NCBI GenBank assembly: GCA_026391715.1
Contig: JAPLDO010000148.1
Location: 8,605 to 72,604 of the forward strand
Direction of reading: 5' to 3'
Length of the DNA stretch: 64,000 nucleotides
From: Bacteroidota bacterium
Lineage (GTDB): Bacteria; Bacteroidota; Bacteroidia; Bacteroidales; FEN-979
The position numbers were made by a program, and so were the translations under genes. The notes below the pieces were generated by a model. It ran no database searches and had not been told where the DNA came from. It saw nothing but the letters and a program-made list of their open reading frames with translations. Position 1 is the first letter of the stretch; every line of letters begins with the position of its first letter. Positions 1 through 64,000 of this stretch are shown here, piece after piece.

Positions 1-2
1 AT

Positions 3-1361
3 GGTGTATTAACCAACAGTGTTGGCATTGCCGGTTTGGTAATTAAATCTGATGCTACCGGTACCGGTTCGCTCATTACAAGTTCCACCCCGACTGCCAC
101 TGTCGAACGCTATCTTACGAATTACGCTTCGGGTACAGATAAAAAGTATCATTTCATTTCTTCACCAGTTGATGCCCAGTCAATCAGAGAAGAATTTGTT
201 GCCAATTCACCACTATCAACTGTTGATTTCTATAAATTTGATGAACCTACCTATTTTTGGATTAACACAAAAACGGATATCGGAGCCTGGAATCCAGCTT
301 TTGAATCTAATTTTGTTGTTGGCAGGGGCTACATGGTTGCATACCCTACTGAGCCAGTGACTAAAACTTTTACCGGCAACCTGAATAGTTACACTTCTGG
401 CCTTCCACTTACCTTAACACTTACAAATACTACTGGAAAAGGCGAAGGATGGAATCTCCTGGGTAATCCATTCCCATCGGCAATTGATTGGGATATCGTT
501 ACCAAAGGCAACGGTATGGACAATGCACTTTATTACTATGATGCAGCCTATGAAAACTACCGGTATTACATACAATTGGGTACGGTAGGCTCGATCGGCA
601 GCGGCTCGCGATACATTCCCGCCATGCAGGGCTTTATGGTTCACGCCAAATCAACCGGAACAAAAACTATAACGATAAGCAATGACAACCGTGTTCACAG
701 CGGACAGATTTTATACAAGTCGGGAGAAGCTGCGCCGTGGAGTCTTTCTTTAAAGGTTAATTCCAGCGGGTTCGAAGACGCCATGTTTGTCCACTTCAAT
801 TCAGCAGCTACCACGCAATTCGATGGCAAATACGACGCCTACAAGCTAACAAGCTACAATACACAGGTGCCTCAGATTTATACTATGAGCAGCGACGAGT
901 CAAAACTGGCAATCAACGGTCTTCCCACACTTGCCGAAGGACTTGAAATTCCTGTATTTTTCAAAGCCGGCGTTAACGGTCAGCAAACCATAACGGCTGA
1001 TGTTTCGCAAGCAATGTCAACTGTTTTCCTTACCGACCTCAAAACATCCGCTACTCAGAACCTGCGTTTGAATCCTACTTATTCATTTACCTCCGGGGAT
1101 GGCGACGCTGCCAACCGTTTCCTCCTCCGGTTTGCAGCCGTGGGTATAAATGAAACCACTATTGTTCAGCCCATCGCAATTTATACTGCAGGCAATGCAA
1201 TCTGCCTCAGCAGCAAAACCGGAGCTTCCCTCAAAGGCGATGTGTTCGTTTACAACATGATGGGGCAGCTCATCCTCCACCAACCGCTTAGCGAAAACCC
1301 GCTCACCCGCCTGAATTTCGGGCAGCAACGGAAACCAGAACCCCCTTGGCGTCCCCATTGA
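3..1361 (+). CDS. C-terminal part of a T9SS-exported surface protein (5' end outside window, C-terminus disrupted)
   Basis: The frame is open from base 3, so the true start lies upstream of the window. About 450 residues are visible. They contain phrases common near the end of Bacteroidota surface proteins (YHFISSPV, GWNLLGNPFPSAIDW), a beta-rich region, then the start of a T9SS type A sorting domain (VFVYNMMGQLIL). In this family the domain directs outer-membrane export by the type IX system. The frame then ends in RKPEPPWRPH, not in the usual conserved strand around a GYYLVKV-like motif, so the last 30-40 residues of the domain appear to be lost. The plus-one frame that follows encodes a different C-terminal tail (1315-1455). 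The role of the mature protein cannot be told. Confidence 0.75.
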   Translation, partial: GVLTNSVGIAGLVIKSDATGTGSLITSSTPTATVERYLTNYASGTDKKYHFISSPVDAQSIREEFVANSPLSTVDFYKFDEPTYFWINTKTDIGAWNPAFESNFVVGRGYMVAYPTEPVTKTFTGNLNSYTSGLPLTLTLTNTTGKGEGWNLLGNPFPSAIDWDIVTKGNGMDNALYYYDAAYENYRYYIQLGTVGSIGSGSRYIPAMQGFMVHAKSTGTKTITISNDNRVHSGQILYKSGEAAPWSLSLKVNSSGFEDAMFVHFNSAATTQFDGKYDAYKLTSYNTQVPQIYTMSSDESKLAINGLPTLAEGLEIPVFFKAGVNGQQTITADVSQAMSTVFLTDLKTSATQNLRLNPTYSFTSGDGDAANRFLLRFAAVGINETTIVQPIAIYTAGNAICLSSKTGASLKGDVFVYNMMGQLILHQPLSENPLTRLNFGQQRKPEPPWRPH

Positions 1362-1455
1362 CGGTGGTCTTACAATCTTCCTCGCTTTTGCTGCGGCATA
1401 TTCGGGCAGGGAGTGGTACAAAGGAAAAAAAGAGAAGTTGAACGAAGTGGAATAA
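1315..1455 (+). pseudogene. Out-of-frame remnant of a different C-terminal tail (P-I-D-G-G membrane-anchor type)
   Basis: In the frame one base over from the preceding gene, directly after a TGA at 1312-1314, the sequence reads SGSNGNQNPLGVPIDGGL, then a hydrophobic stretch (TIFLAFAAAY) and a basic end (REWYKGKKEK), stopping at 1453-1455. This is the layout of a short C-terminal sorting or anchor tail seen in many Bacteroidota proteins: a P-[IL]-D/G-GGL motif, one membrane span and a positive end. It has no start codon or body of its own. I read it as the end of another gene joined to the broken T9SS domain by a deletion, or as the natural tail of the same gene behind a one-base frameshift. 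Confidence 0.55.
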
Positions 1456-1469
1456 CCGCTTTAGACCCC

Positions 1470-1510
1470 ATCCCCCCAGCCCCCTTCCCCAAAAAGGGAA
1501 GGGGGAGCTG
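1470..1510. repeat. C/G-rich intergenic hairpin element
   Basis: A perfect 10-bp stem (1480-1489 with 1496-1505, cccccttccc / gggaaggggg) encloses a CAAAAA loop. No T-tract follows on either strand, so it is not a standard intrinsic terminator. A similar sequence lies between obg and adk (24807-24845), and a shorter resemblance occurs inside the O-methyltransferase gene (27061-27095). This suggests a dispersed intergenic element. Confidence 0.55.
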
Positions 1511-1540
1511 GCGCTAATATTCAGATGTGGCGCAATCTTG

Positions 1541-1683
1541 AACCTTGAACAATCGAATAATAGAACAATCTAATTTTGAATTTTGAAGTCTCGGAACCTT
1601 GAGAGCAAGGTTTTGGAATTTGAAACCTGGGATTTGGAACTTGGAATTTGTAATCTATAACCTTAAACCTTGAATCTTGAACC
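1541..1683. repeat. Degenerate heptamer-type microsatellite (TTGAACC / TTGGAATT family)
   Basis: The spacer is made of loosely repeated 7-base units such as cttgaac, ttggaat and ccttgaa, with no open frame worth calling. The same family recurs at 12913-13029, 22982-23005 and 24711-24770. Here it fills the gap between two convergent genes. Confidence 0.6.
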
Positions 1684-1684
1684 T

Positions 1685-2767
1685 TCAAAACTCCGAACAC
1701 TCAAGCCTCGAATCATAGCCTCCTCGTTTTATTCCCCGCGAAGTTGAACCGCCTCCGGAACTACCGAGAAAACCTCCGGTATTGAAATCAATCACCAAAG
1801 TCACTTCATGCGCGCCTCCGGTTCCCATGAGTGCGCCGGAAAGCTGCATGTCATAACTGTAAGTAAATTTAATGCCAATGTTATCGGCAAAAACATAACG
1901 GTATCCAACCAGCATTGCAAGCGAAGTGTTGGCATAAGTTCCGAATGCGCCTTTGTACCAAAGTCCGAGGTAAACCCCATATTTGGTGAGGTTCATCCCT
2001 GCCTGGATGGCATTCAGTCCACCCTGCGACTGAAACATTATTCCGGGGTTTAGCTTTAGAGCGTCGTCGCTAACGGTGTTAAAGCCCGAAGAACTTCCGA
2101 TGGCATAGATCCCATCTATATGAGCGACATATTTTCGGGGCAAAGGAGCTTTTGCTGTTTGCAGGAATGACTGATCAGGTTCAAAAAGATGATCGGCTGC
2201 AAAACCAACGGTTCCGGAAAAGCTACCGGTTTCATCGGCAAACTGGACAATTCCCCCTACCCCGAAATCCGGTAAATTCAACACATTTCGGTCGGGACGT
2301 TGAAACCCCGTAGCATAAATGTTGCCATAACGCTCGTCGAGAGCGTCGGAGAAGACGAAATCATCCCAGTTTATTCGCTTCTGCAACCATGCAGCTTTGA
2401 AACCAAGTTGTCCGATGGCGTTTTTGGAAAGTGGAATTCTCACCGCAACAGCAAGTCCGAGGTTGAAATTCTTTATAAAACCAATGCCTTCATTATCGGT
2501 ATTGATTAGAAGTCCAACGCCGCCTGAACCAGGGAGGTTTCGTTCGCCAATGTCGGCGCTGAAATGGTATGACTTGAAATCGTAGGGTAAAGCAGGCCAT
2601 TGGTCGCGGAAAGCAAATCTTGCCCTTATTCCTGTATATAATCCGGTATAGGCGGGATTATAGTAAATCGGAACATTCTGGAATTGGGAGAAATAGGGAT
2701 CCTGTCCAAAAAGCTGAATCATTGCGTTAGTTAGCAAACAAATCAGAAAAAGTATTTTTATCTTCAT
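1685..2767 (-). CDS. PorP/SprF family type IX secretion membrane protein
   Basis: The 360-residue product begins with a signal peptide (MKIKILFLICLLTNAMIQLFGQ) followed by the family signature D-P-x-F-S-Q-F and Y-Y-N-P-A-Y-T-G (DPYFSQFQNVPIYYNPAYTG). It continues with alternating amphipathic strands typical of an outer-membrane barrel, including GVGLLINTDNEG. Known: PorP/SprF proteins are accessory outer-membrane components that support export or surface attachment of particular T9SS cargoes; SprF serves the giant adhesin SprB. The length is normal for the family. It stands alone on the minus strand, convergent with the broken T9SS cargo gene. A link with the giant SprB/PKD protein at 49 kb is possible but only inferred, since partners are usually adjacent. 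Confidence 0.9.
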   Translation of the reverse strand: MKIKILFLICLLTNAMIQLFGQDPYFSQFQNVPIYYNPAYTGLYTGIRARFAFRDQWPALPYDFKSYHFSADIGERNLPGSGGVGLLINTDNEGIGFIKNFNLGLAVAVRIPLSKNAIGQLGFKAAWLQKRINWDDFVFSDALDERYGNIYATGFQRPDRNVLNLPDFGVGGIVQFADETGSFSGTVGFAADHLFEPDQSFLQTAKAPLPRKYVAHIDGIYAIGSSSGFNTVSDDALKLNPGIMFQSQGGLNAIQAGMNLTKYGVYLGLWYKGAFGTYANTSLAMLVGYRYVFADNIGIKFTYSYDMQLSGALMGTGGAHEVTLVIDFNTGGFLGSSGGGSTSRGIKRGGYDSRLECSEF

Positions 2768-2921
2768 TTTACGAATCTGGAAGTGAGGTAGAATAAGGGC
2801 AAAAATAACAAAAAAACCGCATGGTCAGTAAACTGACGCCTTGCTTTAGAAAAGTTTCAGTCGAGTATCCGTTTGTTTACCTATGTTGCATTGTTAATGG
2901 CGTCATGCTATTTTATCACCT

Positions 2922-4841
2922 TTACTTCTTCTGTCCGGAAAAATAGTACCGGTAATCAAAAACAAGCCGGATCCCTGCATACCAAATGGTACGAGTTGCC
3001 GGTAAACCAATACCATTAAAGTCATTCGTGGCTGGCGTCCGTTTGCCCGGCACATCAAAACCGGCATGTAATTGAAAAAGAAGACTTCCAGTCTGTCGTG
3101 AAGAATAGGTACGGAAAGGACGGTATTCCACGATCGGGAATTCAAACCTGGTGGTATTCAGTTTGAAATACCCGTAAAAACTTTCATCTGGAGGAAATAC
3201 CGAGTAAGTATCTGATCTTCTTCCCACTCCATACATACTGATTGCAACCTCGCGTCCCAGCACGAACTGGAATCTCCCAACAGGAGTTGACAAACCCGTT
3301 TGCCAGGGGATCAACCCTCCATTTGCCGCAGTTGTGACAACGCGTTGCATGGAATTTGGTGATGTCAGCGCCAAAACAGGCGCTAAAATCACAAGGTCGC
3401 CGGGGATCAGGAAGAAGGGTAATCTGAAGCGGACAGTAAAAGCGACACGGGATGGAATAGCTGAGATCATACTGCCATATCCTTTTAAATCGGGGTTGTT
3501 ATTGGAACCATCATAAGCCTGGCTGGAGCTTAAATCAATACGGGTTCCCAGATCGAGGAAGACCAGTCCATCGCCCGCCTCGTTAAGTACCCCTTCCATT
3601 CCCAATCCAAAACGCAAGCCAAGTTCCAATCCGGCAGTGACGCCGTAACCCTTTTGATAGTCAAAAAATCCACCATCGAGATAATTGAGGTTGGCTGCGC
3701 CGCTAACCCCGGCAAAAGGACCCATTTCAGACCGGAATCTTGGAAATTGTCCCATTCCGGCAGTCAAACCCGGAACAGGAAATTCCATCAATACGGTATC
3801 ACACAAAATCCTTACTTTATTATCAATCTGGCGCTTGGGCATCACCATTGCCTTACTTACGTTAAATGTATCAGGAGTTGCCAGGGAAAGATCTTCCTGA
3901 ATGAAGCCAGGATCAAAGCTGATGGTTCCGCTAACCGCATCCAGCATTTGTTCCAGACTCTTAAGGATCGCGTCGGAGGTCCATCCAATATCCTCTTCCC
4001 GCATTGTGGCATCGCCCATTAATACCATTTGTTTACCTTGCCATGTATTTACTTCAATGCCTTCTTCGTTGTAATAATCATGTGTCCCCTTGCGTTTTGC
4101 AGCATCGCCCCAGATTCCCATCACATGACCCGATGTAAAACTATCCTCTAAAAAATGATCCGCGAATGCTTCATCTGCAAGAGCAGACAAAGCAAGGGCA
4201 GACCGCTGTTCGGGCGTCAGATCCTTTGAGTTCAGTCGGGCAGCCTTCTGTAAGGCGCTAAAATGAAACCAGGTATAAGTCCCAAGAGTATTCATGTCTG
4301 TTCCTTCTTTAAAACACAACGAAAAATAGACTTCAGCTTTGGTATTCACAGCCGGAAGCGTCAGCAGAAAATGACCATTATTTTTTCCGGCTCTCGAAAC
4401 GTACTCCGGATCGGCGCGAAGCAGCTTTATATCCGAAATCCTTACAGCGCTGATACGCGAACTGCGATTTTTCGACTCGTCAAGTCCAATTTTCAGCCGG
4501 GCGGTAATATCGGCTACATTCAGAATCCACTTCGATTTGAGAACAATATTGGTCATATCCTGCGCAGATACGGAGTGGTCGCCTGCAATCCCTGTCCATG
4601 CGGCATAATCGAGGCATTGAGGCTTTATACCCTGGTCGGGTTCAATAACCGATCCACAAAGCCGCAACTCGTAACCTTTTCTTGCAGACGCCCAAAGTTG
4701 ATCGAGGATTGCCCGTCGGTTCGGGTCCAGTTTTTTGATGGCGGCAATCATGATTTCGCGGTGCTCCGGGTAAACCCAGGCTGATGCAACCAATGAAAAG
4801 CCCGAAATCATTAGTAATGTCAGAAAAATTCTTGTTTTCAT
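2922..4841 (-). CDS. Secreted zinc-dependent phospholipase C/P1-nuclease-like protein with a long C-terminal domain
   Basis: The 639-residue product has a signal peptide ending in ASA, so cleavage would leave Trp22 as the first residue (WVYPEHREI). In zinc-dependent phospholipase C and S1/P1 nucleases the N-terminal Trp and nearby His residues bind zinc. Other likely ligands are visible: GDHS, DHFLEDSFTSGHV and GTHDYYNEEG. These fill about the first 330 residues. The remaining 300 or so are rich in glycine and alternating hydrophobic residues (GLELGLRFGLG, IPSRVAFTVRFRLPFFL) and look like beta strands, perhaps an outer-membrane barrel. The gene stands alone. Phospholipid or another phosphodiester is a plausible substrate by family, but not shown. 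Confidence 0.7.
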   Translation of the reverse strand: MKTRIFLTLLMISGFSLVASAWVYPEHREIMIAAIKKLDPNRRAILDQLWASARKGYELRLCGSVIEPDQGIKPQCLDYAAWTGIAGDHSVSAQDMTNIVLKSKWILNVADITARLKIGLDESKNRSSRISAVRISDIKLLRADPEYVSRAGKNNGHFLLTLPAVNTKAEVYFSLCFKEGTDMNTLGTYTWFHFSALQKAARLNSKDLTPEQRSALALSALADEAFADHFLEDSFTSGHVMGIWGDAAKRKGTHDYYNEEGIEVNTWQGKQMVLMGDATMREEDIGWTSDAILKSLEQMLDAVSGTISFDPGFIQEDLSLATPDTFNVSKAMVMPKRQIDNKVRILCDTVLMEFPVPGLTAGMGQFPRFRSEMGPFAGVSGAANLNYLDGGFFDYQKGYGVTAGLELGLRFGLGMEGVLNEAGDGLVFLDLGTRIDLSSSQAYDGSNNNPDLKGYGSMISAIPSRVAFTVRFRLPFFLIPGDLVILAPVLALTSPNSMQRVVTTAANGGLIPWQTGLSTPVGRFQFVLGREVAISMYGVGRRSDTYSVFPPDESFYGYFKLNTTRFEFPIVEYRPFRTYSSRQTGSLLFQLHAGFDVPGKRTPATNDFNGIGLPATRTIWYAGIRLVFDYRYYFSGQKK

Positions 4842-4927
4842 GTAAATTATGGTATAAGAATAATTAATAAAAGTTAAAGTCCAGAACTCCTGACCTTATT
4901 CGACAAAAATAAGTATATCCCGGCATA

Positions 4928-5098
4928 TTAGTTGTAGTTTTCAAAAGATAACACGGCATGCAAGTTTGGAGGCAGCCCGCGTTTGTAGGCTTGGTGGACG
5001 TCGAGTTTGCTGGGCTGGCTTTTAGCGGAGATTACTTTTTGGGAGAAGGCGGGGGAAAGGAAACCGGCGAGGAGGAGGATGGTGAAAAGGGTTTTCAT
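4928..5098 (-). pseudogene. N-terminal remnant of a secreted protein (signal peptide plus about 35 residues)
   Basis: The minus strand reads a 56-residue frame with a clear signal peptide (MKTLFTILLLAGFLSPAFSQ), then KSQPSKLDVHQAYKRGLPPN and a stop soon after LHAVLSFENYN. The R-G-L-P-P-N-L phrase resembles the mature N-terminus of larger Bacteroidota secreted proteins that continue with a beta-sandwich domain, absent here. It is most simply a truncated gene; a genuine small secreted peptide cannot be excluded. The rest of the 4842-5257 spacer shows nothing else. Confidence 0.5.
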
Positions 5099-5214
5099 TT
5101 GGCGTTGTTTATCTGAATGGACGATGGGCGCTGGAAAATTATAGAATAATTTGAACGAACATGAAAAGGAGGGTAAAAATACCAGGCATATAGGTATAAA
5201 TGTATTTAACCATT

Positions 5215-5248
5215 AAAAAAAGCGCCTACAATAAACTTGTAAGCGCCT
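5215..5248 (-). terminator. Intrinsic terminator behind tRNA-Arg
   Basis: On the minus strand an 11-bp stem (5237-5247 with 5221-5231, one G-U pair) and a 5-base loop are followed by a run of T on that strand (A on the plus strand at 5215-5220). It lies about 10 bases past the tRNA 3' end. Confidence 0.8.
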
Positions 5249-5257
5249 GATTTTGAG

Positions 5258-5331
5258 TGACCCCGGAGGGATTCAAACCCCCAACCTTCTGATCCGTAGT
5301 CAGATACTCTATTCAGTTAAGCTACGGGGCC
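5258..5331 (-). tRNA. tRNA-Arg (anticodon ACG)
   Basis: The 74-base sequence folds as a cloverleaf: acceptor stem GGCCCCG with CGGGGTC, anticodon stem TCTGA/TCAGA around the loop CTACGGA (anticodon ACG, normally edited to ICG and reading CGU/CGC/CGA), and a T arm with the loop TTTGAAT. The CCA end is not encoded, so it must be added enzymatically. A terminator follows directly, so it is probably a single-gene transcript. Confidence 0.93.
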
Positions 5332-5429
5332 TATTCAATGCTGCAAAATTACAACAGTTTATTCAGATTACAAAAATTCTTTGTGGATCCGTTTTTATAC
5401 ATCTGGGGCTTAGAGTATGACCACCCTTA

Positions 5430-5456
5430 TTTGTTCTTCAAAAGTTTTTACCTTTG
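5430..5456 (+). promoter_or_regulatory. Possible promoter upstream of the biosynthetic cluster
   Basis: A TAnnTTTG match (taCCtttg, 5449-5456) has a TTTG at 5430-5433, but the spacer is 15 bases, shorter than the usual 19 or so. The site lies 160 bases before the ammonia-lyase start. The rest of 5332-5618 shows no gene. Confidence 0.3.
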
Positions 5457-5618
5457 CAAATTCATTTGACAAAACGCCAAAGCCCTTAATTATACAAAAC
5501 AGAGAATATCAGTATGTTATATTTTGGCAGGTTTTGGCGTTTCAGAGGTTGAGTGGCTAAAATTGAGTTTTTATGCCTAACTCATAATTTAGTTGAAATT
5601 CACAGTAACTAACATAAA

Positions 5619-7172
5619 ATGATTATAATAGGAAACCGTAAACTTACGGTTGGCGATTTTTTTAAGACGCTTTTTGAAGGGGAGAAAATTGACATTGACA
5701 TAGAAGCCCGTCGAAAAGTTGCCGAAGATTATGAGTTTCTGAAAGAGTTTGCCAAAGGAAAAGTGATTTATGGAATCAATACAGGATTGGGACCAATGGC
5801 ACAGTTCAGGATCAATAACAATCGCGAACTTGAATTACAATATAACCTGATCAGAAGTCATTCTGCCGGCTGCGGCGCGCCTCTTCCTGATATTTATGCC
5901 AAAGCAACTATGCTGGCGCGGCTTAACACGCTTGTGCAAGCCAAATCGGGAATCCATTCCGAAGTTGTGGAACTGCTGATGGAAATGATCAACCGCGATA
6001 TCAATCCATTTATCCCTGAACATGGCGGCGTTGGCGCCAGCGGCGATCTTGTTCAACTTGCACATCTTGCCCTTAATCTTATAGGCGAGGGTGAAGTTAC
6101 TTACCAGGGCGTTTTGCGACCGACTTCTGAAGTTTTCACTGAAACCGGACTTGTCCCGATCAGAATGCATATACGCGAAGGGCTTGGCTTGATTAACGGA
6201 ACCTCTGCCATGACCGGTATCGGAATGATCAACCTCATCCATGCTCGTAACCTGGTTGATTGGGCTGTACTCGCCTCAGCTATGATTACGGAGGTTGTGG
6301 AATCTTATGACGACCATTTTTCCGACGGGCTAAACCGCGCCAAATCTCACCACGGACAGCGTCAGGTTGCCCGAACAATGAAATCAATTCTGAAAGACAG
6401 CCGCTTGATTCGCCGACGAGCCGACCACCTTTACAATAGCGACAAAACGGTTGAAGTTGAAGTATTCAAGCATAAGGTGCAGGAATATTACTCCCTTCGC
6501 TGCGTTCCACAGGTTCTTGGACCAGTTATGGATACAATTTTTTATGCAATCCATGTTCTTACCAACGAGGTTAATTCGACAAGCGATAACCCAATCATTG
6601 ACGGCGAGCATCACAATGTATATCACGGAGGTAACTTCCATGGCGATTATGTGGCGCTTGAGATGGATAAGGTGAAAATTGCCATTACCAAACTCTCTAT
6701 GCTTGCCGAACGGCAGTTGAACTATCTGATGAATCCTAAACTGAATGAAAAATTGCCGCCTTTTGTGAACCTGGGAAAACTCGGGCTTAACCTCGGTATG
6801 CAAGGCGTTCAGTTCACTGCCGTTTCAACGGTCGCTGAAAACCAGACTTTGTCGTACCCAATGTACCTGCACAGCATCACCAACAATAACGATAACCAGG
6901 ATATCGTAAGCATGGGTACAAATGCAGCTTTGATGACAAAAAAGGTGATTGATAACACTTACCAGGTACTGGCTATCGAAATGATTGCTATTCTACAGGC
7001 AATTGATTTCCTTCAGATCCGCGACCGGCTGTCATCATACTCTCTTTGCAAGTACGAAGATTTACGGAAAATTGTTCCAATGTTTTCCGAAGATACAATC
7101 AAATATCATGATGTGCGGAACATCATAACTTATATTACTGAGAACAAACCGCAATTCGCAGTGGAGGAGTAA
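5619..7172 (+). CDS. Aromatic amino acid ammonia-lyase, probably tyrosine ammonia-lyase
   Basis: The 517-residue product belongs to the HAL/PAL/TAL family, which removes ammonia from aromatic amino acids using an MIO group formed from Ala-Ser-Gly; that triad is A140-S141-G142 (GGVGASGDLVQLAH). The selectivity region reads IRSHSAG, close to the IRSHSSG that I recall from Flavobacterium johnsoniae tyrosine ammonia-lyase. Other shared phrases are VQEYYSLRCVPQ, NPIIDGEHHNVYHGGNFHGD and NNNDNQDIVSMGTN. The expected product is 4-hydroxycinnamate, the starter unit of flexirubin-type aryl polyenes. It leads the cluster, two bases before the reductase gene. A histidine substrate is the main alternative, but the flanking lipid/polyketide genes and absence of other hut genes argue against it. 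Confidence 0.88.
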   Translation: MIIIGNRKLTVGDFFKTLFEGEKIDIDIEARRKVAEDYEFLKEFAKGKVIYGINTGLGPMAQFRINNNRELELQYNLIRSHSAGCGAPLPDIYAKATMLARLNTLVQAKSGIHSEVVELLMEMINRDINPFIPEHGGVGASGDLVQLAHLALNLIGEGEVTYQGVLRPTSEVFTETGLVPIRMHIREGLGLINGTSAMTGIGMINLIHARNLVDWAVLASAMITEVVESYDDHFSDGLNRAKSHHGQRQVARTMKSILKDSRLIRRRADHLYNSDKTVEVEVFKHKVQEYYSLRCVPQVLGPVMDTIFYAIHVLTNEVNSTSDNPIIDGEHHNVYHGGNFHGDYVALEMDKVKIAITKLSMLAERQLNYLMNPKLNEKLPPFVNLGKLGLNLGMQGVQFTAVSTVAENQTLSYPMYLHSITNNNDNQDIVSMGTNAALMTKKVIDNTYQVLAIEMIAILQAIDFLQIRDRLSSYSLCKYEDLRKIVPMFSEDTIKYHDVRNIITYITENKPQFAVEE

Positions 7173-7174
7173 AA

Positions 7175-7903
7175 ATGAAGTATGCACTTGTGACCGGAGG
7201 CTCCCGCGGTATCGGCAGGGCAATTTGCCTGAAACTTGCCAGTATGGGTTTCTTCATCCTCATTAACTACAATTCGAATCGGGAGGAAGCTGATAAAACA
7301 CTTAGGTTAGTGAGAGAAATAGGCAGCGACGGCGAAATTCTGAGATTTGACATTTCCTCGCAGGAGCAAATTGAACAGGTTCTGGGTCAGTGGCAGGCTT
7401 CACACGAAGACGCTTACATCCAGGCGCTTGTAAATAATGCCGGTATCCGTAAAGACGCCCTGATTATGTGGATGAAAAACGAGGAATGGCACGATGTTCT
7501 AAATACAAACCTGCACAGTTTTCTATACGTTACGCGCTTTCTTATAAAGGATATGCTCATTAAAAAACATGGGCGTATCATCAACGTGGTTTCACTGTCG
7601 GGACTGAAAGGACTACCAGGACAGGTAAACTATTCTGCGGCAAAAGCCGGAGTGATTGGCGCCACCAAAGCTCTGGCTCAGGAAATTGCCAAAAAGAACG
7701 TGACTGTTAACGCCGTAGCGCCTGGATTCATCAAAACCGATATGACTAAAGACCTCGACGAAACACAACTAAAAGCTATGATTCCAATGGGAAGATTCGG
7801 TAAACCGGAAGAGGTTGCCGCTGCGGTGGGATTCCTAGCTTCTGAAGAAGCATCGTATATTACCGGAGCGGTGATTAACGTTAATGGAGGGTTATATACG
7901 TAG
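7175..7903 (+). CDS. 3-oxoacyl-ACP reductase (FabG-type SDR)
   Basis: The 242-residue short-chain dehydrogenase shows the nucleotide-binding motif TGGSRGIG near residue 8, the NNAG motif, the catalytic Ser in VVSLSGLKG, and YSAAK with catalytic Tyr and Lys. The phrases NNAGIRKDALIMWMKNEEWH and VNAVAPGFIKTDMT match FabG paralogues encoded in flexirubin/dialkylresorcinol clusters better than general housekeeping FabG, from memory of those families. The expected role is NADPH-dependent reduction of the beta-keto group after each elongation step. It starts two bases after the ammonia-lyase stop, so the two are probably cotranscribed. Confidence 0.9.
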   Translation: MKYALVTGGSRGIGRAICLKLASMGFFILINYNSNREEADKTLRLVREIGSDGEILRFDISSQEQIEQVLGQWQASHEDAYIQALVNNAGIRKDALIMWMKNEEWHDVLNTNLHSFLYVTRFLIKDMLIKKHGRIINVVSLSGLKGLPGQVNYSAAKAGVIGATKALAQEIAKKNVTVNAVAPGFIKTDMTKDLDETQLKAMIPMGRFGKPEEVAAAVGFLASEEASYITGAVINVNGGLYT

Positions 7904-7946
7904 GGACGAGGGACGAGGGACGAGGGACGAAGGACGAAGGACGAAC
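7902..7946 (+). repeat. Tandem heptamer repeat (GGGACGA / GGACGAA)
   Basis: Directly at the reductase stop codon are about six tandem 7-base units, first gggacga and then ggacgaa. It occupies half of the 82-base gap before the ketosynthase. Another 7-base microsatellite family (GAACTTT) occurs elsewhere in the window. Confidence 0.85.
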
Positions 7947-7985
7947 CGTGATGTTATACAATTTCGATATTTCGCTACTTAAAAT

Positions 7986-9203
7986 ATGAATAGAGTCGTT
8001 ATCACAGGCATGGGCATATACTCCGTGATTGGGAAAAATCTTGCGGAGGTAAGGGAATCACTATACAAAGGAAAATCGGGAATAATCTTTGATCCGGTCA
8101 GAAAAGAGATGGGATTCAGATCTGCTCTTACCGGAATGGTTGAACGTCCGCATCTCAAAGGTGTGATTGACCGCCGTATGCGCGTAGGTCTGTCGGTTCA
8201 GGGGGAATACGCTTATGTTTCAACAATGGAAGCATTGCAATTTGCCGGGTTAGACCAATCCTATCTCGATTCGCACGAAGTTGGTATTCTGTTCGGAAAT
8301 GACAGTTCAGCTCTTTCAGTGGTAGAATCGGTGGACATTCTGAGAAAGAAGAAGGATACCATGATGATTGGTTCCGGGTACATATTCCAGTCAATGAATT
8401 CGACGGTTTCGATGAATCTGTCGGTGATTTTCCGGCTTAAAGGGGTCAATTTCACGCTGAGCGGAGCCTGCGCGAGCGGTTCTCACGCCATTGGAATTGG
8501 TTATTTGCTGATAAAGCAGGGATTACAGGAGATGATTATTTGTGGCGGCGCTCAGGAAATCAATCCTGAATCAACCGCCAGTTTTGACGCGCTTAACGCA
8601 TTTTCAATCAGAGAATCAGAACCTGAGCGGGCTTCCCGTCCATTCGACCGCGACCGCGACGGACTTGTACCCAGCGGCGGGGCTGCAACAGTAATACTTG
8701 AAAGTTATGAGTCTGCGGTTAAACGTGGCGCAACCATACTTGGTGAAATAATCGGTTATGGTTTTTCTTCAAATGGCGAACATATCTCAATGCCAAACGT
8801 TGACGGACCCGTACGCGCAATGGAGAAAGCTATCCGTGACGCCGGGATCGCCCCATCGGAGATCGGTTATATCAATGCCCACGCAACTTCTACACCGCTG
8901 GGCGACAGTAACGAAGCACAATCCATTCTCGATGTTTTCGGTAATTCGTCGCCATTGGTGAGTTCCACAAAATCAATGACAGGTCACGAAATGTGGATGG
9001 GCGGAGCCAGCGAGGTGATCTACTCTACTCTTATGATGAATCACGGATTTGTCGCCCCCAATATCAACCTTGATAATCCCGATGATATAACCTCAAGGCT
9101 AAACATTGTGACAAAAGCAACATCCTGTGATTTCAAGGCTTTTCTTTCCAACTCCTTTGGTTTCGGAGGCACAAACTCATCTCTCATCGTCAGGAAGGTT
9201 TAA
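7986..9203 (+). CDS. Beta-ketoacyl-ACP synthase (FabF-like, flexirubin cluster type)
   Basis: The 405-residue product is a complete ketosynthase of the FabF/KAS II fold. The catalytic triad is visible: Cys162 in SGACASGSH, His299 in NAHATSTPLGD and His334 in KSMTGHEMWMGG. The ending SNSFGFGGTNSSLI is standard. The opening ITGMGIYSVIGKN and ERASRPFDRDRDGLVPSGG resemble the ketosynthase of flexirubin/dialkylresorcinol clusters. It would extend the acyl or aryl-acyl chain with malonyl-ACP. There is only one ketosynthase here and no chain-length-factor partner, unlike classical aryl polyene clusters with a KS/CLF pair. Confidence 0.9.
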   Translation: MNRVVITGMGIYSVIGKNLAEVRESLYKGKSGIIFDPVRKEMGFRSALTGMVERPHLKGVIDRRMRVGLSVQGEYAYVSTMEALQFAGLDQSYLDSHEVGILFGNDSSALSVVESVDILRKKKDTMMIGSGYIFQSMNSTVSMNLSVIFRLKGVNFTLSGACASGSHAIGIGYLLIKQGLQEMIICGGAQEINPESTASFDALNAFSIRESEPERASRPFDRDRDGLVPSGGAATVILESYESAVKRGATILGEIIGYGFSSNGEHISMPNVDGPVRAMEKAIRDAGIAPSEIGYINAHATSTPLGDSNEAQSILDVFGNSSPLVSSTKSMTGHEMWMGGASEVIYSTLMMNHGFVAPNINLDNPDDITSRLNIVTKATSCDFKAFLSNSFGFGGTNSSLIVRKV

Positions 9204-9228
9204 AACGTAATTTCTTAAAAAAAATCTC

Positions 9229-9236
9229 TATTTTTG
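9229..9236 (+). promoter_or_regulatory. Possible internal promoter (-7 element) before the ACP gene
   Basis: A TAnnTTTG match (taTTtttg) lies 22 bases upstream of the ACP start, in an A/T-rich 55-base gap. No clear TTTG box is seen 19 bases further upstream, so this is tentative. If real, the ACP-acyltransferase-radical SAM-dehydratase half would have its own transcript. Confidence 0.35.
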
Positions 9237-9258
9237 CACCGGTTTAAGAATTACACTG

Positions 9259-9513
9259 ATGCAGAAAGATGAAATTATCAGGAAAATTAACCAACTCCTG
9301 ATTGATGAGATAGAAATTGATGAAACCCAGATACACCCTGCCGCCGATCTGAAGAAAGATCTGGGTATTGACAGCCTCGATTTTGTTGATCTGTTTGTTA
9401 TTATTGAAAACAACTTCGGTTTCAAGATGAAAGCCGAAGAGATGGCAAATGTCAGGTCGCTCGAAGATTTCTACAATTACATCATCAGTCGCATTAACCT
9501 TAATGAGCGCTGA
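9259..9513 (+). CDS. Acyl carrier protein
   Basis: The 84-residue acidic product has the phosphopantetheine site DSLDFVDL, with Ser39 as the expected attachment point, and the usual four-helix pattern. It carries the growing acyl chain for the ketosynthase, reductase and dehydratase encoded around it. Its stop overlaps the start of the acyltransferase by one base (TGATG), which implies translational coupling. A dedicated ACP beside a ketosynthase is typical of secondary lipid and aryl polyene clusters. Confidence 0.92.
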   Translation: MQKDEIIRKINQLLIDEIEIDETQIHPAADLKKDLGIDSLDFVDLFVIIENNFGFKMKAEEMANVRSLEDFYNYIISRINLNER

Positions 9514-10433
9514 TGTCGTCATGGGAAGGCAAAACCCGCGGTGGCGCCCTGGGATATAAAATTTTTGTCTGGACGCTGAAATATCCCGGACTCTCTTTTG
9601 CCTATTTCCTGCTCTCTTTCGTGGTTATTTATTTCGTTGCAACATCAGGTCAGGCATTTAAAGCAATTTTTCATTTTTATAATAAAATAATGAAATATAG
9701 CCGTTTCATGGCTTTTATCAGCATTTACAGAAATTATTACATGTTTGGTCAGATTTTGCTGGATAAAGTAGCTATGCTTGCCGGATTTCAGCAAAAGTTT
9801 ACCTTCGATTTTGAAGGCGAAGAATACCTGCGGCAAATGGACAACGGAGGTTTGCTGGTAAGCGCTCACGTTGGAAACTGGGAAATTGCCGGTCAACTGC
9901 TCAACAGGCTCGAAAAACGCATCAATATCATTTTATTTGACGCCGAACACCAACGGATTAAAGCCTATCTCTCTAATGTTTTGACAAATCGAAACGTCAA
10001 CTTTATTATTATCAGGAATGATTTTTCACATTTGCTGCAGATCAGGGAGGCGCTTGCCAATAAGGAAATCGTGGCGATGCATGGCGACAGGTTCATCGAA
10101 GGCAACAAAACGGCGACGCTTGATTTTATGGGGAAACCGGCTGAATTCCCGGTTGGTCCGGTTAACATGGCTGCAAAATTCAAGGTTCCGGTTTCTTTCG
10201 TTTTTGCCGTAAAAGAATCAAGCAAACATTATCATTTTTATGCGACTCCGCTTCATTATACTACATTTACTACAAACCAGAAACAACGGGAAGAGAACCT
10301 GCTGAAAGCAGTGACAATTTATGTCAGGAAATTAGAGGAGATTCTTAACAAATACCCGCTTCAGTGGTTTAATTACTATGACTTTTGGAAACCCGTTGAA
10401 CCAGGAAAACCTTCAAACCAAACTGGAAACTGA
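9513..10433 (+). CDS. LpxL/HtrB-family lysophospholipid acyltransferase
   Basis: The 306-residue product has a membrane segment near the N-terminus (FAYFLLSFVVIYFVA) and the H-x4-[DE] catalytic motif of Kdo2-lipid A type acyltransferases as H119-VGNW-E124. It also has the conserved MHGDRFIEGNK region, whose family counterpart helps bind the acyl donor. Known relatives move acyl chains from ACP to a lipid acceptor at the inner membrane. In aryl polyene and flexirubin clusters this family is thought to place the finished chain on its carrier lipid. The start overlaps the ACP stop by one base. The acceptor here is unknown. Confidence 0.85.
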   Translation: MSSWEGKTRGGALGYKIFVWTLKYPGLSFAYFLLSFVVIYFVATSGQAFKAIFHFYNKIMKYSRFMAFISIYRNYYMFGQILLDKVAMLAGFQQKFTFDFEGEEYLRQMDNGGLLVSAHVGNWEIAGQLLNRLEKRINIILFDAEHQRIKAYLSNVLTNRNVNFIIIRNDFSHLLQIREALANKEIVAMHGDRFIEGNKTATLDFMGKPAEFPVGPVNMAAKFKVPVSFVFAVKESSKHYHFYATPLHYTTFTTNQKQREENLLKAVTIYVRKLEEILNKYPLQWFNYYDFWKPVEPGKPSNQTGN

Positions 10434-10434
10434 A

Positions 10435-11793
10435 ATGCATAGGAAAAAACTGCTTTTCATCTCTGCAAACAAGTTTACTATTCCATATCCGGTTTATCCG
10501 CTGGGTATTTCGTACCTTTTCACATACCTCGCCGAACGCCTTCCCGATTATGATCTGCGTATCTTCGATTTCAATATAAACACTCCTGAATCGCTTCGGA
10601 ATTACCTCGCCGACTTTTTGCCCGACTATATATGCTTATCTCTGCGAAACGTGGATGACGTCAATTTTTACACACAGGAAAGTTTTATCAGCGGGTATAA
10701 GTTAATTATGGAGATAATCCGTAATACGTCGTCAACTCCGGTAATTATTGGCGGATCAGCATTTTCGATTTTTCCGCACGAATTTTTCCGGTTGCTTCAA
10801 CCCGATTATGGAATCAAAGGCGAAGGCGAAGAAAGTCTCCTTGAATTTCTTATCAGCCTCGATAACGGGAAACCCGATTTAACCGTTGATGGTCTTATTT
10901 ATTCAGAAAATGGTCATATCAAGGTGAATGAACGCAACCATTTTATCAAAACACCCAATCTGAATTTCGATTCTGATCTGCTCGGTTTTTACTGGGATAA
11001 AGCCGGAATGGTTAATGTGCAAACCAAGCGGGGTTGTCCCTATAACTGTATCTATTGTACTTATCCGATTATAGATGGTTCAAACGTAAGGACGCTCGAC
11101 CCGGATAAAATTGTGCATACACTGCGTCAGCTTTATGAAAAACATAAAGTTGATTATGTTTTCTTTACCGATTCAGTATTCAACATCAGCAATAATTTCA
11201 ATGTTGAACTGGCAAAAAAACTGATTGATTCAAAGCTTCCTGTTCACTGGGGAGCCTATTTCTCGCCTCATAACCTCTCATTGGATCATCTCCGGCTTTT
11301 TGCCCAGGCGGGACTTACCCACATTGAATTTGGCACTGAATCGCTTTCCGATACAACGCTGAAAAACTATGGGAAACATTTTGGCGTGGACGAGGTTATC
11401 AGGGTATCAGACTATTGTAACGAAGCAAAAATATATTTCTGCCATTTTATGATCATTGGCGGATACGGCGAAACAGAGTTTACCATCAACGAAAGTTTTG
11501 AAAACTCCAAAAGAATTGTAAATACGGTTTTTTTTCCGTTTATAGGCATGAGGATTTACCCTGGAACCACGCTTCATGAAATTTCGCTGAAGGAGGGCAT
11601 TGTAAAACCAGGCGACAATCTGCTCGAACCGGTTTATTATATCGCCACCGGAATAAACTACGATACATTAAAAGAACGCGCAGAAGCCACCGGGCGGAGA
11701 TGGGTTTTTCCCGACGAGGATGTAGCTACTGTTATGAACCGCATGAGAAAACGAAAACGTAAAGGATCCTTATGGCACCATTTGAAGAAATAA
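10435..11793 (+). CDS. B12-binding-domain radical SAM enzyme of lipid/polyene biosynthesis
   Basis: I place the start at 10435, one base after the acyltransferase stop (MHRKKLLFISANKF), rather than at an upstream ATG overlapping that gene; this gives 452 residues. The N-terminal 170 or so residues look like a cobalamin-binding Rossmann domain (YPLGISYLFTYL, PVIIGGSAFSIFP, DYGIKGEGEESL). The radical SAM C-x3-C-x2-C motif is C201-PYN-C205-IY-C208 (RGCPYNCIYC), followed by THIEFGTESLS. B12 radical SAM enzymes often methylate unactivated carbons or rearrange chains. The last 22 bases overlap the dehydratase gene, so the enzyme belongs to this operon. Its substrate is unknown; an ACP-bound or lipid-linked chain is the likely choice. 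Confidence 0.85.
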   Translation: MHRKKLLFISANKFTIPYPVYPLGISYLFTYLAERLPDYDLRIFDFNINTPESLRNYLADFLPDYICLSLRNVDDVNFYTQESFISGYKLIMEIIRNTSSTPVIIGGSAFSIFPHEFFRLLQPDYGIKGEGEESLLEFLISLDNGKPDLTVDGLIYSENGHIKVNERNHFIKTPNLNFDSDLLGFYWDKAGMVNVQTKRGCPYNCIYCTYPIIDGSNVRTLDPDKIVHTLRQLYEKHKVDYVFFTDSVFNISNNFNVELAKKLIDSKLPVHWGAYFSPHNLSLDHLRLFAQAGLTHIEFGTESLSDTTLKNYGKHFGVDEVIRVSDYCNEAKIYFCHFMIIGGYGETEFTINESFENSKRIVNTVFFPFIGMRIYPGTTLHEISLKEGIVKPGDNLLEPVYYIATGINYDTLKERAEATGRRWVFPDEDVATVMNRMRKRKRKGSLWHHLKK

Positions 11794-12185
11794 ATATACC
11801 TCAGAAACCGCCAATGGTAATGGTTGAGCGATTGATTGAGATGTTTGATAAAACCGCAGTGACGTCATTGGTAATCCGAGAGGATAATGTATTCTGCGAG
11901 AATGGTTTGTTCCTCGAACCGGGCTTAATTGAAAACATGGCGCAAACCGCTGCGGCAGGCGCTGGCGCCAAACCGGGAATTAAGCCAAACGGAGCGCCAC
12001 TCGGTTTTATCGGCGGGATCAGAAATTTGAAAATCAAGGAACTTCCTAAGGTTGGGGAGGAGATTATCACCAGCGTAACTGTAATGCATGAAATTTTTGA
12101 CGCTACCGTTGTTCAGGCAGAAATCATGCTCAATAACAGAGTGATTGCATCAGGTGAATTGAAAATTTTCTTAATCGTCAACTAA
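11772..12185 (+). CDS. FabZ/ApeP-like hotdog 3-hydroxyacyl-ACP dehydratase
   Basis: The 137-residue product has the hotdog-fold pattern of 3-hydroxyacyl-ACP dehydratases. IPQKPPMVMVERLIEMF aligns with the FabZ opening that normally reads LPHRYPFLLVDR, and GLIENMAQTAAAGAG is the central helix with the acidic catalytic residue. The His of FabZ is replaced by Gln here (PQK). The same Q-K/R-x-P version is found, as I recall, in flexirubin-cluster dehydratases, so the protein need not be dead. Expected role: removing water after ketoreduction to leave the conjugated double bonds of a polyene. The start lies 22 bases inside the radical SAM gene. Confidence 0.8.
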   Translation: MAPFEEINIPQKPPMVMVERLIEMFDKTAVTSLVIREDNVFCENGLFLEPGLIENMAQTAAAGAGAKPGIKPNGAPLGFIGGIRNLKIKELPKVGEEIITSVTVMHEIFDATVVQAEIMLNNRVIASGELKIFLIVN

Positions 12186-12187
12186 TT

Positions 12188-12610
12188 ATGCCTAATGAGA
12201 TGGAAAAGAATACCGGAAAAACCGTTGAGGAAAACGAACTTATTTATACCTATAACCGGGAGTTGTTTTACCACTTCGACAAGGAAAAGGGATTTACTCA
12301 GGCAGTTGATTACCAGAATCCTAATAACCAGATAATTATCAAACAAAGTTGGGATGCAGCCCAACAACGACTATATGAGATAAAACAGCAGGTGATTGCC
12401 GGAAAATTAAGTCCCGTCGCTTATCACATGGAACGAATTTTAATGGAAGTCCCAATGCTGGCGGCTTACATGGAAATAAGCAAATGGCGGGTAAAAAGAC
12501 ATTTAAAACCAGGCGTTTTTAAGAAACTAAAATCCGAAACCATAATCAGGTATGCAAAGGTTTTCGACATTCCGGTTGATGATTTGAAAAATCCTGAATT
12601 TTTGAAATAA
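12188..12610 (+). CDS. Conserved hypothetical protein with a C-terminal HTH-like segment
   Basis: The 140-residue product starts 2 bases after the dehydratase stop; a second ATG at 12200 is an equal candidate. No signal peptide or membrane segment is seen. The C-terminal 45 residues (MEISKWRVKRHLKPGVFKKL, then RYAKVFDIPVDDL) have the spacing of an XRE-like helix-turn-helix or a small protein-binding helical domain. The middle (YHMERILMEVPMLAAYMEI) is helical. It is co-directional with the biosynthetic genes and could be their regulator, or simply a read-through neighbour. I do not recognise a family with certainty. Confidence 0.65.
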   Translation: MPNEMEKNTGKTVEENELIYTYNRELFYHFDKEKGFTQAVDYQNPNNQIIIKQSWDAAQQRLYEIKQQVIAGKLSPVAYHMERILMEVPMLAAYMEISKWRVKRHLKPGVFKKLKSETIIRYAKVFDIPVDDLKNPEFLK

Positions 12611-12698
12611 CTTTGAGAGGAAATAACAAAAACTTTTACCGCTAAGCGTTCCCCAGATTTTGATATGTGAACCGAATAAAGATTTTTCCTGGTTCATC

Positions 12699-13754
12699 TC
12701 AGAAAGTTTGAGAACAGTTTGAGCATATATCAATTCCTTTCCGGTTTAACAAAATTTTTCGTCTGAAATCATGGATGGGTTTCCCCTCCCGGATTTCCTG
12801 AAAACTTTGTTTCGTCAGGTCGCCAAGCAAATGCGCGGCATCCTTATCAAAACAACAAGGAACCACCTTTCCATCCCACGTAATCACACAGGAACTCCAA
12901 CTGCGGAAGCAGGAGTAAGATGGTAAGCTGGTAAGTTGGTAAGTTGGTAAGTTGGAGATAGGTAACAAGGGGGTTTTGATTGTTGATTGGCTTGAACTTT
13001 GAACTTTGAACTTTGAACTTTGAACTTTTTTTGTGTATCTCGAAAATTTTGGGTTTACCGGCATCAGTGGATTTCCGTTTTTATAGTTGTTGAACTGGGC
13101 AGTTTTAAAGACAACCTGATCAACGCCGAGTTCTTTTCCCAGCCTTCGGATTTCTTCCAAATTATTTTCATTTGGTTTGAGGATCAGGCATTGAAGAATG
13201 ATTTGCGGATTCTGGCGCTTCTGTCTCTTCTTTTCGCTTACCACCAAACGGATTCCCTCAATAACTTTAACAAAATCGCCACCCTTGCGATACTGCTCAT
13301 AACTTTGCCGGTCAAATCCATCTAAGGAAATAATCAACCGGTTTAGTCCCGAATCAATGGTTTGTTTAACTGTTTTTTCATTTAAAAAATGGCCATTGGT
13401 TGAGGTGACTGTAAATATTTTTTGTGATCGCGCATACGCTACAAAATCAAAAAGATGTTTGCTCAGGTATGGCTCTCCCTGGAAATAGAGGGTAAGATAA
13501 GCGAGAAACGGTGAAAGCTGATCAATGATTGAACGAAACAAAATGGGATCCATAAATCCCTGCGGACGGGTTAATTCTTTAATTCCGGCAGGACATTCAG
13601 GGCAATGAAGATTACAGGTGTTATTGGGTTCAATGCTAACGGCAACCGGCATTCCGCGATGATAAACACGTTTGGTTATGCGTGAAATGAGATACCCGTA
13701 AACTAACCATATAAAATTCAACAGTTGTCTAAGCCTGAGTTGCATGAATCGCAT
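12699..13754 (-). CDS. Radical SAM/SPASM domain protein with an internal repeat-derived segment
   Basis: The 351-residue product has the radical SAM motif CNLHCPEC (C-x3-C-x2-C), downstream TSTNGHFLN and SLDGFDRQSYEQYR, and a C-terminal SPASM cluster region (CFRSWSSCVITWDGKVVPCC, later ICSNC). Relatives modify peptides or cofactors, or act in anaerobic sulfatase-type maturation; the substrate here cannot be told. Residues about 242-281 are translated microsatellite: a KFKVQSS heptamer motif and an LPTYQL motif between NPKFSRY and CFRSW. This insertion keeps the frame and separates the core from the SPASM cysteines. The gene is convergent with the biosynthetic cluster and probably unrelated to it. 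Confidence 0.82.
   Translation of the reverse strand: MRFMQLRLRQLLNFIWLVYGYLISRITKRVYHRGMPVAVSIEPNNTCNLHCPECPAGIKELTRPQGFMDPILFRSIIDQLSPFLAYLTLYFQGEPYLSKHLFDFVAYARSQKIFTVTSTNGHFLNEKTVKQTIDSGLNRLIISLDGFDRQSYEQYRKGGDFVKVIEGIRLVVSEKKRQKRQNPQIILQCLILKPNENNLEEIRRLGKELGVDQVVFKTAQFNNYKNGNPLMPVNPKFSRYTKKVQSSKFKVQSSSQSTIKTPLLPISNLPTYQLTSLPSYSCFRSWSSCVITWDGKVVPCCFDKDAAHLLGDLTKQSFQEIREGKPIHDFRRKILLNRKGIDICSNCSQTF
12913..13029 (-). repeat. Heptamer/octamer microsatellite inside the radical SAM/SPASM gene
   Basis: On the plus strand, four octamer units (ggtaagtt, first copy with c) at 12922-12953 are followed by a 40-base linker and about five heptamer units (gaacttt) at 12993-13027. The tract is about 117 bases, 39 codons. 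Read on the minus strand neither repeat contains a stop codon; read on the plus strand both do. The same octamer occurs between genes at 25443-25459 and 26576-26597. Confidence 0.9.
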
Positions 13755-13760
13755 CCCTCG

Positions 13761-14042
13761 TCAATCATAACCCTCGCCATGCTTCTTCTTCTTCCGTTTT
13801 GCCATCAAAGATTTGCCAAACGAAAAGGCTTTGGAAATGATGGAGGAGGTTGAGGTGATGTCGCTGATCATATTTGAGGCAATATTTTTCAGCGTCATTG
13901 CATTAAGGATGTTGTGATATTCTGCCTGAATGTTCGCTTCGGTTTTCATGATTTCGAGACGCAACCGCTGCTTTTCCAGTTCGATATCTTTCAATGAATG
14001 GATTTTTTCTGGTTTGACAATGTATCTTTTACTTATTTTCAT
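13761..14042 (-). CDS. Small hypothetical protein of the YtxH/holin-like set
   Basis: The 93-residue product is highly charged: basic start (MKISKRYIVKPEK), a helical middle with coiled-coil character (LKDIELEKQRLRLEIMKTEA) and a lysine-rich end (KRKKKK). No signal peptide or membrane span. It overlaps the preceding holin-like gene by 14 bases and ends six bases before the radical SAM gene starts on the same strand. Similar short basic proteins often follow YtxH and holin-like genes in Bacteroidota, so it is probably part of an envelope-stress set. Function unknown. Confidence 0.65.
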   Translation of the reverse strand: MKISKRYIVKPEKIHSLKDIELEKQRLRLEIMKTEANIQAEYHNILNAMTLKNIASNMISDITSTSSIISKAFSFGKSLMAKRKKKKHGEGYD

Positions 14043-14394
14043 CTTTATCCTCCATCAGAATTTTTGTAAGTTGAGAAACCAGTGGATTGATGAAGAATTC
14101 ATGGCGTTTCATATAAATAAAAATCCCGCTGAGAATATAAACGGCTGTAACAATGAGCGCGGCAAGCCATGAAGGACCGATTTCGGCTCCAAACCAATAA
14201 ACAAATGCCAGTGATGTGAAAAGCAGCAGAAACATCGCGAGGATGAAGAAAATCACAGTGATTAAGAATAAAGAGATTAGTTTGGAAAGTTTTTCGGTGA
14301 TGATCAATTTACCAAGGTCAATCCGAAGGTTGATATAATCTTTGACATTTTCCGTGAGCTGCGTAAAATTATCGGATATTTTGCCTGATTCCAT
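14029..14394 (-). CDS. Phage-holin-like (superfamily III-type) two-span membrane protein
   Basis: The 121-residue product has an amphipathic N-terminal helix (FTQLTENVKDYINLRIDLGK) and two hydrophobic segments (LFLITVIFFILAMFLLLF and SWLAALIVTAVYILSGIFI) joined by a short loop, the layout of the PF07332-type holin-like family. In free-living Bacteroidota it is not a phage gene but a common companion of YtxH proteins. Its start overlaps the YtxH stop by one base, which indicates translational coupling. Role in the envelope is not established. Confidence 0.75.
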   Translation of the reverse strand: MESGKISDNFTQLTENVKDYINLRIDLGKLIITEKLSKLISLFLITVIFFILAMFLLLFTSLAFVYWFGAEIGPSWLAALIVTAVYILSGIFIYMKRHEFFINPLVSQLTKILMEDKDENK

Positions 14395-14651
14395 TACAGG
14401 GTCTCCTTTTCATCCGTTATTGGTTCCTCATCGTCCATAATATAATCTTCCTCATTGGAAAATGCCGATTTAAAGGCGTTAAGCTTATCCGACAGATCAT
14501 CCTCCATCATGTCGGCAAAACCCATGATCCGTTTCTTAAGCCTTTTACGTGTTTTTGAACCTTTGGCAGGCGCAATGAGCATACCGATGCCAATTCCTGC
14601 GGCAACGCCTATGATGGTTGCCAGCATTACTTTCGAACCTGAATTTGCCAT
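14394..14651 (-). CDS. YtxH domain-containing membrane protein
   Basis: The 85-residue product has one N-terminal membrane span (VMLATIIGVAAGIGIGMLIA) followed by the YtxH signature APAKGSKTRKRLKKR and an acidic tail (NEEDYIMDDEEPITDEKE). YtxH proteins are small, often general-stress-linked membrane proteins of unclear function. It is the first gene of a tightly packed three-gene set (YtxH, holin-like, basic protein) and lies 33 bases after the AI-2E family permease on the same strand. Confidence 0.82.
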   Translation of the reverse strand: MANSGSKVMLATIIGVAAGIGIGMLIAPAKGSKTRKRLKKRIMGFADMMEDDLSDKLNAFKSAFSNEEDYIMDDEEPITDEKETL

Positions 14652-14684
14652 ATTGAGTTTTTAAAATTTATCTATTCAGTAAAG

Positions 14685-15788
14685 TTAATTGTTTTCTGAT
14701 ATCCTTTGAATTACCCTGAAGTTGTTCAGAAATTCTCCGGCAACAATTTTGATGAAGCCATAAGCGGGTACTGCGACAACCATTCCCAATATTCCGCCCA
14801 TACCTGCTGCGGCAATTACCACGAGAAATATTTCAACAGGATGAGCTTTGACGCTTTTTCCCTGAATCAATGGCGACAGAATATTGTTATCAATGGTTTG
14901 AACAACAAACATGGCGGCAAGAATCCTGAATATCATGGGAAGAATCATGGCGTACTCTCCCATGGCAATTACTCCGGTAAGACCGAGGATAACCCCAATA
15001 AGCATCGAGATAATCCCGCCGAGGTATGGAATGATAATAATAATCCCGGCAAAGAAGCCAATCACCATCGGACTTTTGACTCCGATGATATAGAGCGCAA
15101 GTGAATAGGAAAGAATGTTTGCCATGATCTGGATGATTAACCCGATAAAATAGCGCGAGAGTAAATCCCTGCTTTTAGACATGACGCTTTTTATCTGAAC
15201 GCTATATTTACCCGGCGTGATAAGCAGGATAAAACCGGGAAGCATCCTGTTGTCCTTCAGGAAAAAAAATGAAAGAAAGACGATGGAAAACAGGTTAAAG
15301 AAAAATGTGCCTGTAAAAGAAATTATGGATGATAAAACATTCGAAAACATCCCGAAATCAATGATTTTCAGAATAGCTTGCTTTGTTGTGGATTCGAGTG
15401 TGGCTCCTTTGGGCATTATCCCGTATTGAAGGAGCAAAGTGCGTACTGCATTAATATCTTTCTGGAAGTATTCTACCAGTCCATTGCCGTCAATATTACC
15501 AATCATTTGAGCTTCCCTGATAACGAGCGGAATGAAAAGGCTAAACATGCCAAAGAAAATCGTCAGAATAATTAACAATGTGATTATGACGCTCAGGCTG
15601 TGCGGGAAATTATACCTGCCGATTTTTATCCTGTCGAACAAGCCGACAAGCGGCGTTCCTACAATAGAGATAACCCCGGCAACAATTATAAAGATTACAA
15701 TATTCGAAAAATACCAAATCAGGAAGCCAATAGCCCCAAAGATGAGGATCAGGAAAAAAAGTTTGTTTTTCAGATAAAGTTCACGCAT
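14685..15788 (-). CDS. AI-2E family transporter
   Basis: The 367-residue product is strongly hydrophobic with about seven or eight membrane segments and the family phrases GIIIIIPYLGGIISMLIGV near the middle and DNNILSPLIQGKSVKAHPVE near the end. Members include TqsA-type exporters and several Na+/H+ antiporter-like proteins, so the name does not fix the substrate. The start (MRELYLKNKLFFLILIFG) is well placed before the first span. A second, less similar family member is encoded at 19153-20244. Confidence 0.87.
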   Translation of the reverse strand: MRELYLKNKLFFLILIFGAIGFLIWYFSNIVIFIIVAGVISIVGTPLVGLFDRIKIGRYNFPHSLSVIITLLIILTIFFGMFSLFIPLVIREAQMIGNIDGNGLVEYFQKDINAVRTLLLQYGIMPKGATLESTTKQAILKIIDFGMFSNVLSSIISFTGTFFFNLFSIVFLSFFFLKDNRMLPGFILLITPGKYSVQIKSVMSKSRDLLSRYFIGLIIQIMANILSYSLALYIIGVKSPMVIGFFAGIIIIIPYLGGIISMLIGVILGLTGVIAMGEYAMILPMIFRILAAMFVVQTIDNNILSPLIQGKSVKAHPVEIFLVVIAAAGMGGILGMVVAVPAYGFIKIVAGEFLNNFRVIQRISENN

Positions 15789-15886
15789 TGAATAACGATT
15801 TCAATACAAACATAAGGTTTTTTCCTTTTCCTTGTCGTTCTCAAACAAAAAAGAACCATTCGGAACAACAACTATCTCCAACATAC

Positions 15887-16774
15887 TTATTGTTTCACCA
15901 CAAATTTCCTAACCTGATTATGGCGATTACCGGCGAGGATCATCAGGTATATTCCATCCTTCAAACTTGAAATATCCAGTATTATTTTATTGGAATTGAA
16001 TGGTCGGCATTGAATTGTCTGTCCTAGTAGGTTTTGAATTGTCAGAATATTGCTCCTGTCGGGAACACAGTTTCTTACGGTTATACTTCCTTTTGCGGGA
16101 TTCGGAAACAGAGTAAATTCTGGCATTTCATTTGGCTTCCAAATACCCAGCCACGGATTTTTATCCAAAGCATAATCCTTAATGGTGGTTCTATATCCAA
16201 AATTTTCCGATGTAACATTGATTCTAACCCATCCATAAAGCGTATCCTGGGGAAGAAGAAGGGTAAATCCAAGATAGTGATCGCCTATACCGAGCCAGTC
16301 GAGATTAACAGGTTGAGAGATTGCGCCATAAGCGGATGACCAGAAATAGCAATAGGTTTGAAAGCGGAAATTCTGACCCGCTTTTATAGTATCACCCAAA
16401 TTGAGCGTGTCGGGGATATCCAGGTATTGATATTCGCCGCCATAAGTCATCGAAGAGTCAAGGTAGGCGCGGAAACCAGTCTCGCCAACTAAAGGAAAAA
16501 CGGTTGCCGATCCACCGCCGCCGCCCAATCCTCCGTCGCCCCAGTCATAAAATCTAAGAATAAATTGTCCGTTTGAGCCAATGTTGATATCCAAAGTGTC
16601 TGGCGGGTTGTTCAATCCGCCCAGATGCATGGGGCGTGCAAACATTGAAGTATCGGGCTTAAAATCATGATAATAATTACCTGGGGAAGCAACCCCGGCG
16701 ATGATGTATTGACTCTTACTTTCCTGAGAACCGGATATAAATGCGACCAGAAAAACGAATATTATTTTTTTCAT
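15887..16774 (-). CDS. Secreted protein with T9SS type A sorting domain
   Basis: I use the ATG at 16774 because it directly precedes a signal peptide (MKKIIFVFLVAFISGSQE); an in-frame ATG nine codons earlier would put a non-signal stretch in front. The 295-residue product has an aromatic, glycine-rich middle (WGDGGLGGGGGSATVFPL, GWVRINVTSENFGYRT) and ends in a complete T9SS sorting domain: FTLFPNPAKGSITVRN, then LDISSLKDGIYLMIL and a final RKFVVKQ. The mature part has the look of a beta-sandwich with no catalytic motif that I recognise. Exported by the type IX system by inference from the tail. Confidence 0.8.
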   Translation of the reverse strand: MKKIIFVFLVAFISGSQESKSQYIIAGVASPGNYYHDFKPDTSMFARPMHLGGLNNPPDTLDINIGSNGQFILRFYDWGDGGLGGGGGSATVFPLVGETGFRAYLDSSMTYGGEYQYLDIPDTLNLGDTIKAGQNFRFQTYCYFWSSAYGAISQPVNLDWLGIGDHYLGFTLLLPQDTLYGWVRINVTSENFGYRTTIKDYALDKNPWLGIWKPNEMPEFTLFPNPAKGSITVRNCVPDRSNILTIQNLLGQTIQCRPFNSNKIILDISSLKDGIYLMILAGNRHNQVRKFVVKQ

Positions 16775-16869
16775 AGGCATAGAGTTGATAATAGATGGCA
16801 ACGCTGAATTTTATTCAGCAAGGTAAGCAAAATGTATCATTTTAAGCGCAAATTCCTAAGAGATTTTCG

Positions 16870-16877
16870 TATATTTG
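16870..16877 (+). promoter_or_regulatory. Possible -7 promoter element before the inositol-phosphatase gene
   Basis: The sequence taTAtttg fits TAnnTTTG and lies in the 180-base divergent spacer ahead of the phosphatase gene. A clear TTTG about 19 bases upstream is not seen. Confidence 0.35.
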
Positions 16878-17016
16878 GATGCAAAGGACTTCACCCTGTG
16901 TTAATGTAATTCGCCCTTTTATGGCTAACGTCAGTTTATAATGAGAAACAGGGATGTTAAAAAAAATCCGGCGCATTTACGAACAGCAAAAACAATCAAT
17001 TCTTAATCATGAACTC

Positions 17017-17814
17017 ATGAACCTCGAAAAACTGACCGCAAATGTTTGCGAACTTGCCTCGGAGACAGGCGAATTTTTAAAGAAAGAGGTCTCGAAATTA
17101 TCCGGCGCCGACGTGCAATCAAAGGGTTTGCACAACTACGTTACTTATGTTGATCAGGAATCGGAACGGCGCATTGTGAAGCGACTATCTGTACTTTTAT
17201 CGGGGAGCGGGTTCATTGCGGAGGAAAATCAGGCGCTATTGCCGGGCGAATATACCTGGGTAATAGATCCGTTGGATGGAACCACCAACTTCATCCATGG
17301 CGTCCCTCTTTATTGCATCAGCATCGGGTTGATGTACCAGGGTGAAACGATTCTTGGAGTTGTATATGAACCCAACCTCAAGGAGTTTTTTTACACCTGG
17401 AAAGGAGCGCCTTCTTATTTAAATAAAACGGTAATCCGCGTTTCCACTGCACAAACGGTTAATGAATCACTCTTTGCTACCGGTTTTCCATATTATGATT
17501 ACAGCCGGCTTGATGATTACCTCTTAATTTTCAAACACCTGCTTCAAAATAGTCATGGCGCGCGTCGGTTGGGTTCGGCGGCGGCTGATCTGGCATACAC
17601 TGCCTGCGGACGTTACGACGGTTTTTTCGAGTACGGACTCAGTCCTTGGGATGTATGCGCCGGCGCTTTAATTGTGAAAAATGCCGGGGGAATAGTTTCT
17701 GATTTTCACGGCGCTGAAAATTATATCTTCGGAAAACAGATAATCTCTACTAACAACCTTATTTATCCTGAATTTATGAAACTTTTTTCTGAATGGAAAA
17801 ACGAATCGAAATAA
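17017..17814 (+). CDS. Inositol monophosphatase (SuhB/IMPase) family protein
   Basis: The product removes phosphate from inositol phosphate or a similar sugar phosphate using Mg2+. Family motifs are clear: AEEN for the first metal ligand, WVIDPLDGTTNFIHG for the metal site, and SPWDVCAGALIVKNAGG near the C-terminus. I choose the ATG at 17017 (MNLEKLTANVCELASETG), which gives the normal 265 residues; an ATG at 16954 would add 21 residues before the first helix. It is divergent from the T9SS cargo gene and its 3' end overlaps a decayed macro-domain gene. The exact substrate cannot be read from sequence. Confidence 0.9.
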   Translation: MNLEKLTANVCELASETGEFLKKEVSKLSGADVQSKGLHNYVTYVDQESERRIVKRLSVLLSGSGFIAEENQALLPGEYTWVIDPLDGTTNFIHGVPLYCISIGLMYQGETILGVVYEPNLKEFFYTWKGAPSYLNKTVIRVSTAQTVNESLFATGFPYYDYSRLDDYLLIFKHLLQNSHGARRLGSAAADLAYTACGRYDGFFEYGLSPWDVCAGALIVKNAGGIVSDFHGAENYIFGKQIISTNNLIYPEFMKLFSEWKNESK

Positions 17815-18000
17815 TCGAGGGCAACATTACAAAACCTAATGTTGACGCCATTGTAAATGCGGCAAAAAGAACTGGCTGCCGGGATTGCTATCCGCGAAGT
17901 GAAAACATACTTCGAAACATCGCCGGTTCCTGAAAAGGTAATCTTTGTTTGTTTCGACTATGAGAACTATGCCATCTATAAAGAATTGCTGAACCTGTAA
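17793..18000 (+). pseudogene. Decayed macro-domain (ADP-ribose-binding / O-acetyl-ADP-ribose deacetylase) gene
   Basis: An ATG at 17793, inside the end of the phosphatase gene, begins MEKRIEIIEGNITKPNVDAI, the standard opening of a macro-domain protein, and continues VNAA. The frame then changes: the other piece, in a different frame, reads ELAAGIAIREVKTYF and VIFVCFDYENYAIYKELLNL before a stop at 18000, which is the standard macro-domain C-terminus. About 100 central residues, including the glycine-rich ADP-ribose loop, are missing. The join sits in a run of A, so a deletion between short A-rich matches is plausible. The original enzyme would have removed ADP-ribose-type modifications. Confidence 0.8.
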
Positions 18001-18164
18001 ACTTTACCGTAAAGAACAACCGCCATCATAGCAAACGAGCGTGGGTCAAATTTAAATAGCATGATAAATTGAAACCTGCCAAAGCCGGAGGAAATTGAAA
18101 CCTGCTATAGATTTTTTGAATTGCCAATACCATAGGCTCCTGGATTTAAGGGCGTCATTGAACA

Positions 18165-18193
18165 TTGTCTTTAGCCAAAAAACCGTACCTTTG
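18165..18193 (+). promoter_or_regulatory. Promoter of the toxin-antitoxin pair
   Basis: TTG at 18165-18167, an 18-base spacer and taCCtttg at 18186-18193 match the Bacteroidota promoter pattern, 18 bases before the first start codon. Confidence 0.6.
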
Positions 18194-18211
18194 AAAATAA
18201 AACACGTTTGA

Positions 18212-18520
18212 ATGAATTCGTTCCAGGGGATTATCGCCAGGTTAAAACCTCAGTATTTTTGGGATGTTGATATATCTAAGATTGATGATCAATTGTCGGC
18301 GCGGTTGATCATTGAGCGAATTTTCAATCTTGGAAATATTGATGAAATTAATCTAATAATAGAATTTTACGGAAGAGATCGGGTTGTTGAAGTATTGATG
18401 AACCTTAATTATCTCGATCCAAAGACTTTCAACTTTATTTGGAAATTTTTTAAAATACCTGCTAAAAAATTTAGATGTTATACAACGAAACGGTTGAAAA
18501 ATCAACACTGGAACTCATAG
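18212..18520 (+). CDS. DUF6922-type small protein, likely antitoxin partner of AbiEii
   Basis: The 102-residue product is helical, with LKPQYFWDVDISKIDDQLSA near the start, IIERIFNLGNIDEINLII, and FYGRDRVVEVL before FNFIWKFFKIP. The run from FWD to the RV-hydrophobic helix is what I know from the small DUF6922 proteins encoded just upstream of AbiEii-type nucleotidyltransferases. Its 3' end overlaps the toxin-like gene by 46 bases, so translation is probably coupled. The antitoxin role is inferred from position and overlap, not shown. Confidence 0.7.
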   Translation: MNSFQGIIARLKPQYFWDVDISKIDDQLSARLIIERIFNLGNIDEINLIIEFYGRDRVVEVLMNLNYLDPKTFNFIWKFFKIPAKKFRCYTTKRLKNQHWNS

Positions 18521-19119
18521 TATCATTGCAAAGCAAAACTTATCTGAATCAATTTCACCTCGCCGGACTCACTGCGCTGGCATTATACCTTGGACATCGT
18601 AAATCGGTTGATATAGACCTATTCTCAAATTTCAGTTTTGGTTCAGCAGAATTACTTGAAAACCTTCACCAGGATTTTCCTTACAAGTTATACTTCACCG
18701 CCTCAAATACTTTAAAGGGGTCAATTGATTCCGTTAATGTTGACATTCTTGCGCATCGTTACAAATTGATAGATATCCCGAAAACTATTAGTGGAATCTC
18801 GGTTTTATCCGAACAAGATATCATTGCGATGAAACTTAATGCCATTTCGCTCAGCGGCACGCGATCTAAAGATTTCATTGATATTTACTATCTTCTTTCC
18901 AAATACAGCATTGGAAATATGCTCGATTTTTACAAAGAAAAATACAACCAGCAAAATGATACTTTCATTCTCAAAAGCCTGATTTATTTTACCGATGTAG
19001 ATCTTGCTGATTATCCGGTTTTAATAAAGGATCCGTTATTGAAATGGTCCGATGTAAAGAGACGAATTGAGAAAGCAGTCTTGAATTATCTTCATGGTAA
19101 ACAGGTAGTCGGCAATTAA
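18475..19119 (+). CDS. AbiEii/AbiGii-family nucleotidyltransferase (toxin-like)
   Basis: The 214-residue product has the nucleotidyltransferase core: LAGLTALALYLGHRKSVDID, where the LAGLTA stretch replaces the more usual GGTA and the following D-x-D gives the metal ligands, then VNVDILAH for the third acid and SEQDIIAMKLNAIS, the conserved AbiEii helix with Lys, and TRSKDFIDIYYLL. Known relatives block growth by modifying tRNA or other targets, in toxin-antitoxin or phage-abortive systems. It follows and overlaps the DUF6922 gene. The pair sits beside a decayed gene, which fits an accessory insertion. Confidence 0.85.
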   Translation: MLYNETVEKSTLELIVSLQSKTYLNQFHLAGLTALALYLGHRKSVDIDLFSNFSFGSAELLENLHQDFPYKLYFTASNTLKGSIDSVNVDILAHRYKLIDIPKTISGISVLSEQDIIAMKLNAISLSGTRSKDFIDIYYLLSKYSIGNMLDFYKEKYNQQNDTFILKSLIYFTDVDLADYPVLIKDPLLKWSDVKRRIEKAVLNYLHGKQVVGN

Positions 19120-19152
19120 ATAATTTTTAGTTTATTATAAAGTTCAAATTCC

Positions 19153-20244
19153 ATGGAATTACCCGAAAAACCACATAATGAACAAGGTTATGTAGGCAAA
19201 AGCCTCGAAGTTACCATCAAGGTTGGTTTGATTATCGGACTTATATTTTGGTGCTTCCTTATACTTAAACCTTTTCTGATGATTACCCTCTGGGGAGTGA
19301 TCATCGCAGTTGCAGTTTACCCATTTTACGACTGGTTGAAACGGAAACTGCGGAACCATGCAAAAACTGCTGCGGTTTTGGTTACGCTTTTACTCCTGCT
19401 TTTGATCATGGCGCCGATTGCAATGCTGGGAGGCTCCCTCTCAGAGGCAGTAGTATGGATACGCGAAGCAATGAAAAATGGAAATAGTCTTATCCCAGCG
19501 CCAGCCGAAACTGTTAAATCCTTGCCCGTTATCGGACCGCAGTTTTTCGATCTGTGGCAACATTCATCGGAAAACCTTGCAGATGTTGCAAATGAATACC
19601 AGACACAGTTGATGACCGGTCTCACCTGGTTTCTGTCAATGTTAACCAATGCCGGACTTGGTTTGCTGATGTTCATTGTTTCGATTATCATCTCCGGCAT
19701 CATGCTTGTTTTTTCAGATACAGGATCAAAAATATCCCGGAATATCGCCATAAGGCTGATGGGCGAAAAGGGAATTGAAACTATTTCCAACGCAGGCATA
19801 ACAGTAAGGAATGTAGCGCGCGGCATACTCGGAGTAGCGTTTATCCAGGCATTTCTTTCAGGGATAGGTTTCCTTGTTGCCGGTATCCCTGGCGCCGGAC
19901 TGTGGGCGCTCATCAGCTTTTTACTCGCCCTGGTCCAGATAGGAATCGGTCCGGTGGTTATCGGGGTTCTGATTTATGCCTTCATCAAACTGAGTATGCT
20001 TTCAGCAATCCTGCTCATGATCTGGTGCGCGCCGCTTCTTGTGATTGATAATGTGCTTAAACCGATTTTACTTGGCCGCGGCGCTCCGGTTCCTATGCTG
20101 GTGATTTTCCTTGGCGTTATCGGCGGGTTTATCAGTTTCGGTACTATTGGGTTGTTCGTGGGAGCGGTTGCTCTTTCGTTGGGGTATAATCTATTTCTAT
20201 CCTGGTTAAATGGCGAATCTAAAACTAATGAGAATTATGGCTGA
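19153..20244 (+). CDS. AI-2E family transporter (second copy)
   Basis: The 363-residue product has about eight hydrophobic segments. GIPGAGLWALISFLLALVQI and the end of the loop, CAPLLVIDNVLKPILLGRGA, are the family hallmarks; the second resembles the DNVLKP motif of YdiK-type permeases. It is clearly different from the copy at 14685-15788, so the two are not a recent duplication. The substrate is unknown. It lies 51 bases before the copper ATPase on the same strand. Confidence 0.87.
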   Translation: MELPEKPHNEQGYVGKSLEVTIKVGLIIGLIFWCFLILKPFLMITLWGVIIAVAVYPFYDWLKRKLRNHAKTAAVLVTLLLLLLIMAPIAMLGGSLSEAVVWIREAMKNGNSLIPAPAETVKSLPVIGPQFFDLWQHSSENLADVANEYQTQLMTGLTWFLSMLTNAGLGLLMFIVSIIISGIMLVFSDTGSKISRNIAIRLMGEKGIETISNAGITVRNVARGILGVAFIQAFLSGIGFLVAGIPGAGLWALISFLLALVQIGIGPVVIGVLIYAFIKLSMLSAILLMIWCAPLLVIDNVLKPILLGRGAPVPMLVIFLGVIGGFISFGTIGLFVGAVALSLGYNLFLSWLNGESKTNENYG

Positions 20245-20295
20245 CTTTAACCCAAATTTATTTTCACCCAATGAATATATAATCAGCAGTCCGGC

Positions 20296-22983
20296 ATGAA
20301 TGACTTCAAGCGCGCCATAATGCCCGTTACCGGGATGTCATGCGCAAATTGCGCCGCCAACATTGAACGGTCATTGGTCAAACTGCAAGGTATCGGAGAA
20401 GTTCACGTTGACCTCGCCAGCGAAAAACTCAGCGTAACTTTTGATCCGGAAAAGGTAACTGAGCTAGAAATAATTGCAGGCGTCCACCATATCGGATTTG
20501 GCATTGCCACCGGAAAGGCAGAATTTCCTATAACCGGAATGCACGACCATTCAGACGCATTGGCGCTGGAAAAGTTATTGTTGCGGCAGAACGGAGCTCT
20601 CGCTGCCAGCGTTAGCTTTGCAACCGAACATCTCTCTTTTGAGTTTATCCCTGGTATGACTGGCGTTGCCGAATTGATCCGGGTGATAAAAAAAGCCGGT
20701 TACAATGTCATTCAGGCAGCCAACGCCGCAGAGATGGAAGATGTGGAAGCAAATGTTCGCGCGGCAGCGCTGAGAAATCAAAAACATTTGCTGATTATTG
20801 GACTCATTTTCACTATCCCGATAATTGTTTACAGCATGGCGCGGGATTTTGGCTTAGTCGGATTTGCCCATGACCAATTTGCTATGCTCGCCTTCGCTAC
20901 TGTCGTCCAGTTTGTGGTAGGATGGCAGTTTTATATCGGGGCTTTCAAGAGCTTACGCGCCGGTAGCGCCAACATGGATGTTTTGATTATGCTCGGCTCG
21001 TCGGTGGCATGGTTCTCCAGTCTTCTTGTTACCGTTGGCGTTATAAACAGTCCGAATATTTTTTTCGAAACCAGCGCTTCCATTATCACCCTTATCAGGC
21101 TTGGAAAATTTTTAGAAACCCGCGCCAAAGGAAAAACATCGCAGGCGCTAAAAGCGTTGATAGGATTACGCGCCCGCATGGCTACAGTCATCCGCAATGG
21201 CGTTGAAACCGAAATAAACATTGAAGATGTTCAGGTAGGTGATTTGGTGGTTGTTCGTCCCGGTGAAAAAATTCCGGTTGATGGAATTATCAGCGAAGGT
21301 CGTTCCGCAATAGAAGAATCAATGATTACTGGAGAATCAATGCCTGTGAGCAAAGGTCCCGGCGATGATGTCATCGGCGCCACCATAAACCGCGAAGGTT
21401 TGATAAAATTTGAAGCAACCAAAGTAGGAAAAAATACCACCCTTGCCCAGATTGTCAGGTTGGTGCAGGAAGCGCAAGCCGGTAAAGCGCCTATCCAGAA
21501 AATTACCGACAAAATTGGTCGCTATTTTGTGCCGGTGATAATTGCCCTCGCATTGATAACATTTGCGTCATGGATACTTGTGGACAGGCATAACTGGACC
21601 GGAGCTATGATGAATGCCATCGCAGTTCTGGTAATCGCTTGTCCCTGCGCAATCGGACTTGCCACTCCCACTGCCATCATGGTAGGAACATCAAAGGGAG
21701 CGGAAAATGGAATTCTTTTTAAAAACAGTGAAACGCTGGAGCGAACCGGTCGCATCAGGGTGGTGGTTTTGGATAAAACCGGGACTATCACACGCGGAAC
21801 GCCGGAAATTACTGATATTATTGCTTCGCCTAACTACACGCCAGATGAAATGCTTGGGTTGGCTGCTTCTGCCGAGCAAGGGTCGGAGCATCCGCTGGGG
21901 CGGATAATTGTGAAAGCAGGCGAGGCGAAAGGAATTAAATTGCAGTCGCCGCAGCAGTTCAGGGCAGTTGCCGGCTTTGGGATTCGCGCGGTTGTAGGAT
22001 CGAAAACCGTAGTAATTGGAAATCCACGGATGATGCAAAATGATCTTATTTCCATCATTGACTTCCAGGATGACGTCGCACGTTTGCAGGCTGAAGGAAA
22101 GACGGTAATGGTTGTGGCAAGTTCTGAAGATGGGCAATCGGCAAGTGTTTCAGGGTTGATTGCTGTTGCTGATACTCCCAAATCCGGTTCAAAGGAGGCA
22201 ATTGCCGATCTGCATCGTTTGGGACTTGAGGTTGTGATGTTAACCGGCGATAACCGGGCTGCGGCGGAAGCAATTGCCATTCAGGTTGGGATTGACCGGG
22301 TGATTGCAGAGGTATTGCCCGGCGGAAAAGCCGACGCCATCAGGGAAATGCAGTCAATCGCTGTTTCAGGTATGCCCGCCCCGGTTGTGGCGATGGTGGG
22401 CGATGGCATCAACGATGCGCCGGCGCTGGCTCAGGCGGATGTCGGAATTGCCATTGGCGTTGGTGCCGATGTGGCAATTGCGGCTGCGGGAGTTACCCTT
22501 ATCAGCGGCGATCCTCGCGGCATTGGGCGCGCCATTGCCCTTTCGCGCGGCGCTTGGGAAACAATAGTTCAAAACCTTATCTGGGCTCTGTTTTATAACG
22601 TCGCCTTGATTCCAATTGCTGCATTTGGATTACTCAGCCCGATGTTTGCAGCCGGAGCAATGGCGTTCAGCTCCATTTTTGTTGTCGCCAACAGCCTAAC
22701 CCTTCGCGCATTCAAGGTACAAACCTTTGCCCCGCCAAAACCGTTGATCCGTCAGATTTTCAGTCTCGTGCCAAGGATTGTTGCGCCCGCCGCCGCGCTT
22801 GCTATAATTGTTGGGTTTCCACTGATAACGATGGACGATGGGATGAGTATGCTGATAAACCACATCACAACCTTGACTCACTTTCAGATTATTACAATTG
22901 GGTTTATAGTCATTGCCTTTGCATCCATTCCGGTTTTACTAATCGCTTTTATCAGAAAACGGAATAAAACCGCACAGTTTTAA
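20296..22983 (+). CDS. copA: Copper-translocating P-type ATPase
   Basis: The 895-residue product has an N-terminal HMA domain with Cu-binding C16 and C19 (GMSCANC), the P1B signature C449-P450-C451 in membrane helix 6, the phosphorylation site D493 (DKTGT), HP motif SEHPLG, nucleotide-binding MLTGDN and hinge [17 protein letters not shown]. It exports cytoplasmic Cu+ across the inner membrane using ATP. A second HMA-like domain (residues about 75-140) starts [12 protein letters not shown], so its C-x-x-C is gone and it probably cannot bind copper the usual way. Length and all other motifs are normal. Regulation is not visible in the sequence. Confidence 0.95.
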
Positions 22984-23005
22984 AATTCCAAATTCCAAAT
23001 TCCAA
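22982..23005. repeat. Heptamer microsatellite (ATTCCAA)
   Basis: Three tandem copies of aaattcc follow the copA stop codon directly. It belongs to the same loose 7-base family as the tracts at 1541-1683 and 24711-24770. Confidence 0.7.
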
Positions 23006-23096
23006 GTCGCCGATTCCAAAAGAGAAACGAAACTGTCGCTATTTTCATAAAACCGCGAAAGTGTGAGTGAAAATCTGCGAAAATCTGAATGAAATA

Positions 23097-23669
23097 TTAC
23101 TCCTGCAAAACCGGCTTCCTGATGAACCATCCGCAAAGCTGACCAAAGCCCCAGCCGATCCATCCGCCTGCAATCCACCCTGCAATGATATCGCCGGGAT
23201 AGTGAACTCCCAGATAAATCCGGGTATAAGCCATAAATAATGCCCAGGCAACCATTATCAGAGGAAAATAACGAAAAGGCTTGCCTAAAAGGATAATCAT
23301 AAAAACTGAGATGGCGAGGGTTGTTGATGCGTGCGCAGAATAAAAGCCGTTTTGACCTCCGAGATAACCGTTTACGGTATGTATCCCAGTTAAACCGGGT
23401 TCATGGGTAGGACGAGGCCGGGCAACCCATTCCTTGAAAATATTTGCAAGCTGATCGCTGAAAAGGATCATCAGCGCAGCAAAAATAATTATCCATACCG
23501 AACGCCAATGGTAACGACTGATCAGAAGATAAAGCAGCAAAAGAAATAAAGGGATCCATGTGATGTTATCAGTTCCATAAAAAAAAAACGGATCCAGAAA
23601 ACTACAATGAACCCCGTTTAAAAATAAGAACAGATGCTGATCAATGGATTTTAAAAATTCAAACATCAC
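23097..23669 (-). CDS. PAP2-family membrane phosphatase
   Basis: The 190-residue product has five or six membrane segments and the three phosphatase motifs: K-x6-RP as KEWVARPRP, the central SAH (FYSAHAS, normally PSGH), and R-x5-H-x3-D as RIYLGVHYPGD. Such proteins dephosphorylate lipid phosphates such as undecaprenyl pyrophosphate or phosphatidate at the membrane. The central motif has Tyr-Ser-Ala where most have Pro-Ser-Gly, a common variant in Bacteroidota. It stands next to obg, 48 bases after its stop, on the same strand. Confidence 0.87.
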   Translation of the reverse strand: MMFEFLKSIDQHLFLFLNGVHCSFLDPFFFYGTDNITWIPLFLLLLYLLISRYHWRSVWIIIFAALMILFSDQLANIFKEWVARPRPTHEPGLTGIHTVNGYLGGQNGFYSAHASTTLAISVFMIILLGKPFRYFPLIMVAWALFMAYTRIYLGVHYPGDIIAGWIAGGWIGWGFGQLCGWFIRKPVLQE

Positions 23670-23717
23670 TTATTACTTTACGGTTGCAGGTTGTATATAA
23701 GTTCTAAATCCCTCGTC

Positions 23718-24710
23718 CTAAGCGCCACTCAACTTCTCCCACAACAACTGCTTCAGTTTTTCCAATCCTGTTTTTTTATGAGAGGAAATGAACACATTCG
23801 GGATATCAGGGAGATCCTTTTTCAGTTCATTAAGAATCTCCTGATCGGCAAGGTCAGATTTAGTAATTGCGAGAACTCGGGTTTTATCGAGTAATTCAGG
23901 GTTATACTGCGACAGTTCATTTAACAGGATATCATATTCCTTTCGGATATCTTTCGTATCTACAGGAATCATAAAAAGGAGTATGGAATTGCGTTCAATG
24001 TGTCTGAGAAACCTTAATCCCAGTCCTCTGCCTTCATGGGCGCCTTCAATGATACCGGGGATATCGGCCATCACAAATGAACGCTGGTTATGATAATTCA
24101 CCATACCGAGATTTGGAACCAGGGTAGTGAACGGATAATCGGCAATCTGAGGTTTTGCTGCGGAAATTACCGAAAGTAATGTAGATTTTCCTGCATTTGG
24201 GAAACCAACCAATCCCACATCGGCAAGAAGTTTTAGTTCCAGAATTTTCCAGAATTCTAACCCCGGTTCTCCTGGCTGTGCGAATTTCGGCGCCTGGCGG
24301 GTTGGGGTTTTGAAGTGATCATTGCCCAAACCGCCGCGTCCACCCTGAACGAGGATAAAGGACTGCCCATCTTCGGTGATCTCACACTCAAATTCACCGG
24401 TTTCCGAGTCGCGGGCTATCGTTCCAAGCGGCACATCAACCACCACATCCTTTCCGTTGGCGCCATGCATTAACTGCTTCGAACCCGCTTCGCCATGGTC
24501 TGCCTTCAGATGCTTGGTGAATTTCAGATGAAGCAATGTCCAGAACTGACTGTTCCCTCTCAGGATGACATGTCCGCCTCTGCCCCCGTCGCCGCCGTCG
24601 GGACCGCCATGAGCGTTTGTCCGGGTACGCATGAAATGCCGCGAACCGGCGCCGCCGTTCCCGGAAGCACAATGAATCTTTACGTAATCTACGAAGTTGG
24701 AGTCAGACAA
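23718..24710 (-). CDS. obg: GTPase Obg (ribosome-associated)
   Basis: The product has the glycine-rich Obg domain ([28 protein letters not shown]), then the GTPase: P-loop [19 protein letters not shown], switch [21 protein letters not shown] and the C-terminal SSHKKTGL region. Obg acts in 50S ribosome assembly and stress control. I choose the TTG at 24710 ([13 protein letters not shown] follows), because homologues start at that point; it gives 330 residues. An ATG at 24788 would add 26 residues, much of it translated heptamer repeat ([14 protein letters not shown]) that no relative has. Frame and stop are shared by both. Confidence 0.9.
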
Positions 24711-24770
24711 TTTATTTGGGATTTGGAACTTTGAACTTGGAATTTGGAACTTGGAACTGAGGATACCCAG
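24711..24770 (-). repeat. Heptamer microsatellite directly upstream of the Obg start
   Basis: The spacer is made of units like ttggaac and ttggaatt, and on the minus strand it is open and in frame with obg. It is the same family as the tract translated inside the radical SAM/SPASM gene and may mislead start prediction here. Confidence 0.75.
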
Positions 24771-24806
24771 CGCAAAATTCCTCAGCAAAAAGGAAGGAAC
24801 TTCTTT

Positions 24807-24845
24807 CCCCTTCCCTTTTTGTGGAAGGCGTCAGGGGGTTGGGGT
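24807..24845. repeat. C/G-rich intergenic hairpin element, second copy
   Basis: The sequence ccccttccctttttgtggaag then tcagggggttgggg resembles the element at 1470-1510 (same order of C-runs, cttccc and T/A loop). It lies between obg and adk. Confidence 0.45.
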
Positions 24846-25411
24846 TAAGTCTTAATTACCGAACAAAGCTGGCTAAAAATATCTTCAATTGAACCAACTC
24901 CGTAAACTTCCTGATACAATTTTTTCTCCTTGTAATAATCAATGAGGGGCTTGGTATGATGGTGGTATTGCACGAGTCGGTTCTTGACAACATCTTCGGT
25001 GTCATCCAATCTGCCTTGCTCCTGGGCGCGTTTCAGCAAACGTTTAACCAACTCCTCTTCATTTACTTCCAGCGCAAGTACCATTGTTACTGCATGACCA
25101 AGTTTATGAAGCATTCCATCAAGTTCCTGCGCCTGTTTAAGCGTTCGGGGAAATCCGTCAAGGACAAAACCATTTACGGCGTTGTTCTTAACAAAAACAG
25201 ATTCCATAATCTCGATCAGCAATTCATCCGAAACGAGATGCCCGGCTTCCATAACCGATTTGACTTTTAAACCCAAAGGTGTTCCCTGGCTCACCTCCGC
25301 CCGAAGGATATCGCCGGTTGATACATGTTTCCAGCCGAATTTTTCGGCAATTTTTATGGCCTGTGTGCCTTTCCCGGCGCCCGGAGGCCCAAAAAGAATC
25401 AAATTAAACAT
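24845..25411 (-). CDS. adk: Adenylate kinase
   Basis: The 188-residue product has the P-loop FGPPGAGKGTQA at its very start, the AMP-binding STGDILRAEV, the DGFPRT motif and the LID-region arginine pattern KRAQEQGRLDDTEDVVKNRL of the short-LID bacterial enzymes. It equilibrates ATP, ADP and AMP in the cytoplasm. Length is normal. The gene is on the same strand as hpt upstream and obg downstream, which suggests a small housekeeping transcript. Confidence 0.96.
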   Translation of the reverse strand: MFNLILFGPPGAGKGTQAIKIAEKFGWKHVSTGDILRAEVSQGTPLGLKVKSVMEAGHLVSDELLIEIMESVFVKNNAVNGFVLDGFPRTLKQAQELDGMLHKLGHAVTMVLALEVNEEELVKRLLKRAQEQGRLDDTEDVVKNRLVQYHHHTKPLIDYYKEKKLYQEVYGVGSIEDIFSQLCSVIKT

Positions 25412-25457
25412 ATTTCAATTTTTATTTTTTATAAATGTTCGCTTACCAACTTACCAA

Positions 25458-25997
25458 CTATTCTTTAACAATCTTATAAATATCCGGCAAATTCCTCCCC
25501 TGCCCATTATAATCAAGTCCGTAACCAACAATAAAATCATTGGAAATACTCATGCCGATATAATCAATTGGGAACACTTTCTGAAAAGCTTCGGGTTTGA
25601 AACAAAAACATGCGACTTTCACACATTCCGGTTGTTTGGCTTGAATATCCGTCAGAAGTTTATCCATGGTAATACCAGTGTCAATGATATCTTCTACGAT
25701 TATGATGTGGCGACCTCTCAACTCCTCGTCAACTCCAATTAATTCTTTGACTTTTAGTGTAGTGCTTGTACCGGAATAGGAAGCAAATTTTACAAATGAA
25801 ATTTCACACGGGATTGTGATTTTGCGCATAAGGTCGGACGCAAAAATAAAAGCGCCATTAAGAATGGCAAGCAGCAATGGATTTTTTCCTTTAAAATCCC
25901 TGTTAATATCATCAGCAACCCGTTGCACGGCAGTTTCGATTTCTTCCCTGGAAATAAATTTCTCAAAAACCAGTTCCCTAACCTGTACTTTAGTCAT
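25458..25997 (-). CDS. hpt: Hypoxanthine phosphoribosyltransferase
   Basis: The product salvages hypoxanthine and guanine with PRPP. The PRPP-binding motif is IIIVEDIIDTGITM, with the upstream AILNGAFIFASDLMRK loop and the purine-binding FIVGYGLDYNGQGRNLP near the end. I use the ATG at 25997 (MTKVQVRELVFEKF), giving the family-typical 179 residues; an in-frame ATG at 26030 adds 11 residues with no counterpart. It is divergent from purE, with a 72-base gap shared as promoter region. Confidence 0.94.
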   Translation of the reverse strand: MTKVQVRELVFEKFISREEIETAVQRVADDINRDFKGKNPLLLAILNGAFIFASDLMRKITIPCEISFVKFASYSGTSTTLKVKELIGVDEELRGRHIIIVEDIIDTGITMDKLLTDIQAKQPECVKVACFCFKPEAFQKVFPIDYIGMSISNDFIVGYGLDYNGQGRNLPDIYKIVKE

Positions 25998-26069
25998 ATC
26001 AAACTTATTAAAGTATGCAAATGTAGTCATTTATAACTAATTTTGCCCGCTGTCTTCAATAATCCCTAC

Positions 26070-26576
26070 ATGGAACCAAGAGTAAGTATCATCATGGGCA
26101 GCGCCTCCGATTTTCCGGTGATGGAAGCTGCTGCAAAGTTTCTCAACGATATGCATATCCCATTTGAGATCAACGCGCTATCGGCACACCGCACGCCTGA
26201 ACAAGTTGAAGATTTTGCAAAAAAGGCGCATACACGAGGGATTCGCGTTATTATTGCCGCTGCCGGGATGGCTGCTCACCTTCCTGGCGTCATTGCTGCA
26301 ATGACCATTCTTCCGGTAATTGGCGTGCCAATAAAAGCCTCGCTGGAAGGGCTGGACGCTCTGCTCGCTATAGTTCAGATGCCTCCCGGAATTCCGGTTG
26401 CAACTGTGGGCATAAACGGCGCCCAGAATGCTGCAATCCTTGCCGCCTAAATTCTTGCAATAAGCGACTCTGAAATTCAAAAAAAGATGATTGCGTTCAA
26501 AGAAAACCTGAAAATGAAGATCATTAAGGCAAATGAGGAGCTGGCGGGAGCGAGGTTTGAATACAGGGTTGTATAG
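26070..26576 (+). pseudogene. purE: 5-(carboxyamino)imidazole ribonucleotide mutase, interrupted by an in-frame TAA
   Basis: From the ATG at 26070 the frame reads [35 protein letters not shown] and [15 protein letters not shown], all standard PurE motifs for the CAIR mutase step of purine synthesis. After [11 protein letters not shown] comes a TAA at 26448-26450, then the same frame goes on with ILAISDSEIQKKMIAFKENL and KANEELAG to a TAG at 26574-26576, which is the normal PurE C-terminus. In relatives a Gln codon stands where the TAA is, so one C-to-T change explains it. The gene would give 126 of 168 residues. A sequencing error, a true mutation or read-through are all possible; see findings. 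Confidence 0.9.
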
Positions 26577-26597
26577 TTGGTAAGTTGGTAAGTTGAA
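26576..26597 (+). repeat. Octamer microsatellite (GGTAAGTT)
   Basis: Two to three copies of ttggtaag lie directly at the purE TAG. The same octamer is found at 12922-12953 and, inverted, at 25443-25459. Confidence 0.7.
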
Positions 26598-26663
26598 GTT
26601 ATCTATTGCAGTTGGATTTAGCCAACTGTTTATGTGATTCAGGTTTTGGGTTTTACCTCATTT

Positions 26664-27356
26664 TCAATCAATTTTGCGTATCAGCATCAACCCGTCTCTG
26701 ATAGGCAATAGTAAATTCTCTACCCGCTCATCCTGCTGAACAAATTCATTGAACTCAACGATAGCACGCGTATCTTTATCCATCGTTGCAGGATCGCCGG
26801 CAACCTTTCCATCCCAGAGAACATTATCGGCAATAATAAACCCGCCAGGACGGACATGTGAAAATATCATGTTATAATAGTTCAGATAATTCGGTTTGTC
26901 TGCGTCAATGAAAACCAAATCCCAAACTTCATCAAGGGTTGGAATAATTTCCAACGCCTCCCCGATATGCAGAACGATTTGATCTTCAAGACCTGCTTCC
27001 TTGAAATATCTCCTTATACCCTCCTCAAACTCCTGATTAACCTCGATAGTATGCATCACCTTTTCTCCTCTCCCTTTTTGGGAAAAATCCGGGCGCGGGG
27101 TCATCCCCAAAGCCATTGCAATAGCTGAATATCCAGTGAAAGTCCCAATCTCAAGAACCCGTTGAGGTTTTATCATCAGGCAAACCATTCGCAAAAATGT
27201 ACCCTGTAAATGTCCCGATAGCATCTGCGGGTAAACCTGCGTAAGGTGAGTTTCGCGGTTCAGTTTTGCCAGCGCTTCCGGTTCGGGAGTGGTGTGATTT
27301 TCGGAATATTCAATTAGTTCTTCCATCGGCTGAGGCTTCATTTTGTTTATCATCAT
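26664..27356 (-). CDS. Class I SAM-dependent O-methyltransferase (caffeoyl-CoA type family)
   Basis: The 230-residue product has the SAM motif VLEIGTFTGYSAIAMA, the acidic VNQEF after motif II, FIDADKPNYLNYYN, and IADNVLWDGKVAGD, the typical metal-dependent O-methyltransferase pattern. Substrate unknown; the bacterial branch is broad. Between GYSAIAMALG and the conserved MHTIEVN there are about 14 extra residues (MTPRPDFSQKGRGEK) whose DNA resembles the C-rich hairpin element of this window. The start overlaps the end of the RhuM-like remnant by 47 bases; an ATG at 27341 is an alternative. It lies between the broken purE and RhuM genes. Confidence 0.85.
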   Translation of the reverse strand: MMINKMKPQPMEELIEYSENHTTPEPEALAKLNRETHLTQVYPQMLSGHLQGTFLRMVCLMIKPQRVLEIGTFTGYSAIAMALGMTPRPDFSQKGRGEKVMHTIEVNQEFEEGIRRYFKEAGLEDQIVLHIGEALEIIPTLDEVWDLVFIDADKPNYLNYYNMIFSHVRPGGFIIADNVLWDGKVAGDPATMDKDTRAIVEFNEFVQQDERVENLLLPIRDGLMLIRKID

Positions 27357-27936
27357 TTATACTTTTGATTTGATAGTAAGTTTCTGTCTGTGCCTGCGTT
27401 TGGATAGGCAACATGTTTGACTGGTTTTGGTCGCGTGTTAGCTTTTTCAATCTCAGCATGTCTTCTTCAATCTCTTTCAAACTCGCCTCTTTTTCTATCG
27501 CCTTTTGGGCAATAATGTATTTTTCAAATACTTCACCCGACTTAAAGCGGTCGTCGTTCAGAGCAAACCCTTTGATGATGTATTCTTTGAGCCGCTGGGT
27601 AGCCCAGATGCGGAACTGTGTACCCTGGGGGGATTTAACCCTGTAACCAACCGATATGATTACATCGAGATTGTAACCATTTACCTCTGATTCCTGTGTT
27701 TTGCCTGCAATAGCGCCATGCTGAGTGGTTGTCCGGAATTTCCGGACAACCAGTGCCTCCTCCAATTCGCCTTCTTTAAAAATATTGCCAATATGCTATG
27801 AAATGGTCCGTTTATCTTTACCAAACAATTGTCCCAATTGGGCTTGTGTAAGCCAAACGGTTTCGTCTTCCAGCCGGACATCAATTTTGATGTTGCCGTT
27901 GGGGTTTTGGTAGATGAGGATTTCGCTGTTGTTCAT
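27310..27936 (-). pseudogene. RhuM-family virulence-type protein, nonsense-interrupted and C-terminally truncated
   Basis: From the ATG at 27936 the frame reads MNNSEILIYQNPNGNIKIDV, VWLTQAQLGQLFGKDKRTIS, then TAG at 27796-27798 where relatives have Glu (TISEHIGNIF), then HIGNIFKEGEL, the V-V-R-K-F-R-T-T-T stretch, GYRVKSPQGTQFRIWATQRL and NDDRFKSG. After that the usual C-terminal half is replaced by a shorter helical stretch. RhuM-type proteins are common accessory genes of unknown mechanism in bacteria. The stop plus shortened end make a functional product unlikely; a later TTG at 27765 could only yield the middle part. Confidence 0.8.
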
Positions 27937-27988
27937 ACTTGCACCTATTTTTTCTTCGGTGAATTTCATTTTATAGCAAAAATTCTTC

Positions 27989-29212
27989 TCACCTGTAAAC
28001 CAGTCTGCTCAACCGTTTTTCCTCAAAGATTTCGTTAGCAATTTCAAGAAGTTCATCTGCGGTAACTGATCCTATTCGGGAAATAATAGTTTCAGTGGAG
28101 TCAAATCGGTCCTGCATCAGAAAGCTTTTCCCGATGGCAAGCATGGCTGCCATGTTCGACTCGCCTGATATTGACAATTGACCGGTGAGTTGCTTTTTAA
28201 TGGTATGAAGCTGTACGGTGGTGAGTTTCTCCTCGCGAAGGCGTTTCAACTCCTTTAACGTGATAGATAATGCTTTTTCATAATGTATGGGATCGGCGCC
28301 GAAATATATGCTGATAATCCCCGAATCGGAATGGGCGGTATAGTTGGATTCGTTTTGGTAGGTCAAACCGTTGCGTTCGCGAAGGGCAAGCGAAAGTCGC
28401 GAGTTCATAATGGGACCGCCCAGCATGTTGTTTAACAATGCAAGCGGAAAGCGCCGTTCATCGGAAAACGGATATGCAGGCGCGCCCAACAGGCAATGAA
28501 CCTGGGATATCTTTTTTTTCTGCTCCTTGATATTCGGGATGTAACCCGAAAACGGAACGCGGCAAGGCGCCGCGCTTCTTTCAGGTTGTTCGCTGAAATA
28601 TTTACTCACAAGTCTGACGAGGCGCTTGAAATCAATATTCCCTACCGAAGCAATAACTATTTGATCTAATGCATAGTTTTTCCGAATGAAATCAAGAATC
28701 TCAGTTTTTCCGATTTTTTTCAAACTCTTTACAGTGCCGAGGATATTTCTGCCAAGCGGATGACCGGCAAAAACCATATCCTCAAAATCATCGAAAATTT
28801 GTTCTGCCGGTTGATCCTGGTAAGTGCGAATTTCGTCGGCAACTACATGTTTTTCCCGTTCCAGCTCCATCTCAGGAAATATGGAATGAAAAAATATATC
28901 GCTGAACAATTCCAGGGTGCGATCGTAATATTCACTCAGAAAGGTGGCATTGATGCAGGTATCCTCTTTGGTGGTATAGGCGTCGAGCTCGGCGCCAACG
29001 TTTTCGAGGCGATTCAACACCCGGAATACACTGCGCTTTGCGGTGCCTTTAAAAATTGTATGTTCTATGAAGTGTGCCAGTCCGTGTTCCTGCTCTGATT
29101 CATCGCGCGATCCGGCGTTGATAAATATGCCGCAGTGCGCAACATGGCTCGAAACAGAATGATGGATTAGTCTGATTCCATTGGAAAGAGTGAAGGTTTG
29201 CAGCCTCATCAA
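27989..29212 (-). CDS. M16 family metallopeptidase (insulinase-like)
   Basis: The 407-residue product carries the inverted zinc motif H-x-x-E-H (HFIEHTIFKGT) and the distal Glu in EKHVVADEIR, so it is a catalytically competent processing-protease type subunit. The second half is the non-catalytic M16 domain with the R/Y region LREEKLTTVQLHTIKKQLTG. No signal peptide is visible, so it may be cytoplasmic, or periplasmic by another route. It directly abuts mutB: mutB's stop ends at 29213 and this ATG is at 29212, suggesting one transcript with the mutase operon. Confidence 0.88.
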   Translation of the reverse strand: MMRLQTFTLSNGIRLIHHSVSSHVAHCGIFINAGSRDESEQEHGLAHFIEHTIFKGTAKRSVFRVLNRLENVGAELDAYTTKEDTCINATFLSEYYDRTLELFSDIFFHSIFPEMELEREKHVVADEIRTYQDQPAEQIFDDFEDMVFAGHPLGRNILGTVKSLKKIGKTEILDFIRKNYALDQIVIASVGNIDFKRLVRLVSKYFSEQPERSAAPCRVPFSGYIPNIKEQKKKISQVHCLLGAPAYPFSDERRFPLALLNNMLGGPIMNSRLSLALRERNGLTYQNESNYTAHSDSGIISIYFGADPIHYEKALSITLKELKRLREEKLTTVQLHTIKKQLTGQLSISGESNMAAMLAIGKSFLMQDRFDSTETIISRIGSVTADELLEIANEIFEEKRLSRLVYR

Positions 29213-31246
29213 TTATTTCCGGGTTTCGATCAGAATTTCGAGCAATTTAATGCCTGCGTCGGAAATTACTGTTCCTGGTCCAAAGATGGCAACGGCTCCC
29301 GATTTATACAGAAACTCATAATCCTGGGAAGGAATAACGCCGCCAACAATAACCATGATATCTTCGCGACCGAGTTTCTTAAGCTCTTCAATGACTTGCG
29401 GAACCAGGGTTTTATGACCTGCGGCAAGGCTTGAAACGCCGAGGATGTGAACGTCGTTTTCAACTGCTTGTCGCGCCGATTCGGGCGGGGTTTGGAACAA
29501 AGGACCAATATCAACGTCGAATCCGATGTCGGCATAACCGGTGGCAACCACTTTGGCGCCTCGGTCGTGACCGTCCTGCCCCATTTTTGCAATCATTATC
29601 CGAGGTCGGCGACCTTCCATTTCGGCAAATTTATCGGCAAGTTCGCGGGCTTTTGCAAACGACTCGTTATCCTTGGATTCCGAGGAATAAACTCCGGAAA
29701 TACTTCTGATCACTGCTTTGTACCTCCCATATATTTTTTCCAATGCGTAAGATATTTCTCCCAACGACGCCCGTTTCCGGGCTGCATCAATTGCCAGCTC
29801 CAGCAGGTTTCCTTCGCCGGTTTCAGCCGATTTCGTAAGGGCGTCGAGAGCTGCCTGAACCTCGTCGTTGTTGCGGTTTTCGCGCAATTGTTTCAATCTT
29901 AAAATCTGTGACTCCCTCACTGCGTCATTATCAACGTTAAGGATTTCGATAGGATCTTCTTTATTGAGCCTGTTCATATTAACGCCCACAATTTTATCTT
30001 TGCCTGAATCAATTCTCGCCTGTTTTCGCGCCGAAGCCTCTTCGATGCGCATTTTCGGAATTCCGGTTTCAATGGCTTTTGCCATGCCTCCCAGCGCTTC
30101 AACCTCCTCAATCAAAGCCCATGCTTCATGAGCAATTTCATGGGTAAGAGATTCAACATAATATGAACCTGCCCACGGGTCAACCGAACGACAGATGTTT
30201 GTCTCCTCCTGTAAGTAAATCTGAGTATTCCGGGCGATGCGCGCAGAAAAATCGGTGGGAAGGGCAATTGCTTCGTCGAGGGCGTTGGTGTGCAACGATT
30301 GCGTGTGTCCGAGCGCGGCAGCAAGAGCCTCTACACAGGTTCGCGTTACGTTATTGAACGGATCCTGTTCGGTCAGACTCCATCCGGAAGTTTGCGTATG
30401 AGTGCGCAACGCCATTGATTTAGGATTCTTTGGGTCAAACTGCTTCACAATCTTTGCCCAGAGTAAACGAGCTGCGCGCATCTTGGCTATCTCCATGAAG
30501 TGATTCATTCCGGCGCCCCAGAAAAAAGACAAGCGGGGAGCGAATGTATCAATATCCATTCCGGCATTGATTCCGGTGCGCAAGTATTCAAGTCCGTCGG
30601 CAAGGGTATAAGCCAGTTCAATATCGGCTGTAGCTCCGGCTTCCTGAATATGGTATCCGCTGATGGAGATGGAGTTGTACTTCGGCATTTGTTTCGAAGT
30701 AAATTCGAAAATATCGGCAATAATCTTCATCGAAGGCGTTGGCGGATAAATATAGGTATTCCGCACCATGAACTCCTTTAGGATGTCATTCTGGATGGTT
30801 CCGGTGAGCTTTGTCATTGGAACGCCTTGTTCTTCTGCGGCGACGATATAAAATGCAAGAATTGGCAACACCGCGCCGTTCATGGTCATCGAAACCGACA
30901 TTATATCCAAAGGAATCTGATCGAAGAGAATTTTCATATCGAGGATCGAGTCAATAGCCACACCGGCTTTTCCAACGTCGCCCATCACCCGTTCATGATC
31001 GGAATCATAACCTCGGTGGGTTGCAAGGTCAAAAGCGACTGACAAACCCTTCTGTCCGGCTTTCAGGTTCCTGCGATAAAAGGCATTGGATTCTTCGGCA
31101 GTGGAAAAACCTGCATACTGCCTGATAGTCCACGGACTCATCACATACATGGTTGAATAGGGTCCACGCAAAAAAGGCGGCAAACCTGCTGCATAATTCA
31201 GGTACTCCATCTCCCGCAGTTCAACATTTTTAAAATCTGGTCTCAT
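29213..31246 (-). CDS. mutB: Methylmalonyl-CoA mutase large (catalytic) subunit
   Basis: The 677-residue product converts succinyl-CoA and (R)-methylmalonyl-CoA into one another with coenzyme B12, in propionate metabolism. The TIM-barrel domain shows [20 protein letters not shown] and [16 protein letters not shown]; the B12 domain has the base-off motif D-x-H-x-x-G ([12 protein letters not shown]) and [10 protein letters not shown] and [14 protein letters not shown]. The start MRPDFKNV joins directly to [20 protein letters not shown], so about 36 residues found after this point in relatives are absent; the frame is kept. It is the fifth gene of a minus-strand run beginning with mutA, 24 bases after a porin-like gene. 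Confidence 0.94.
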
Positions 31247-31270
31247 CGTTAGATATAGTTGGTGTAGTAT

Positions 31271-32098
31271 TTATAAAGATATTCCAAAAACAAAAAATAC
31301 ACTTTGCGCCTGTGGATTGGTTATGAGAGAAACCTGAACAGGCAAAGAATAAAGCGAGGTAACCGGTATCTCTTTTTTTGCAGTAATACCCAGATTGGTA
31401 ATTCCGGGATATGGTCCGTACCAGGAACTACCTAAAGGAATGCCGCCAATAAACGGTTTGAGGTCGAGTTTAAGCTTAGGAATGTTGAATTTATAACTCA
31501 ATTCAAAATAGGTTGAATAGTTATTATTACTTCCCAGTCCATAAGTTCCGGTCGAATCTTTGTCTTTATCGTCGCCGTACAAAAGAGTGCATGCCATTAT
31601 CTGCAACGGAAATTTTTCTGAACCGTCAAAAATCAGACAACCCTCAAAGGTGTGTCCGGTTGTGGCATTGTTGTAATTGAAATAGCGGTTTCCTTCATTT
31701 GGGTTCAATCCATTCATTACAAAATAATCAAAAACCATAAGGGTAAACCATTTAACCGTATAGGAAACAAAGAGATCTGTTTCTGAGTAATTTCCGGCGT
31801 CAATCACCATTGTGTCGTTCAGAGCAATACTTTGTTTGGCAAAGCCATAGGTGCCCCATGCGCCGATGTTGAAACCTTTCCACGAGAAGGATAGATTTGG
31901 CTGTATTGCCGGAGAGTTTCCAAAATCAATTCCCCGCCAGATGTAGCGGCTCATCAAATCGGCGCCAAAAATAATTTCCGGTGAATTGTTCTCTTTTTCC
32001 GTTTCGATTTCATCCAATACCTTTTCCTGCTGACCCATGAGAAATATTGGAGAACAGAGTATAAAAACGGCAATGATAATAAAATCCAGCTTTTTCAT
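31271..32098 (-). CDS. Outer-membrane porin-like protein, function unknown
   Basis: The 275-residue product starts with a signal peptide (MKKLDFIIIAVFILCSPIFL) and then an E-rich linker followed by FGADLMSRYIWRGIDFGNSP, a pattern shared with putative porins of the TorF type. The rest alternates hydrophobic and polar residues with aromatic girdle residues and ends in FFVFGISL, as outer-membrane barrels do. It lies 9 bases after the hybrid histidine kinase and 24 before mutB on the same strand. Its substrate is unknown; a role connected to the two-component system is inferred only from position. Confidence 0.7.
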   Translation of the reverse strand: MKKLDFIIIAVFILCSPIFLMGQQEKVLDEIETEKENNSPEIIFGADLMSRYIWRGIDFGNSPAIQPNLSFSWKGFNIGAWGTYGFAKQSIALNDTMVIDAGNYSETDLFVSYTVKWFTLMVFDYFVMNGLNPNEGNRYFNYNNATTGHTFEGCLIFDGSEKFPLQIMACTLLYGDDKDKDSTGTYGLGSNNNYSTYFELSYKFNIPKLKLDLKPFIGGIPLGSSWYGPYPGITNLGITAKKEIPVTSLYSLPVQVSLITNPQAQSVFFVFGISL

Positions 32099-32107
32099 TT
32101 CGTAGAA

Positions 32108-34468
32108 TTATAAAATTAGCGCCCTCTCCAGTTCGGCATGTCTGAATGGTTTACTGATATAATCATCCATTCCAACAGCTTCACACCGGGCGCGGTCTTC
32201 AACTGTTGAATGTGCAGTTAAGGCGACAATTTTACATCGTTTTTTATTAATGCCATGAGCAAAATTTTCCATCTCCATTTTACGGATAAGTCGCGTCGCT
32301 TCAATCCCATCCATTTCAGGCATTTCAAGATCCATTAGCGCCAGATCGTAATCCTTCAGTTTTGCTTTCTCCACAGCCTCAAAACCGTTTTCGGCAAGAT
32401 CTACCTGATGACCGAAATTCTCAAGGGTCTTCATGGCTACTTTCTGGTTGATTTTATTATCTTCAGCAAGGAGTATTTTCAAGGTTGGCAGTGAGCGCAA
32501 ACGCATCCGGATGGCATACTTTTCAATTACGCGAACAAGTTCCTCCGGGTGGAAAGGCTTGGCAATATAATCATCCATTCCGGCAGCGAGGAATCGCTCG
32601 CGATCGCCCTCAACTGCATAAGCTGTAAAGGCAACAATGACGGCGGGTTTGCGCTTTGTCAGATGTCGCTCAATTTCCCTGATTTTTTCGGTAGCCTCCA
32701 CTCCATCCATCACCGGCATACGAATGTCCATTAAAATAATATCATATTGTTTTTCTCCGACCATTTTTACGGCAATCTTGCCGTTTACTGCAATATCAAT
32801 ATTGTGATATCCATCACGATCCAATGAAGTCCGTGCAACTTTCTGATTAATAAAATCATCCTCAACCATTAAAATTGACAGTGTTTTTGAAACGCTCTTC
32901 TGGTTATCGGACTTTAATCGGTCGTACTCATCCTTAGCCAGTTTTTCAAATTCCACGGTAAACCAGAAAGTTGATCCACTTCCATCCTCACTTGTTACGC
33001 CGATATCTCCGCCCATTAAATGAGAGAGGTCTTTTGAAATTTTCAATCCCAGCCCCGTGCCGCCATATTTTCGGCTGATTGACGAATCGGTTTGTGAAAA
33101 TTCCATGAACAATTTGGTTCTTGCAATTTCCGAAATACCAATCCCGGTATCTGTCACACAACATTTAACTTTGATCTTTTCCTCGTCCTGTGAAATGATC
33201 TCCAAAGAAATGGTTACGGACCCTTCCTCCGTAAATTTAATGGCGTTATTAGTCAGGTTGATAATGATTTGTTTGAATCGCATTGGATCTCCTTTTACCA
33301 GAAGAGGCATTTCAGGCGCTATTTTATAAAGCAACTTCAAACCCTTTGCTTCAGCTCTGACGTGTAAAATTTTTGTAACTTCATCAATTTGCTGGGGTAA
33401 ATTAAACAGGATATGTTCAAGTTCAACCTGCCCGGCTTCAATTTTTGAGAAATCAAGAATATCGTTGATAATGTTCAATAAGTTATTACCTGAAAGTTCT
33501 ATGATATCAACATATTCATGTTGTTCTTCAGTAAGTTGTGTATTTTTCAGAATATTAGTCATTCCGATCACGCCATTCATAGGGGTACGGATTTCATGGC
33601 TCATGTTGGCAAGAAAGGCTGATTTGGCGCGACTCTCTTTGATGGCAATCTCCTTGGCGCTTTGCAGCGCAATCTCCATAGCTTTTCTTTCATTTATCTC
33701 CTCCTGCAACTGCTCAGTTCTACTACGGATAATATCTTCCAACTGAGATTTGTATTGTTCCAGACGTTTTTCAGCCTGAAGTCGCTCATTAATCTGTTCT
33801 TCGAGGAATTTTGTATTTTTTCTATAAGTATTGCTTAATACAACAAAAAATGGCGTACTGATAAGCAGGAAAAAAATTGCATAGAATAAGACCATCCTGA
33901 TATTTTCACCTATCATCTGGTTCACAAAGGAGATGTTCATGTCGGCGCCAATAAGATATTTATTTCCTGCCGGAGATTTCTGGCAAATAATGGCGCTTCT
34001 GAAAGTTCCCCAGCGGTCTTGTGAAGATTCTATAGTAGGTACTCCTGTATAAAAGGTAGAGATAAATTCAGTGGTAGCTTCAGGATATTCCTGCCAGTAA
34101 AATGGGAGATCGTTTTTTCGGATATCTTCCGCAGAGGCGCTTGACGATGTAAAATATACCTTTCCATCGCGAAGCACTGCAGTATATATATAGGTGAGAT
34201 TGGCGCTTTTTGCATACTCTGAAAGAATCCTGATGTTAACTTTGTTCAGCGAATCACTCACCGACGCCGGATCAACCGCAATATCATGAAAATTTTCCGG
34301 TAATACAAACCTCGCATTTTGAGCGGCATAAATCAATCGGGAATCAATATCCCTGATAATTCTGGCACGATCAATATAACCCATGGTGAAGGCGAATGCA
34401 AGCACCCCACAAATATAAAGGATCAGTGGAATCACAAATGGACGAAACGAATATTGCCTGGTAATCAT
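32108..34468 (-). CDS. Hybrid sensor histidine kinase with two receiver domains
   Basis: The 786-residue product has two membrane spans ([19 protein letters not shown] near residue 15 and [19 protein letters not shown] near 195) flanking an extracytoplasmic sensor, a coiled-coil linker ([18 protein letters not shown]), a HisKA domain with phospho-accepting H291 ([14 protein letters not shown]), an HATPase domain (DTGIGIS, GGTGLGL) and two receivers with Asp at D581 ([12 protein letters not shown]) and D713 ([12 protein letters not shown]). No Hpt or output domain is seen, so the signal must pass to a partner; the separate receiver 12 bases upstream is the obvious candidate. It sits between mutA and mutB. 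Confidence 0.92.
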
Positions 34469-34479
34469 TAAATGTTTAT

Positions 34480-34899
34480 CTAAGAGTTCAAAATTCTACG
34501 TAATTCTTCAATTTCCACAGGTTTATTGATATAGTAATCCATACCGGCTTCGAAAAATTTACTGCGGTCATCCTCAAAAGCATTCGCGGTACAAGCGATG
34601 ATTTTCACTCTGCGTTCGGAAGGAATCTGACGTGCAACTTCAATTTTCCGAATTTCGATAGTTGCTTCCATCCCATCCATCACAGGCATCATAATATCCA
34701 TCAGTATTACGTCATAGATATTATTGGTGAATTTATCAACTGCGGCAGCGCCATCTGCGGCAGCATCTACCTTATAGCCAAGACGAAGCAGGGAGACCTG
34801 AATCATCCGGAGGCTGATGGCATTGTCTTCGACAACCAACAACGTAAGTGGTCCTTTTGAAGAATTTTCAGAATCTGGAGCTAATTTGAAATCTGTCAT
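34480..34899 (-). CDS. Single-domain response regulator
   Basis: The 139-residue product is a receiver domain only: acidic pocket [14 protein letters not shown], phosphorylation Asp in [20 protein letters not shown], conserved Thr region [14 protein letters not shown] and Lys in [11 protein letters not shown]. There is no DNA-binding or enzymatic output, so it acts as a phosphate relay or by protein contact. It lies 12 bases before the hybrid kinase and 21 bases after mutA on the same strand, so all three are probably one transcript. Confidence 0.9.
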
Positions 34900-34920
34900 A
34901 AACTTTCTATAAACATTGTA

Positions 34921-36807
34921 TCAACTATTCGATGCTAAACATTGCTGGAATGACTTCAGGGTAGCAGGCAGGTCGCTCCTGATATGAATGAAATCATCAA
35001 TACCGGCAAGTTTAAACTGTTCTATATAATCTTTCGGATACCCGGCAACCACAAGTTGTATCTGATTATTTGCCAGACGAATCCTCGAAGCGATTTCGGG
35101 AACGATCAATGGATACTCTTCATCGGAACTGCAAATCACAACTATTTCCGCTGTGGACGCCAACGCTGCTTCAACCCCCTCTTCAACCGTTGAAAATCCA
35201 GGATTATCAATTATTTCAAATCCGGCGCAACCAAAGAAATTTGTTGCAAAACCTGCGCGGGCGCGCATCATGGCGATATTGCCAGTAGTGAATAAAAACA
35301 CCAACGGACGTTTATTTCCTTTCTCTACATACCGTTCCGTAGCGAGTCTGACTTCCTCATAAGGCTGAGCGGCGCGGTAAGGCAAAAGCTTTTTATACAG
35401 CGACTCCTTTTCTTTTTGGGGTTCCTGAAAAAACTGAATCTGGTCGAGCATAGTTTCCTGAAGGTTCGGATACTGATTTGTTCCCAACATGATAATTCTG
35501 CGTTGAGCAATGTCAGATTCCTTTTTCTTGCGACTTTTCTCAACCTCATCCTGGATAAATCCAGATTTGATACATTCAATAATTCCGCCTTTTGAGGCTA
35601 CCTCCCTGAACAAATCCCAGGCATGACGGGCAATTAAGTTAGTAAGATTTTCAATATAATAAGAACCGGCAGCCGGATCAATGATTTTATCAAAGTACGA
35701 TTCTTCCTTCAATACAAGCTGCTGGTTCCTCGAAATCCGGGTTGAAAAATCATCGGGACGCTGATAGGAAACATTAAACGGTAAAACTGTTACTGAATCT
35801 GCGTTGCCCAGCGCCGCCGACATACCCTCGGTAGTTGTGCGCAACATATTAACATAAGGATCGTAAACCGACATATTCCATTGAGCCGTGGCAGCATGAA
35901 TGAAGATACGCAAAGATTCATCAGAGACTGGTTTATACTGTTCAACCATGCGCGCCCACAAAATCCGCGCTGCCCTCAACTTCGCAATTTCCATAAAGTA
36001 ATTGGGTCCGATACCAAAAGAAAACCGAATGAATGGCGATACCTGATCTACCGTTAAACCTTTATCGGTAAGCCCTGTAAGATATTCATTTGCCGATGCA
36101 AGGCTGAAAGCCAATTCCTGAACCAGCGTAGCTCCCGCGTTTTGAAAATAATGCCCATTGATGGTTATAGCTTGAAACCCGGGTAATTTAGTCTGAATTG
36201 TTCGTAACAGGTATTCGGCGTCGTCAATGTTCTGATTCCAATTAGAATAGAATTCCCCATGAAGTAAAAGGTAACTAATCGGATCAAAATTCAGAGACCC
36301 TTTAATTTTGCCGCTGTTTTCGGCCCTGTGAATCACTTCATAAATAAAAAGCTCAAGTGTAAGTGGATAGGATTGTGAAGCAATAAAATTAATTTCGGTT
36401 TTCGAGAGATCAATACCTTCGAGTAACTGTCCCATTTGCTTATGAGAACTAACCTGAGTGGCTTTAATCCCAATTGAGGCGGCTCCTTTTGAAACTGCAT
36501 CGCGGGCGATGGCGTTTGCCGCTTCAATAGCTTCTTCACAAATATCCTGTCTGATCAGCCAGTCATTATTTCGATTTCGCTCACAGCCTTCGTTTGCTGA
36601 GCCATCCGGCACGACATTCAGGTATTCAAGCCCTTCCATATCCTCAGCTCTGTAATAGGGCTTCACATCAAATCCTTCGTCGGTCTTCCAGATAAGTTTT
36701 TTGTTATAGTCGGCTCCCTTAAGGTCGGCAATTATTCGTTCTTCCCATGCTTTTGTGGAAACCGGTGGAAATTCGGAAAATAATTTTTTTTGTTCGTTTT
36801 GATCCAT
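34921..36807 (-). CDS. mutA: Methylmalonyl-CoA mutase small subunit
   Basis: The 628-residue product is the structural partner of MutB. It keeps the barrel-type phrases EGFDVKPYYRAEDMEGLEYL, SFGIGPNYFMEIAKLRAARI, MSVYDPYVNMLRTTTEGMSA and DPAAGSYYIENLTNLIARHA. The C-terminal domain resembles the B12 domain but has no D-x-H-x-x-G motif (NFFGCAGFEIIDNPGF), as expected for the non-catalytic subunit. It is first in the minus-strand run mutA, receiver, hybrid kinase, porin-like, mutB, M16 protease. The 110-base gap to the divergent SDR gene should hold the promoter. Confidence 0.93.
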   Translation of the reverse strand: MDQNEQKKLFSEFPPVSTKAWEERIIADLKGADYNKKLIWKTDEGFDVKPYYRAEDMEGLEYLNVVPDGSANEGCERNRNNDWLIRQDICEEAIEAANAIARDAVSKGAASIGIKATQVSSHKQMGQLLEGIDLSKTEINFIASQSYPLTLELFIYEVIHRAENSGKIKGSLNFDPISYLLLHGEFYSNWNQNIDDAEYLLRTIQTKLPGFQAITINGHYFQNAGATLVQELAFSLASANEYLTGLTDKGLTVDQVSPFIRFSFGIGPNYFMEIAKLRAARILWARMVEQYKPVSDESLRIFIHAATAQWNMSVYDPYVNMLRTTTEGMSAALGNADSVTVLPFNVSYQRPDDFSTRISRNQQLVLKEESYFDKIIDPAAGSYYIENLTNLIARHAWDLFREVASKGGIIECIKSGFIQDEVEKSRKKKESDIAQRRIIMLGTNQYPNLQETMLDQIQFFQEPQKEKESLYKKLLPYRAAQPYEEVRLATERYVEKGNKRPLVFLFTTGNIAMMRARAGFATNFFGCAGFEIIDNPGFSTVEEGVEAALASTAEIVVICSSDEEYPLIVPEIASRIRLANNQIQLVVAGYPKDYIEQFKLAGIDDFIHIRSDLPATLKSFQQCLASNS

Positions 36808-36916
36808 GACTCGTTATCTGATTTTGCAGTTAGTTAGGGTAGTAAAAAGCGCTCAATGTAATTCGACAATAAAAGTAAGCAAAATTAAAGAATTAGCTAA
36901 CTTTACAAAAAAAAAC

Positions 36917-37774
36917 ATGGTCATTGCAGTAAGTGGAGCAAGCGGATTTATTGGAAAAACTCTGGTAAGAATACTTCAGCAGAAGGATTGGACTGTCAGG
37001 ATCATTAACAGAGATTCATTTTCATTGCCGGATCATGATTTTCTTATTCAGAAAATCGAAGGCGCTGATGTAGTAATTAACCTCGCCGGCGCGCCGGTTG
37101 CAAAAAAATGGACGCCCGATTATATGAAAGAGATTATCGCCAGCCGGGTGACAACCGCCCGTAAAATTTCAGACGCCATTAACCTGGCTGAAAGAAAGCC
37201 TGCCTTATTAATCTCCACTTCTGCAATTGGCATTTACGATTCCAAAGAAACACACGCTGAAACCAGCCTTTCTCTTGCCAACAACTTCCTCGCAAAAGTA
37301 TGTATGGAATGGGAACGGGAAGCGCGACGGGCAGAAATAAAGACCCGTGTCGTTATTTTTCGTCTTGGAATGGTACTTGGTAATGACGGAGGAGCGCTTG
37401 AGAAGATGCAACGCCTTTTCCGCATCGGACTTGGAGGAAAACTGGGTTCCGGGAAGCAAGCCGTTTCGTTTATCCATATTCATGACCTGATGAATGCATT
37501 CATTTTCGCAATCGAAAATGAAAATCTTAGAGGAATAGTCAATGCAGTGTCGCCTTATCCATCCAATAATGCTGAATTTACAGATATACTGGGCAAAGTT
37601 TTCAATCAACCAACCTGGATTGCTGTGCCTGCTTTTATTTTGAAAAAACTTTATGGCGAAGGCGCACAGGCACTGCTTGACGGACAGAAAGTTATTCCGG
37701 AAAAACTCTTGAACGCCGGGTTTAAATTCAATTTCCCAACCATTCAAAACGCGCTTGTCAACCTTTTCAGTTGA
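36917..37774 (+). CDS. TIGR01777-type SDR family epimerase-like protein (YfcH/SDR39U1)
   Basis: I start at the ATG at 36917 (VIAVSGASGFIGKTL), since the fold begins there; an in-frame ATG at 36806 adds 37 residues of non-conserved, basic sequence. The 285-residue product has the NAD(P) motif GASGFIG, DVVINLAGAPVAKKWTPDYM, the STSAIGIYD site and FRLGMVLGNDGGALEKM, which together define the SDR39U1/YfcH family. Enzymatic role unknown. It is divergent from mutA and its stop overlaps the end of the convergent dpp11 gene by 8 bases. Confidence 0.88.
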   Translation: MVIAVSGASGFIGKTLVRILQQKDWTVRIINRDSFSLPDHDFLIQKIEGADVVINLAGAPVAKKWTPDYMKEIIASRVTTARKISDAINLAERKPALLISTSAIGIYDSKETHAETSLSLANNFLAKVCMEWEREARRAEIKTRVVIFRLGMVLGNDGGALEKMQRLFRIGLGGKLGSGKQAVSFIHIHDLMNAFIFAIENENLRGIVNAVSPYPSNNAEFTDILGKVFNQPTWIAVPAFILKKLYGEGAQALLDGQKVIPEKLLNAGFKFNFPTIQNALVNLFS

Positions 37775-39929
37775 TGATTTTCATCTCATCAATCAGGCGG
37801 CTGGCGCCGTAAACTTTATCAATGATAAAAAGGCAGTATCTTATATCGAGCGAGATATTCCTGCATTGCGAAGGGTCGTACATTAAGTCGCTTAACGTGC
37901 CTTCCCAGTTGCGGTCAAAATTTATCCCAATCATTTGTCCATCTCCGTTTAACACCGGACTTCCTGAATTGCCGCCGGTAGTATGGTTACTCGCAGTAAA
38001 TGCCACGTGCATGGTTCCATCCTTGTCGGCGTACTTGCCGAAATCATTGCTTAAATACAATTTCTTTAAATCAGGATCCACTTTGTAATCATAAATTGTC
38101 GAATCCTCCTTTTGCATCACGCCTGATAAAGTAGTAAAATAGTTGTATTTAACTGCATCAGCCGGTTCGTAGTCATTCACCTTACCATAAGCGATGCGCA
38201 GCGTTCCGTTGGCGTCGGGGTAAAGTACTTTTCCCGCTTGCATTTCTATCAAAGCTGCCATGTATAATCTTTGAATACTGTCAATCCTGACCAGGGAACG
38301 GTTAGCTCCAGGCAGAATATTCTTCTCGTGATAATTATAAATGCCCTGCATCAAATAGAAAACGGGGTCTTTATCGAGTTTCTTACAATGAGACGGTTTA
38401 TATCCGTTTAAAAAATGCAGAAGCCGGGTTGAATCGGTAAAAAGAGACGCCTGGAAAACCTCATTAGTATATTGGCTGAAATCATTTTTGTACCGTATTG
38501 CAATCTCGCTGATAATTTCAGGCTTATATTGATTATCCATTTTGTCCGACATTTCCTGAAGCGCTACAGCCATAATTTTCTGATCAATGGATGGCTGCCA
38601 GTTTTTATAAAAATCCCGCGTTACGAGCCGCAAATTTTCCAAAGCCCTGCCAATCGCTGCCGGGGTTGTCAGTTTGTCTTTGCTAATCTTTGAAAGTTCC
38701 CTGAAACCGGCTGCAAAGCGGATAACTTCAATTCCCTGTGCAGCCTCTGTTATATATATGGAGGATAAATCAAAGGGTAGATATTGCTGATAGGCAGCTT
38801 TAAAAGCGTCAGGTAAACCACTGTAATTTACTTTCCAGCGCTCATTTGAATCAGCCCGTAGTCGGAACTGTTGTTCAGCCATCTCTTTTTTTGCAATGGC
38901 GTCGAACCTGCGAATTCCTCGTGATTCTCCGATCATCTTTTTCCAGTAATTTGCAATCCCGTTGACTTTTGCCATATACTGGATTCGAACCTGCGGGCTT
39001 TCGTCCATCGCGGCATTCATAATATCAAGACGTTTTTGCCTGAGACTGATTCTGAGAGGATTTTCCTTATTGGCAATGAGATCAACCCCGTATGATGGAA
39101 GATACTCGCGGGTTGTACCTGGATAGCCAAAAACAAATGTAAAATCGTTTTTCTCGTATCCCCTTAAAGAAATTGGAAGGAAACTCTTTGGTTTATAGGG
39201 AATATTATCTTTTGACCATGCCGCCGGTTCGTTATTGGTATTGGCATAAATCCGGAATACCGCAAAATCGCCGGTATGTCTGGGCCACATCCAGTTATCG
39301 GTATCCCCGCCAAATTTTCCAATACCTACGGGTGGAGCGCCAACAAGCCTGACATCCCTAAAAACCTCGTTTACGAAAAGATAATACTGGTTTCCATAAT
39401 AAAATGGTCTGACCTTTGCCACAAAGTGAGTTCCTTTTTCGGTCTCTTTCTCAATCTGTTCAATATTCTGCCGGATAATCTGGTTCCGCTGCATTTCGTT
39501 CATTTCTGCGGTTACTCCGGTTAGCGTTTTCAATGTCACATCCTCCATCCGCACAAGCAATGTAACTGTCGTACCCGGACAAGGCAATTCCTGTTGGTTT
39601 GACTTTGCCCAGAAGCCGTTTGTTATATAATCGCGGTCGAGCGAACTCAGCCGCTGAACTGCGCCCAGACCGCAATGGTAGTTGGTAAAAATCAGCCCCT
39701 TTGCCGAAACTATTTCTGCAGTGCAGCCGCCGCCAAACTGAACGATGGCGTCTTTAAGGCTCGAATGATTGACGCTGTAAATATCCTCCGCAGATAATTT
39801 CAATCCGAGATCCTGCATCTTTTTTACATTCAATTGCTCAATCAACATAGGAATCCACATTCCTTCCTCGGCAAAACCTGTTACCCTTACTATTAGAAAG
39901 AACAGAACAAACAGTGTAAATTTTTTCAT
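37767..39929 (-). CDS. dpp11: S46 family dipeptidyl-peptidase, DPP11-like (Asp/Glu-specific)
   Basis: The 720-residue product has a signal peptide (MKKFTLFVLFFLIVRVTGFA) and the chymotrypsin-like S46 active site: H85 (TNYHCG), probably D221 (RHTGDFA) and S655 (TGGNSGSPV). Position 673, which sets S1 specificity, is Arg (INFDRNWEG); in Porphyromonas gingivalis DPP11, Arg673 selects acidic P1 residues while DPP7 has Gly. The matching numbers 85, 655 and 673 are consistent with a DPP11. It acts in the periplasm on peptides from extracellular proteolysis, releasing dipeptides. It is convergent with the SDR gene and 4 bases overlap trmB upstream. Confidence 0.92.
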   Translation of the reverse strand: MKKFTLFVLFFLIVRVTGFAEEGMWIPMLIEQLNVKKMQDLGLKLSAEDIYSVNHSSLKDAIVQFGGGCTAEIVSAKGLIFTNYHCGLGAVQRLSSLDRDYITNGFWAKSNQQELPCPGTTVTLLVRMEDVTLKTLTGVTAEMNEMQRNQIIRQNIEQIEKETEKGTHFVAKVRPFYYGNQYYLFVNEVFRDVRLVGAPPVGIGKFGGDTDNWMWPRHTGDFAVFRIYANTNNEPAAWSKDNIPYKPKSFLPISLRGYEKNDFTFVFGYPGTTREYLPSYGVDLIANKENPLRISLRQKRLDIMNAAMDESPQVRIQYMAKVNGIANYWKKMIGESRGIRRFDAIAKKEMAEQQFRLRADSNERWKVNYSGLPDAFKAAYQQYLPFDLSSIYITEAAQGIEVIRFAAGFRELSKISKDKLTTPAAIGRALENLRLVTRDFYKNWQPSIDQKIMAVALQEMSDKMDNQYKPEIISEIAIRYKNDFSQYTNEVFQASLFTDSTRLLHFLNGYKPSHCKKLDKDPVFYLMQGIYNYHEKNILPGANRSLVRIDSIQRLYMAALIEMQAGKVLYPDANGTLRIAYGKVNDYEPADAVKYNYFTTLSGVMQKEDSTIYDYKVDPDLKKLYLSNDFGKYADKDGTMHVAFTASNHTTGGNSGSPVLNGDGQMIGINFDRNWEGTLSDLMYDPSQCRNISLDIRYCLFIIDKVYGASRLIDEMKIIN

Positions 39930-40453
39930 AAATTATTCAGTTTAAACCGCACATAACAAATTTTCTTACCCATTTCGAGCCACTTTTGCTCATAATATGT
40001 CTGAATCTGTATAACTTCATCGTCCGTACCTGAGTGATAAAGATCATCGGTATTCCAGAGTATTTGATGTTTCAGTTTTTTGATAACGTCAATAGAATAG
40101 AGGTAAAATACTGCATCGTCTGTTTTCAGATGAATGATTCCGCCGGGAGATAAAACATGACTATATTTTTCAAGAAATCCAGGAGAAGTAAGCCGCAGCC
40201 GTTCCTTATTTTTCTGCGGATCGGGGAAGGTAATCCATATCGCCGAAATTTCGCCAGGCGCAAAGAATTTCCCGATATGGTCAACACGGGTTCGAATAAA
40301 AGCGACATTTTTCAAATTTCCTTCAATCACCGATCTGCATCCCCTCCACAACCTTGATCCTTTCACATCCATGCCGAGTTCATGATAGGAAGGTTGAAAA
40401 AGATGAGGGAAAGTAAGATTTTCCTGAAAGTGAATCAGTTTTTTCTTTGCCAC
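39926..40453 (-). CDS. trmB: tRNA (guanine-N7)-methyltransferase, missing the SAM-binding loop
   Basis: The 175-residue product opens MAKKKLIHFQENLTFPHLFQ as TrmB does, and from DVKGSRLWRG onward is a normal TrmB C-terminus: RTRVDHIGKFFAPGEISAIW, ITFPDPQKNKERLRL, GGIIHLKTDD and TYYEQKW. Between PSYHELG and MDVKGSRL about 45 residues are absent, including the glycine-rich SAM motif (usually LELGCGKGEYT). Frame and ends are intact. TrmB makes m7G46 in tRNA; without that loop the protein should not bind SAM. It starts 19 bases inside the HU/SPOR gene and ends 4 bases inside dpp11. Confidence 0.85.
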   Translation of the reverse strand: MAKKKLIHFQENLTFPHLFQPSYHELGMDVKGSRLWRGCRSVIEGNLKNVAFIRTRVDHIGKFFAPGEISAIWITFPDPQKNKERLRLTSPGFLEKYSHVLSPGGIIHLKTDDAVFYLYSIDVIKKLKHQILWNTDDLYHSGTDDEVIQIQTYYEQKWLEMGKKICYVRFKLNNL

Positions 40454-41286
40454 TGATCACCCTGTTTGGTAAGTAACCAGGCGCCTTTAAATTCGGAGGA
40501 CTGAACTGAAGCCAGTAATTGTAGCGCTTCCTCACGTTGTGAAAAGGTTCCCATTGCGACCCGGTAAAGCCCGGTTTTTGTGCGGTCATAAACAGAAGCC
40601 TCAACTCCCCGGGATTTAAGATCCTGAATCAGTTTTTCGGCATTATCTTTTAACCTGAACGCCCCGATGATGACGGCAAAGTTATTTGCGGAAAGTTGAT
40701 TTTCTATTGTCGCGGAAGTTGGAGTCTCAGCATTTACAGGTTGATCCGGAGCTACCTGCTCTGTTTTCTGAGCTGCCCATCTGAGAAATCCCGGAATGAT
40801 GAACCTTTTCCGTATTTCATTATGTTGAACAACCTTTTTTCTGCGAACATTCCCTTTTGAAGCCTGGCGTGAAACCGGAGGAGAGATGAAGGTAGTGAGT
40901 CCGAAAGATTCAGGTAGCAGATTTGCCGTTTTATGTTGTTCAAACTGAATGTTACCTTCCGCGCCTGCAAACAGTCGCCCCACCCTGGGAAAATGCAGGG
41001 ATTCTCCTACGTTTAATGAGTTAATGCACTCTTCGGCAAAATCCTCAACAAGATTACATCCATCGGTATATGATACGCCAAGCGAAGTAGAAACTTTGGT
41101 TGCCAGTAAACCATCATTGTGACGGAGATTGATATTGAACAGTAATTGTTTTGAAGGCGGATGAAAAGTATGATTTACCGGATCAATTCCTGCCGGCGCG
41201 TAATTGCCGATAAAACCGCCAAAACCCGGAATGATCACACAATCGTGTTCTGACAATAATTCAGAAATGAAATTTCGGATTTCCAT
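40435..41286 (-). CDS. HU/CCDC81-like and SPOR domain protein
   Basis: The 283-residue product starts with the CCDC81/HU-like domain of Bacteroidota (ISELLSEHDCVIIPGFGGFI, NINLRHNDGLLATKVS), which is related to the DNA-binding HU fold, then a basic linker (FISPPVSRQASKGNVRRKK) and ends with a SPOR domain (FAVIIGAFRLKDNAEKLIQD, GLYRVAMGTFSQREEALQLL) that binds denuded peptidoglycan glycan strands. No signal peptide; a single hydrophobic segment is not obvious, so where the SPOR domain acts is unclear. It precedes trmB with a 19-base overlap, suggesting coupled translation. Confidence 0.82.
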   Translation of the reverse strand: MEIRNFISELLSEHDCVIIPGFGGFIGNYAPAGIDPVNHTFHPPSKQLLFNINLRHNDGLLATKVSTSLGVSYTDGCNLVEDFAEECINSLNVGESLHFPRVGRLFAGAEGNIQFEQHKTANLLPESFGLTTFISPPVSRQASKGNVRRKKVVQHNEIRKRFIIPGFLRWAAQKTEQVAPDQPVNAETPTSATIENQLSANNFAVIIGAFRLKDNAEKLIQDLKSRGVEASVYDRTKTGLYRVAMGTFSQREEALQLLASVQSSEFKGAWLLTKQGDQWQRKN

Positions 41287-41337
41287 TGAGGATGGTTCTT
41301 TTGAATCTGCAAAGTTATGACATTTCTTTGCATCTGT

Positions 41338-42084
41338 TCAGGATTCGGCGGGAATTTTTAAAACATCGGCAGGCGTGTCAATAGAAATACTTTCATATTC
41401 GGTTTCCCGCGTTTGAATCATTAATCCGTTGGAAAGCCAGCGTAGTTGTTCGAGCGATTCGGCAAGTTCTAATTTTGAAACCGGGAATGCAACAATTTGC
41501 TTAAGCGCCGCAGGCTGGTAGCCGTAAATTCCGATATGTTTATAGTAATCGGCGCAGTTGAGCCAGTTATTCTTGACGCATCCGCGGCTAAAGGGAATTG
41601 CCGATCTGCTGAAATAGAGAGCCTGTCCTGAAGTCCCAGTAACAACTTTAACAACATTGGGATTATCAAGATCTTCAGAGGAAGTAATTTTTTTTATAAG
41701 AGTCGCCAATGAAAACCGGGAATTTATTATACAATGTGCCAGTTGAGAAATCTGTTTGGGAGCAATATAAGGTTCATCACCCTGTATGTTTATAACAAAA
41801 TCAAACGGTTCTTCTGCCGATGCGAGATTATCAACAACCTCCTGACAGCGTTCGGTGCCGCTGCGATGTTGGATAGAAGTAATCATCGCCTTTCCGCCAA
41901 AAGATTGAACATGATTCCATATAGTTTCATTATCGGTTGCAACCACTACTTTTGTTAGTTCACTGCATTTCATGGCTTGTTCATAAACGCGGCTGATCAT
42001 GGTTTTACCGTTGATTAAAACCAGCGGTTTTCCCGGAAAACGCGATGAATCGTAGCGGGCAGGAATGATTCCAAGTATTTTCAT
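41338..42084 (-). CDS. kdsB: 3-deoxy-manno-octulosonate cytidylyltransferase
   Basis: The 248-residue product activates Kdo with CTP for lipopolysaccharide inner-core synthesis in the cytoplasm. The CMP-Kdo synthetase motifs are clear: IIPARYDSSRFPGKPL at the start, VVVATDNE, VINIQGDEPYI, and FSRSAIPFSRG, HIGIYGYQPAAL, KLELAESLEQLRWLSNG. The length is normal. It is 9 bases downstream of the deoxynucleoside kinase gene on the same strand. Confidence 0.96.
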   Translation of the reverse strand: MKILGIIPARYDSSRFPGKPLVLINGKTMISRVYEQAMKCSELTKVVVATDNETIWNHVQSFGGKAMITSIQHRSGTERCQEVVDNLASAEEPFDFVINIQGDEPYIAPKQISQLAHCIINSRFSLATLIKKITSSEDLDNPNVVKVVTGTSGQALYFSRSAIPFSRGCVKNNWLNCADYYKHIGIYGYQPAALKQIVAFPVSKLELAESLEQLRWLSNGLMIQTRETEYESISIDTPADVLKIPAES

Positions 42085-42093
42085 GTGAAAAAA

Positions 42094-42708
42094 TCAGAAT
42101 AATCCGTGTAATTGAGCGTTAATGCTGTCAATCACCTGTCCAAGATCTTCAGGATTTTCGTTAACCTTAAGGTTATCGGCGTCAATGATTAGCAGCTTGC
42201 CGAATTTATATCCGTTAATCCAATCTTCATACATTTCATTCAGGTTTTTCAGATAATCCAAACGAATGCTATTTTCATATTCGCGTCCCCGCTTCTGAAT
42301 CTGATTAACCAGCGTTGGAACAGTAGCTCTAAGGTAAATCAGCAGATCGGGAGGCTGGATGAATTTGTTCATCAGATCAAACAGCGACCGGTAATTATCA
42401 AAATCACGGGTACTCATCAGGTTCATGGCATGAAGGTTGGGCGCAAAGATGAAAGCATCTTCATAAATGGTGCGATCCTGAACAACAGTTTCCCCTGAAT
42501 TTCTAATTTCAATGACCTGCCTGAAGCGGCTGTTCAAAAAATATATCTGCAGGTTGAATGACCAGCGTTGCATATCTTCATAAAAGCTGTTCAGATATGG
42601 ATTTGTATCAACATCTTCATAATGAGGGGTCCACCCAAAATGTTTGGCAAGCAAACCGGTTAAAGTCGTTTTTCCGGAACCGATATTTCCGGCTATGGCA
42701 ATGTGCAT
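42094..42708 (-). CDS. Deoxynucleoside kinase
   Basis: The 204-residue product has the P-loop GNIGSGKTTLTGLLAKHFGW, the ERS/DRT-type base-binding motif QDRTIYEDAFIF and the LID arginine RGREYENSIRLDYL of the dCK/dGK/TK2-like family. It phosphorylates deoxynucleosides for salvage; whether purine or pyrimidine preferring cannot be told. It is 35 bases after the GH3 gene and 9 before kdsB on the minus strand. Confidence 0.92.
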   Translation of the reverse strand: MHIAIAGNIGSGKTTLTGLLAKHFGWTPHYEDVDTNPYLNSFYEDMQRWSFNLQIYFLNSRFRQVIEIRNSGETVVQDRTIYEDAFIFAPNLHAMNLMSTRDFDNYRSLFDLMNKFIQPPDLLIYLRATVPTLVNQIQKRGREYENSIRLDYLKNLNEMYEDWINGYKFGKLLIIDADNLKVNENPEDLGQVIDSINAQLHGLF

Positions 42709-42743
42709 GTCTTAGATTTTGAGTTCAAAATTAACAAAATGAA

Positions 42744-44264
42744 TCAACTCGGCGATATGATTTGCAGGATTTCATCAATATATTTCCGGTCGTTTGACAG
42801 GCGGGGAACTTTGTGCTGACCTCCCAATTTTCCTTTCATTTTGAGCCATTTATAAAAGGTGGTGGGTGGAGCAATTCGGATAACCGGCTCTTCGAGCATT
42901 AGATTATGATAACGTTTGGCTTCATAATCAGAATTTAACGATTTCAGGGCAGTATCGAGTGAACTGGTAAAAAAAGCAAGGTCTTCGGGTGGTTTTTCAA
43001 ATTCGATGATCCATTCATGCGCTCCCTTTAATTTACCTGAGAGGTATATTGGGGCTGCGGTGTATTCTGCAACTATACAATGACTTCGCAGGCAGGCGTG
43101 AGCCATTGCTTTTTCGGCGTTGTCTATAATTACTTCTTCTCCAAAAGCGTTGATAAAATTTTTCGTCCTTCCGGTAATTTTAATCCGGTACGGATCAACA
43201 GAAGTGAACTGAATTGTATCGCCGATCATGTATCGCCAAAGCCCGGCATTGGTTGTAATGACCAGGGCATATTGTGTATTTACTGTTACCTCGTCAAGAC
43301 GACAAGCTTTGGGATATTCCAATCCAACCTGGTCGGGGGGGACAAATTCATAGTAAATGCCATAATCAAGCATAAGCAGCATATCATCTGCTTTATCCCT
43401 ATCCTGAATTCCGAAAAAGCCTTCGGAGGCATTGTATGTTTCGAGGTAATTTACCTCATCGGAGGGCAGCAGATTGTGAAACTGTTCACGATATGGCAAA
43501 AAATTCACCCCGCCATGAATGAACAGTTCAAAGTTGGGCCAGACTTCGAGGATGTTAGATTTTCCTGAAAGTTCAAGAACTCTTTTGAAAAGCAGCAAAG
43601 TCCATGATGGAACCCCTGAAATATTGGTAACATCATGCTGCATAGTTTCTGATGCCATCATCTCAATCTTGTTTTCCCAATCATCCATAAGAGCAATTGA
43701 CAAATTGGGGGTTCGTAGGAATTCCACCCATACAGGGAGGTTCTGGATCAGTATTGCAGAGAGGTCTCCCTGGTAATATAAATCGTTGTTTACTTCGAGA
43801 ATTTGATGCGAACCGCCCATAGCAATTGCTTTTCCGTTGAAAAGCTGGGTATTTTCGTGCATGTTGCAGTATATGGAAAGCAAATCTTTCCCTCCTTTAA
43901 AATGACATTCCTCCAGCGCTTCCATGCTTACAGGAATGTACTTACTTTTATCGCTGGTAGTTCCTGATGATTTGGCAAACCATTTTATTTCAGAAGGCCA
44001 TAAGATATTCTGTTCTCCTTTACGCAAACGGTCAATATCTGCCTTATGAGCTTCATAATCAAGAACTGGCAGGCGATTAGAAAATTGGTCAGTGGTGGTC
44101 AATGATTTAAAGTCGTACCTTCTGCCCCATTCTGTATTTTTTGCAGTAAAGAGTAATTTCCTAAGCAACTCCGTTTGCACCTCGTGCGGATATATTTTAA
44201 ATAGTTCAATCTGATGAATTCGTTTTTTCATCAGCCAGGAAATAACCGAATTAATCAATGCCAT
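42744..44264 (-). CDS. GH3 auxin-responsive promoter family acyl-adenylating protein
   Basis: The 506-residue product has the GH3 adenylation motifs: FAKSSGTTSDKSKYIPVS (phosphate loop), FIHGGVNFLPYREQF, YNASEGFFGIQD, then GLWRYMIGDTIQFTSVDPYR and KITGRTKNFINAFGEEVI with the conserved Asp and Lys contacts to ATP. Plant GH3 enzymes join amino acids to acyl acids; the bacterial branch is common in Bacteroidota, its substrate unknown. Length matches the family. Aromatic acyl acids from the ammonia-lyase cluster 30 kb away are a conceivable but untested substrate. Confidence 0.88.
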   Translation of the reverse strand: MALINSVISWLMKKRIHQIELFKIYPHEVQTELLRKLLFTAKNTEWGRRYDFKSLTTTDQFSNRLPVLDYEAHKADIDRLRKGEQNILWPSEIKWFAKSSGTTSDKSKYIPVSMEALEECHFKGGKDLLSIYCNMHENTQLFNGKAIAMGGSHQILEVNNDLYYQGDLSAILIQNLPVWVEFLRTPNLSIALMDDWENKIEMMASETMQHDVTNISGVPSWTLLLFKRVLELSGKSNILEVWPNFELFIHGGVNFLPYREQFHNLLPSDEVNYLETYNASEGFFGIQDRDKADDMLLMLDYGIYYEFVPPDQVGLEYPKACRLDEVTVNTQYALVITTNAGLWRYMIGDTIQFTSVDPYRIKITGRTKNFINAFGEEVIIDNAEKAMAHACLRSHCIVAEYTAAPIYLSGKLKGAHEWIIEFEKPPEDLAFFTSSLDTALKSLNSDYEAKRYHNLMLEEPVIRIAPPTTFYKWLKMKGKLGGQHKVPRLSNDRKYIDEILQIISPS

Positions 44265-44695
44265 AAAAGCGATTCGTTAGGGTGACCAAATTTACAATAA
44301 AATCAATTCTTCCAATCCATTCTAATTCAGAAAACGGCTATTATTAACATTTTTAAAAAATGTTACGTTATTTTTAACATAACCGTTTGGAAAAAGACAA
44401 TAATGTTGTATGTTTGCAAGCCCTAACATCCAATCGAAACTGACAGGGTGATAAAAGCCCTCTGATTAATCACAAAATCAAACTATTTCTGCTTTGAAAT
44501 GAAAATTTTAGTTCATAATTGTGATAGCTTGACAATAATGCGACAACTTAACAACTAACTGAAAATACAAATTTGAATGCCATGAGGTTTCCTGACAGAA
44601 TGTGGTTACAATCGAGTGAATTAACCTATCAGGTAATCGGCGGGAAAAATAATAAATAGTTAATAACTCTGATTTATCATTTTAAAATTTCTACT
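44265..44695 (+). other. 431-base divergent spacer with promoter and long leader
   Basis: The A/T-rich gap between the GH3 and response-regulator genes contains the promoter at 44386-44416 and about 270 bases of untranslated leader. A short frame of 25 codons (44582-44659, MRFPDRMWLQ) is visible but has no support as a gene. No strong stem or known riboswitch pattern is seen by eye. Confidence 0.5.
44386..44416 (+). promoter_or_regulatory. Promoter of the response regulator gene
   Basis: TTTG at 44386-44389, a spacer of exactly 19 bases and taTGtttg at 44409-44416 match the full Bacteroidota sigma consensus. The start codon is 280 bases further on, so the transcript has a long leader. Confidence 0.6.
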
Positions 44696-45667
44696 ATGAC
44701 ACCAATTAGTTTGTATATCGTGGAGGATGAATTAATCGTTGCTCACGATCTTAAGAACAGGCTGACAAGCTTAGGTTATGATGTATTAGGCATCGACGCC
44801 AGGGCTGAAAACGCAATTGAAAATATTGCAGCGCTTCATGAAAGAGAGAAGGAGCCTGATATTGTGATTATGGATGTTGGCCTTGCCGGTAAAATGGATG
44901 GAATTGAAGCCGCCCGTGTGCTCACGGAAAATTATAATTGTGGCATAATTTTTCTTACCGCCGCTAACAAAAGTGAAGTTTTTACGAAGTCATTTTCGTT
45001 GAAACCTTACGCATACCTGTTTAAGCCTGTTGACATTGATCAGGTTCGCGTTGCAATTGAGGTAGCCAATTACCAGCGCAATCTCGAAATTACCAATGAG
45101 CGAATCATTTCCGAATTAAAAAATGAAATTGAACAACGGAAGAAAGTTGAAAAAGAGCGTAACCTGCGTCTTCAGGAACGAATTCGCGCCGAACAGAAGG
45201 TAAACCAGTTGCTAAAACAGAAGCACCACATGGAGATTGACCTTATCAACCGGGAACTATCAACATCTTCTATCTTTATTTCCCAAAAGAATAAAATCAT
45301 CGGACTGATTCGTAAAGACATCAACCGCCTGATGAAAAATGACAGGCAGCTCACCAAAGGCGATGTTTCAACTGTTCTGAAAACAATTGATGAAAATATC
45401 AAATTTGATAATGACTGGTACCGCATTAAAGCCCATTTTGAGCAGATTCATCCGGGATTCTTTGACCGGCTGCGGAAAACGCTTCCCCAACTTACTCCCA
45501 CCGACCATAAATTATGCGCATTGTTGCGTATGAACCTAAGTACAAAGGAAATCAGTCACATATTGAAAATCACGGCGCCAAGCACTGAAATTTCACGCAT
45601 CAGATTAAGGAAAAAACTTGATCTGCCAAAAGGAATCAATCTGACACAGTTTATCTGCGAGGTTTAG
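44696..45667 (+). CDS. Response regulator with coiled-coil linker and C-terminal LuxR-like DNA-binding domain
   Basis: The 323-residue product starts with a receiver domain (LYIVEDELIVAHDLKNRL, phosphorylated Asp in DIVIMDVGLAGKMDGIEAA, Thr in FLTAANKS, Lys in YLFKPVDID), then a long coiled coil (residues about 130-190, EIEQRKKVEKERNLRLQE) and a conserved C-terminal helical domain ending LTPTDHKLCALLRMNLSTKE, ITAPSTEISRIRLRKKLDLP, which has helix-turn-helix spacing. Proteins with this end are usual transcription regulators in Bacteroidota; targets unknown. No kinase gene is adjacent. It is followed by a strong terminator. Confidence 0.85.
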   Translation: MTPISLYIVEDELIVAHDLKNRLTSLGYDVLGIDARAENAIENIAALHEREKEPDIVIMDVGLAGKMDGIEAARVLTENYNCGIIFLTAANKSEVFTKSFSLKPYAYLFKPVDIDQVRVAIEVANYQRNLEITNERIISELKNEIEQRKKVEKERNLRLQERIRAEQKVNQLLKQKHHMEIDLINRELSTSSIFISQKNKIIGLIRKDINRLMKNDRQLTKGDVSTVLKTIDENIKFDNDWYRIKAHFEQIHPGFFDRLRKTLPQLTPTDHKLCALLRMNLSTKEISHILKITAPSTEISRIRLRKKLDLPKGINLTQFICEV

Positions 45668-45690
45668 TCGCTCAAAATCAAGAGCAAAAA

Positions 45691-45720
45691 AAAAACGCGG
45701 CGAAAGCCGCGTTTTTTTTT
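45691..45720. terminator. Bidirectional intrinsic terminator
   Basis: An eight-pair stem AACGCGGC/GCCGCGTT closed by a GAAA tetraloop is flanked by an A-run on the left and a T-run on the right, so it can stop transcripts of both the response regulator and the convergent yebC gene. Confidence 0.92.
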
Positions 45721-45725
45721 GCTAA

Positions 45726-46466
45726 TTAAAGCTTTTCAGCAAGTTCATCACTAATTTCGAGTGTGTGAAATACATTCTGAACATCATCATCATCCTCTAT
45801 AACATCAATAAGTTTCAAAACTTTTCGGGTAGCGTCTTCGTCGAGAGTAACTGTTGTTTTTGGAATACGTTGCAGAGAAGCGCTTTCTGGTTCAATCTTC
45901 AACTGCTCAAATTTCCTGATCATGCTCCCAAAATCCTCCATCGCTGTAGTAATGGTAAAAAAGTCCTCCTCCAGCGATATGTCTTCAGCGCCTGCATCAA
46001 TCACTTCCATCTCAAATTCATCACGATCAAGATTTCCCTTGGGAACAACAAAAATTCCTTTGCGGTCAAACAGATAGTTCAGCATCCCGTTTTGCCCTAA
46101 TTCTCCGCCATGCTTATTAAAATGAGCGCGAACATTTGATACCGTCCTCTGAAGATTATCGGTGGTACACTCAACGAAAATTGCAACGCCATGAGCTCCC
46201 TTCCCTTCATAAGTAGTTTCAATAAGCGCCGCAGCATCCTTGTCAGCTCCTTTACTGATAGCCCTTTGGATGGTATCCTTGGGCATCGAAGCGCCTTTTG
46301 CATTTGCAATGGCAAGGCGTAACCGGGGGTTCCCGTCAGGATCAGCCCCACCTTCTTTAACGGCAATCGTAATATCTTTGATGATCTTTGAAAATATTTT
46401 CGATCTTTTAGCATCTAACGCTCCTTTTTTGCGTTTGATAGTTGACCATTTATTGTGACCTGACAT
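45726..46466 (-). CDS. YebC/PmpR family regulatory/translation factor
   Basis: The 246-residue product is a complete YebC-type protein: MSGHNKWSTIKRKKGALDAK, SKIIKDITIAVKEGGADPDG, RLRLAIANAKGASMPKDTIQ, EGKGAHGVAIFVECTTDNLQ and an acidic C-terminal end. Family members act as DNA-binding regulators or ribosome-rescue factors at difficult proline-rich stretches. The length is normal. It stands alone, convergent with the response regulator across a shared terminator. Confidence 0.95.
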   Translation of the reverse strand: MSGHNKWSTIKRKKGALDAKRSKIFSKIIKDITIAVKEGGADPDGNPRLRLAIANAKGASMPKDTIQRAISKGADKDAAALIETTYEGKGAHGVAIFVECTTDNLQRTVSNVRAHFNKHGGELGQNGMLNYLFDRKGIFVVPKGNLDRDEFEMEVIDAGAEDISLEEDFFTITTAMEDFGSMIRKFEQLKIEPESASLQRIPKTTVTLDEDATRKVLKLIDVIEDDDDVQNVFHTLEISDELAEKL

Positions 46467-46574
46467 ACTTTATTTGTTTGTTGATTAACAATGTAAAATT
46501 ATGAAAAATTTGTTCCACTATCGAAAACGATTGGTAATTTTGGGGTCACAAACTTACGAAAATCCCCTGTTCGC

Positions 46575-48299
46575 GTGCAAAAAACCAATATATATTTTTG
46601 TATCCTCTGTCTGGCTGCTACATTGCTGCTAATCCGGTGCGCAAATCCGGTCAGTCCGCAAGGTGGTCCTAAAGACCTGAAGCCACCCAAAGTATTGGCA
46701 TGCGACCCTTTTTCAAACAGTATTCTGTTTGCTGAAAAAAGTTTCAGAATTGATTTTGATGAATTTCTCGCCCTGAAAAATCCCGTTAATGAAATTTATA
46801 TTTCACCACCATTACGAAAACCTCTTGATACCAGAGTCCGGGGAAAATCGCTTGTCGTTCTTTTTGATGATACTCTTTCGGCAAATACAACCTACTCAAT
46901 AACATTTGGAAATGCCATTACCGACCTTACAGAAAATAACATTTTGAAAGGTTTTAACTACGTATTTTCCACTGGATCCTATATTGATTCACTGTCATTA
47001 CAGGGAACTCTGGTTTCTGCATTCGATCACACACCGCAGAAAGATATTTTTATCGGAATCTATATTGATAATAACGATACTATCGCCTTTGATTCATTGC
47101 CTCTTTATGTCCCACCCTATTATATTACCAAAACGGATGAAAAAGGGCAGTTTGTTTTCAATAACCTCCAGAAGAAAAAATGTAAGTTACTGGCGCTTGC
47201 CGACCAGAACGGCGACCTGATTTTCAATCAGCCTTCCGAAAAAATTGCTTTTCTCGATAGCCTTGTCGAGCCATTTTATATGGAGATCAAGAGCGCCGAT
47301 ACACTCGTTGCCGTGGATTCCACGAAAAAAAGCGATACAGTTAAGCCTGTTCAGCCCGTATATCCAACATTTGAACTTTTTTTATTCGAACAAACTGATT
47401 CCGCTCAACGTCTCGTAAAATCTACTTTTCCTCCTCAGGGAATGGCTTTGCTGATCTTCCGGTTTCCGGTTGAAAAATTACAATTAACCCCATTAAACTT
47501 CGACTCCATCAAACCCTGGCGCTTAACTGAATTTTCGACGAAACGGGATTCGGTGACGCTTTGGATTACCCGACCTGCAACCGATTCAATTACATTAAGA
47601 ATTGCCGCTGAAAAACTAACTACCGACACAGTTGATCTTGCCTGGGTAAAAACAGAAAAAAAGCAAAAAAAAGATATGCCAGTCGCGGAAGAACGGCTTT
47701 CTATTGTCAGTCCGTCCAGCGGATTCAGCTTAAATCAGTTTAAAAACAAACTTGTATTGGCCTGGTCATTCCCATTGAGCAGCGCTGATTTTAAACGGGT
47801 ATTACTTATTGAAGATAAAGACACCATTCACCCATCCATTGAATATGCCGACAGTTTGCACAGGAAAATTCGAATTAATTATTTATGGAAAGAGGAAAAA
47901 AATTACAAACTGATTTTTCCTGATTCAACCTTCTACGGTTTGAATGGAATAACTCAAGATACGTTGCTCCTGAATTTCAAGACCAAAGCAGAAAAAGATT
48001 TCGGGAACCTGATACTTTCTGTTAATTTACCTGCATTTAAAGGGAACTATATAATTCAATTGACGAATGAAAAGGAAACTGTTCTTTTTGAAGAGCAAAT
48101 TATATCGGAACCTGGCAAAATCCGCTTTGATTTCATAATCCCTGGTAAATATAAAATCAAAGCCATCAAAGACCGGAATAAGAATGGTAGATGGGATTCA
48201 GGAAATTACAACCGCATGATTCAGCCTGAAGAGGTATTGTATCTTCCAAAAATGGTGGAAATTCGTTCAAACTGGGATGTCGAGGAAACATGGAATTAA
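46575..48299 (+). CDS. Lipoprotein with N-terminal Big/Ig-like domain
   Basis: The start is GTG at 46575; no ATG fits the frame upstream. The 574-residue product has a lipoprotein signal (LCLAATLLLIRCANPVSPQG, with Cys as lipidated residue), then the motif SPQGGPKDLKPPKVLACDPF and an SbsA-type Ig-like domain (FRIDFDEFLALKNPVNEIYI, YSITFGNAITDLTENN), a middle acidic region, and a C-terminal beta part ending with IKAIKDRNKNGRWDSGNYNR. It is a surface or periplasmic protein of unknown function, common in Bacteroidota. It is convergent with the ArsR gene, overlapping by 4 bases. Confidence 0.88.
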   Translation: MQKTNIYFCILCLAATLLLIRCANPVSPQGGPKDLKPPKVLACDPFSNSILFAEKSFRIDFDEFLALKNPVNEIYISPPLRKPLDTRVRGKSLVVLFDDTLSANTTYSITFGNAITDLTENNILKGFNYVFSTGSYIDSLSLQGTLVSAFDHTPQKDIFIGIYIDNNDTIAFDSLPLYVPPYYITKTDEKGQFVFNNLQKKKCKLLALADQNGDLIFNQPSEKIAFLDSLVEPFYMEIKSADTLVAVDSTKKSDTVKPVQPVYPTFELFLFEQTDSAQRLVKSTFPPQGMALLIFRFPVEKLQLTPLNFDSIKPWRLTEFSTKRDSVTLWITRPATDSITLRIAAEKLTTDTVDLAWVKTEKKQKKDMPVAEERLSIVSPSSGFSLNQFKNKLVLAWSFPLSSADFKRVLLIEDKDTIHPSIEYADSLHRKIRINYLWKEEKNYKLIFPDSTFYGLNGITQDTLLLNFKTKAEKDFGNLILSVNLPAFKGNYIIQLTNEKETVLFEEQIISEPGKIRFDFIIPGKYKIKAIKDRNKNGRWDSGNYNRMIQPEEVLYLPKMVEIRSNWDVEETWN

Positions 48300-48598
48300 T
48301 GCAGCCCACATTGATTGATACAGTCAATCAATTTTGTAAGCGCTTGTATTCGTAAGGAATACAGAATCATTTTGCCGTCGCGTTTAGACTCCAGCAACCC
48401 TTTGTTTTTCAGTATATTAAGATGATGCGAAGCGGATGCCTGCTCAATTCCGAGATGAACATATATTTCTGTGACTGTCAACTTCTCATTATCAGTAAGT
48501 AATTCTACGATGGCAATACGCATCGGATGAGCCATTGCGCGGAGTCTGCTGGCAGCCATTTCAAGTTTTTGAATGTCAATTGCGGTTTTCGTTTTCAT
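48296..48598 (-). CDS. ArsR-type winged-helix transcriptional regulator
   Basis: The 100-residue product has the ArsR fold: RLRAMAHPMRIAIVELLTD, then LTVTEIYVHLGIEQASASHH and LNILKNKGLLESKRDGKMIL, with recognition helix QASASHHLNILK. No obvious metal-binding C-x-C pair is near that helix, but the tail CINQCGLH carries two Cys and a His, a possible sensor site. The target is unknown; no metal transporter is adjacent (copA is 25 kb away). It shares its end with the lipoprotein gene. Confidence 0.88.
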   Translation of the reverse strand: MKTKTAIDIQKLEMAASRLRAMAHPMRIAIVELLTDNEKLTVTEIYVHLGIEQASASHHLNILKNKGLLESKRDGKMILYSLRIQALTKLIDCINQCGLH

Positions 48599-48621
48599 AG
48601 GGCTGATCTATAGTTAGGCGA

Positions 48622-48629
48622 CAAAGGTA
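48622..48629 (-). promoter_or_regulatory. Possible -7 promoter element of the ArsR-type gene
   Basis: The minus strand reads taCCtttg, a TAnnTTTG match 24 bases before the start codon. No clear TTTG partner is seen 19 bases upstream. The remainder of 48599-48807 shows nothing else. Confidence 0.4.
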
Positions 48630-48807
48630 AAAAATATACTTAATAGAAATTTTTCCGCGTAATCTGTAATCCAATTTGCGTAAATGTAAAGCCACAAAGA
48701 GGATCTTTTTACAATTATAAACGAATAGTTTATTCCGCTTTTAGTATAATACCATTTATTTATCTAATTTCGGGGCTGACTATTGTCATTTTGAATTTAT
48801 TAACGAC

Positions 48808-48978
48808 ATGGAGGAATCTGGTACGAGAAAACATTTATTTGGAGATACAGTAAATTTTCATGATGTGCTTTTCAAAGGTACAGGAAGCCTTAATGTTTAT
48901 AACTGTGATTTCAATGAGTCAAATTTCACAAACAAAAAAAATACAATACAGTCACTAAATCATTTTCATCAAATCTGA
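48808..48978 (+). CDS. Small hypothetical protein upstream of the giant surface gene
   Basis: A 56-residue frame (MEESGTRKHLFGDTVNFHDV, then LFKGTGSLNVYNCDFNESNF) runs from an ATG at 48808 to TGA at 48976-48978, two bases before a GGAGGA. It has no signal peptide; the phrase beginning FKGTGSLNVYNCDF is suggestive of a beta-strand but not assignable. It could be a leader, a chance frame, or a small partner. Codon use looks ordinary. Uncertain. Confidence 0.35.
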   Translation: MEESGTRKHLFGDTVNFHDVLFKGTGSLNVYNCDFNESNFTNKKNTIQSLNHFHQI

Positions 48979-48992
48979 GTGGAGGATTTTTT

Positions 48993-51900
48993 ATGAAAAA
49001 CAGTTACATCGGTTTTCTGCTTTTTACGGTTTTATTCTTTTACGGAAACCATTCTTTGGGTCAAGACACCCTGTATTGGGTTGGAGGACCCGGAAGTTGG
49101 GGCGAACCCTTCCACTGGTCAACCACTTCCGGAGGGTCCACAGGATCGATAATTCCCGGACAGACGACAAGCGTGGTATTTGACGGAAACTCCTTTACCG
49201 GTAATGCACTCTTCAAATTTGATCAAGGAACAGCGCCATTCATTACCACGTGTGAATGCAATGATATGATTTGGAGAAATATTCCGTTTCAAATAACGTT
49301 GGCAGGCTCAAAGCCGATCTTCATATTCGGAATGCTTCAGTACCTACCTAATATGGATTTTAATTTTACCGGACAAACCACCTTTGCCGCAGTAAATAAA
49401 ACAGTGACAATTAAAACAGCAGGCAAATCCATTCCAGCAGGCGCTATCTTCGACGGTAATAATGGTCATTTTAATTTGCTTGATGATTTTTATGTCCTGG
49501 GAAATTTTGATATAAACAGCGGGCACGTGATCACAAATAACCATAACGTCAAATGCTATCGTTTCAACTCCGCGCCGGTCAATCCATTGAATATCCGTAG
49601 CATTGACCTTGGATCTTCATTGCTGACCATACGATCGATGAATAACCTTACCAATATCAGCAGTCGCATTACTCATGTTAATAGCTCCATGAAAGTATAT
49701 TCAAGTGGCGCTTCGAAAATATTATTTACCGGCGATATCACCGAACCTGGCAATCTGTGCACATTCGATGCGGCAGATAGCCTGAAGTTTGATAATATTG
49801 AGTTTATGACGAATGGCGAACTTATTGCCCAACATGATACTTTCAATGACGCCTTGTTCAGAGCAAATGGAACTTTACATGTTGACACATGTATTTTTGA
49901 TTCTGTTGAAATATATCAGTTGGGACTTGCCTATTCAAATAAATGTATCTACAACCGGTTTTTATTTTCCACGCATCCCTATTGTGGTTGCGGGGATTGC
50001 AGGAATATTGATTATGGCTGGCTTCAAGGCAACGACAACCAGATTAACTACATGGTTCATTTCAATCACAACGGTACAATTAAAGGGAATAATAACTATG
50101 CCGATTCCTGCCGGTTTGAAGCCAATGGCAACCTGCTGTCGGGTTCCAATGAATTTAATAAAGTGATGATGAGGCGCATCTGGAGTTATGGGTGTTCATG
50201 CCCAGCTTATTCAAAAGACACATTGACAATAGAAAAAAATAAAATTCAGACTATCCATGACACCATCATCCTTTTTGGGGAATACCATTGCGAACACACA
50301 CGCATTACCAGCAATGATAACTTATTACAGGGAACTATTGCTACAAACCGTCCCCAATTCATTGATTATATTGAAATCAAAGGCGTCAACGGTAATATTC
50401 TGATACCGCCGGCAGCCCCGGATACTGCAAAGCGTTCCATCGACCTTGGAAATAACTCAAACTGGTATTTCAAAAACAATTATATCCCATTGGAGGACTC
50501 CCTTACAGAAGTAATTAATGTAAGCCCCTGTAGTTTCAACACTAACGGCGTAGTGACAATATGGGGCAAAGGAGGAGAGATGCCCTATACCTTTTATCGG
50601 TACACAGGTAGTGGGAACTGTTCCGGTGGATACTCAGCCAACAATCCCCCTACGAACAATGTTTTCACCGGACTTGGTAAAGGAACCTACCAATTTAAAA
50701 TTATGGACGCTTACGGTTGCGAAAGCGTTAGCGTAAACGAAACGGTTGGCGGTCCGACTCCGGTCATCATCAATTCTGTGACAGTTACGCCAATTCCCTG
50801 TTATAAGGATCCTCCGAATATCAATGGGACAATCTTAATCCATGCCACGGGCGGAACTGGGGCGCACGAATATTATTTAGAACCAAGACCCTGGCAGACT
50901 GACAGCGTTTTTAATGATGTCGCGCTTGGAGAGCGCCACATACAAGTCAGGGATGCGCTGGGTTGCCTTTCGTCGCACGATACAATTATGATGACGCAGC
51001 GCGCCGAACTCTTTCTGATTATCGCGCCTGTTGATCTCGTGAAATGCTGGGGCGACAGTACCGGGAAAATCAAAATCAGGGTTTGGGGTGGAACGCCGCC
51101 TTACAACGTTTTGATCGAACCAGTTGCTCCGATTGTTCATCCTCAAAATCCTATAAATGATATCATTCTGGCGCCAAATCCCAGCATCTGGAAAGAGTAT
51201 CTGCTTTATGCCGGCAATTATCACATAAAAATTACGGATGGCAATGGGTGTATTATGGAGGATTACAGAAACGTTTTTGAAAATGCCCGGATGGAGTTTA
51301 CTTACGTTAAAACGACTGTTACAGTTGGTTCTTCAACAACCTATTGCCTCGATGTTACTCCAACAGGCGGAATTCCACAGTATACGCATCATTGGAATAA
51401 TGGCGCAACAACATCAATGGCGTGTGGACTTATTCCCGGGACTTGGTGCGATACCATTACCGATTCGCAGGGTTGCCGCGATACAGCTTGCATCCTGATC
51501 GAGCCGCTGGCAATTCAACCAATTCCTCCCGACACTGTTTGTTTTGGGATGACTAACGGATCTACCTGCGTTACCGCTTATGGAGGATCAACGCCTTACG
51601 GTTATCACTGGAGTAATAACACAACTCAATCATGCCTCATCAATGTGAACCCCGGAACCTATTCAGTTACCGTTACCGATGCGAGTGGAGGCGTTGTGCT
51701 GGGAAGCGCCATTATTTATGAAAACCCCCAAATCACTGCCACTTTCACCCGCGATACCGTTTCCTGCGGCGGCGGCAGCGATGGCTCAATCACAATAACC
51801 CCTTCCGGTGGAACGCCATACCTGAATCCGCCGGAATATAGCTTTCTGTGGTCAAATGGAAGTACAACCAATGTAGCCTCAGGATTAACTGCCGGCTTAT

Positions 51901-54900
51901 ATTCTGTAACGGTAACCGATTCCATCGGATGCCCGCAGGCGTTTTCAGTAGTTTTGCCGGAACCGCCACCGATAAACATCGGCTTCAAAACTTATTCCAA
52001 TTGCGTTACCTATTCGGCGGAAGCGCTCGTTTCAGGCGGTAATTCTCCTTATGCCTATTTCTGGTCGGGCGGACAAACAACAAATCCTGCATCAGGCTTA
52101 TCGCCAGGAACTTATACCGTAACTGTAACTGATGTGAAATCCTGTTCAAAAACAGCGTCGGTAAATGTTTCAGCTCTAGCCGTTACTACAATCTCAACCA
52201 ATGTCGCCTGCTTCGGAGCCTGCGACGGAACTGCCACAGCCACTGCTTCGGGAGGGAATTTGCCTTATATCATAACCTGGAGAAACTCTTCCAATATTAT
52301 TGTGATACCGAGCGAAACAACTCCGGTAAGCGGGAAAATCATAAATCTTTGCCCCGGCGATTATACTGTTACCGTAGTGGATTCTAATAATTGCCAGATC
52401 TCAAAAATAGTAACCATCAGCCAGCCGGCAAATCCGCTCGCAATAACTACATTAACTTATACGGCAATGCTTGATTGCTTCGGCGATTGCGACGGTGTGG
52501 CGGCAGTTTTTGCCAGCGGCGGAACCGCGCCATATACCTACTTATGGGAAAATTCAGCCACACCCGGCTACATTATCGGAACTGCGCAAAACATCTCCGG
52601 CTTATGCGCCGGAACATATTGTGTAACTGTTACAGATGTCAGAGGTTGCTTTGTGAATTCCTGCTTCTCAATTTTACAACCTTCTCAGATTCTTTTTTCC
52701 TTTACGAAAACCGATATCAATTGTTTCACCAATGGCGACGTCGGACAAATCACAATTCAAAACGTAACCGGAGGAACGCCGCCTTATGTCTATACCATTC
52801 AATGCCCTTCAGGTACATATCTCGCTTCACCAGTGTTTACCGGTTTGCCTCCTGGGAATTACAACCTGGGAGTGATGGATTCCAAAGGATGCAAATCGTC
52901 GTGTACGCCAGTTCCGATTATCAGACCCGATTCAATATCAATCATTTTTAATCCTGTAAATAATCCAACCGGTAGCGGTCTTAACAACGGATCAATAACT
53001 TCCAGCGCTTCGGGCGGCGTACCGCCATTTATTCACTATTGGTTTGATTCTGATGGAATTCTTATCCAACAGGACGCCGCGACAACCTCTACAATTCAGA
53101 ATTTATTCGCAGGCGCGTATTGTGACAGCGTTGTTGACGCAAATAACTGTTTCAACAAAAAATGCACTACATTGTATCAACCGGCGGCTTTGATTATAAT
53201 CGTTGATTCCTCAAATATCAGTTGCTTCGGCGAACGCGACGGTTGGATCGAACTCACTATTTCCGGCGGCGTTCCGCCTTATTCGGTTCTATATAACGGA
53301 CAAACAACAATTCTGAGTTCTCCTCCATTTATTTTCAGAATACAGGATCTGCCCGCAGGCAACTATACATTCGTGGTAACCGATAACAACATGAACAACG
53401 CTGTAAAGACGGTTATAATCATCGAACCCGATCCGGTTATCATAAACTTCGAGGCTCATGATGTTTGCTTTGGAAGTACCGATGGATGGATCAAAGCGAC
53501 TCCTTTACAGGGAACTCCGCCTTACACATATCTTTGGAGTAATGGAGAAACAACCAATCAGATTAATAACCTCACGCCAAATCTTTGGTATTATCTTACC
53601 GTTACTGATTTGAGAGCATGTCGGGCGCGCGACAGCGTATTTCTTCCGGAAAATCCCCAGCTCTTCGTCCACATCAACAATGTTGATTCAACGGTTTGTA
53701 AAGGCAATAGTATTCAGATGAACGTAGATGGTTTCGGCGGAATCTATCCCTATACCTATTCGTGGCTGCCAACCGCCGGAGTCGTTAATCCAGACCAGCT
53801 TGAGCCGCTGATTACCCCTGTGTTTTCTGAAACATACGTGATTACCATGACCGATACCAAAGGTTGTGCGGCGAAGGATAGTATAACCATTGGCATTGAT
53901 TCAATTCCGCACGCGGCATTTACTTTTCAAAATATCTGCCAAAGCCTCGAGGTTCATTTTACCAGTCAGTCAACCGGCAATGGATCGGGAATTTATGAGT
54001 ATCTGTGGGATTTTGGCGATGGTTATCAATCGTCAGAGATAAATCCTGTTCACACTTACATTATGGTTGGGAGTTATAATGTTTCTCTCACGGTAAAAAA
54101 TTACTCCGAATGTACCGATTATACTATGGATACCGTATATGTAAATCCTGTGATCCAGGTTGATTTTTCAGCCGACACGGTGTGTTTGGGCGCCGAAACC
54201 AGGTTTACGGGATACTCATTGAATCCGGGGACTGTTGTTGATTACGGGAAATGGTATTTTGACGATCTGAATCCTATTACTGTTCAACCGTGGGTTCCGG
54301 TTATGCTGCATCAATTTACCTATTCAGGAATGCATAGCGTGCGACTTGACCTGTTTGATAATACCGGTTGTTCCGAAGGAATTACAAAACCGGTTCTGGT
54401 TAAATCGGCTCCGCAGGTTGATTTCACCTATAACTGGGGATGTACGAGCGATACGGTGAAATTTACCGGTCAGTCGTCGGGCGCAGGCGGTCCGGCATTC
54501 TGGTACTGGGATTTCGGAGATCCGCCTTCAGGGGCAGCCAACCATGCCTATATTCAAAACCCTTCGCATGTTTACAATTCGCCGGGGCTTTACCATGTTA
54601 CGTTGAAAGTAACCGGCGCGAATACCTGTGACAATTCGGCTACCAAATCGTTTTATTACGATAAATCGCCCAATGCCGCGTTTAACTGGTCTTCGCCATG
54701 TTTTGGAAGCGAAACCCATTTTACCGACCAGTCGTATGCCTCAACAGGATTACTGATTATGTGGCAATGGAATTTCGGAGATCCGAATACCGGTCCCATG
54801 AATACTTCTTCGTTGCAAAATCCTTCGCATACCTTTTCCGCACCTGGAACCTATCAGGTGAAACTGAAAGTTTATGACAACGGACTTTGCTATGATTCGC

Positions 54901-57900
54901 TCATCCGGGAGGTGGTAATTTTCGCTTCGCCAACAGCAGGATTCAATGTAACGGAAGGCTGCGTGGGTGAGTTCACCGAATTTCATGATATTTCTGTTGA
55001 TCCAGGATCGTTAATAAATCATTGGCATTGGGATTTTGGAGATGGCAATACCATGTCCTACGGTAGTTTTACCGATCCTGTGATTCATCCTTACGCCGTT
55101 TCCGGTCAATATGTAGTGGTTCTTACCGTGACCGATACCAACGGATGTTCAAACTTATATACAAAGTTTGTGAATGTTCACCCACTGCCAACGGTTATGT
55201 TCCAGTTCAATCCGGCATGCGCAAATCAGACCACCTATTTTACCGATTTTTCAAGTGGTTCGGGAAGTCCTGTGATTTCCTGGTATTGGGATTTTGGCGA
55301 TTTCACTCCGACCAGCACAGTGCAAAACCCTACGCATACCTATACAACTCCGGGATTATATCCGGTAACGCTGTGCGTAACCAACGCCGCCAACTGTTCA
55401 AGCTGCAATACGCAAACCATCAGCGTTAGTCCAAGTCCGGTGGCAGATTTTACCGCCGAAGCTGTTTGCAAGGATTCTCCTACCCATTTCAATAATCTTT
55501 CCTATTGCATGGGCGACAACATCGTGTCGTGGCAATGGGATTTCGGCGATGGTTCGCCAACTTCAAATGTCCAGTGGCCCGTTCATACCTTTACCTCTGC
55601 GGGAACATTCAGTGTCTCGCTGATTGTGACGTCGCTTCATGGTTGTATCTCAACTGTTGTTAAACCTGTGATAGTTCATGACCGTCCGGTTGCCAATTTT
55701 TCATGGAATCAAACCGGAGGTCAGAATTGTTTCACTCCCGGCGTCTCAACTCAATTTACCGATTTGTCAACAATCGTTGGCGGAAATCTGCTTAGTTCGT
55801 GGCTTTGGGATTTTGGAGATGGAAACTATGGCAATACTCAAAACCCGGTTCATCAATATTCAAGTACCGGCGTCTATTATGTTACGCTCACCGTTTTTGA
55901 TATCAATGGTTGCCAGAATTCCATAATCAAACAGGTAATTCTCGCTGAAAAGCCAATTGCAAGTTTCAGCCATACCATAACCAATTGCGACGAGGTTTGT
56001 TTTACCGACGCTTCTGTTGGTTCCGGGGCTTCAATCCAATCCTGGTTCTGGGATTTCGGAGATCCGGCGTCGGGCGTTCAGAATTTTTCGACGCAGCAAA
56101 ACCCTTGTCATATCTATTATACGCCTGTTACGCAAACCTATTCAATCAGACTGATCGTAACCAATGCCAACGGCTGTTCCGATACGCTTGATCTGCCTGT
56201 TACCGTTAGCAAACCCGTTCCTGATTTCGCAACCGTAAACCAACCTTGTCAGGGCGTGGCGACGGAATTCCAGGATCTGTCAGTTTCAGCGGGAAACTTC
56301 ATTTCGGCTTGGATCTGGGATTTCGGCGATCCGGGATCGGCGTCAAACACATCTACCGATCAAAACCCGATTCATATTTATACCAGCGTAGGCACAAAAT
56401 ATGTAACGCTTACCGTTACCAATGGAAATGGATGCACTTCCAACATCGGCAAACCCATAGAGGTTTCCTATCCGCCGCAGGCAAACTGGGATTTCGACCG
56501 CCCCAACTGTTTCCCCAATCCAACGGAGTTCAGGGATATATCAATGGCGCAGGGTTCAATATCAATTGTTTCCTGGGATTGGAATTTTGGCGATGGAACT
56601 CCACATTCAACTTTGAAGGATCCCGTTCATTCTTATCTTCTCGAAGGAACCTATCCGGTTACATTAACTGTTGTAAATGCTAATGGTTGCGAAAACTATA
56701 TCACCAAACCATTTTTCAACTTCCGCGGACCGGCGGCTGCTTTCATCTCCGATCCCGTTTCAAAATGTATAAAGGAGATAGTAACCTTCACTGATCAGTC
56801 ATCTCCCGCTTTCGGAAATATCGTCTCCTGGAATTGGGATTTTGGCGATCTTTCATCTCATTCAACAATTCAGAACCCTGGTCATGTGTATGCTGCGGCA
56901 GGAATATTTACGGTGAAACTGATTGTGATTGATGAAAGAGGTTGCGCCGATTCGGTATCTCAAACAATTACCGTAAATGATTTACCTGCAACCGATTTTA
57001 TTGCCGATACGGCTTGCCTCGGAAGCGAAACCCATTTTACGAACCAGACTTCTGGGAGTAACCTCTCATGGCTTTGGAATTTCGGCGAACCAACGTCGGG
57101 GGTGTTTAATACATCAACTCTCGAAAATCCGGTTCATCAGTATAGCAGCCCCGGCGATTATTTTGTACAGCTCACCGTTACCAACTCCAACTCCTGTCGT
57201 AAGGATACCGTCAAAAAGATAACGGTTGTGCCGCTCCCAATGGTAAATTTCAGTAATTCAAGTCCATGTTCGGGCGAAGCCGTTCATTTCACTGATGAGT
57301 CAACTATCTATCAGGGAACGGTATCTGAATGGAAATGGAATTTTGGCGATGGAACCGGCGATTTCCTGGGGCAAAACCCAACGCATACCTTTATCAATCC
57401 GGGTCCGTACAATGTAACCCTCACGATTACCACAACCGGAAATTGTCCGCCTACTTCGGCAACAAAGCAAATCCTGATAAAATCTGCGCCAATTGCCGAT
57501 TTTGCCGTATCCTCCTTATGTGTTGGTCAGGTTCAGTTTAACGATATGACCAACCAGAACGGCGGAACTTCTCTGATATCGTGGGATTGGAATTTCGGAG
57601 ATCCTCTTTCGGGACCAAGCAATTTGTCGCAGTTGCAAAACCCAATCCATATTTATACAACTCCGGGAAGCTATTTAGTTTCGCTAATCGTTGCAAATAC
57701 CGATGGGTGCCGGGATACGCTTACATCTCAGGTAACGGTATTGCCTTTGCCTGCGGTTGATTTCACCGCCGGTTTGTCATGCGTTTCCGATACCACCTGT
57801 TTTGTCGTCAATACCGTTGTTACAAATATTGGCGCAATTACAGCTTTCGCATGGGATCTGAATGGCGATGGTTCCATTGAATCTTACGATCAGAACCCAT

Positions 57901-60900
57901 GCCATGTTTACCCAACTTCGGGAACGGTGAATGTAACTCTTACGGTCACAGATACCAGCGGTTGCAAAAACTCAATCACCCACGCCATTAATGTAAAACC
58001 GCCGCCGATAGCCGATTTCAACACTGCCGGAGCCAATTGCTCCAACGATTCCATCAGGTTTATCAACCATTCAACCTGTTCGTCAGGTTACATAACTCAA
58101 TGGATTTGGAATTTCGGGGATGGAACTTCGGATGTAACTGTGAACTTCCCGGCAAACCCGAATGTAGCTCACCTTTACAACGGACTTGGACCCTATACCG
58201 TTAAATTAACCGTTGAAAGTTCACTGGGTTGCCGGAATGTAAAAACGCAAATAATTACTCCGGCGCCATCGCCTCTGGCAATTTTCAACCATTCGGAGCC
58301 TTGTTTGTCGCAGGCAGTTCAATTTACCGATCTTTCATCGCCCAACGGAGGCGGTATTATTTCTTACTGGGAGTGGAACTTCGGAGATCCAGCTTCGTTG
58401 GCAAACAATACATCTCTGCTGCAAAATCCTGCTCACATCTTTTCCGCATTGGGAAATTATCAGGTAAAACTGACTGTGACGAATTCAAATGGTTGTAAAA
58501 AAGATACAACAATCGGCGTAACTATAAAACCGCTTCCGGGAGGAGATTTTTCATGGCAAACATCATGCGTGAATCAACCTGTGCAGTTTACGGTAAATCC
58601 GGCAGTAACCAATATTCCTGTTCTGACTGCCCACCACTGGGATTTCGGCGACGGACAAACGTCGGACGATCTTAATCCTGTTCATCTGTATCTGAATACC
58701 GGTAATTTTACCGTAATACTTACAATTACTGATACCAGCGGATGTTCCAGCCATATTTCCCACGTTTTGAATATCGAACCGCAGCCAACGGCATTTTTCT
58801 CAAATCCGGGAACAACTTGTTCAAACGACAGCGTTGCTTTCACAAATCTTTCTACAACTACTTTTGGTTACATCCAGAAATGGGAGTGGGATTTCGGCGA
58901 TGGTTCGCCGCATGAGATTGTCTTGTTCCCGAATAATCCAAATGTGAAAAAGAGATATCTTCTTGAAGGAACATACCTGGTTTCATTGACCGTTACTAAT
59001 TCCCACGGATGTTACCATACGTACAGTCACGATGTAACTGTAATTCCAACGCCGGTTGCCAATTTCCATTATGCCGATACCTGTGCAAAAACTCTGGTGC
59101 ATTTTACTGACGCTTCGTTTCCGAATGGAGCAGGCAATAATGTTTCATGGACATGGGATTTCGGAGATCCCACTTCCGGTATTGACAACAGTTCGGCGTT
59201 ACAAAACCCGACGCATATCTTTACTGCCGGAAACGCAACTTACGAGGTACGGCTGATCGTGGTCAATTTTAATAATTGCAGCGATACAATTATCAAATCT
59301 GTATTTATCCGTCCGGCTCCTCCGGTTGATTTTACTTTTGATCCGACCTGCCTTAACAAGCTGGTGGATTTCACGGCAAATCTGACTATCATGTTGCCTG
59401 CAACAATTTCCTCCTGGGATTGGGATTTCGGCGATGGCAGCGCCCATTCCACCAATCCGGGAAGCGCTTCACATCTTTATCTTGCCGCAGGCGTTTACCA
59501 GGCTGTTTTAACTGTTGTTGACACTACGGGATGCAGCAATTCATTGACGAAAACCGTTTACATTGTCCCCGCGCCAATTCCGGCATTTACATTTACTTCG
59601 GCGACCTGCGACTCAATGCCGGTTCAGTTTACCGATCAGTCGTTAATCCCCGCCGGTTTTCCCGGACATATTACATCATGGACATGGAGATGGGGCGACG
59701 GCTCTGTCACAACTATTTCATCGCCTGAAAGTCCTAATGTCAGCCACGTTTTTCCGGGAGGGGTTTACCATTTTAATGTATGGTTAACGGTTACTTCGAG
59801 TTACGGATGTATTGATTCCATAGGAAAACCTGTCACGCTTATTCCGAAACCAACTTCGGCTTTTGAGGTTTCTCCGGGTACGCCAACATGCGCCGCGCAG
59901 TCAGTTCAGTTCAATGATCTTTCGGCGCAGAATGGCGGCGGAATCATCAGTTTATGGTCATGGAATTTTGGCGATGCGGGCTCCGGCGTCAATAATGTTT
60001 CGGCGCTTCAGAATCCGTTGCATACCTTCACCGGTTCCGGCGTTTATCTCGTAACGCTTATCACCCGAAACCTGAATAATTGCGCCGATACGGTTATAAA
60101 ATCCATTACCATTAATCAGCCTCCGTTTGCCAATTTCTCAGCCGATACTGCGTGTGCAGGAAATCACATGACCTTTACCGATTTGTCGGCAGCCAATTCC
60201 GGTGGCGGAATTATCAGCCATTTATGGAATTTCGGAGATGGAAATACCTCAACTCTGGTAAATCCGACAAATATTTATAGCGCTCACGGCGTTTATAATG
60301 TTACGCTAACAGTAGTAAATTCCAATGGTTGCCAGCATGACACCGTGAAACAGGTGATTGTGAGTCCCAAGCCGATTCCGGGCTTTACCTCTACTTCTCC
60401 CGCTTGTGACTCAACGTTTGTTCATTTTACCGATCAGTCAGTCCTTCCTTCGGGAACGTTGGGTTTTATCAATAAATGGATATGGACATGGGGCGATGGA
60501 ACCAGCAGGACGATCATCAGTCCTGAAAGTCCGAATGTATCTCACCTGTTTCCTGCCGGGCAATACAGTTTTACGGTGAAGCTCAGGGTTGTTACAAATT
60601 CAGGATGCACAGATTCGATAAGTCAGCCGATTCAATTGATTCCGCGTCCGGTTGTATCTTTTGAAGCGCTTCCCGGCTCTCCTGCATGCGCAAACCAGCC
60701 GGTTCAGTTTAACGATCTTTCGCAAACCAATGGCGGAGGAAACATTGCCGGCTGGTTATGGAATTTCGGAGATCCTGGTTCAGGATCAAACAACCTCTCA
60801 AATTTGCAAAACCCGACGCACAATTTTGCAACCGCAGCCACATACAATGTAGCCCTTACAGTAACCAATGCCAACGGATGCAGCCGTTCAGCCACGCTGC

Positions 60901-63900
60901 CTGTTATCGTCGCCGTTAAACCTGTGGCAAACTTTATTGCCGATACGGCATGCGCCGGAGGAGCAACGCAATTTACCGACGCCTCCGTTTCGCCTGGAAG
61001 TCTTATCTCCTCCTACGCCTGGAATTTCGGCGACGGCGGCTCGTCAAATCTTCAATCGCCGTTGCATACCTTCGCTGCCTACGGCATATACAACGTGACG
61101 CTAACAGTAGTAAATTCCAATGGTTGCATTCATTCGGTTACAAAACAGGTAATGGTTCATCCGCGTCCTGTGCCATCATTTACCGTTTCGCAAGCCTGTT
61201 GTATTGGAAGTCCGGTTACATTTACCGATCACTCATTCCTGCCATCAGGTTTTTCGGGATATATCAAAAAATGGATTTGGAATTTCGGTGATGGAACTCT
61301 GCCTGAAGTTGTAACCTATCCTGATCCGCCAAATGTAACGCATACCTTTGCCGGCGCTTCAACGTCGCACAATGTAAGGCTTACGGTAATATCAACATCA
61401 AATTGCGCCGATTCGCTTGAGATAACCGTGAACAGCATTCCTTCGCCGGTAGCCAATTTCAGTAAACCGGGCGCGACCTGCTTAAACCAGCCGGTTCAGT
61501 TTAACGATCTTTCGCAAACCAATGGCGGAGGCAGTATTCAAACATGGAGCTGGAATTTCGGCGATCCTGGTTCGGGGGCAAACAATTTTTCCACGCTTCA
61601 GAATCCGACACATATTTTTTCAACAACAATGCCATATACAGTTACTCTTGTTGTTACGAGCGCCAACGGATGTTCAAACACGCATGATACCGTTGTGACA
61701 ATCCACCCGCTTCCGGTTGCCAATTTCACAAATACCAGCGCCTGCCAAAGCTATCCGGTAACTTTTTCGGATGCTTCCACGCCGGCGCCAGCTATTTTAT
61801 CCCATTCCTGGAACTTCGGCGATGGTGGCGTTTCAACACTCGCCTCGCCCCAGCATATTTTTACATCATACGGAAATTTCCTGGTGACATTAACTGTGAC
61901 TGACACTAACGGATGTATTCATTCCAAATCAAAAACCGTAACCGTTAACCCGAAACCTGTGGTTGATTTTTCAGTGGCTGAAGTGAGATGCGTCGGTACG
62001 CCGGTATCTTTTACCGATAATTCGTTTGTTCCAGTCGGATATTCTGGAACAATTTCAGGATGGTTATGGAATTTCGACGATGGAAATACCTCAACGAATC
62101 CAAACCCGGTGCATACTTTTACCGGCGTTGGTCCAAGTTATAATGTAAAACTCAGGGTAACTCTGACTACCGGATGTATTGATTCCATTGTCAAACCTGT
62201 TAACCTTATTCCGTCGCCAATAGCAAACTTCAGCCATTCATCCGCTCTTTGCAAAAACCAGCCCATTCAGTTTACCGATTTGTCGCTGACCAACGGAGGA
62301 AGCGCTTTGCAAAATTGGAGCTGGAATTTCGGCGATCCGGGGTCGGGAACCAATAATACCTCGAACCTGCAAAACCCTACTCATATATTTGCCAGCGCAG
62401 GCTCATACAGCGTGATTCTGATGGTTGAAAATGTTAATGGTTGCCAAAAATACGATACCGTTCCGGTTACAATCAACATTCTTCCGATAGCCGGTTTCGA
62501 CGCCTCCGGTTCCTGCCAGGGAAATCCTTTCACATTTACCAACACATCTACCGCCAATGCCGCTTCCTATACATCTTCCTGGAACTTCGGCGACGGAGGA
62601 ACATCTGTTGCACAATCGCCCCAGCATACCTATTCTGCTTATGGCAATTACAGCGTAACCCTCACCATCGTCAACTCAAACGGATGTACTCATAGCGTTA
62701 CAACGCCGGTTGTTGTTTATCCAAAACCGGTTGCAGGCTTTACATTTTCGCCAACAAGCTGTGCAGGCAGTCCGGTAAGTTTTACCGATCAGTCGTACAT
62801 GCCAACCGGATTTACCGGGTCAATTTCATCATGGGCATGGGATTTTGGCGACGCAACCACATCAACATTGCCAAACCCGACTCATACTTATACCGGCGCA
62901 GCCACCGCTTATCTCGTAAGGTTGACTGTAACTTCGACCCACGGATGTACAGGATTTATTGAAAAGCCTGTTGCGCTGATTCCGGCGCCGGTTGCAAACT
63001 TTACCCACACCGGTCCATTATGCGCCAATCAGCCGGTTCAGTTTACCGATTTATCCCAAATCAATGGCGGTACCGCAATTCAGTCATGGAGTTGGAATTT
63101 CGACGATCCTCTGTCGGGTGCCAATAATACCTCCACAAATCAAAATCCGACACACTCCTTTTCGGGAGCCTCTGATTACCATGTAATCTTGATTGTTACC
63201 AACGTAAATGGTTGCAAGGATACCCTGTTGCCGTATCCGCAGATATCAACAACTGCGCGTCCTTTGGCAAAATTCAAAGCAGATACGGCTTGTCAGGGCG
63301 GTTATACCCACTTCACCGACTCTTCAACTACAATTTCAGGGACAATCGTTTCCCATTTCTGGGAATTTGGCGATGGAACAAATTCTACGGCAGTAAATCC
63401 AAGTCATCTGTACGCCACTACCGGAGTTTTTAACGTTAAACTTACAGTTGCCAACAGCCTGGGATGCCAGAAAGACACTATTATCCCTGTAACTGTACTT
63501 GGTAAACCTATTGCATCATTCACTTACGCTTCCCCGAACTGTGCCGGCGATTCGGTTCAGTTCAACGATTTTTCTACCACGCCCCACGGTTATATCAAAA
63601 AGTGGGTATGGAATTTTGGCGACGGAACCCCCGTTGTACCAATTATCTTTCCGCAGCCTCAGAATATAAAGCATGCATTCGCAAACGGAGGAACTTACAA
63701 TGTTACATTGACGATTACCACAACGGATAATTGTGAAACGCAGAAAGTCAACACGGTTCAGATAGGATTCCGTCCTTATGCAAATTTCAGTTTTAGCGCA
63801 AATGCCTGTCCTGCCCAACCGGTTCAATTTACCGATCTGTCGCAACTGAACGGCGGTCCGGTATTAACAAACTGGAACTGGAATTTCGGCGATCCCACAA

Positions 63901-64000
63901 CCGGCGTAAGCAATACATCTACCGCGCAAAACCCTACGCATATATTCAGCGGCAGCGGCGCTTTCATAGTTCATCTGATTGTTACCAATTCAAACGGATG
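48993..64000 (+). CDS. Giant secreted SprB-repeat/PKD-repeat surface protein (3' end outside window)
   Basis: One frame stays open from the ATG at 48993 to the right edge: at least 5,002 codons with no stop. A GGAGGA at 48981-48986, unusual in Bacteroidota, supports this start. The product has a signal peptide (MKNSYIGFLLFTVLFFYGNH), an N-terminal surface-protein region (YWVGGPGSWGEPFHWSTTSG, residues about 20-510, parallel-strand-like), then about 14 SprB-type repeats (residues about 510-1640, GTYSVTVTD) and about 39 PKD repeats (WxWNFGD... NPTHIF ... VTN.NGC). SprB proteins are T9SS-exported gliding adhesins; PKD proteins are large surface adhesins or stalks. Two Cys per repeat suggest disulfides. 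The sorting domain should lie beyond the window. The function is inferred as an extended adhesin. Confidence 0.92.
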   Translation, partial: MKNSYIGFLLFTVLFFYGNHSLGQDTLYWVGGPGSWGEPFHWSTTSGGSTGSIIPGQTTSVVFDGNSFTGNALFKFDQGTAPFITTCECNDMIWRNIPFQITLAGSKPIFIFGMLQYLPNMDFNFTGQTTFAAVNKTVTIKTAGKSIPAGAIFDGNNGHFNLLDDFYVLGNFDINSGHVITNNHNVKCYRFNSAPVNPLNIRSIDLGSSLLTIRSMNNLTNISSRITHVNSSMKVYSSGASKILFTGDITEPGNLCTFDAADSLKFDNIEFMTNGELIAQHDTFNDALFRANGTLHVDTCIFDSVEIYQLGLAYSNKCIYNRFLFSTHPYCGCGDCRNIDYGWLQGNDNQINYMVHFNHNGTIKGNNNYADSCRFEANGNLLSGSNEFNKVMMRRIWSYGCSCPAYSKDTLTIEKNKIQTIHDTIILFGEYHCEHTRITSNDNLLQGTIATNRPQFIDYIEIKGVNGNILIPPAAPDTAKRSIDLGNNSNWYFKNNYIPLEDSLTEVINVSPCSFNTNGVVTIWGKGGEMPYTFYRYTGSGNCSGGYSANNPPTNNVFTGLGKGTYQFKIMDAYGCESVSVNETVGGPTPVIINSVTVTPIPCYKDPPNINGTILIHATGGTGAHEYYLEPRPWQTDSVFNDVALGERHIQVRDALGCLSSHDTIMMTQRAELFLIIAPVDLVKCWGDSTGKIKIRVWGGTPPYNVLIEPVAPIVHPQNPINDIILAPNPSIWKEYLLYAGNYHIKITDGNGCIMEDYRNVFENARMEFTYVKTTVTVGSSTTYCLDVTPTGGIPQYTHHWNNGATTSMACGLIPGTWCDTITDSQGCRDTACILIEPLAIQPIPPDTVCFGMTNGSTCVTAYGGSTPYGYHWSNNTTQSCLINVNPGTYSVTVTDASGGVVLGSAIIYENPQITATFTRDTVSCGGGSDGSITITPSGGTPYLNPPEYSFLWSNGSTTNVASGLTAGLYSVTVTDSIGCPQAFSVVLPEPPPINIGFKTYSNCVTYSAEALVSGGNSPYAYFWSGGQTTNPASGLSPGTYTVTVTDVKSCSKTASVNVSALAVTTISTNVACFGACDGTATATASGGNLPYIITWRNSSNIIVIPSETTPVSGKIINLCPGDYTVTVVDSNNCQISKIVTISQPANPLAITTLTYTAMLDCFGDCDGVAAVFASGGTAPYTYLWENSATPGYIIGTAQNISGLCAGTYCVTVTDVRGCFVNSCFSILQPSQILFSFTKTDINCFTNGDVGQITIQNVTGGTPPYVYTIQCPSGTYLASPVFTGLPPGNYNLGVMDSKGCKSSCTPVPIIRPDSISIIFNPVNNPTGSGLNNGSITSSASGGVPPFIHYWFDSDGILIQQDAATTSTIQNLFAGAYCDSVVDANNCFNKKCTTLYQPAALIIIVDSSNISCFGERDGWIELTISGGVPPYSVLYNGQTTILSSPPFIFRIQDLPAGNYTFVVTDNNMNNAVKTVIIIEPDPVIINFEAHDVCFGSTDGWIKATPLQGTPPYTYLWSNGETTNQINNLTPNLWYYLTVTDLRACRARDSVFLPENPQLFVHINNVDSTVCKGNSIQMNVDGFGGIYPYTYSWLPTAGVVNPDQLEPLITPVFSETYVITMTDTKGCAAKDSITIGIDSIPHAAFTFQNICQSLEVHFTSQSTGNGSGIYEYLWDFGDGYQSSEINPVHTYIMVGSYNVSLTVKNYSECTDYTMDTVYVNPVIQVDFSADTVCLGAETRFTGYSLNPGTVVDYGKWYFDDLNPITVQPWVPVMLHQFTYSGMHSVRLDLFDNTGCSEGITKPVLVKSAPQVDFTYNWGCTSDTVKFTGQSSGAGGPAFWYWDFGDPPSGAANHAYIQNPSHVYNSPGLYHVTLKVTGANTCDNSATKSFYYDKSPNAAFNWSSPCFGSETHFTDQSYASTGLLIMWQWNFGDPNTGPMNTSSLQNPSHTFSAPGTYQVKLKVYDNGLCYDSLIREVVIFASPTAGFNVTEGCVGEFTEFHDISVDPGSLINHWHWDFGDGNTMSYGSFTDPVIHPYAVSGQYVVVLTVTDTNGCSNLYTKFVNVHPLPTVMFQFNPACANQTTYFTDFSSGSGSPVISWYWDFGDFTPTSTVQNPTHTYTTPGLYPVTLCVTNAANCSSCNTQTISVSPSPVADFTAEAVCKDSPTHFNNLSYCMGDNIVSWQWDFGDGSPTSNVQWPVHTFTSAGTFSVSLIVTSLHGCISTVVKPVIVHDRPVANFSWNQTGGQNCFTPGVSTQFTDLSTIVGGNLLSSWLWDFGDGNYGNTQNPVHQYSSTGVYYVTLTVFDINGCQNSIIKQVILAEKPIASFSHTITNCDEVCFTDASVGSGASIQSWFWDFGDPASGVQNFSTQQNPCHIYYTPVTQTYSIRLIVTNANGCSDTLDLPVTVSKPVPDFATVNQPCQGVATEFQDLSVSAGNFISAWIWDFGDPGSASNTSTDQNPIHIYTSVGTKYVTLTVTNGNGCTSNIGKPIEVSYPPQANWDFDRPNCFPNPTEFRDISMAQGSISIVSWDWNFGDGTPHSTLKDPVHSYLLEGTYPVTLTVVNANGCENYITKPFFNFRGPAAAFISDPVSKCIKEIVTFTDQSSPAFGNIVSWNWDFGDLSSHSTIQNPGHVYAAAGIFTVKLIVIDERGCADSVSQTITVNDLPATDFIADTACLGSETHFTNQTSGSNLSWLWNFGEPTSGVFNTSTLENPVHQYSSPGDYFVQLTVTNSNSCRKDTVKKITVVPLPMVNFSNSSPCSGEAVHFTDESTIYQGTVSEWKWNFGDGTGDFLGQNPTHTFINPGPYNVTLTITTTGNCPPTSATKQILIKSAPIADFAVSSLCVGQVQFNDMTNQNGGTSLISWDWNFGDPLSGPSNLSQLQNPIHIYTTPGSYLVSLIVANTDGCRDTLTSQVTVLPLPAVDFTAGLSCVSDTTCFVVNTVVTNIGAITAFAWDLNGDGSIESYDQNPCHVYPTSGTVNVTLTVTDTSGCKNSITHAINVKPPPIADFNTAGANCSNDSIRFINHSTCSSGYITQWIWNFGDGTSDVTVNFPANPNVAHLYNGLGPYTVKLTVESSLGCRNVKTQIITPAPSPLAIFNHSEPCLSQAVQFTDLSSPNGGGIISYWEWNFGDPASLANNTSLLQNPAHIFSALGNYQVKLTVTNSNGCKKDTTIGVTIKPLPGGDFSWQTSCVNQPVQFTVNPAVTNIPVLTAHHWDFGDGQTSDDLNPVHLYLNTGNFTVILTITDTSGCSSHISHVLNIEPQPTAFFSNPGTTCSNDSVAFTNLSTTTFGYIQKWEWDFGDGSPHEIVLFPNNPNVKKRYLLEGTYLVSLTVTNSHGCYHTYSHDVTVIPTPVANFHYADTCAKTLVHFTDASFPNGAGNNVSWTWDFGDPTSGIDNSSALQNPTHIFTAGNATYEVRLIVVNFNNCSDTIIKSVFIRPAPPVDFTFDPTCLNKLVDFTANLTIMLPATISSWDWDFGDGSAHSTNPGSASHLYLAAGVYQAVLTVVDTTGCSNSLTKTVYIVPAPIPAFTFTSATCDSMPVQFTDQSLIPAGFPGHITSWTWRWGDGSVTTISSPESPNVSHVFPGGVYHFNVWLTVTSSYGCIDSIGKPVTLIPKPTSAFEVSPGTPTCAAQSVQFNDLSAQNGGGIISLWSWNFGDAGSGVNNVSALQNPLHTFTGSGVYLVTLITRNLNNCADTVIKSITINQPPFANFSADTACAGNHMTFTDLSAANSGGGIISHLWNFGDGNTSTLVNPTNIYSAHGVYNVTLTVVNSNGCQHDTVKQVIVSPKPIPGFTSTSPACDSTFVHFTDQSVLPSGTLGFINKWIWTWGDGTSRTIISPESPNVSHLFPAGQYSFTVKLRVVTNSGCTDSISQPIQLIPRPVVSFEALPGSPACANQPVQFNDLSQTNGGGNIAGWLWNFGDPGSGSNNLSNLQNPTHNFATAATYNVALTVTNANGCSRSATLPVIVAVKPVANFIADTACAGGATQFTDASVSPGSLISSYAWNFGDGGSSNLQSPLHTFAAYGIYNVTLTVVNSNGCIHSVTKQVMVHPRPVPSFTVSQACCIGSPVTFTDHSFLPSGFSGYIKKWIWNFGDGTLPEVVTYPDPPNVTHTFAGASTSHNVRLTVISTSNCADSLEITVNSIPSPVANFSKPGATCLNQPVQFNDLSQTNGGGSIQTWSWNFGDPGSGANNFSTLQNPTHIFSTTMPYTVTLVVTSANGCSNTHDTVVTIHPLPVANFTNTSACQSYPVTFSDASTPAPAILSHSWNFGDGGVSTLASPQHIFTSYGNFLVTLTVTDTNGCIHSKSKTVTVNPKPVVDFSVAEVRCVGTPVSFTDNSFVPVGYSGTISGWLWNFDDGNTSTNPNPVHTFTGVGPSYNVKLRVTLTTGCIDSIVKPVNLIPSPIANFSHSSALCKNQPIQFTDLSLTNGGSALQNWSWNFGDPGSGTNNTSNLQNPTHIFASAGSYSVILMVENVNGCQKYDTVPVTINILPIAGFDASGSCQGNPFTFTNTSTANAASYTSSWNFGDGGTSVAQSPQHTYSAYGNYSVTLTIVNSNGCTHSVTTPVVVYPKPVAGFTFSPTSCAGSPVSFTDQSYMPTGFTGSISSWAWDFGDATTSTLPNPTHTYTGAATAYLVRLTVTSTHGCTGFIEKPVALIPAPVANFTHTGPLCANQPVQFTDLSQINGGTAIQSWSWNFDDPLSGANNTSTNQNPTHSFSGASDYHVILIVTNVNGCKDTLLPYPQISTTARPLAKFKADTACQGGYTHFTDSSTTISGTIVSHFWEFGDGTNSTAVNPSHLYATTGVFNVKLTVANSLGCQKDTIIPVTVLGKPIASFTYASPNCAGDSVQFNDFSTTPHGYIKKWVWNFGDGTPVVPIIFPQPQNIKHAFANGGTYNVTLTITTTDNCETQKVNTVQIGFRPYANFSFSANACPAQPVQFTDLSQLNGGPVLTNWNWNFGDPTTGVSNTSTAQNPTHIFSGSGAFIVHLIVTNSNG
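50521..53910 (+). repeat. SprB-type repeat array (about 14 copies)
   Basis: Each unit is 70-95 residues, with a Cys near the start (xxCFG, xxCYKD), a G-G-T/V-P-P-Y core, W-S/x-N/D-G, and the closing G-x-Y-x-V-x-V-T-D-x-x-G-C. The closing motif is seen at least ten times. The last unit (53660-53910) is diverged and marks the switch to PKD repeats. Confidence 0.85.
53911..64000 (+). repeat. PKD-repeat array (about 39 copies, continuing past the window)
   Basis: The core W-x-W-[ND]-F-G-[DE] recurs every 240-285 bases from about 54,005 to 63,870, two copies being degenerate (54,247 Y-F-D-D; 57,850 D-L-N-G-D-G). Each unit begins V-A-N-F or similar, has one Cys 6-8 residues later and ends N-G-C. 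I counted the cores by eye. Confidence 0.9.
57490..64000 (+). repeat. Three-unit higher-order repeat of PKD domains, period about 786 bases
   Basis: Three unit types alternate: one with PVQFTDLS ... FGDPGSG.NN.S.LQNPTHIF, one ending in NSNGC.HSVTK and an A-type with longer F-G-D-G-T ... PNV.H. The first type recurs at about 57,585, 58,370, 59,150, 59,955, 60,750, 61,545, 62,320, 63,090 and 63,870: nine copies, eight steps of 770-805 bases. Before 57.5 kb the order is not regular. Confidence 0.8.

What the first reader, a model, noticed from the sequence alone, without database searches (positions are those of the whole stretch)
57490..64000. Trimeric higher-order repeat in the PKD array
From 57.5 kb on the PKD units are not random neighbours but cycle through three distinct types, with the FGDPGSG.NN.S.LQNPTHIF type at nine positions spaced 770-805 bases. 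The units of one type resemble one another more than they resemble adjacent units, which points to expansion by block duplication of a three-domain cassette. This is like satellite higher-order repeats, in a bacterial adhesin.
Basis: seen in the sequence. Interest (0 to 1): 0.65.

Follow-up and report, generated by a model that had tools for sequence, protein, structure and literature searches.

The report
Three-domain cassettes in a giant adhesin
A giant bacterial surface protein carries a long chain of similar domains in a strictly repeating three-type pattern, shared by its whole family of lake bacteria, and in a sister protein the chain grows and shrinks only by whole threes, which makes it a clean natural case of block duplication.

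Summary
One gene (window 48993 to beyond 64000; 5878 codons to the contig end) has 48 PKD domains. Units 15-39 (57477-64034) cycle A-B-C eight times plus a final A. The nine A units are spaced 771-798 bp. Identity peaks at lags 3, 6, 9 and 12, no shuffle of 5000 reaches the signal, and every unit's nearest neighbour within the array lies a multiple of 3 away. Models trained on other genera type all 25 units correctly.

The same cassette occurs in 43 of 43 genomes of this uncultured Bacteroidales family. In a shorter sister protein conserved across it, unit counts are 19, 25, 28, 31 or 34, that is 1 mod 3; the counts changed at least 11 times, always by threes. So block duplication is well supported, but it is old: window cassettes are at most 67% identical in DNA, and the expansion is shared, not strain-level.

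A by-product: each domain's two conserved cysteines appear to pair with neighbouring domains, not within the domain (odds ratio 121 outside the family). This predicts a disulfide staple at every joint. The likely role is a T9SS-secreted surface stalk or filament; the best multi-domain fold match is GhpA.

The parts
48993..64000 (+). Giant surface-protein gene, ATG to beyond the window; open for 5878 codons to the end of contig C184
48993..53894 (+). N-terminal part: hydrophobic leader, unassigned region, then SprB repeats (PF13573, 7 stretches)
53895..57476 (+). PKD units 1-14, without a three-unit cycle
57477..64000 (+). Trimeric super-repeat array, units 15-39, (ABC)x8 + A; unit 39 ends at 64034 on the contig
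57477..58259 (+). Cassette 1 (A15 B16 C17)
58260..59039 (+). Cassette 2 (A18 B19 C20)
59040..59837 (+). Cassette 3 (A21 B22 C23)
59838..60635 (+). Cassette 4 (A24 B25 C26)
60636..61433 (+). Cassette 5 (A27 B28 C29); 70% identical to a cassette of the sister protein on contig C146; units 27-30 modelled by AlphaFold2 (pLDDT 95.3, pTM 0.78)
61434..62204 (+). Cassette 6 (A30 B31 C32)
62205..62975 (+). Cassette 7 (A33 B34 C35)
62976..63761 (+). Cassette 8 (A36 B37 C38)
63762..64000 (+). Final A unit (A39), continuing to 64034; followed on the contig by nine non-cycling PKD units and the C-terminal tail

Best explanation
The gene encodes a giant secreted surface stalk of an uncultured Bacteroidales. 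An ancestral run of three diverged PKD domains (A with a small helix-bearing FGDP-SG-NN loop, B the shortest, C with extra loop residues) was duplicated as a block, again and again, in the middle of the stalk. Once A, B and C had diverged, unequal recombination or slippage worked only between same-type units, so the array changes by whole cassettes and keeps the order. The nine membrane-proximal units next to the C-terminal signal stay fixed. Shown: the cycle, its conservation, and the changes by threes in the sister protein. Inferred: the recombination mechanism, T9SS export and the stalk role. Also inferred: domain n is linked to domain n+1 by a disulfide, which would make a stiff covalent rod.
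For: Lag-3/6/9/12 identity peaks, 0 of 5000 shuffles. 25 of 25 nearest neighbours in phase. HMMs from other genera type 25 of 25 window array units and 524 of 527 units over the family in ABC order. The cassette is in 43 of 43 family genomes. Orthologue unit counts are 1 mod 3 and ORF lengths step by about 266 aa, with at least 11 changes on the tree, all by threes. Unit shifts between genera are multiples of 3, and the last 9 units are fixed by position. L045, with 34 units, holds the closest cassette pair among complete orthologues (81% aa, 78% DNA). Surface role: SprB repeats, SprA translocon in the genome, a PorP/SprF gene directly after the sister gene, a sub-threshold T9SS type B / CHU_C match in the sister protein, and GhpA as the best multi-domain fold match. 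Staples: AB-Cys(n) and FG-Cys(n+1) are lost together (odds ratio 121, p 2e-17), with no association at four other offsets.
Against: The changes by threes were shown for the sister protein's orthologues, not for strains of the window gene. No very recent duplicate was seen (youngest pairs about 78-80% DNA), so the recombination step was not caught in the act. The unit tree does not give three perfect clades. The sorting-domain match is below the curated cut-off in the sister protein and absent in the truncated window gene. One FG cysteine (window unit 45, the same place in all relatives) lacks the expected partner loss.
Confidence: 0.8

Rival explanations
1. The three-unit register is kept mainly by selection for structure: A-B, B-C and C-A joints differ, three domains make one step of a superhelix or of a lateral contact pattern, and arrays out of register do not assemble, as in titin, whose super-repeat matches the thick filament.
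For: Order kept in 524 of 527 units over 8 genera although same-type units are mostly only 40-55% identical; type-specific linkers and loops; the four-domain model superposes on GhpA filament domains better than on other domain arrays (rmsd 5.3-6.3 over about 315 residues against mostly 9-12 for fibronectin and Ig arrays).
Against: Recombination limited to same-type units gives the same pattern without selection; related PKD arrays elsewhere do without a three-unit cycle or have two-unit cycles, so it is not a general need of the fold.
Confidence: 0.35
2. No block duplication: single domains were duplicated and the three types then converged by selection at every third place.
For: Units have diverged far (A 49%, B and C 38-39% mean identity within type).
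Against: Counts change by threes at least 11 times; whole-cassette pairs at 72-81% identity are found at lag 3; convergence would not tie the unit count to threes.
Confidence: 0.03
3. Assembly artefact or chance pattern in a long repetitive gene.
For: The source is a draft assembly in 256 contigs, and the contig ends at the gene's 3' end.
Against: Cassettes are at most 67% identical in DNA, too different for collapse; the same arrangement recurs in dozens of independently assembled genomes; shuffles never reach it.
Confidence: 0.01

Closest known systems
Domain-repeat proteins expanded by multi-domain blocks (Bjorklund et al. 2006, PMC1553488)
   Same: Identity peak at a fixed domain lag, block duplication, expansion in the middle of the array
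   Different: That survey found such repeats mostly in eukaryotes, does not mention PKD, and gives no case of a block size kept through a bacterial family
Olduvai/NBPF 3-mer HORs (PMC10475015)
   Same: Three diverged domain types in fixed order, repeated as triplets inside a protein-coding gene
   Different: Those are young, with minimal divergence between triplets, and their number is human-specific; here the triplets are old and diverged and shared across a bacterial family
Titin A-band super-repeats (PMC10665226)
   Same: Recursive duplication of a multi-domain super-repeat; domains at one position resemble each other more than their neighbours, most strongly in the middle of the array
   Different: Eleven Ig/FnIII domains per long repeat, muscle protein; there the register is thought to match the thick filament, here any partner is unknown
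GhpA grappling hook protein of Aureispira (PDB 9flp, 9fls)
   Same: Giant Bacteroidota surface protein; the best multi-domain fold match to units 27-30; reported as T9SS-secreted and heptameric (PMC11205867)
   Different: Only 20-28% identity, no match in a sequence-profile search of the PDB; no three-unit cycle tested there; heptamer and hook not shown here
SprB gliding adhesin with SprF
   Same: SprB repeats in the window protein; PorP/SprF gene directly after the sister gene; SprA translocon in the genome
   Different: The bulk here is PKD units; gliding not tested; no SprF gene can be seen next to the window gene because the contig ends
Periscope proteins (PMC8201768)
   Same: Surface stalk whose repeat number varies and sets its reach
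   Different: There the most variable cases have highly alike repeats and numbers change even between similar strains; here repeats are diverged, and numbers change between species by threes

Membership tests
Higher-order repeat (n-mer, n=3) | Distinct monomer types in fixed cyclic order; same-type units more alike than neighbours | tested here: met
Higher-order repeat (n-mer, n=3) | Copies of the n-mer nearly identical (recent homogenisation) | tested here: not met
   best window cassette pairs 55% aa, 65-67% DNA
Block-duplicated domain repeat | Repeat number changes by whole blocks between relatives | tested here: met
   sister-protein orthologues: counts 1 mod 3, at least 11 changes; not testable for the window gene itself
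PKD domain array (PF18911/PF00801) | Profile matches over the cut-off along the array | tested here: met
T9SS type B cargo | C-terminal sorting domain TIGR04131/PF13585 over the cut-off | tested here: inconclusive
   sister protein 27.8 of 35 bits and 25 of 27 bits; window gene cut by the contig end, no match
T9SS type B cargo | Genome has the SprA translocon and PorP/SprF proteins | tested here: met
SprB-like gliding adhesin | SprB repeats | tested here: met
SprB-like gliding adhesin | Needed for gliding, moves on the cell surface | not testable with these tools
   needs a cultured strain
GhpA grappling hook | Shared multi-domain fold | tested here: inconclusive
   Z 15.1 to 9flp over 316 residues but rmsd 6.3; a shared fold does not show common function
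GhpA grappling hook | Heptameric filament ending in a hook, used in predation | not testable with these tools
   needs imaging of a cultured strain
Periscope protein | Highly alike repeats | tested here: not met
   repeats 38-49% identical within type
Periscope protein | Strain-level variation of repeat number | not tested
   one genome per species was available

The most novel reading that the evidence does not exclude
Giant PKD stalks of Bacteroidales are covalent rods in which each domain is locked to the next by a disulfide, and the three-domain cassette is a structural register (one step of a superhelix or of a GhpA-like multi-stranded filament), so that evolution can lengthen or shorten the stalk only in steps of three domains.
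Probability: 0.3. Interest if true: 0.75.

Novelty: new variant of a known kind. Interest (0 to 1): 0.55.

Why it matters
It is a bacterial counterpart of titin super-repeats and Olduvai triplets, with dozens of natural variants whose length differs by exact steps. That makes an open question directly testable: does a domain block stay fixed because recombination needs matching sequence, or because the structure needs the register? The cysteine coupling gives a concrete, testable prediction for how some of the largest bacterial surface proteins resist force, and it holds outside the family too.

Tried and rejected
Tandem Repeats Finder found no array here, because units are too diverged and its period limit is 500. 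The unit tree alone could not settle the three-clade question, with only 89 columns, so held-out typing and counts were used instead. A control set chosen by PKD_4 alone outside the family rejects the idea that all PKD arrays cycle in threes: lag 3 is the best lag at p <= 0.004 in four long arrays (L064, L065, L071, L075), not in most others. Exact breakpoints of the youngest duplications could not be fixed: similarity fades gradually, perhaps inside domains. L057, with 26 units, looked like an exception, but its first unit aligns with the sixth PKD unit of L045, so it lost its N-terminal units. L059 gives 24 at first count; its first detected unit starts about 120 residues late, where its relative L102 has a weak unit, so 25 is inferred. 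Lag-3 values for L010 and L011 are alignment artefacts (long non-PKD inserts) and were ignored. Intra-domain pairing of the two cysteines was tested and not supported. The first Pfam call failed because the protein was too long. Literature searches found no description of a three-domain PKD cassette or of inter-domain disulfides in PKD stalks, but subscription papers, including the GhpA paper, are not held.

Full report
What is there. The finding lies in one gene that starts at window 48993 and runs off the window. The contig continues 2.6 kb further; the frame is open for 5878 codons and reaches the contig end inside what looks like the C-terminal secretion signal. The protein has a leader, an unassigned region, SprB repeats (PF13573, 7 stretches) and 48 PKD units of about 81-93 residues.

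The observation. Units 15-39 cycle through three types. The nine A units start 771-798 bp apart. Mean identity is 0.473, 0.43, 0.415 and 0.413 at lags 3, 6, 9 and 12, against 0.32-0.345 at other lags; none of 5000 shuffles of unit order reached the lag-3 excess. All 25 units have their closest relative within the array at a multiple of three. Type lengths differ: A 87-91, B 81-85, C 87-93 residues. The decline from lag 3 to lag 9 suggests that neighbouring cassettes tend to be younger copies. The tree of all 48 units clusters types far beyond shuffles, but with 89 columns it does not give three clean clades.

Family-wide evidence. Cassette A27-B28-C29 as a query finds 43 of 43 genomes of the same family, often as consecutive in-register matches, and a sister protein on contig C146 of the same genome at 70% identity. 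In all 24 long PKD proteins examined there, lag 3 is the best lag (most of these were picked by the cassette query, so this is not an unbiased sample). HMMs for A, B and C, built without the genus under test, type 524 of 527 units upstream of the nine fixed C-terminal units in the expected ABC order, and all 25 of the window array.

Changes by threes. The sister protein has one clear orthologue in most family genomes. Lengths of complete frames fall in groups: 1950; 2411-2492; 2667-2775; 2951-3001; 3235, that is, steps of about one cassette (266 aa) or multiples of it. Unit counts, after removing a weak hit to a separate N-terminal domain at residues 18-29, are 34 (1), 31 (13), 28 (10), 25 (5) and 19 (1), all 1 mod 3. 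One of these, L059, needs one undetected N-terminal unit, inferred from position. The one other protein, L057, is a second copy that lost its N-terminal units. On a tree of the fixed C-terminal part, counts change at least 12 times, 11 without L057; if unit changes were free, all being multiples of three would have a chance of about (1/3)^11. Between genera, matching units shift by multiples of three, and the last nine units match by position. L045, with 34 units, holds the closest cassette pair among complete orthologues, 81% aa and 78% DNA. In the window the best pairs are 55% aa and 65-67% DNA, so expansion there is old.

How wide. Outside the family, long PKD arrays chosen by PKD_4 matches alone mostly show no three-unit cycle; four families in the order do. 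A scan of named genomes places the relatives in uncultured Bacteroidales, many from lakes (for example Lac Pavin), with 42-46% matches in Lentimicrobiaceae. Most Bacteroidales hits cycle in threes; Chitinophagales and Sphingobacteriales hits mostly do not, and a few arrays cycle in twos (this set was picked by the cassette query).

Cysteines. Each unit has two near-invariant cysteines, one between strands A and B, one between F and G. In seven-strand Ig-like folds these loops lie at opposite ends, AB towards the next domain and FG towards the previous one (general knowledge). Loss patterns agree. In 44 mixed arrays from loci outside the family set, AB(n) and FG(n+1) are lost together (15 joint losses, odds ratio 121, p 2e-17), with no association at offsets -2, -1, 0 or +2. 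The last domain lacks the AB cysteine in all 44 family proteins. This predicts a disulfide at each joint. It is inferred from coupling; no coordinates were available to measure distances. The exception is the fourth unit from the end, which lacks FG without a matching loss.

Structure and role. AlphaFold2 models units 27-30 with pLDDT 95.3 and pTM 0.78; A units carry a short helix in the loop after FGDP. Single domains match collagenase PKD domains. The best matches over all four domains are fragments of GhpA, the grappling hook protein of Aureispira (Z 13-15 for most, about 315 residues, rmsd 5.3-6.3; most fibronectin and Ig arrays 9-12). The genome has SprA and PorP/SprF genes, one of them directly after the sister gene. 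I therefore read the protein as a T9SS-exported surface stalk or filament. Whether it serves gliding, adhesion or prey capture cannot be told.

Mechanism. Block duplication by recombination between same-type units explains order, quantised length and turnover limited to the middle. Selection for a structural register is not excluded and may act as well.

Caveats. The genomes are mostly metagenome assemblies. Counts were made for the sister protein, since the window gene is cut by its contig. Unit detection at the N-terminus needed low thresholds.

Noticed in passing
window 53895-64000 and loci L063-L097, L128-L196: AB-loop cysteine of one PKD domain and FG-loop cysteine of the next are lost together, which points to inter-domain disulfides along giant PKD arrays; no association within a domain.
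   Followed up: yes
L009, unit 45 (window numbering 65331-65600, beyond the window) and the same place in relatives: The fourth PKD unit from the end lacks the FG cysteine in all family proteins without the matching loss in the unit before it: an unexplained exception.
   Followed up: no
L012:15342-16436: A PorP/SprF-type gene follows the sister giant PKD gene within about 20 bp, like an adhesin-SprF pair; another PorP/SprF gene lies in the window at about 1796-2707, minus strand.
   Followed up: partly
L154, L163, L182, L184: PKD arrays with a two-unit cycle (lag 2 best), so block size differs between lineages; L072 and L175 show instead a gradient typical of single-domain duplication.
   Followed up: partly
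L057:7225-14559: A second copy of the sister protein in G023 that lacks the first five PKD units and has a different N-terminus.
   Followed up: partly
L120, L133, L175, L180: Records labelled Alphaproteobacteria, Fermentibacteraceae, Zixiibacteriota and Saccharospirillaceae carry PKD genes of the Bacteroidota kind; probably mislabelled or mis-binned contigs.
   Followed up: no
L010, L011 (contig C193): Two further giant proteins (5580 and 4842 aa) next to each other in the same genome end in about 19 and 12 PKD units of the same kind after long non-PKD regions.
   Followed up: partly
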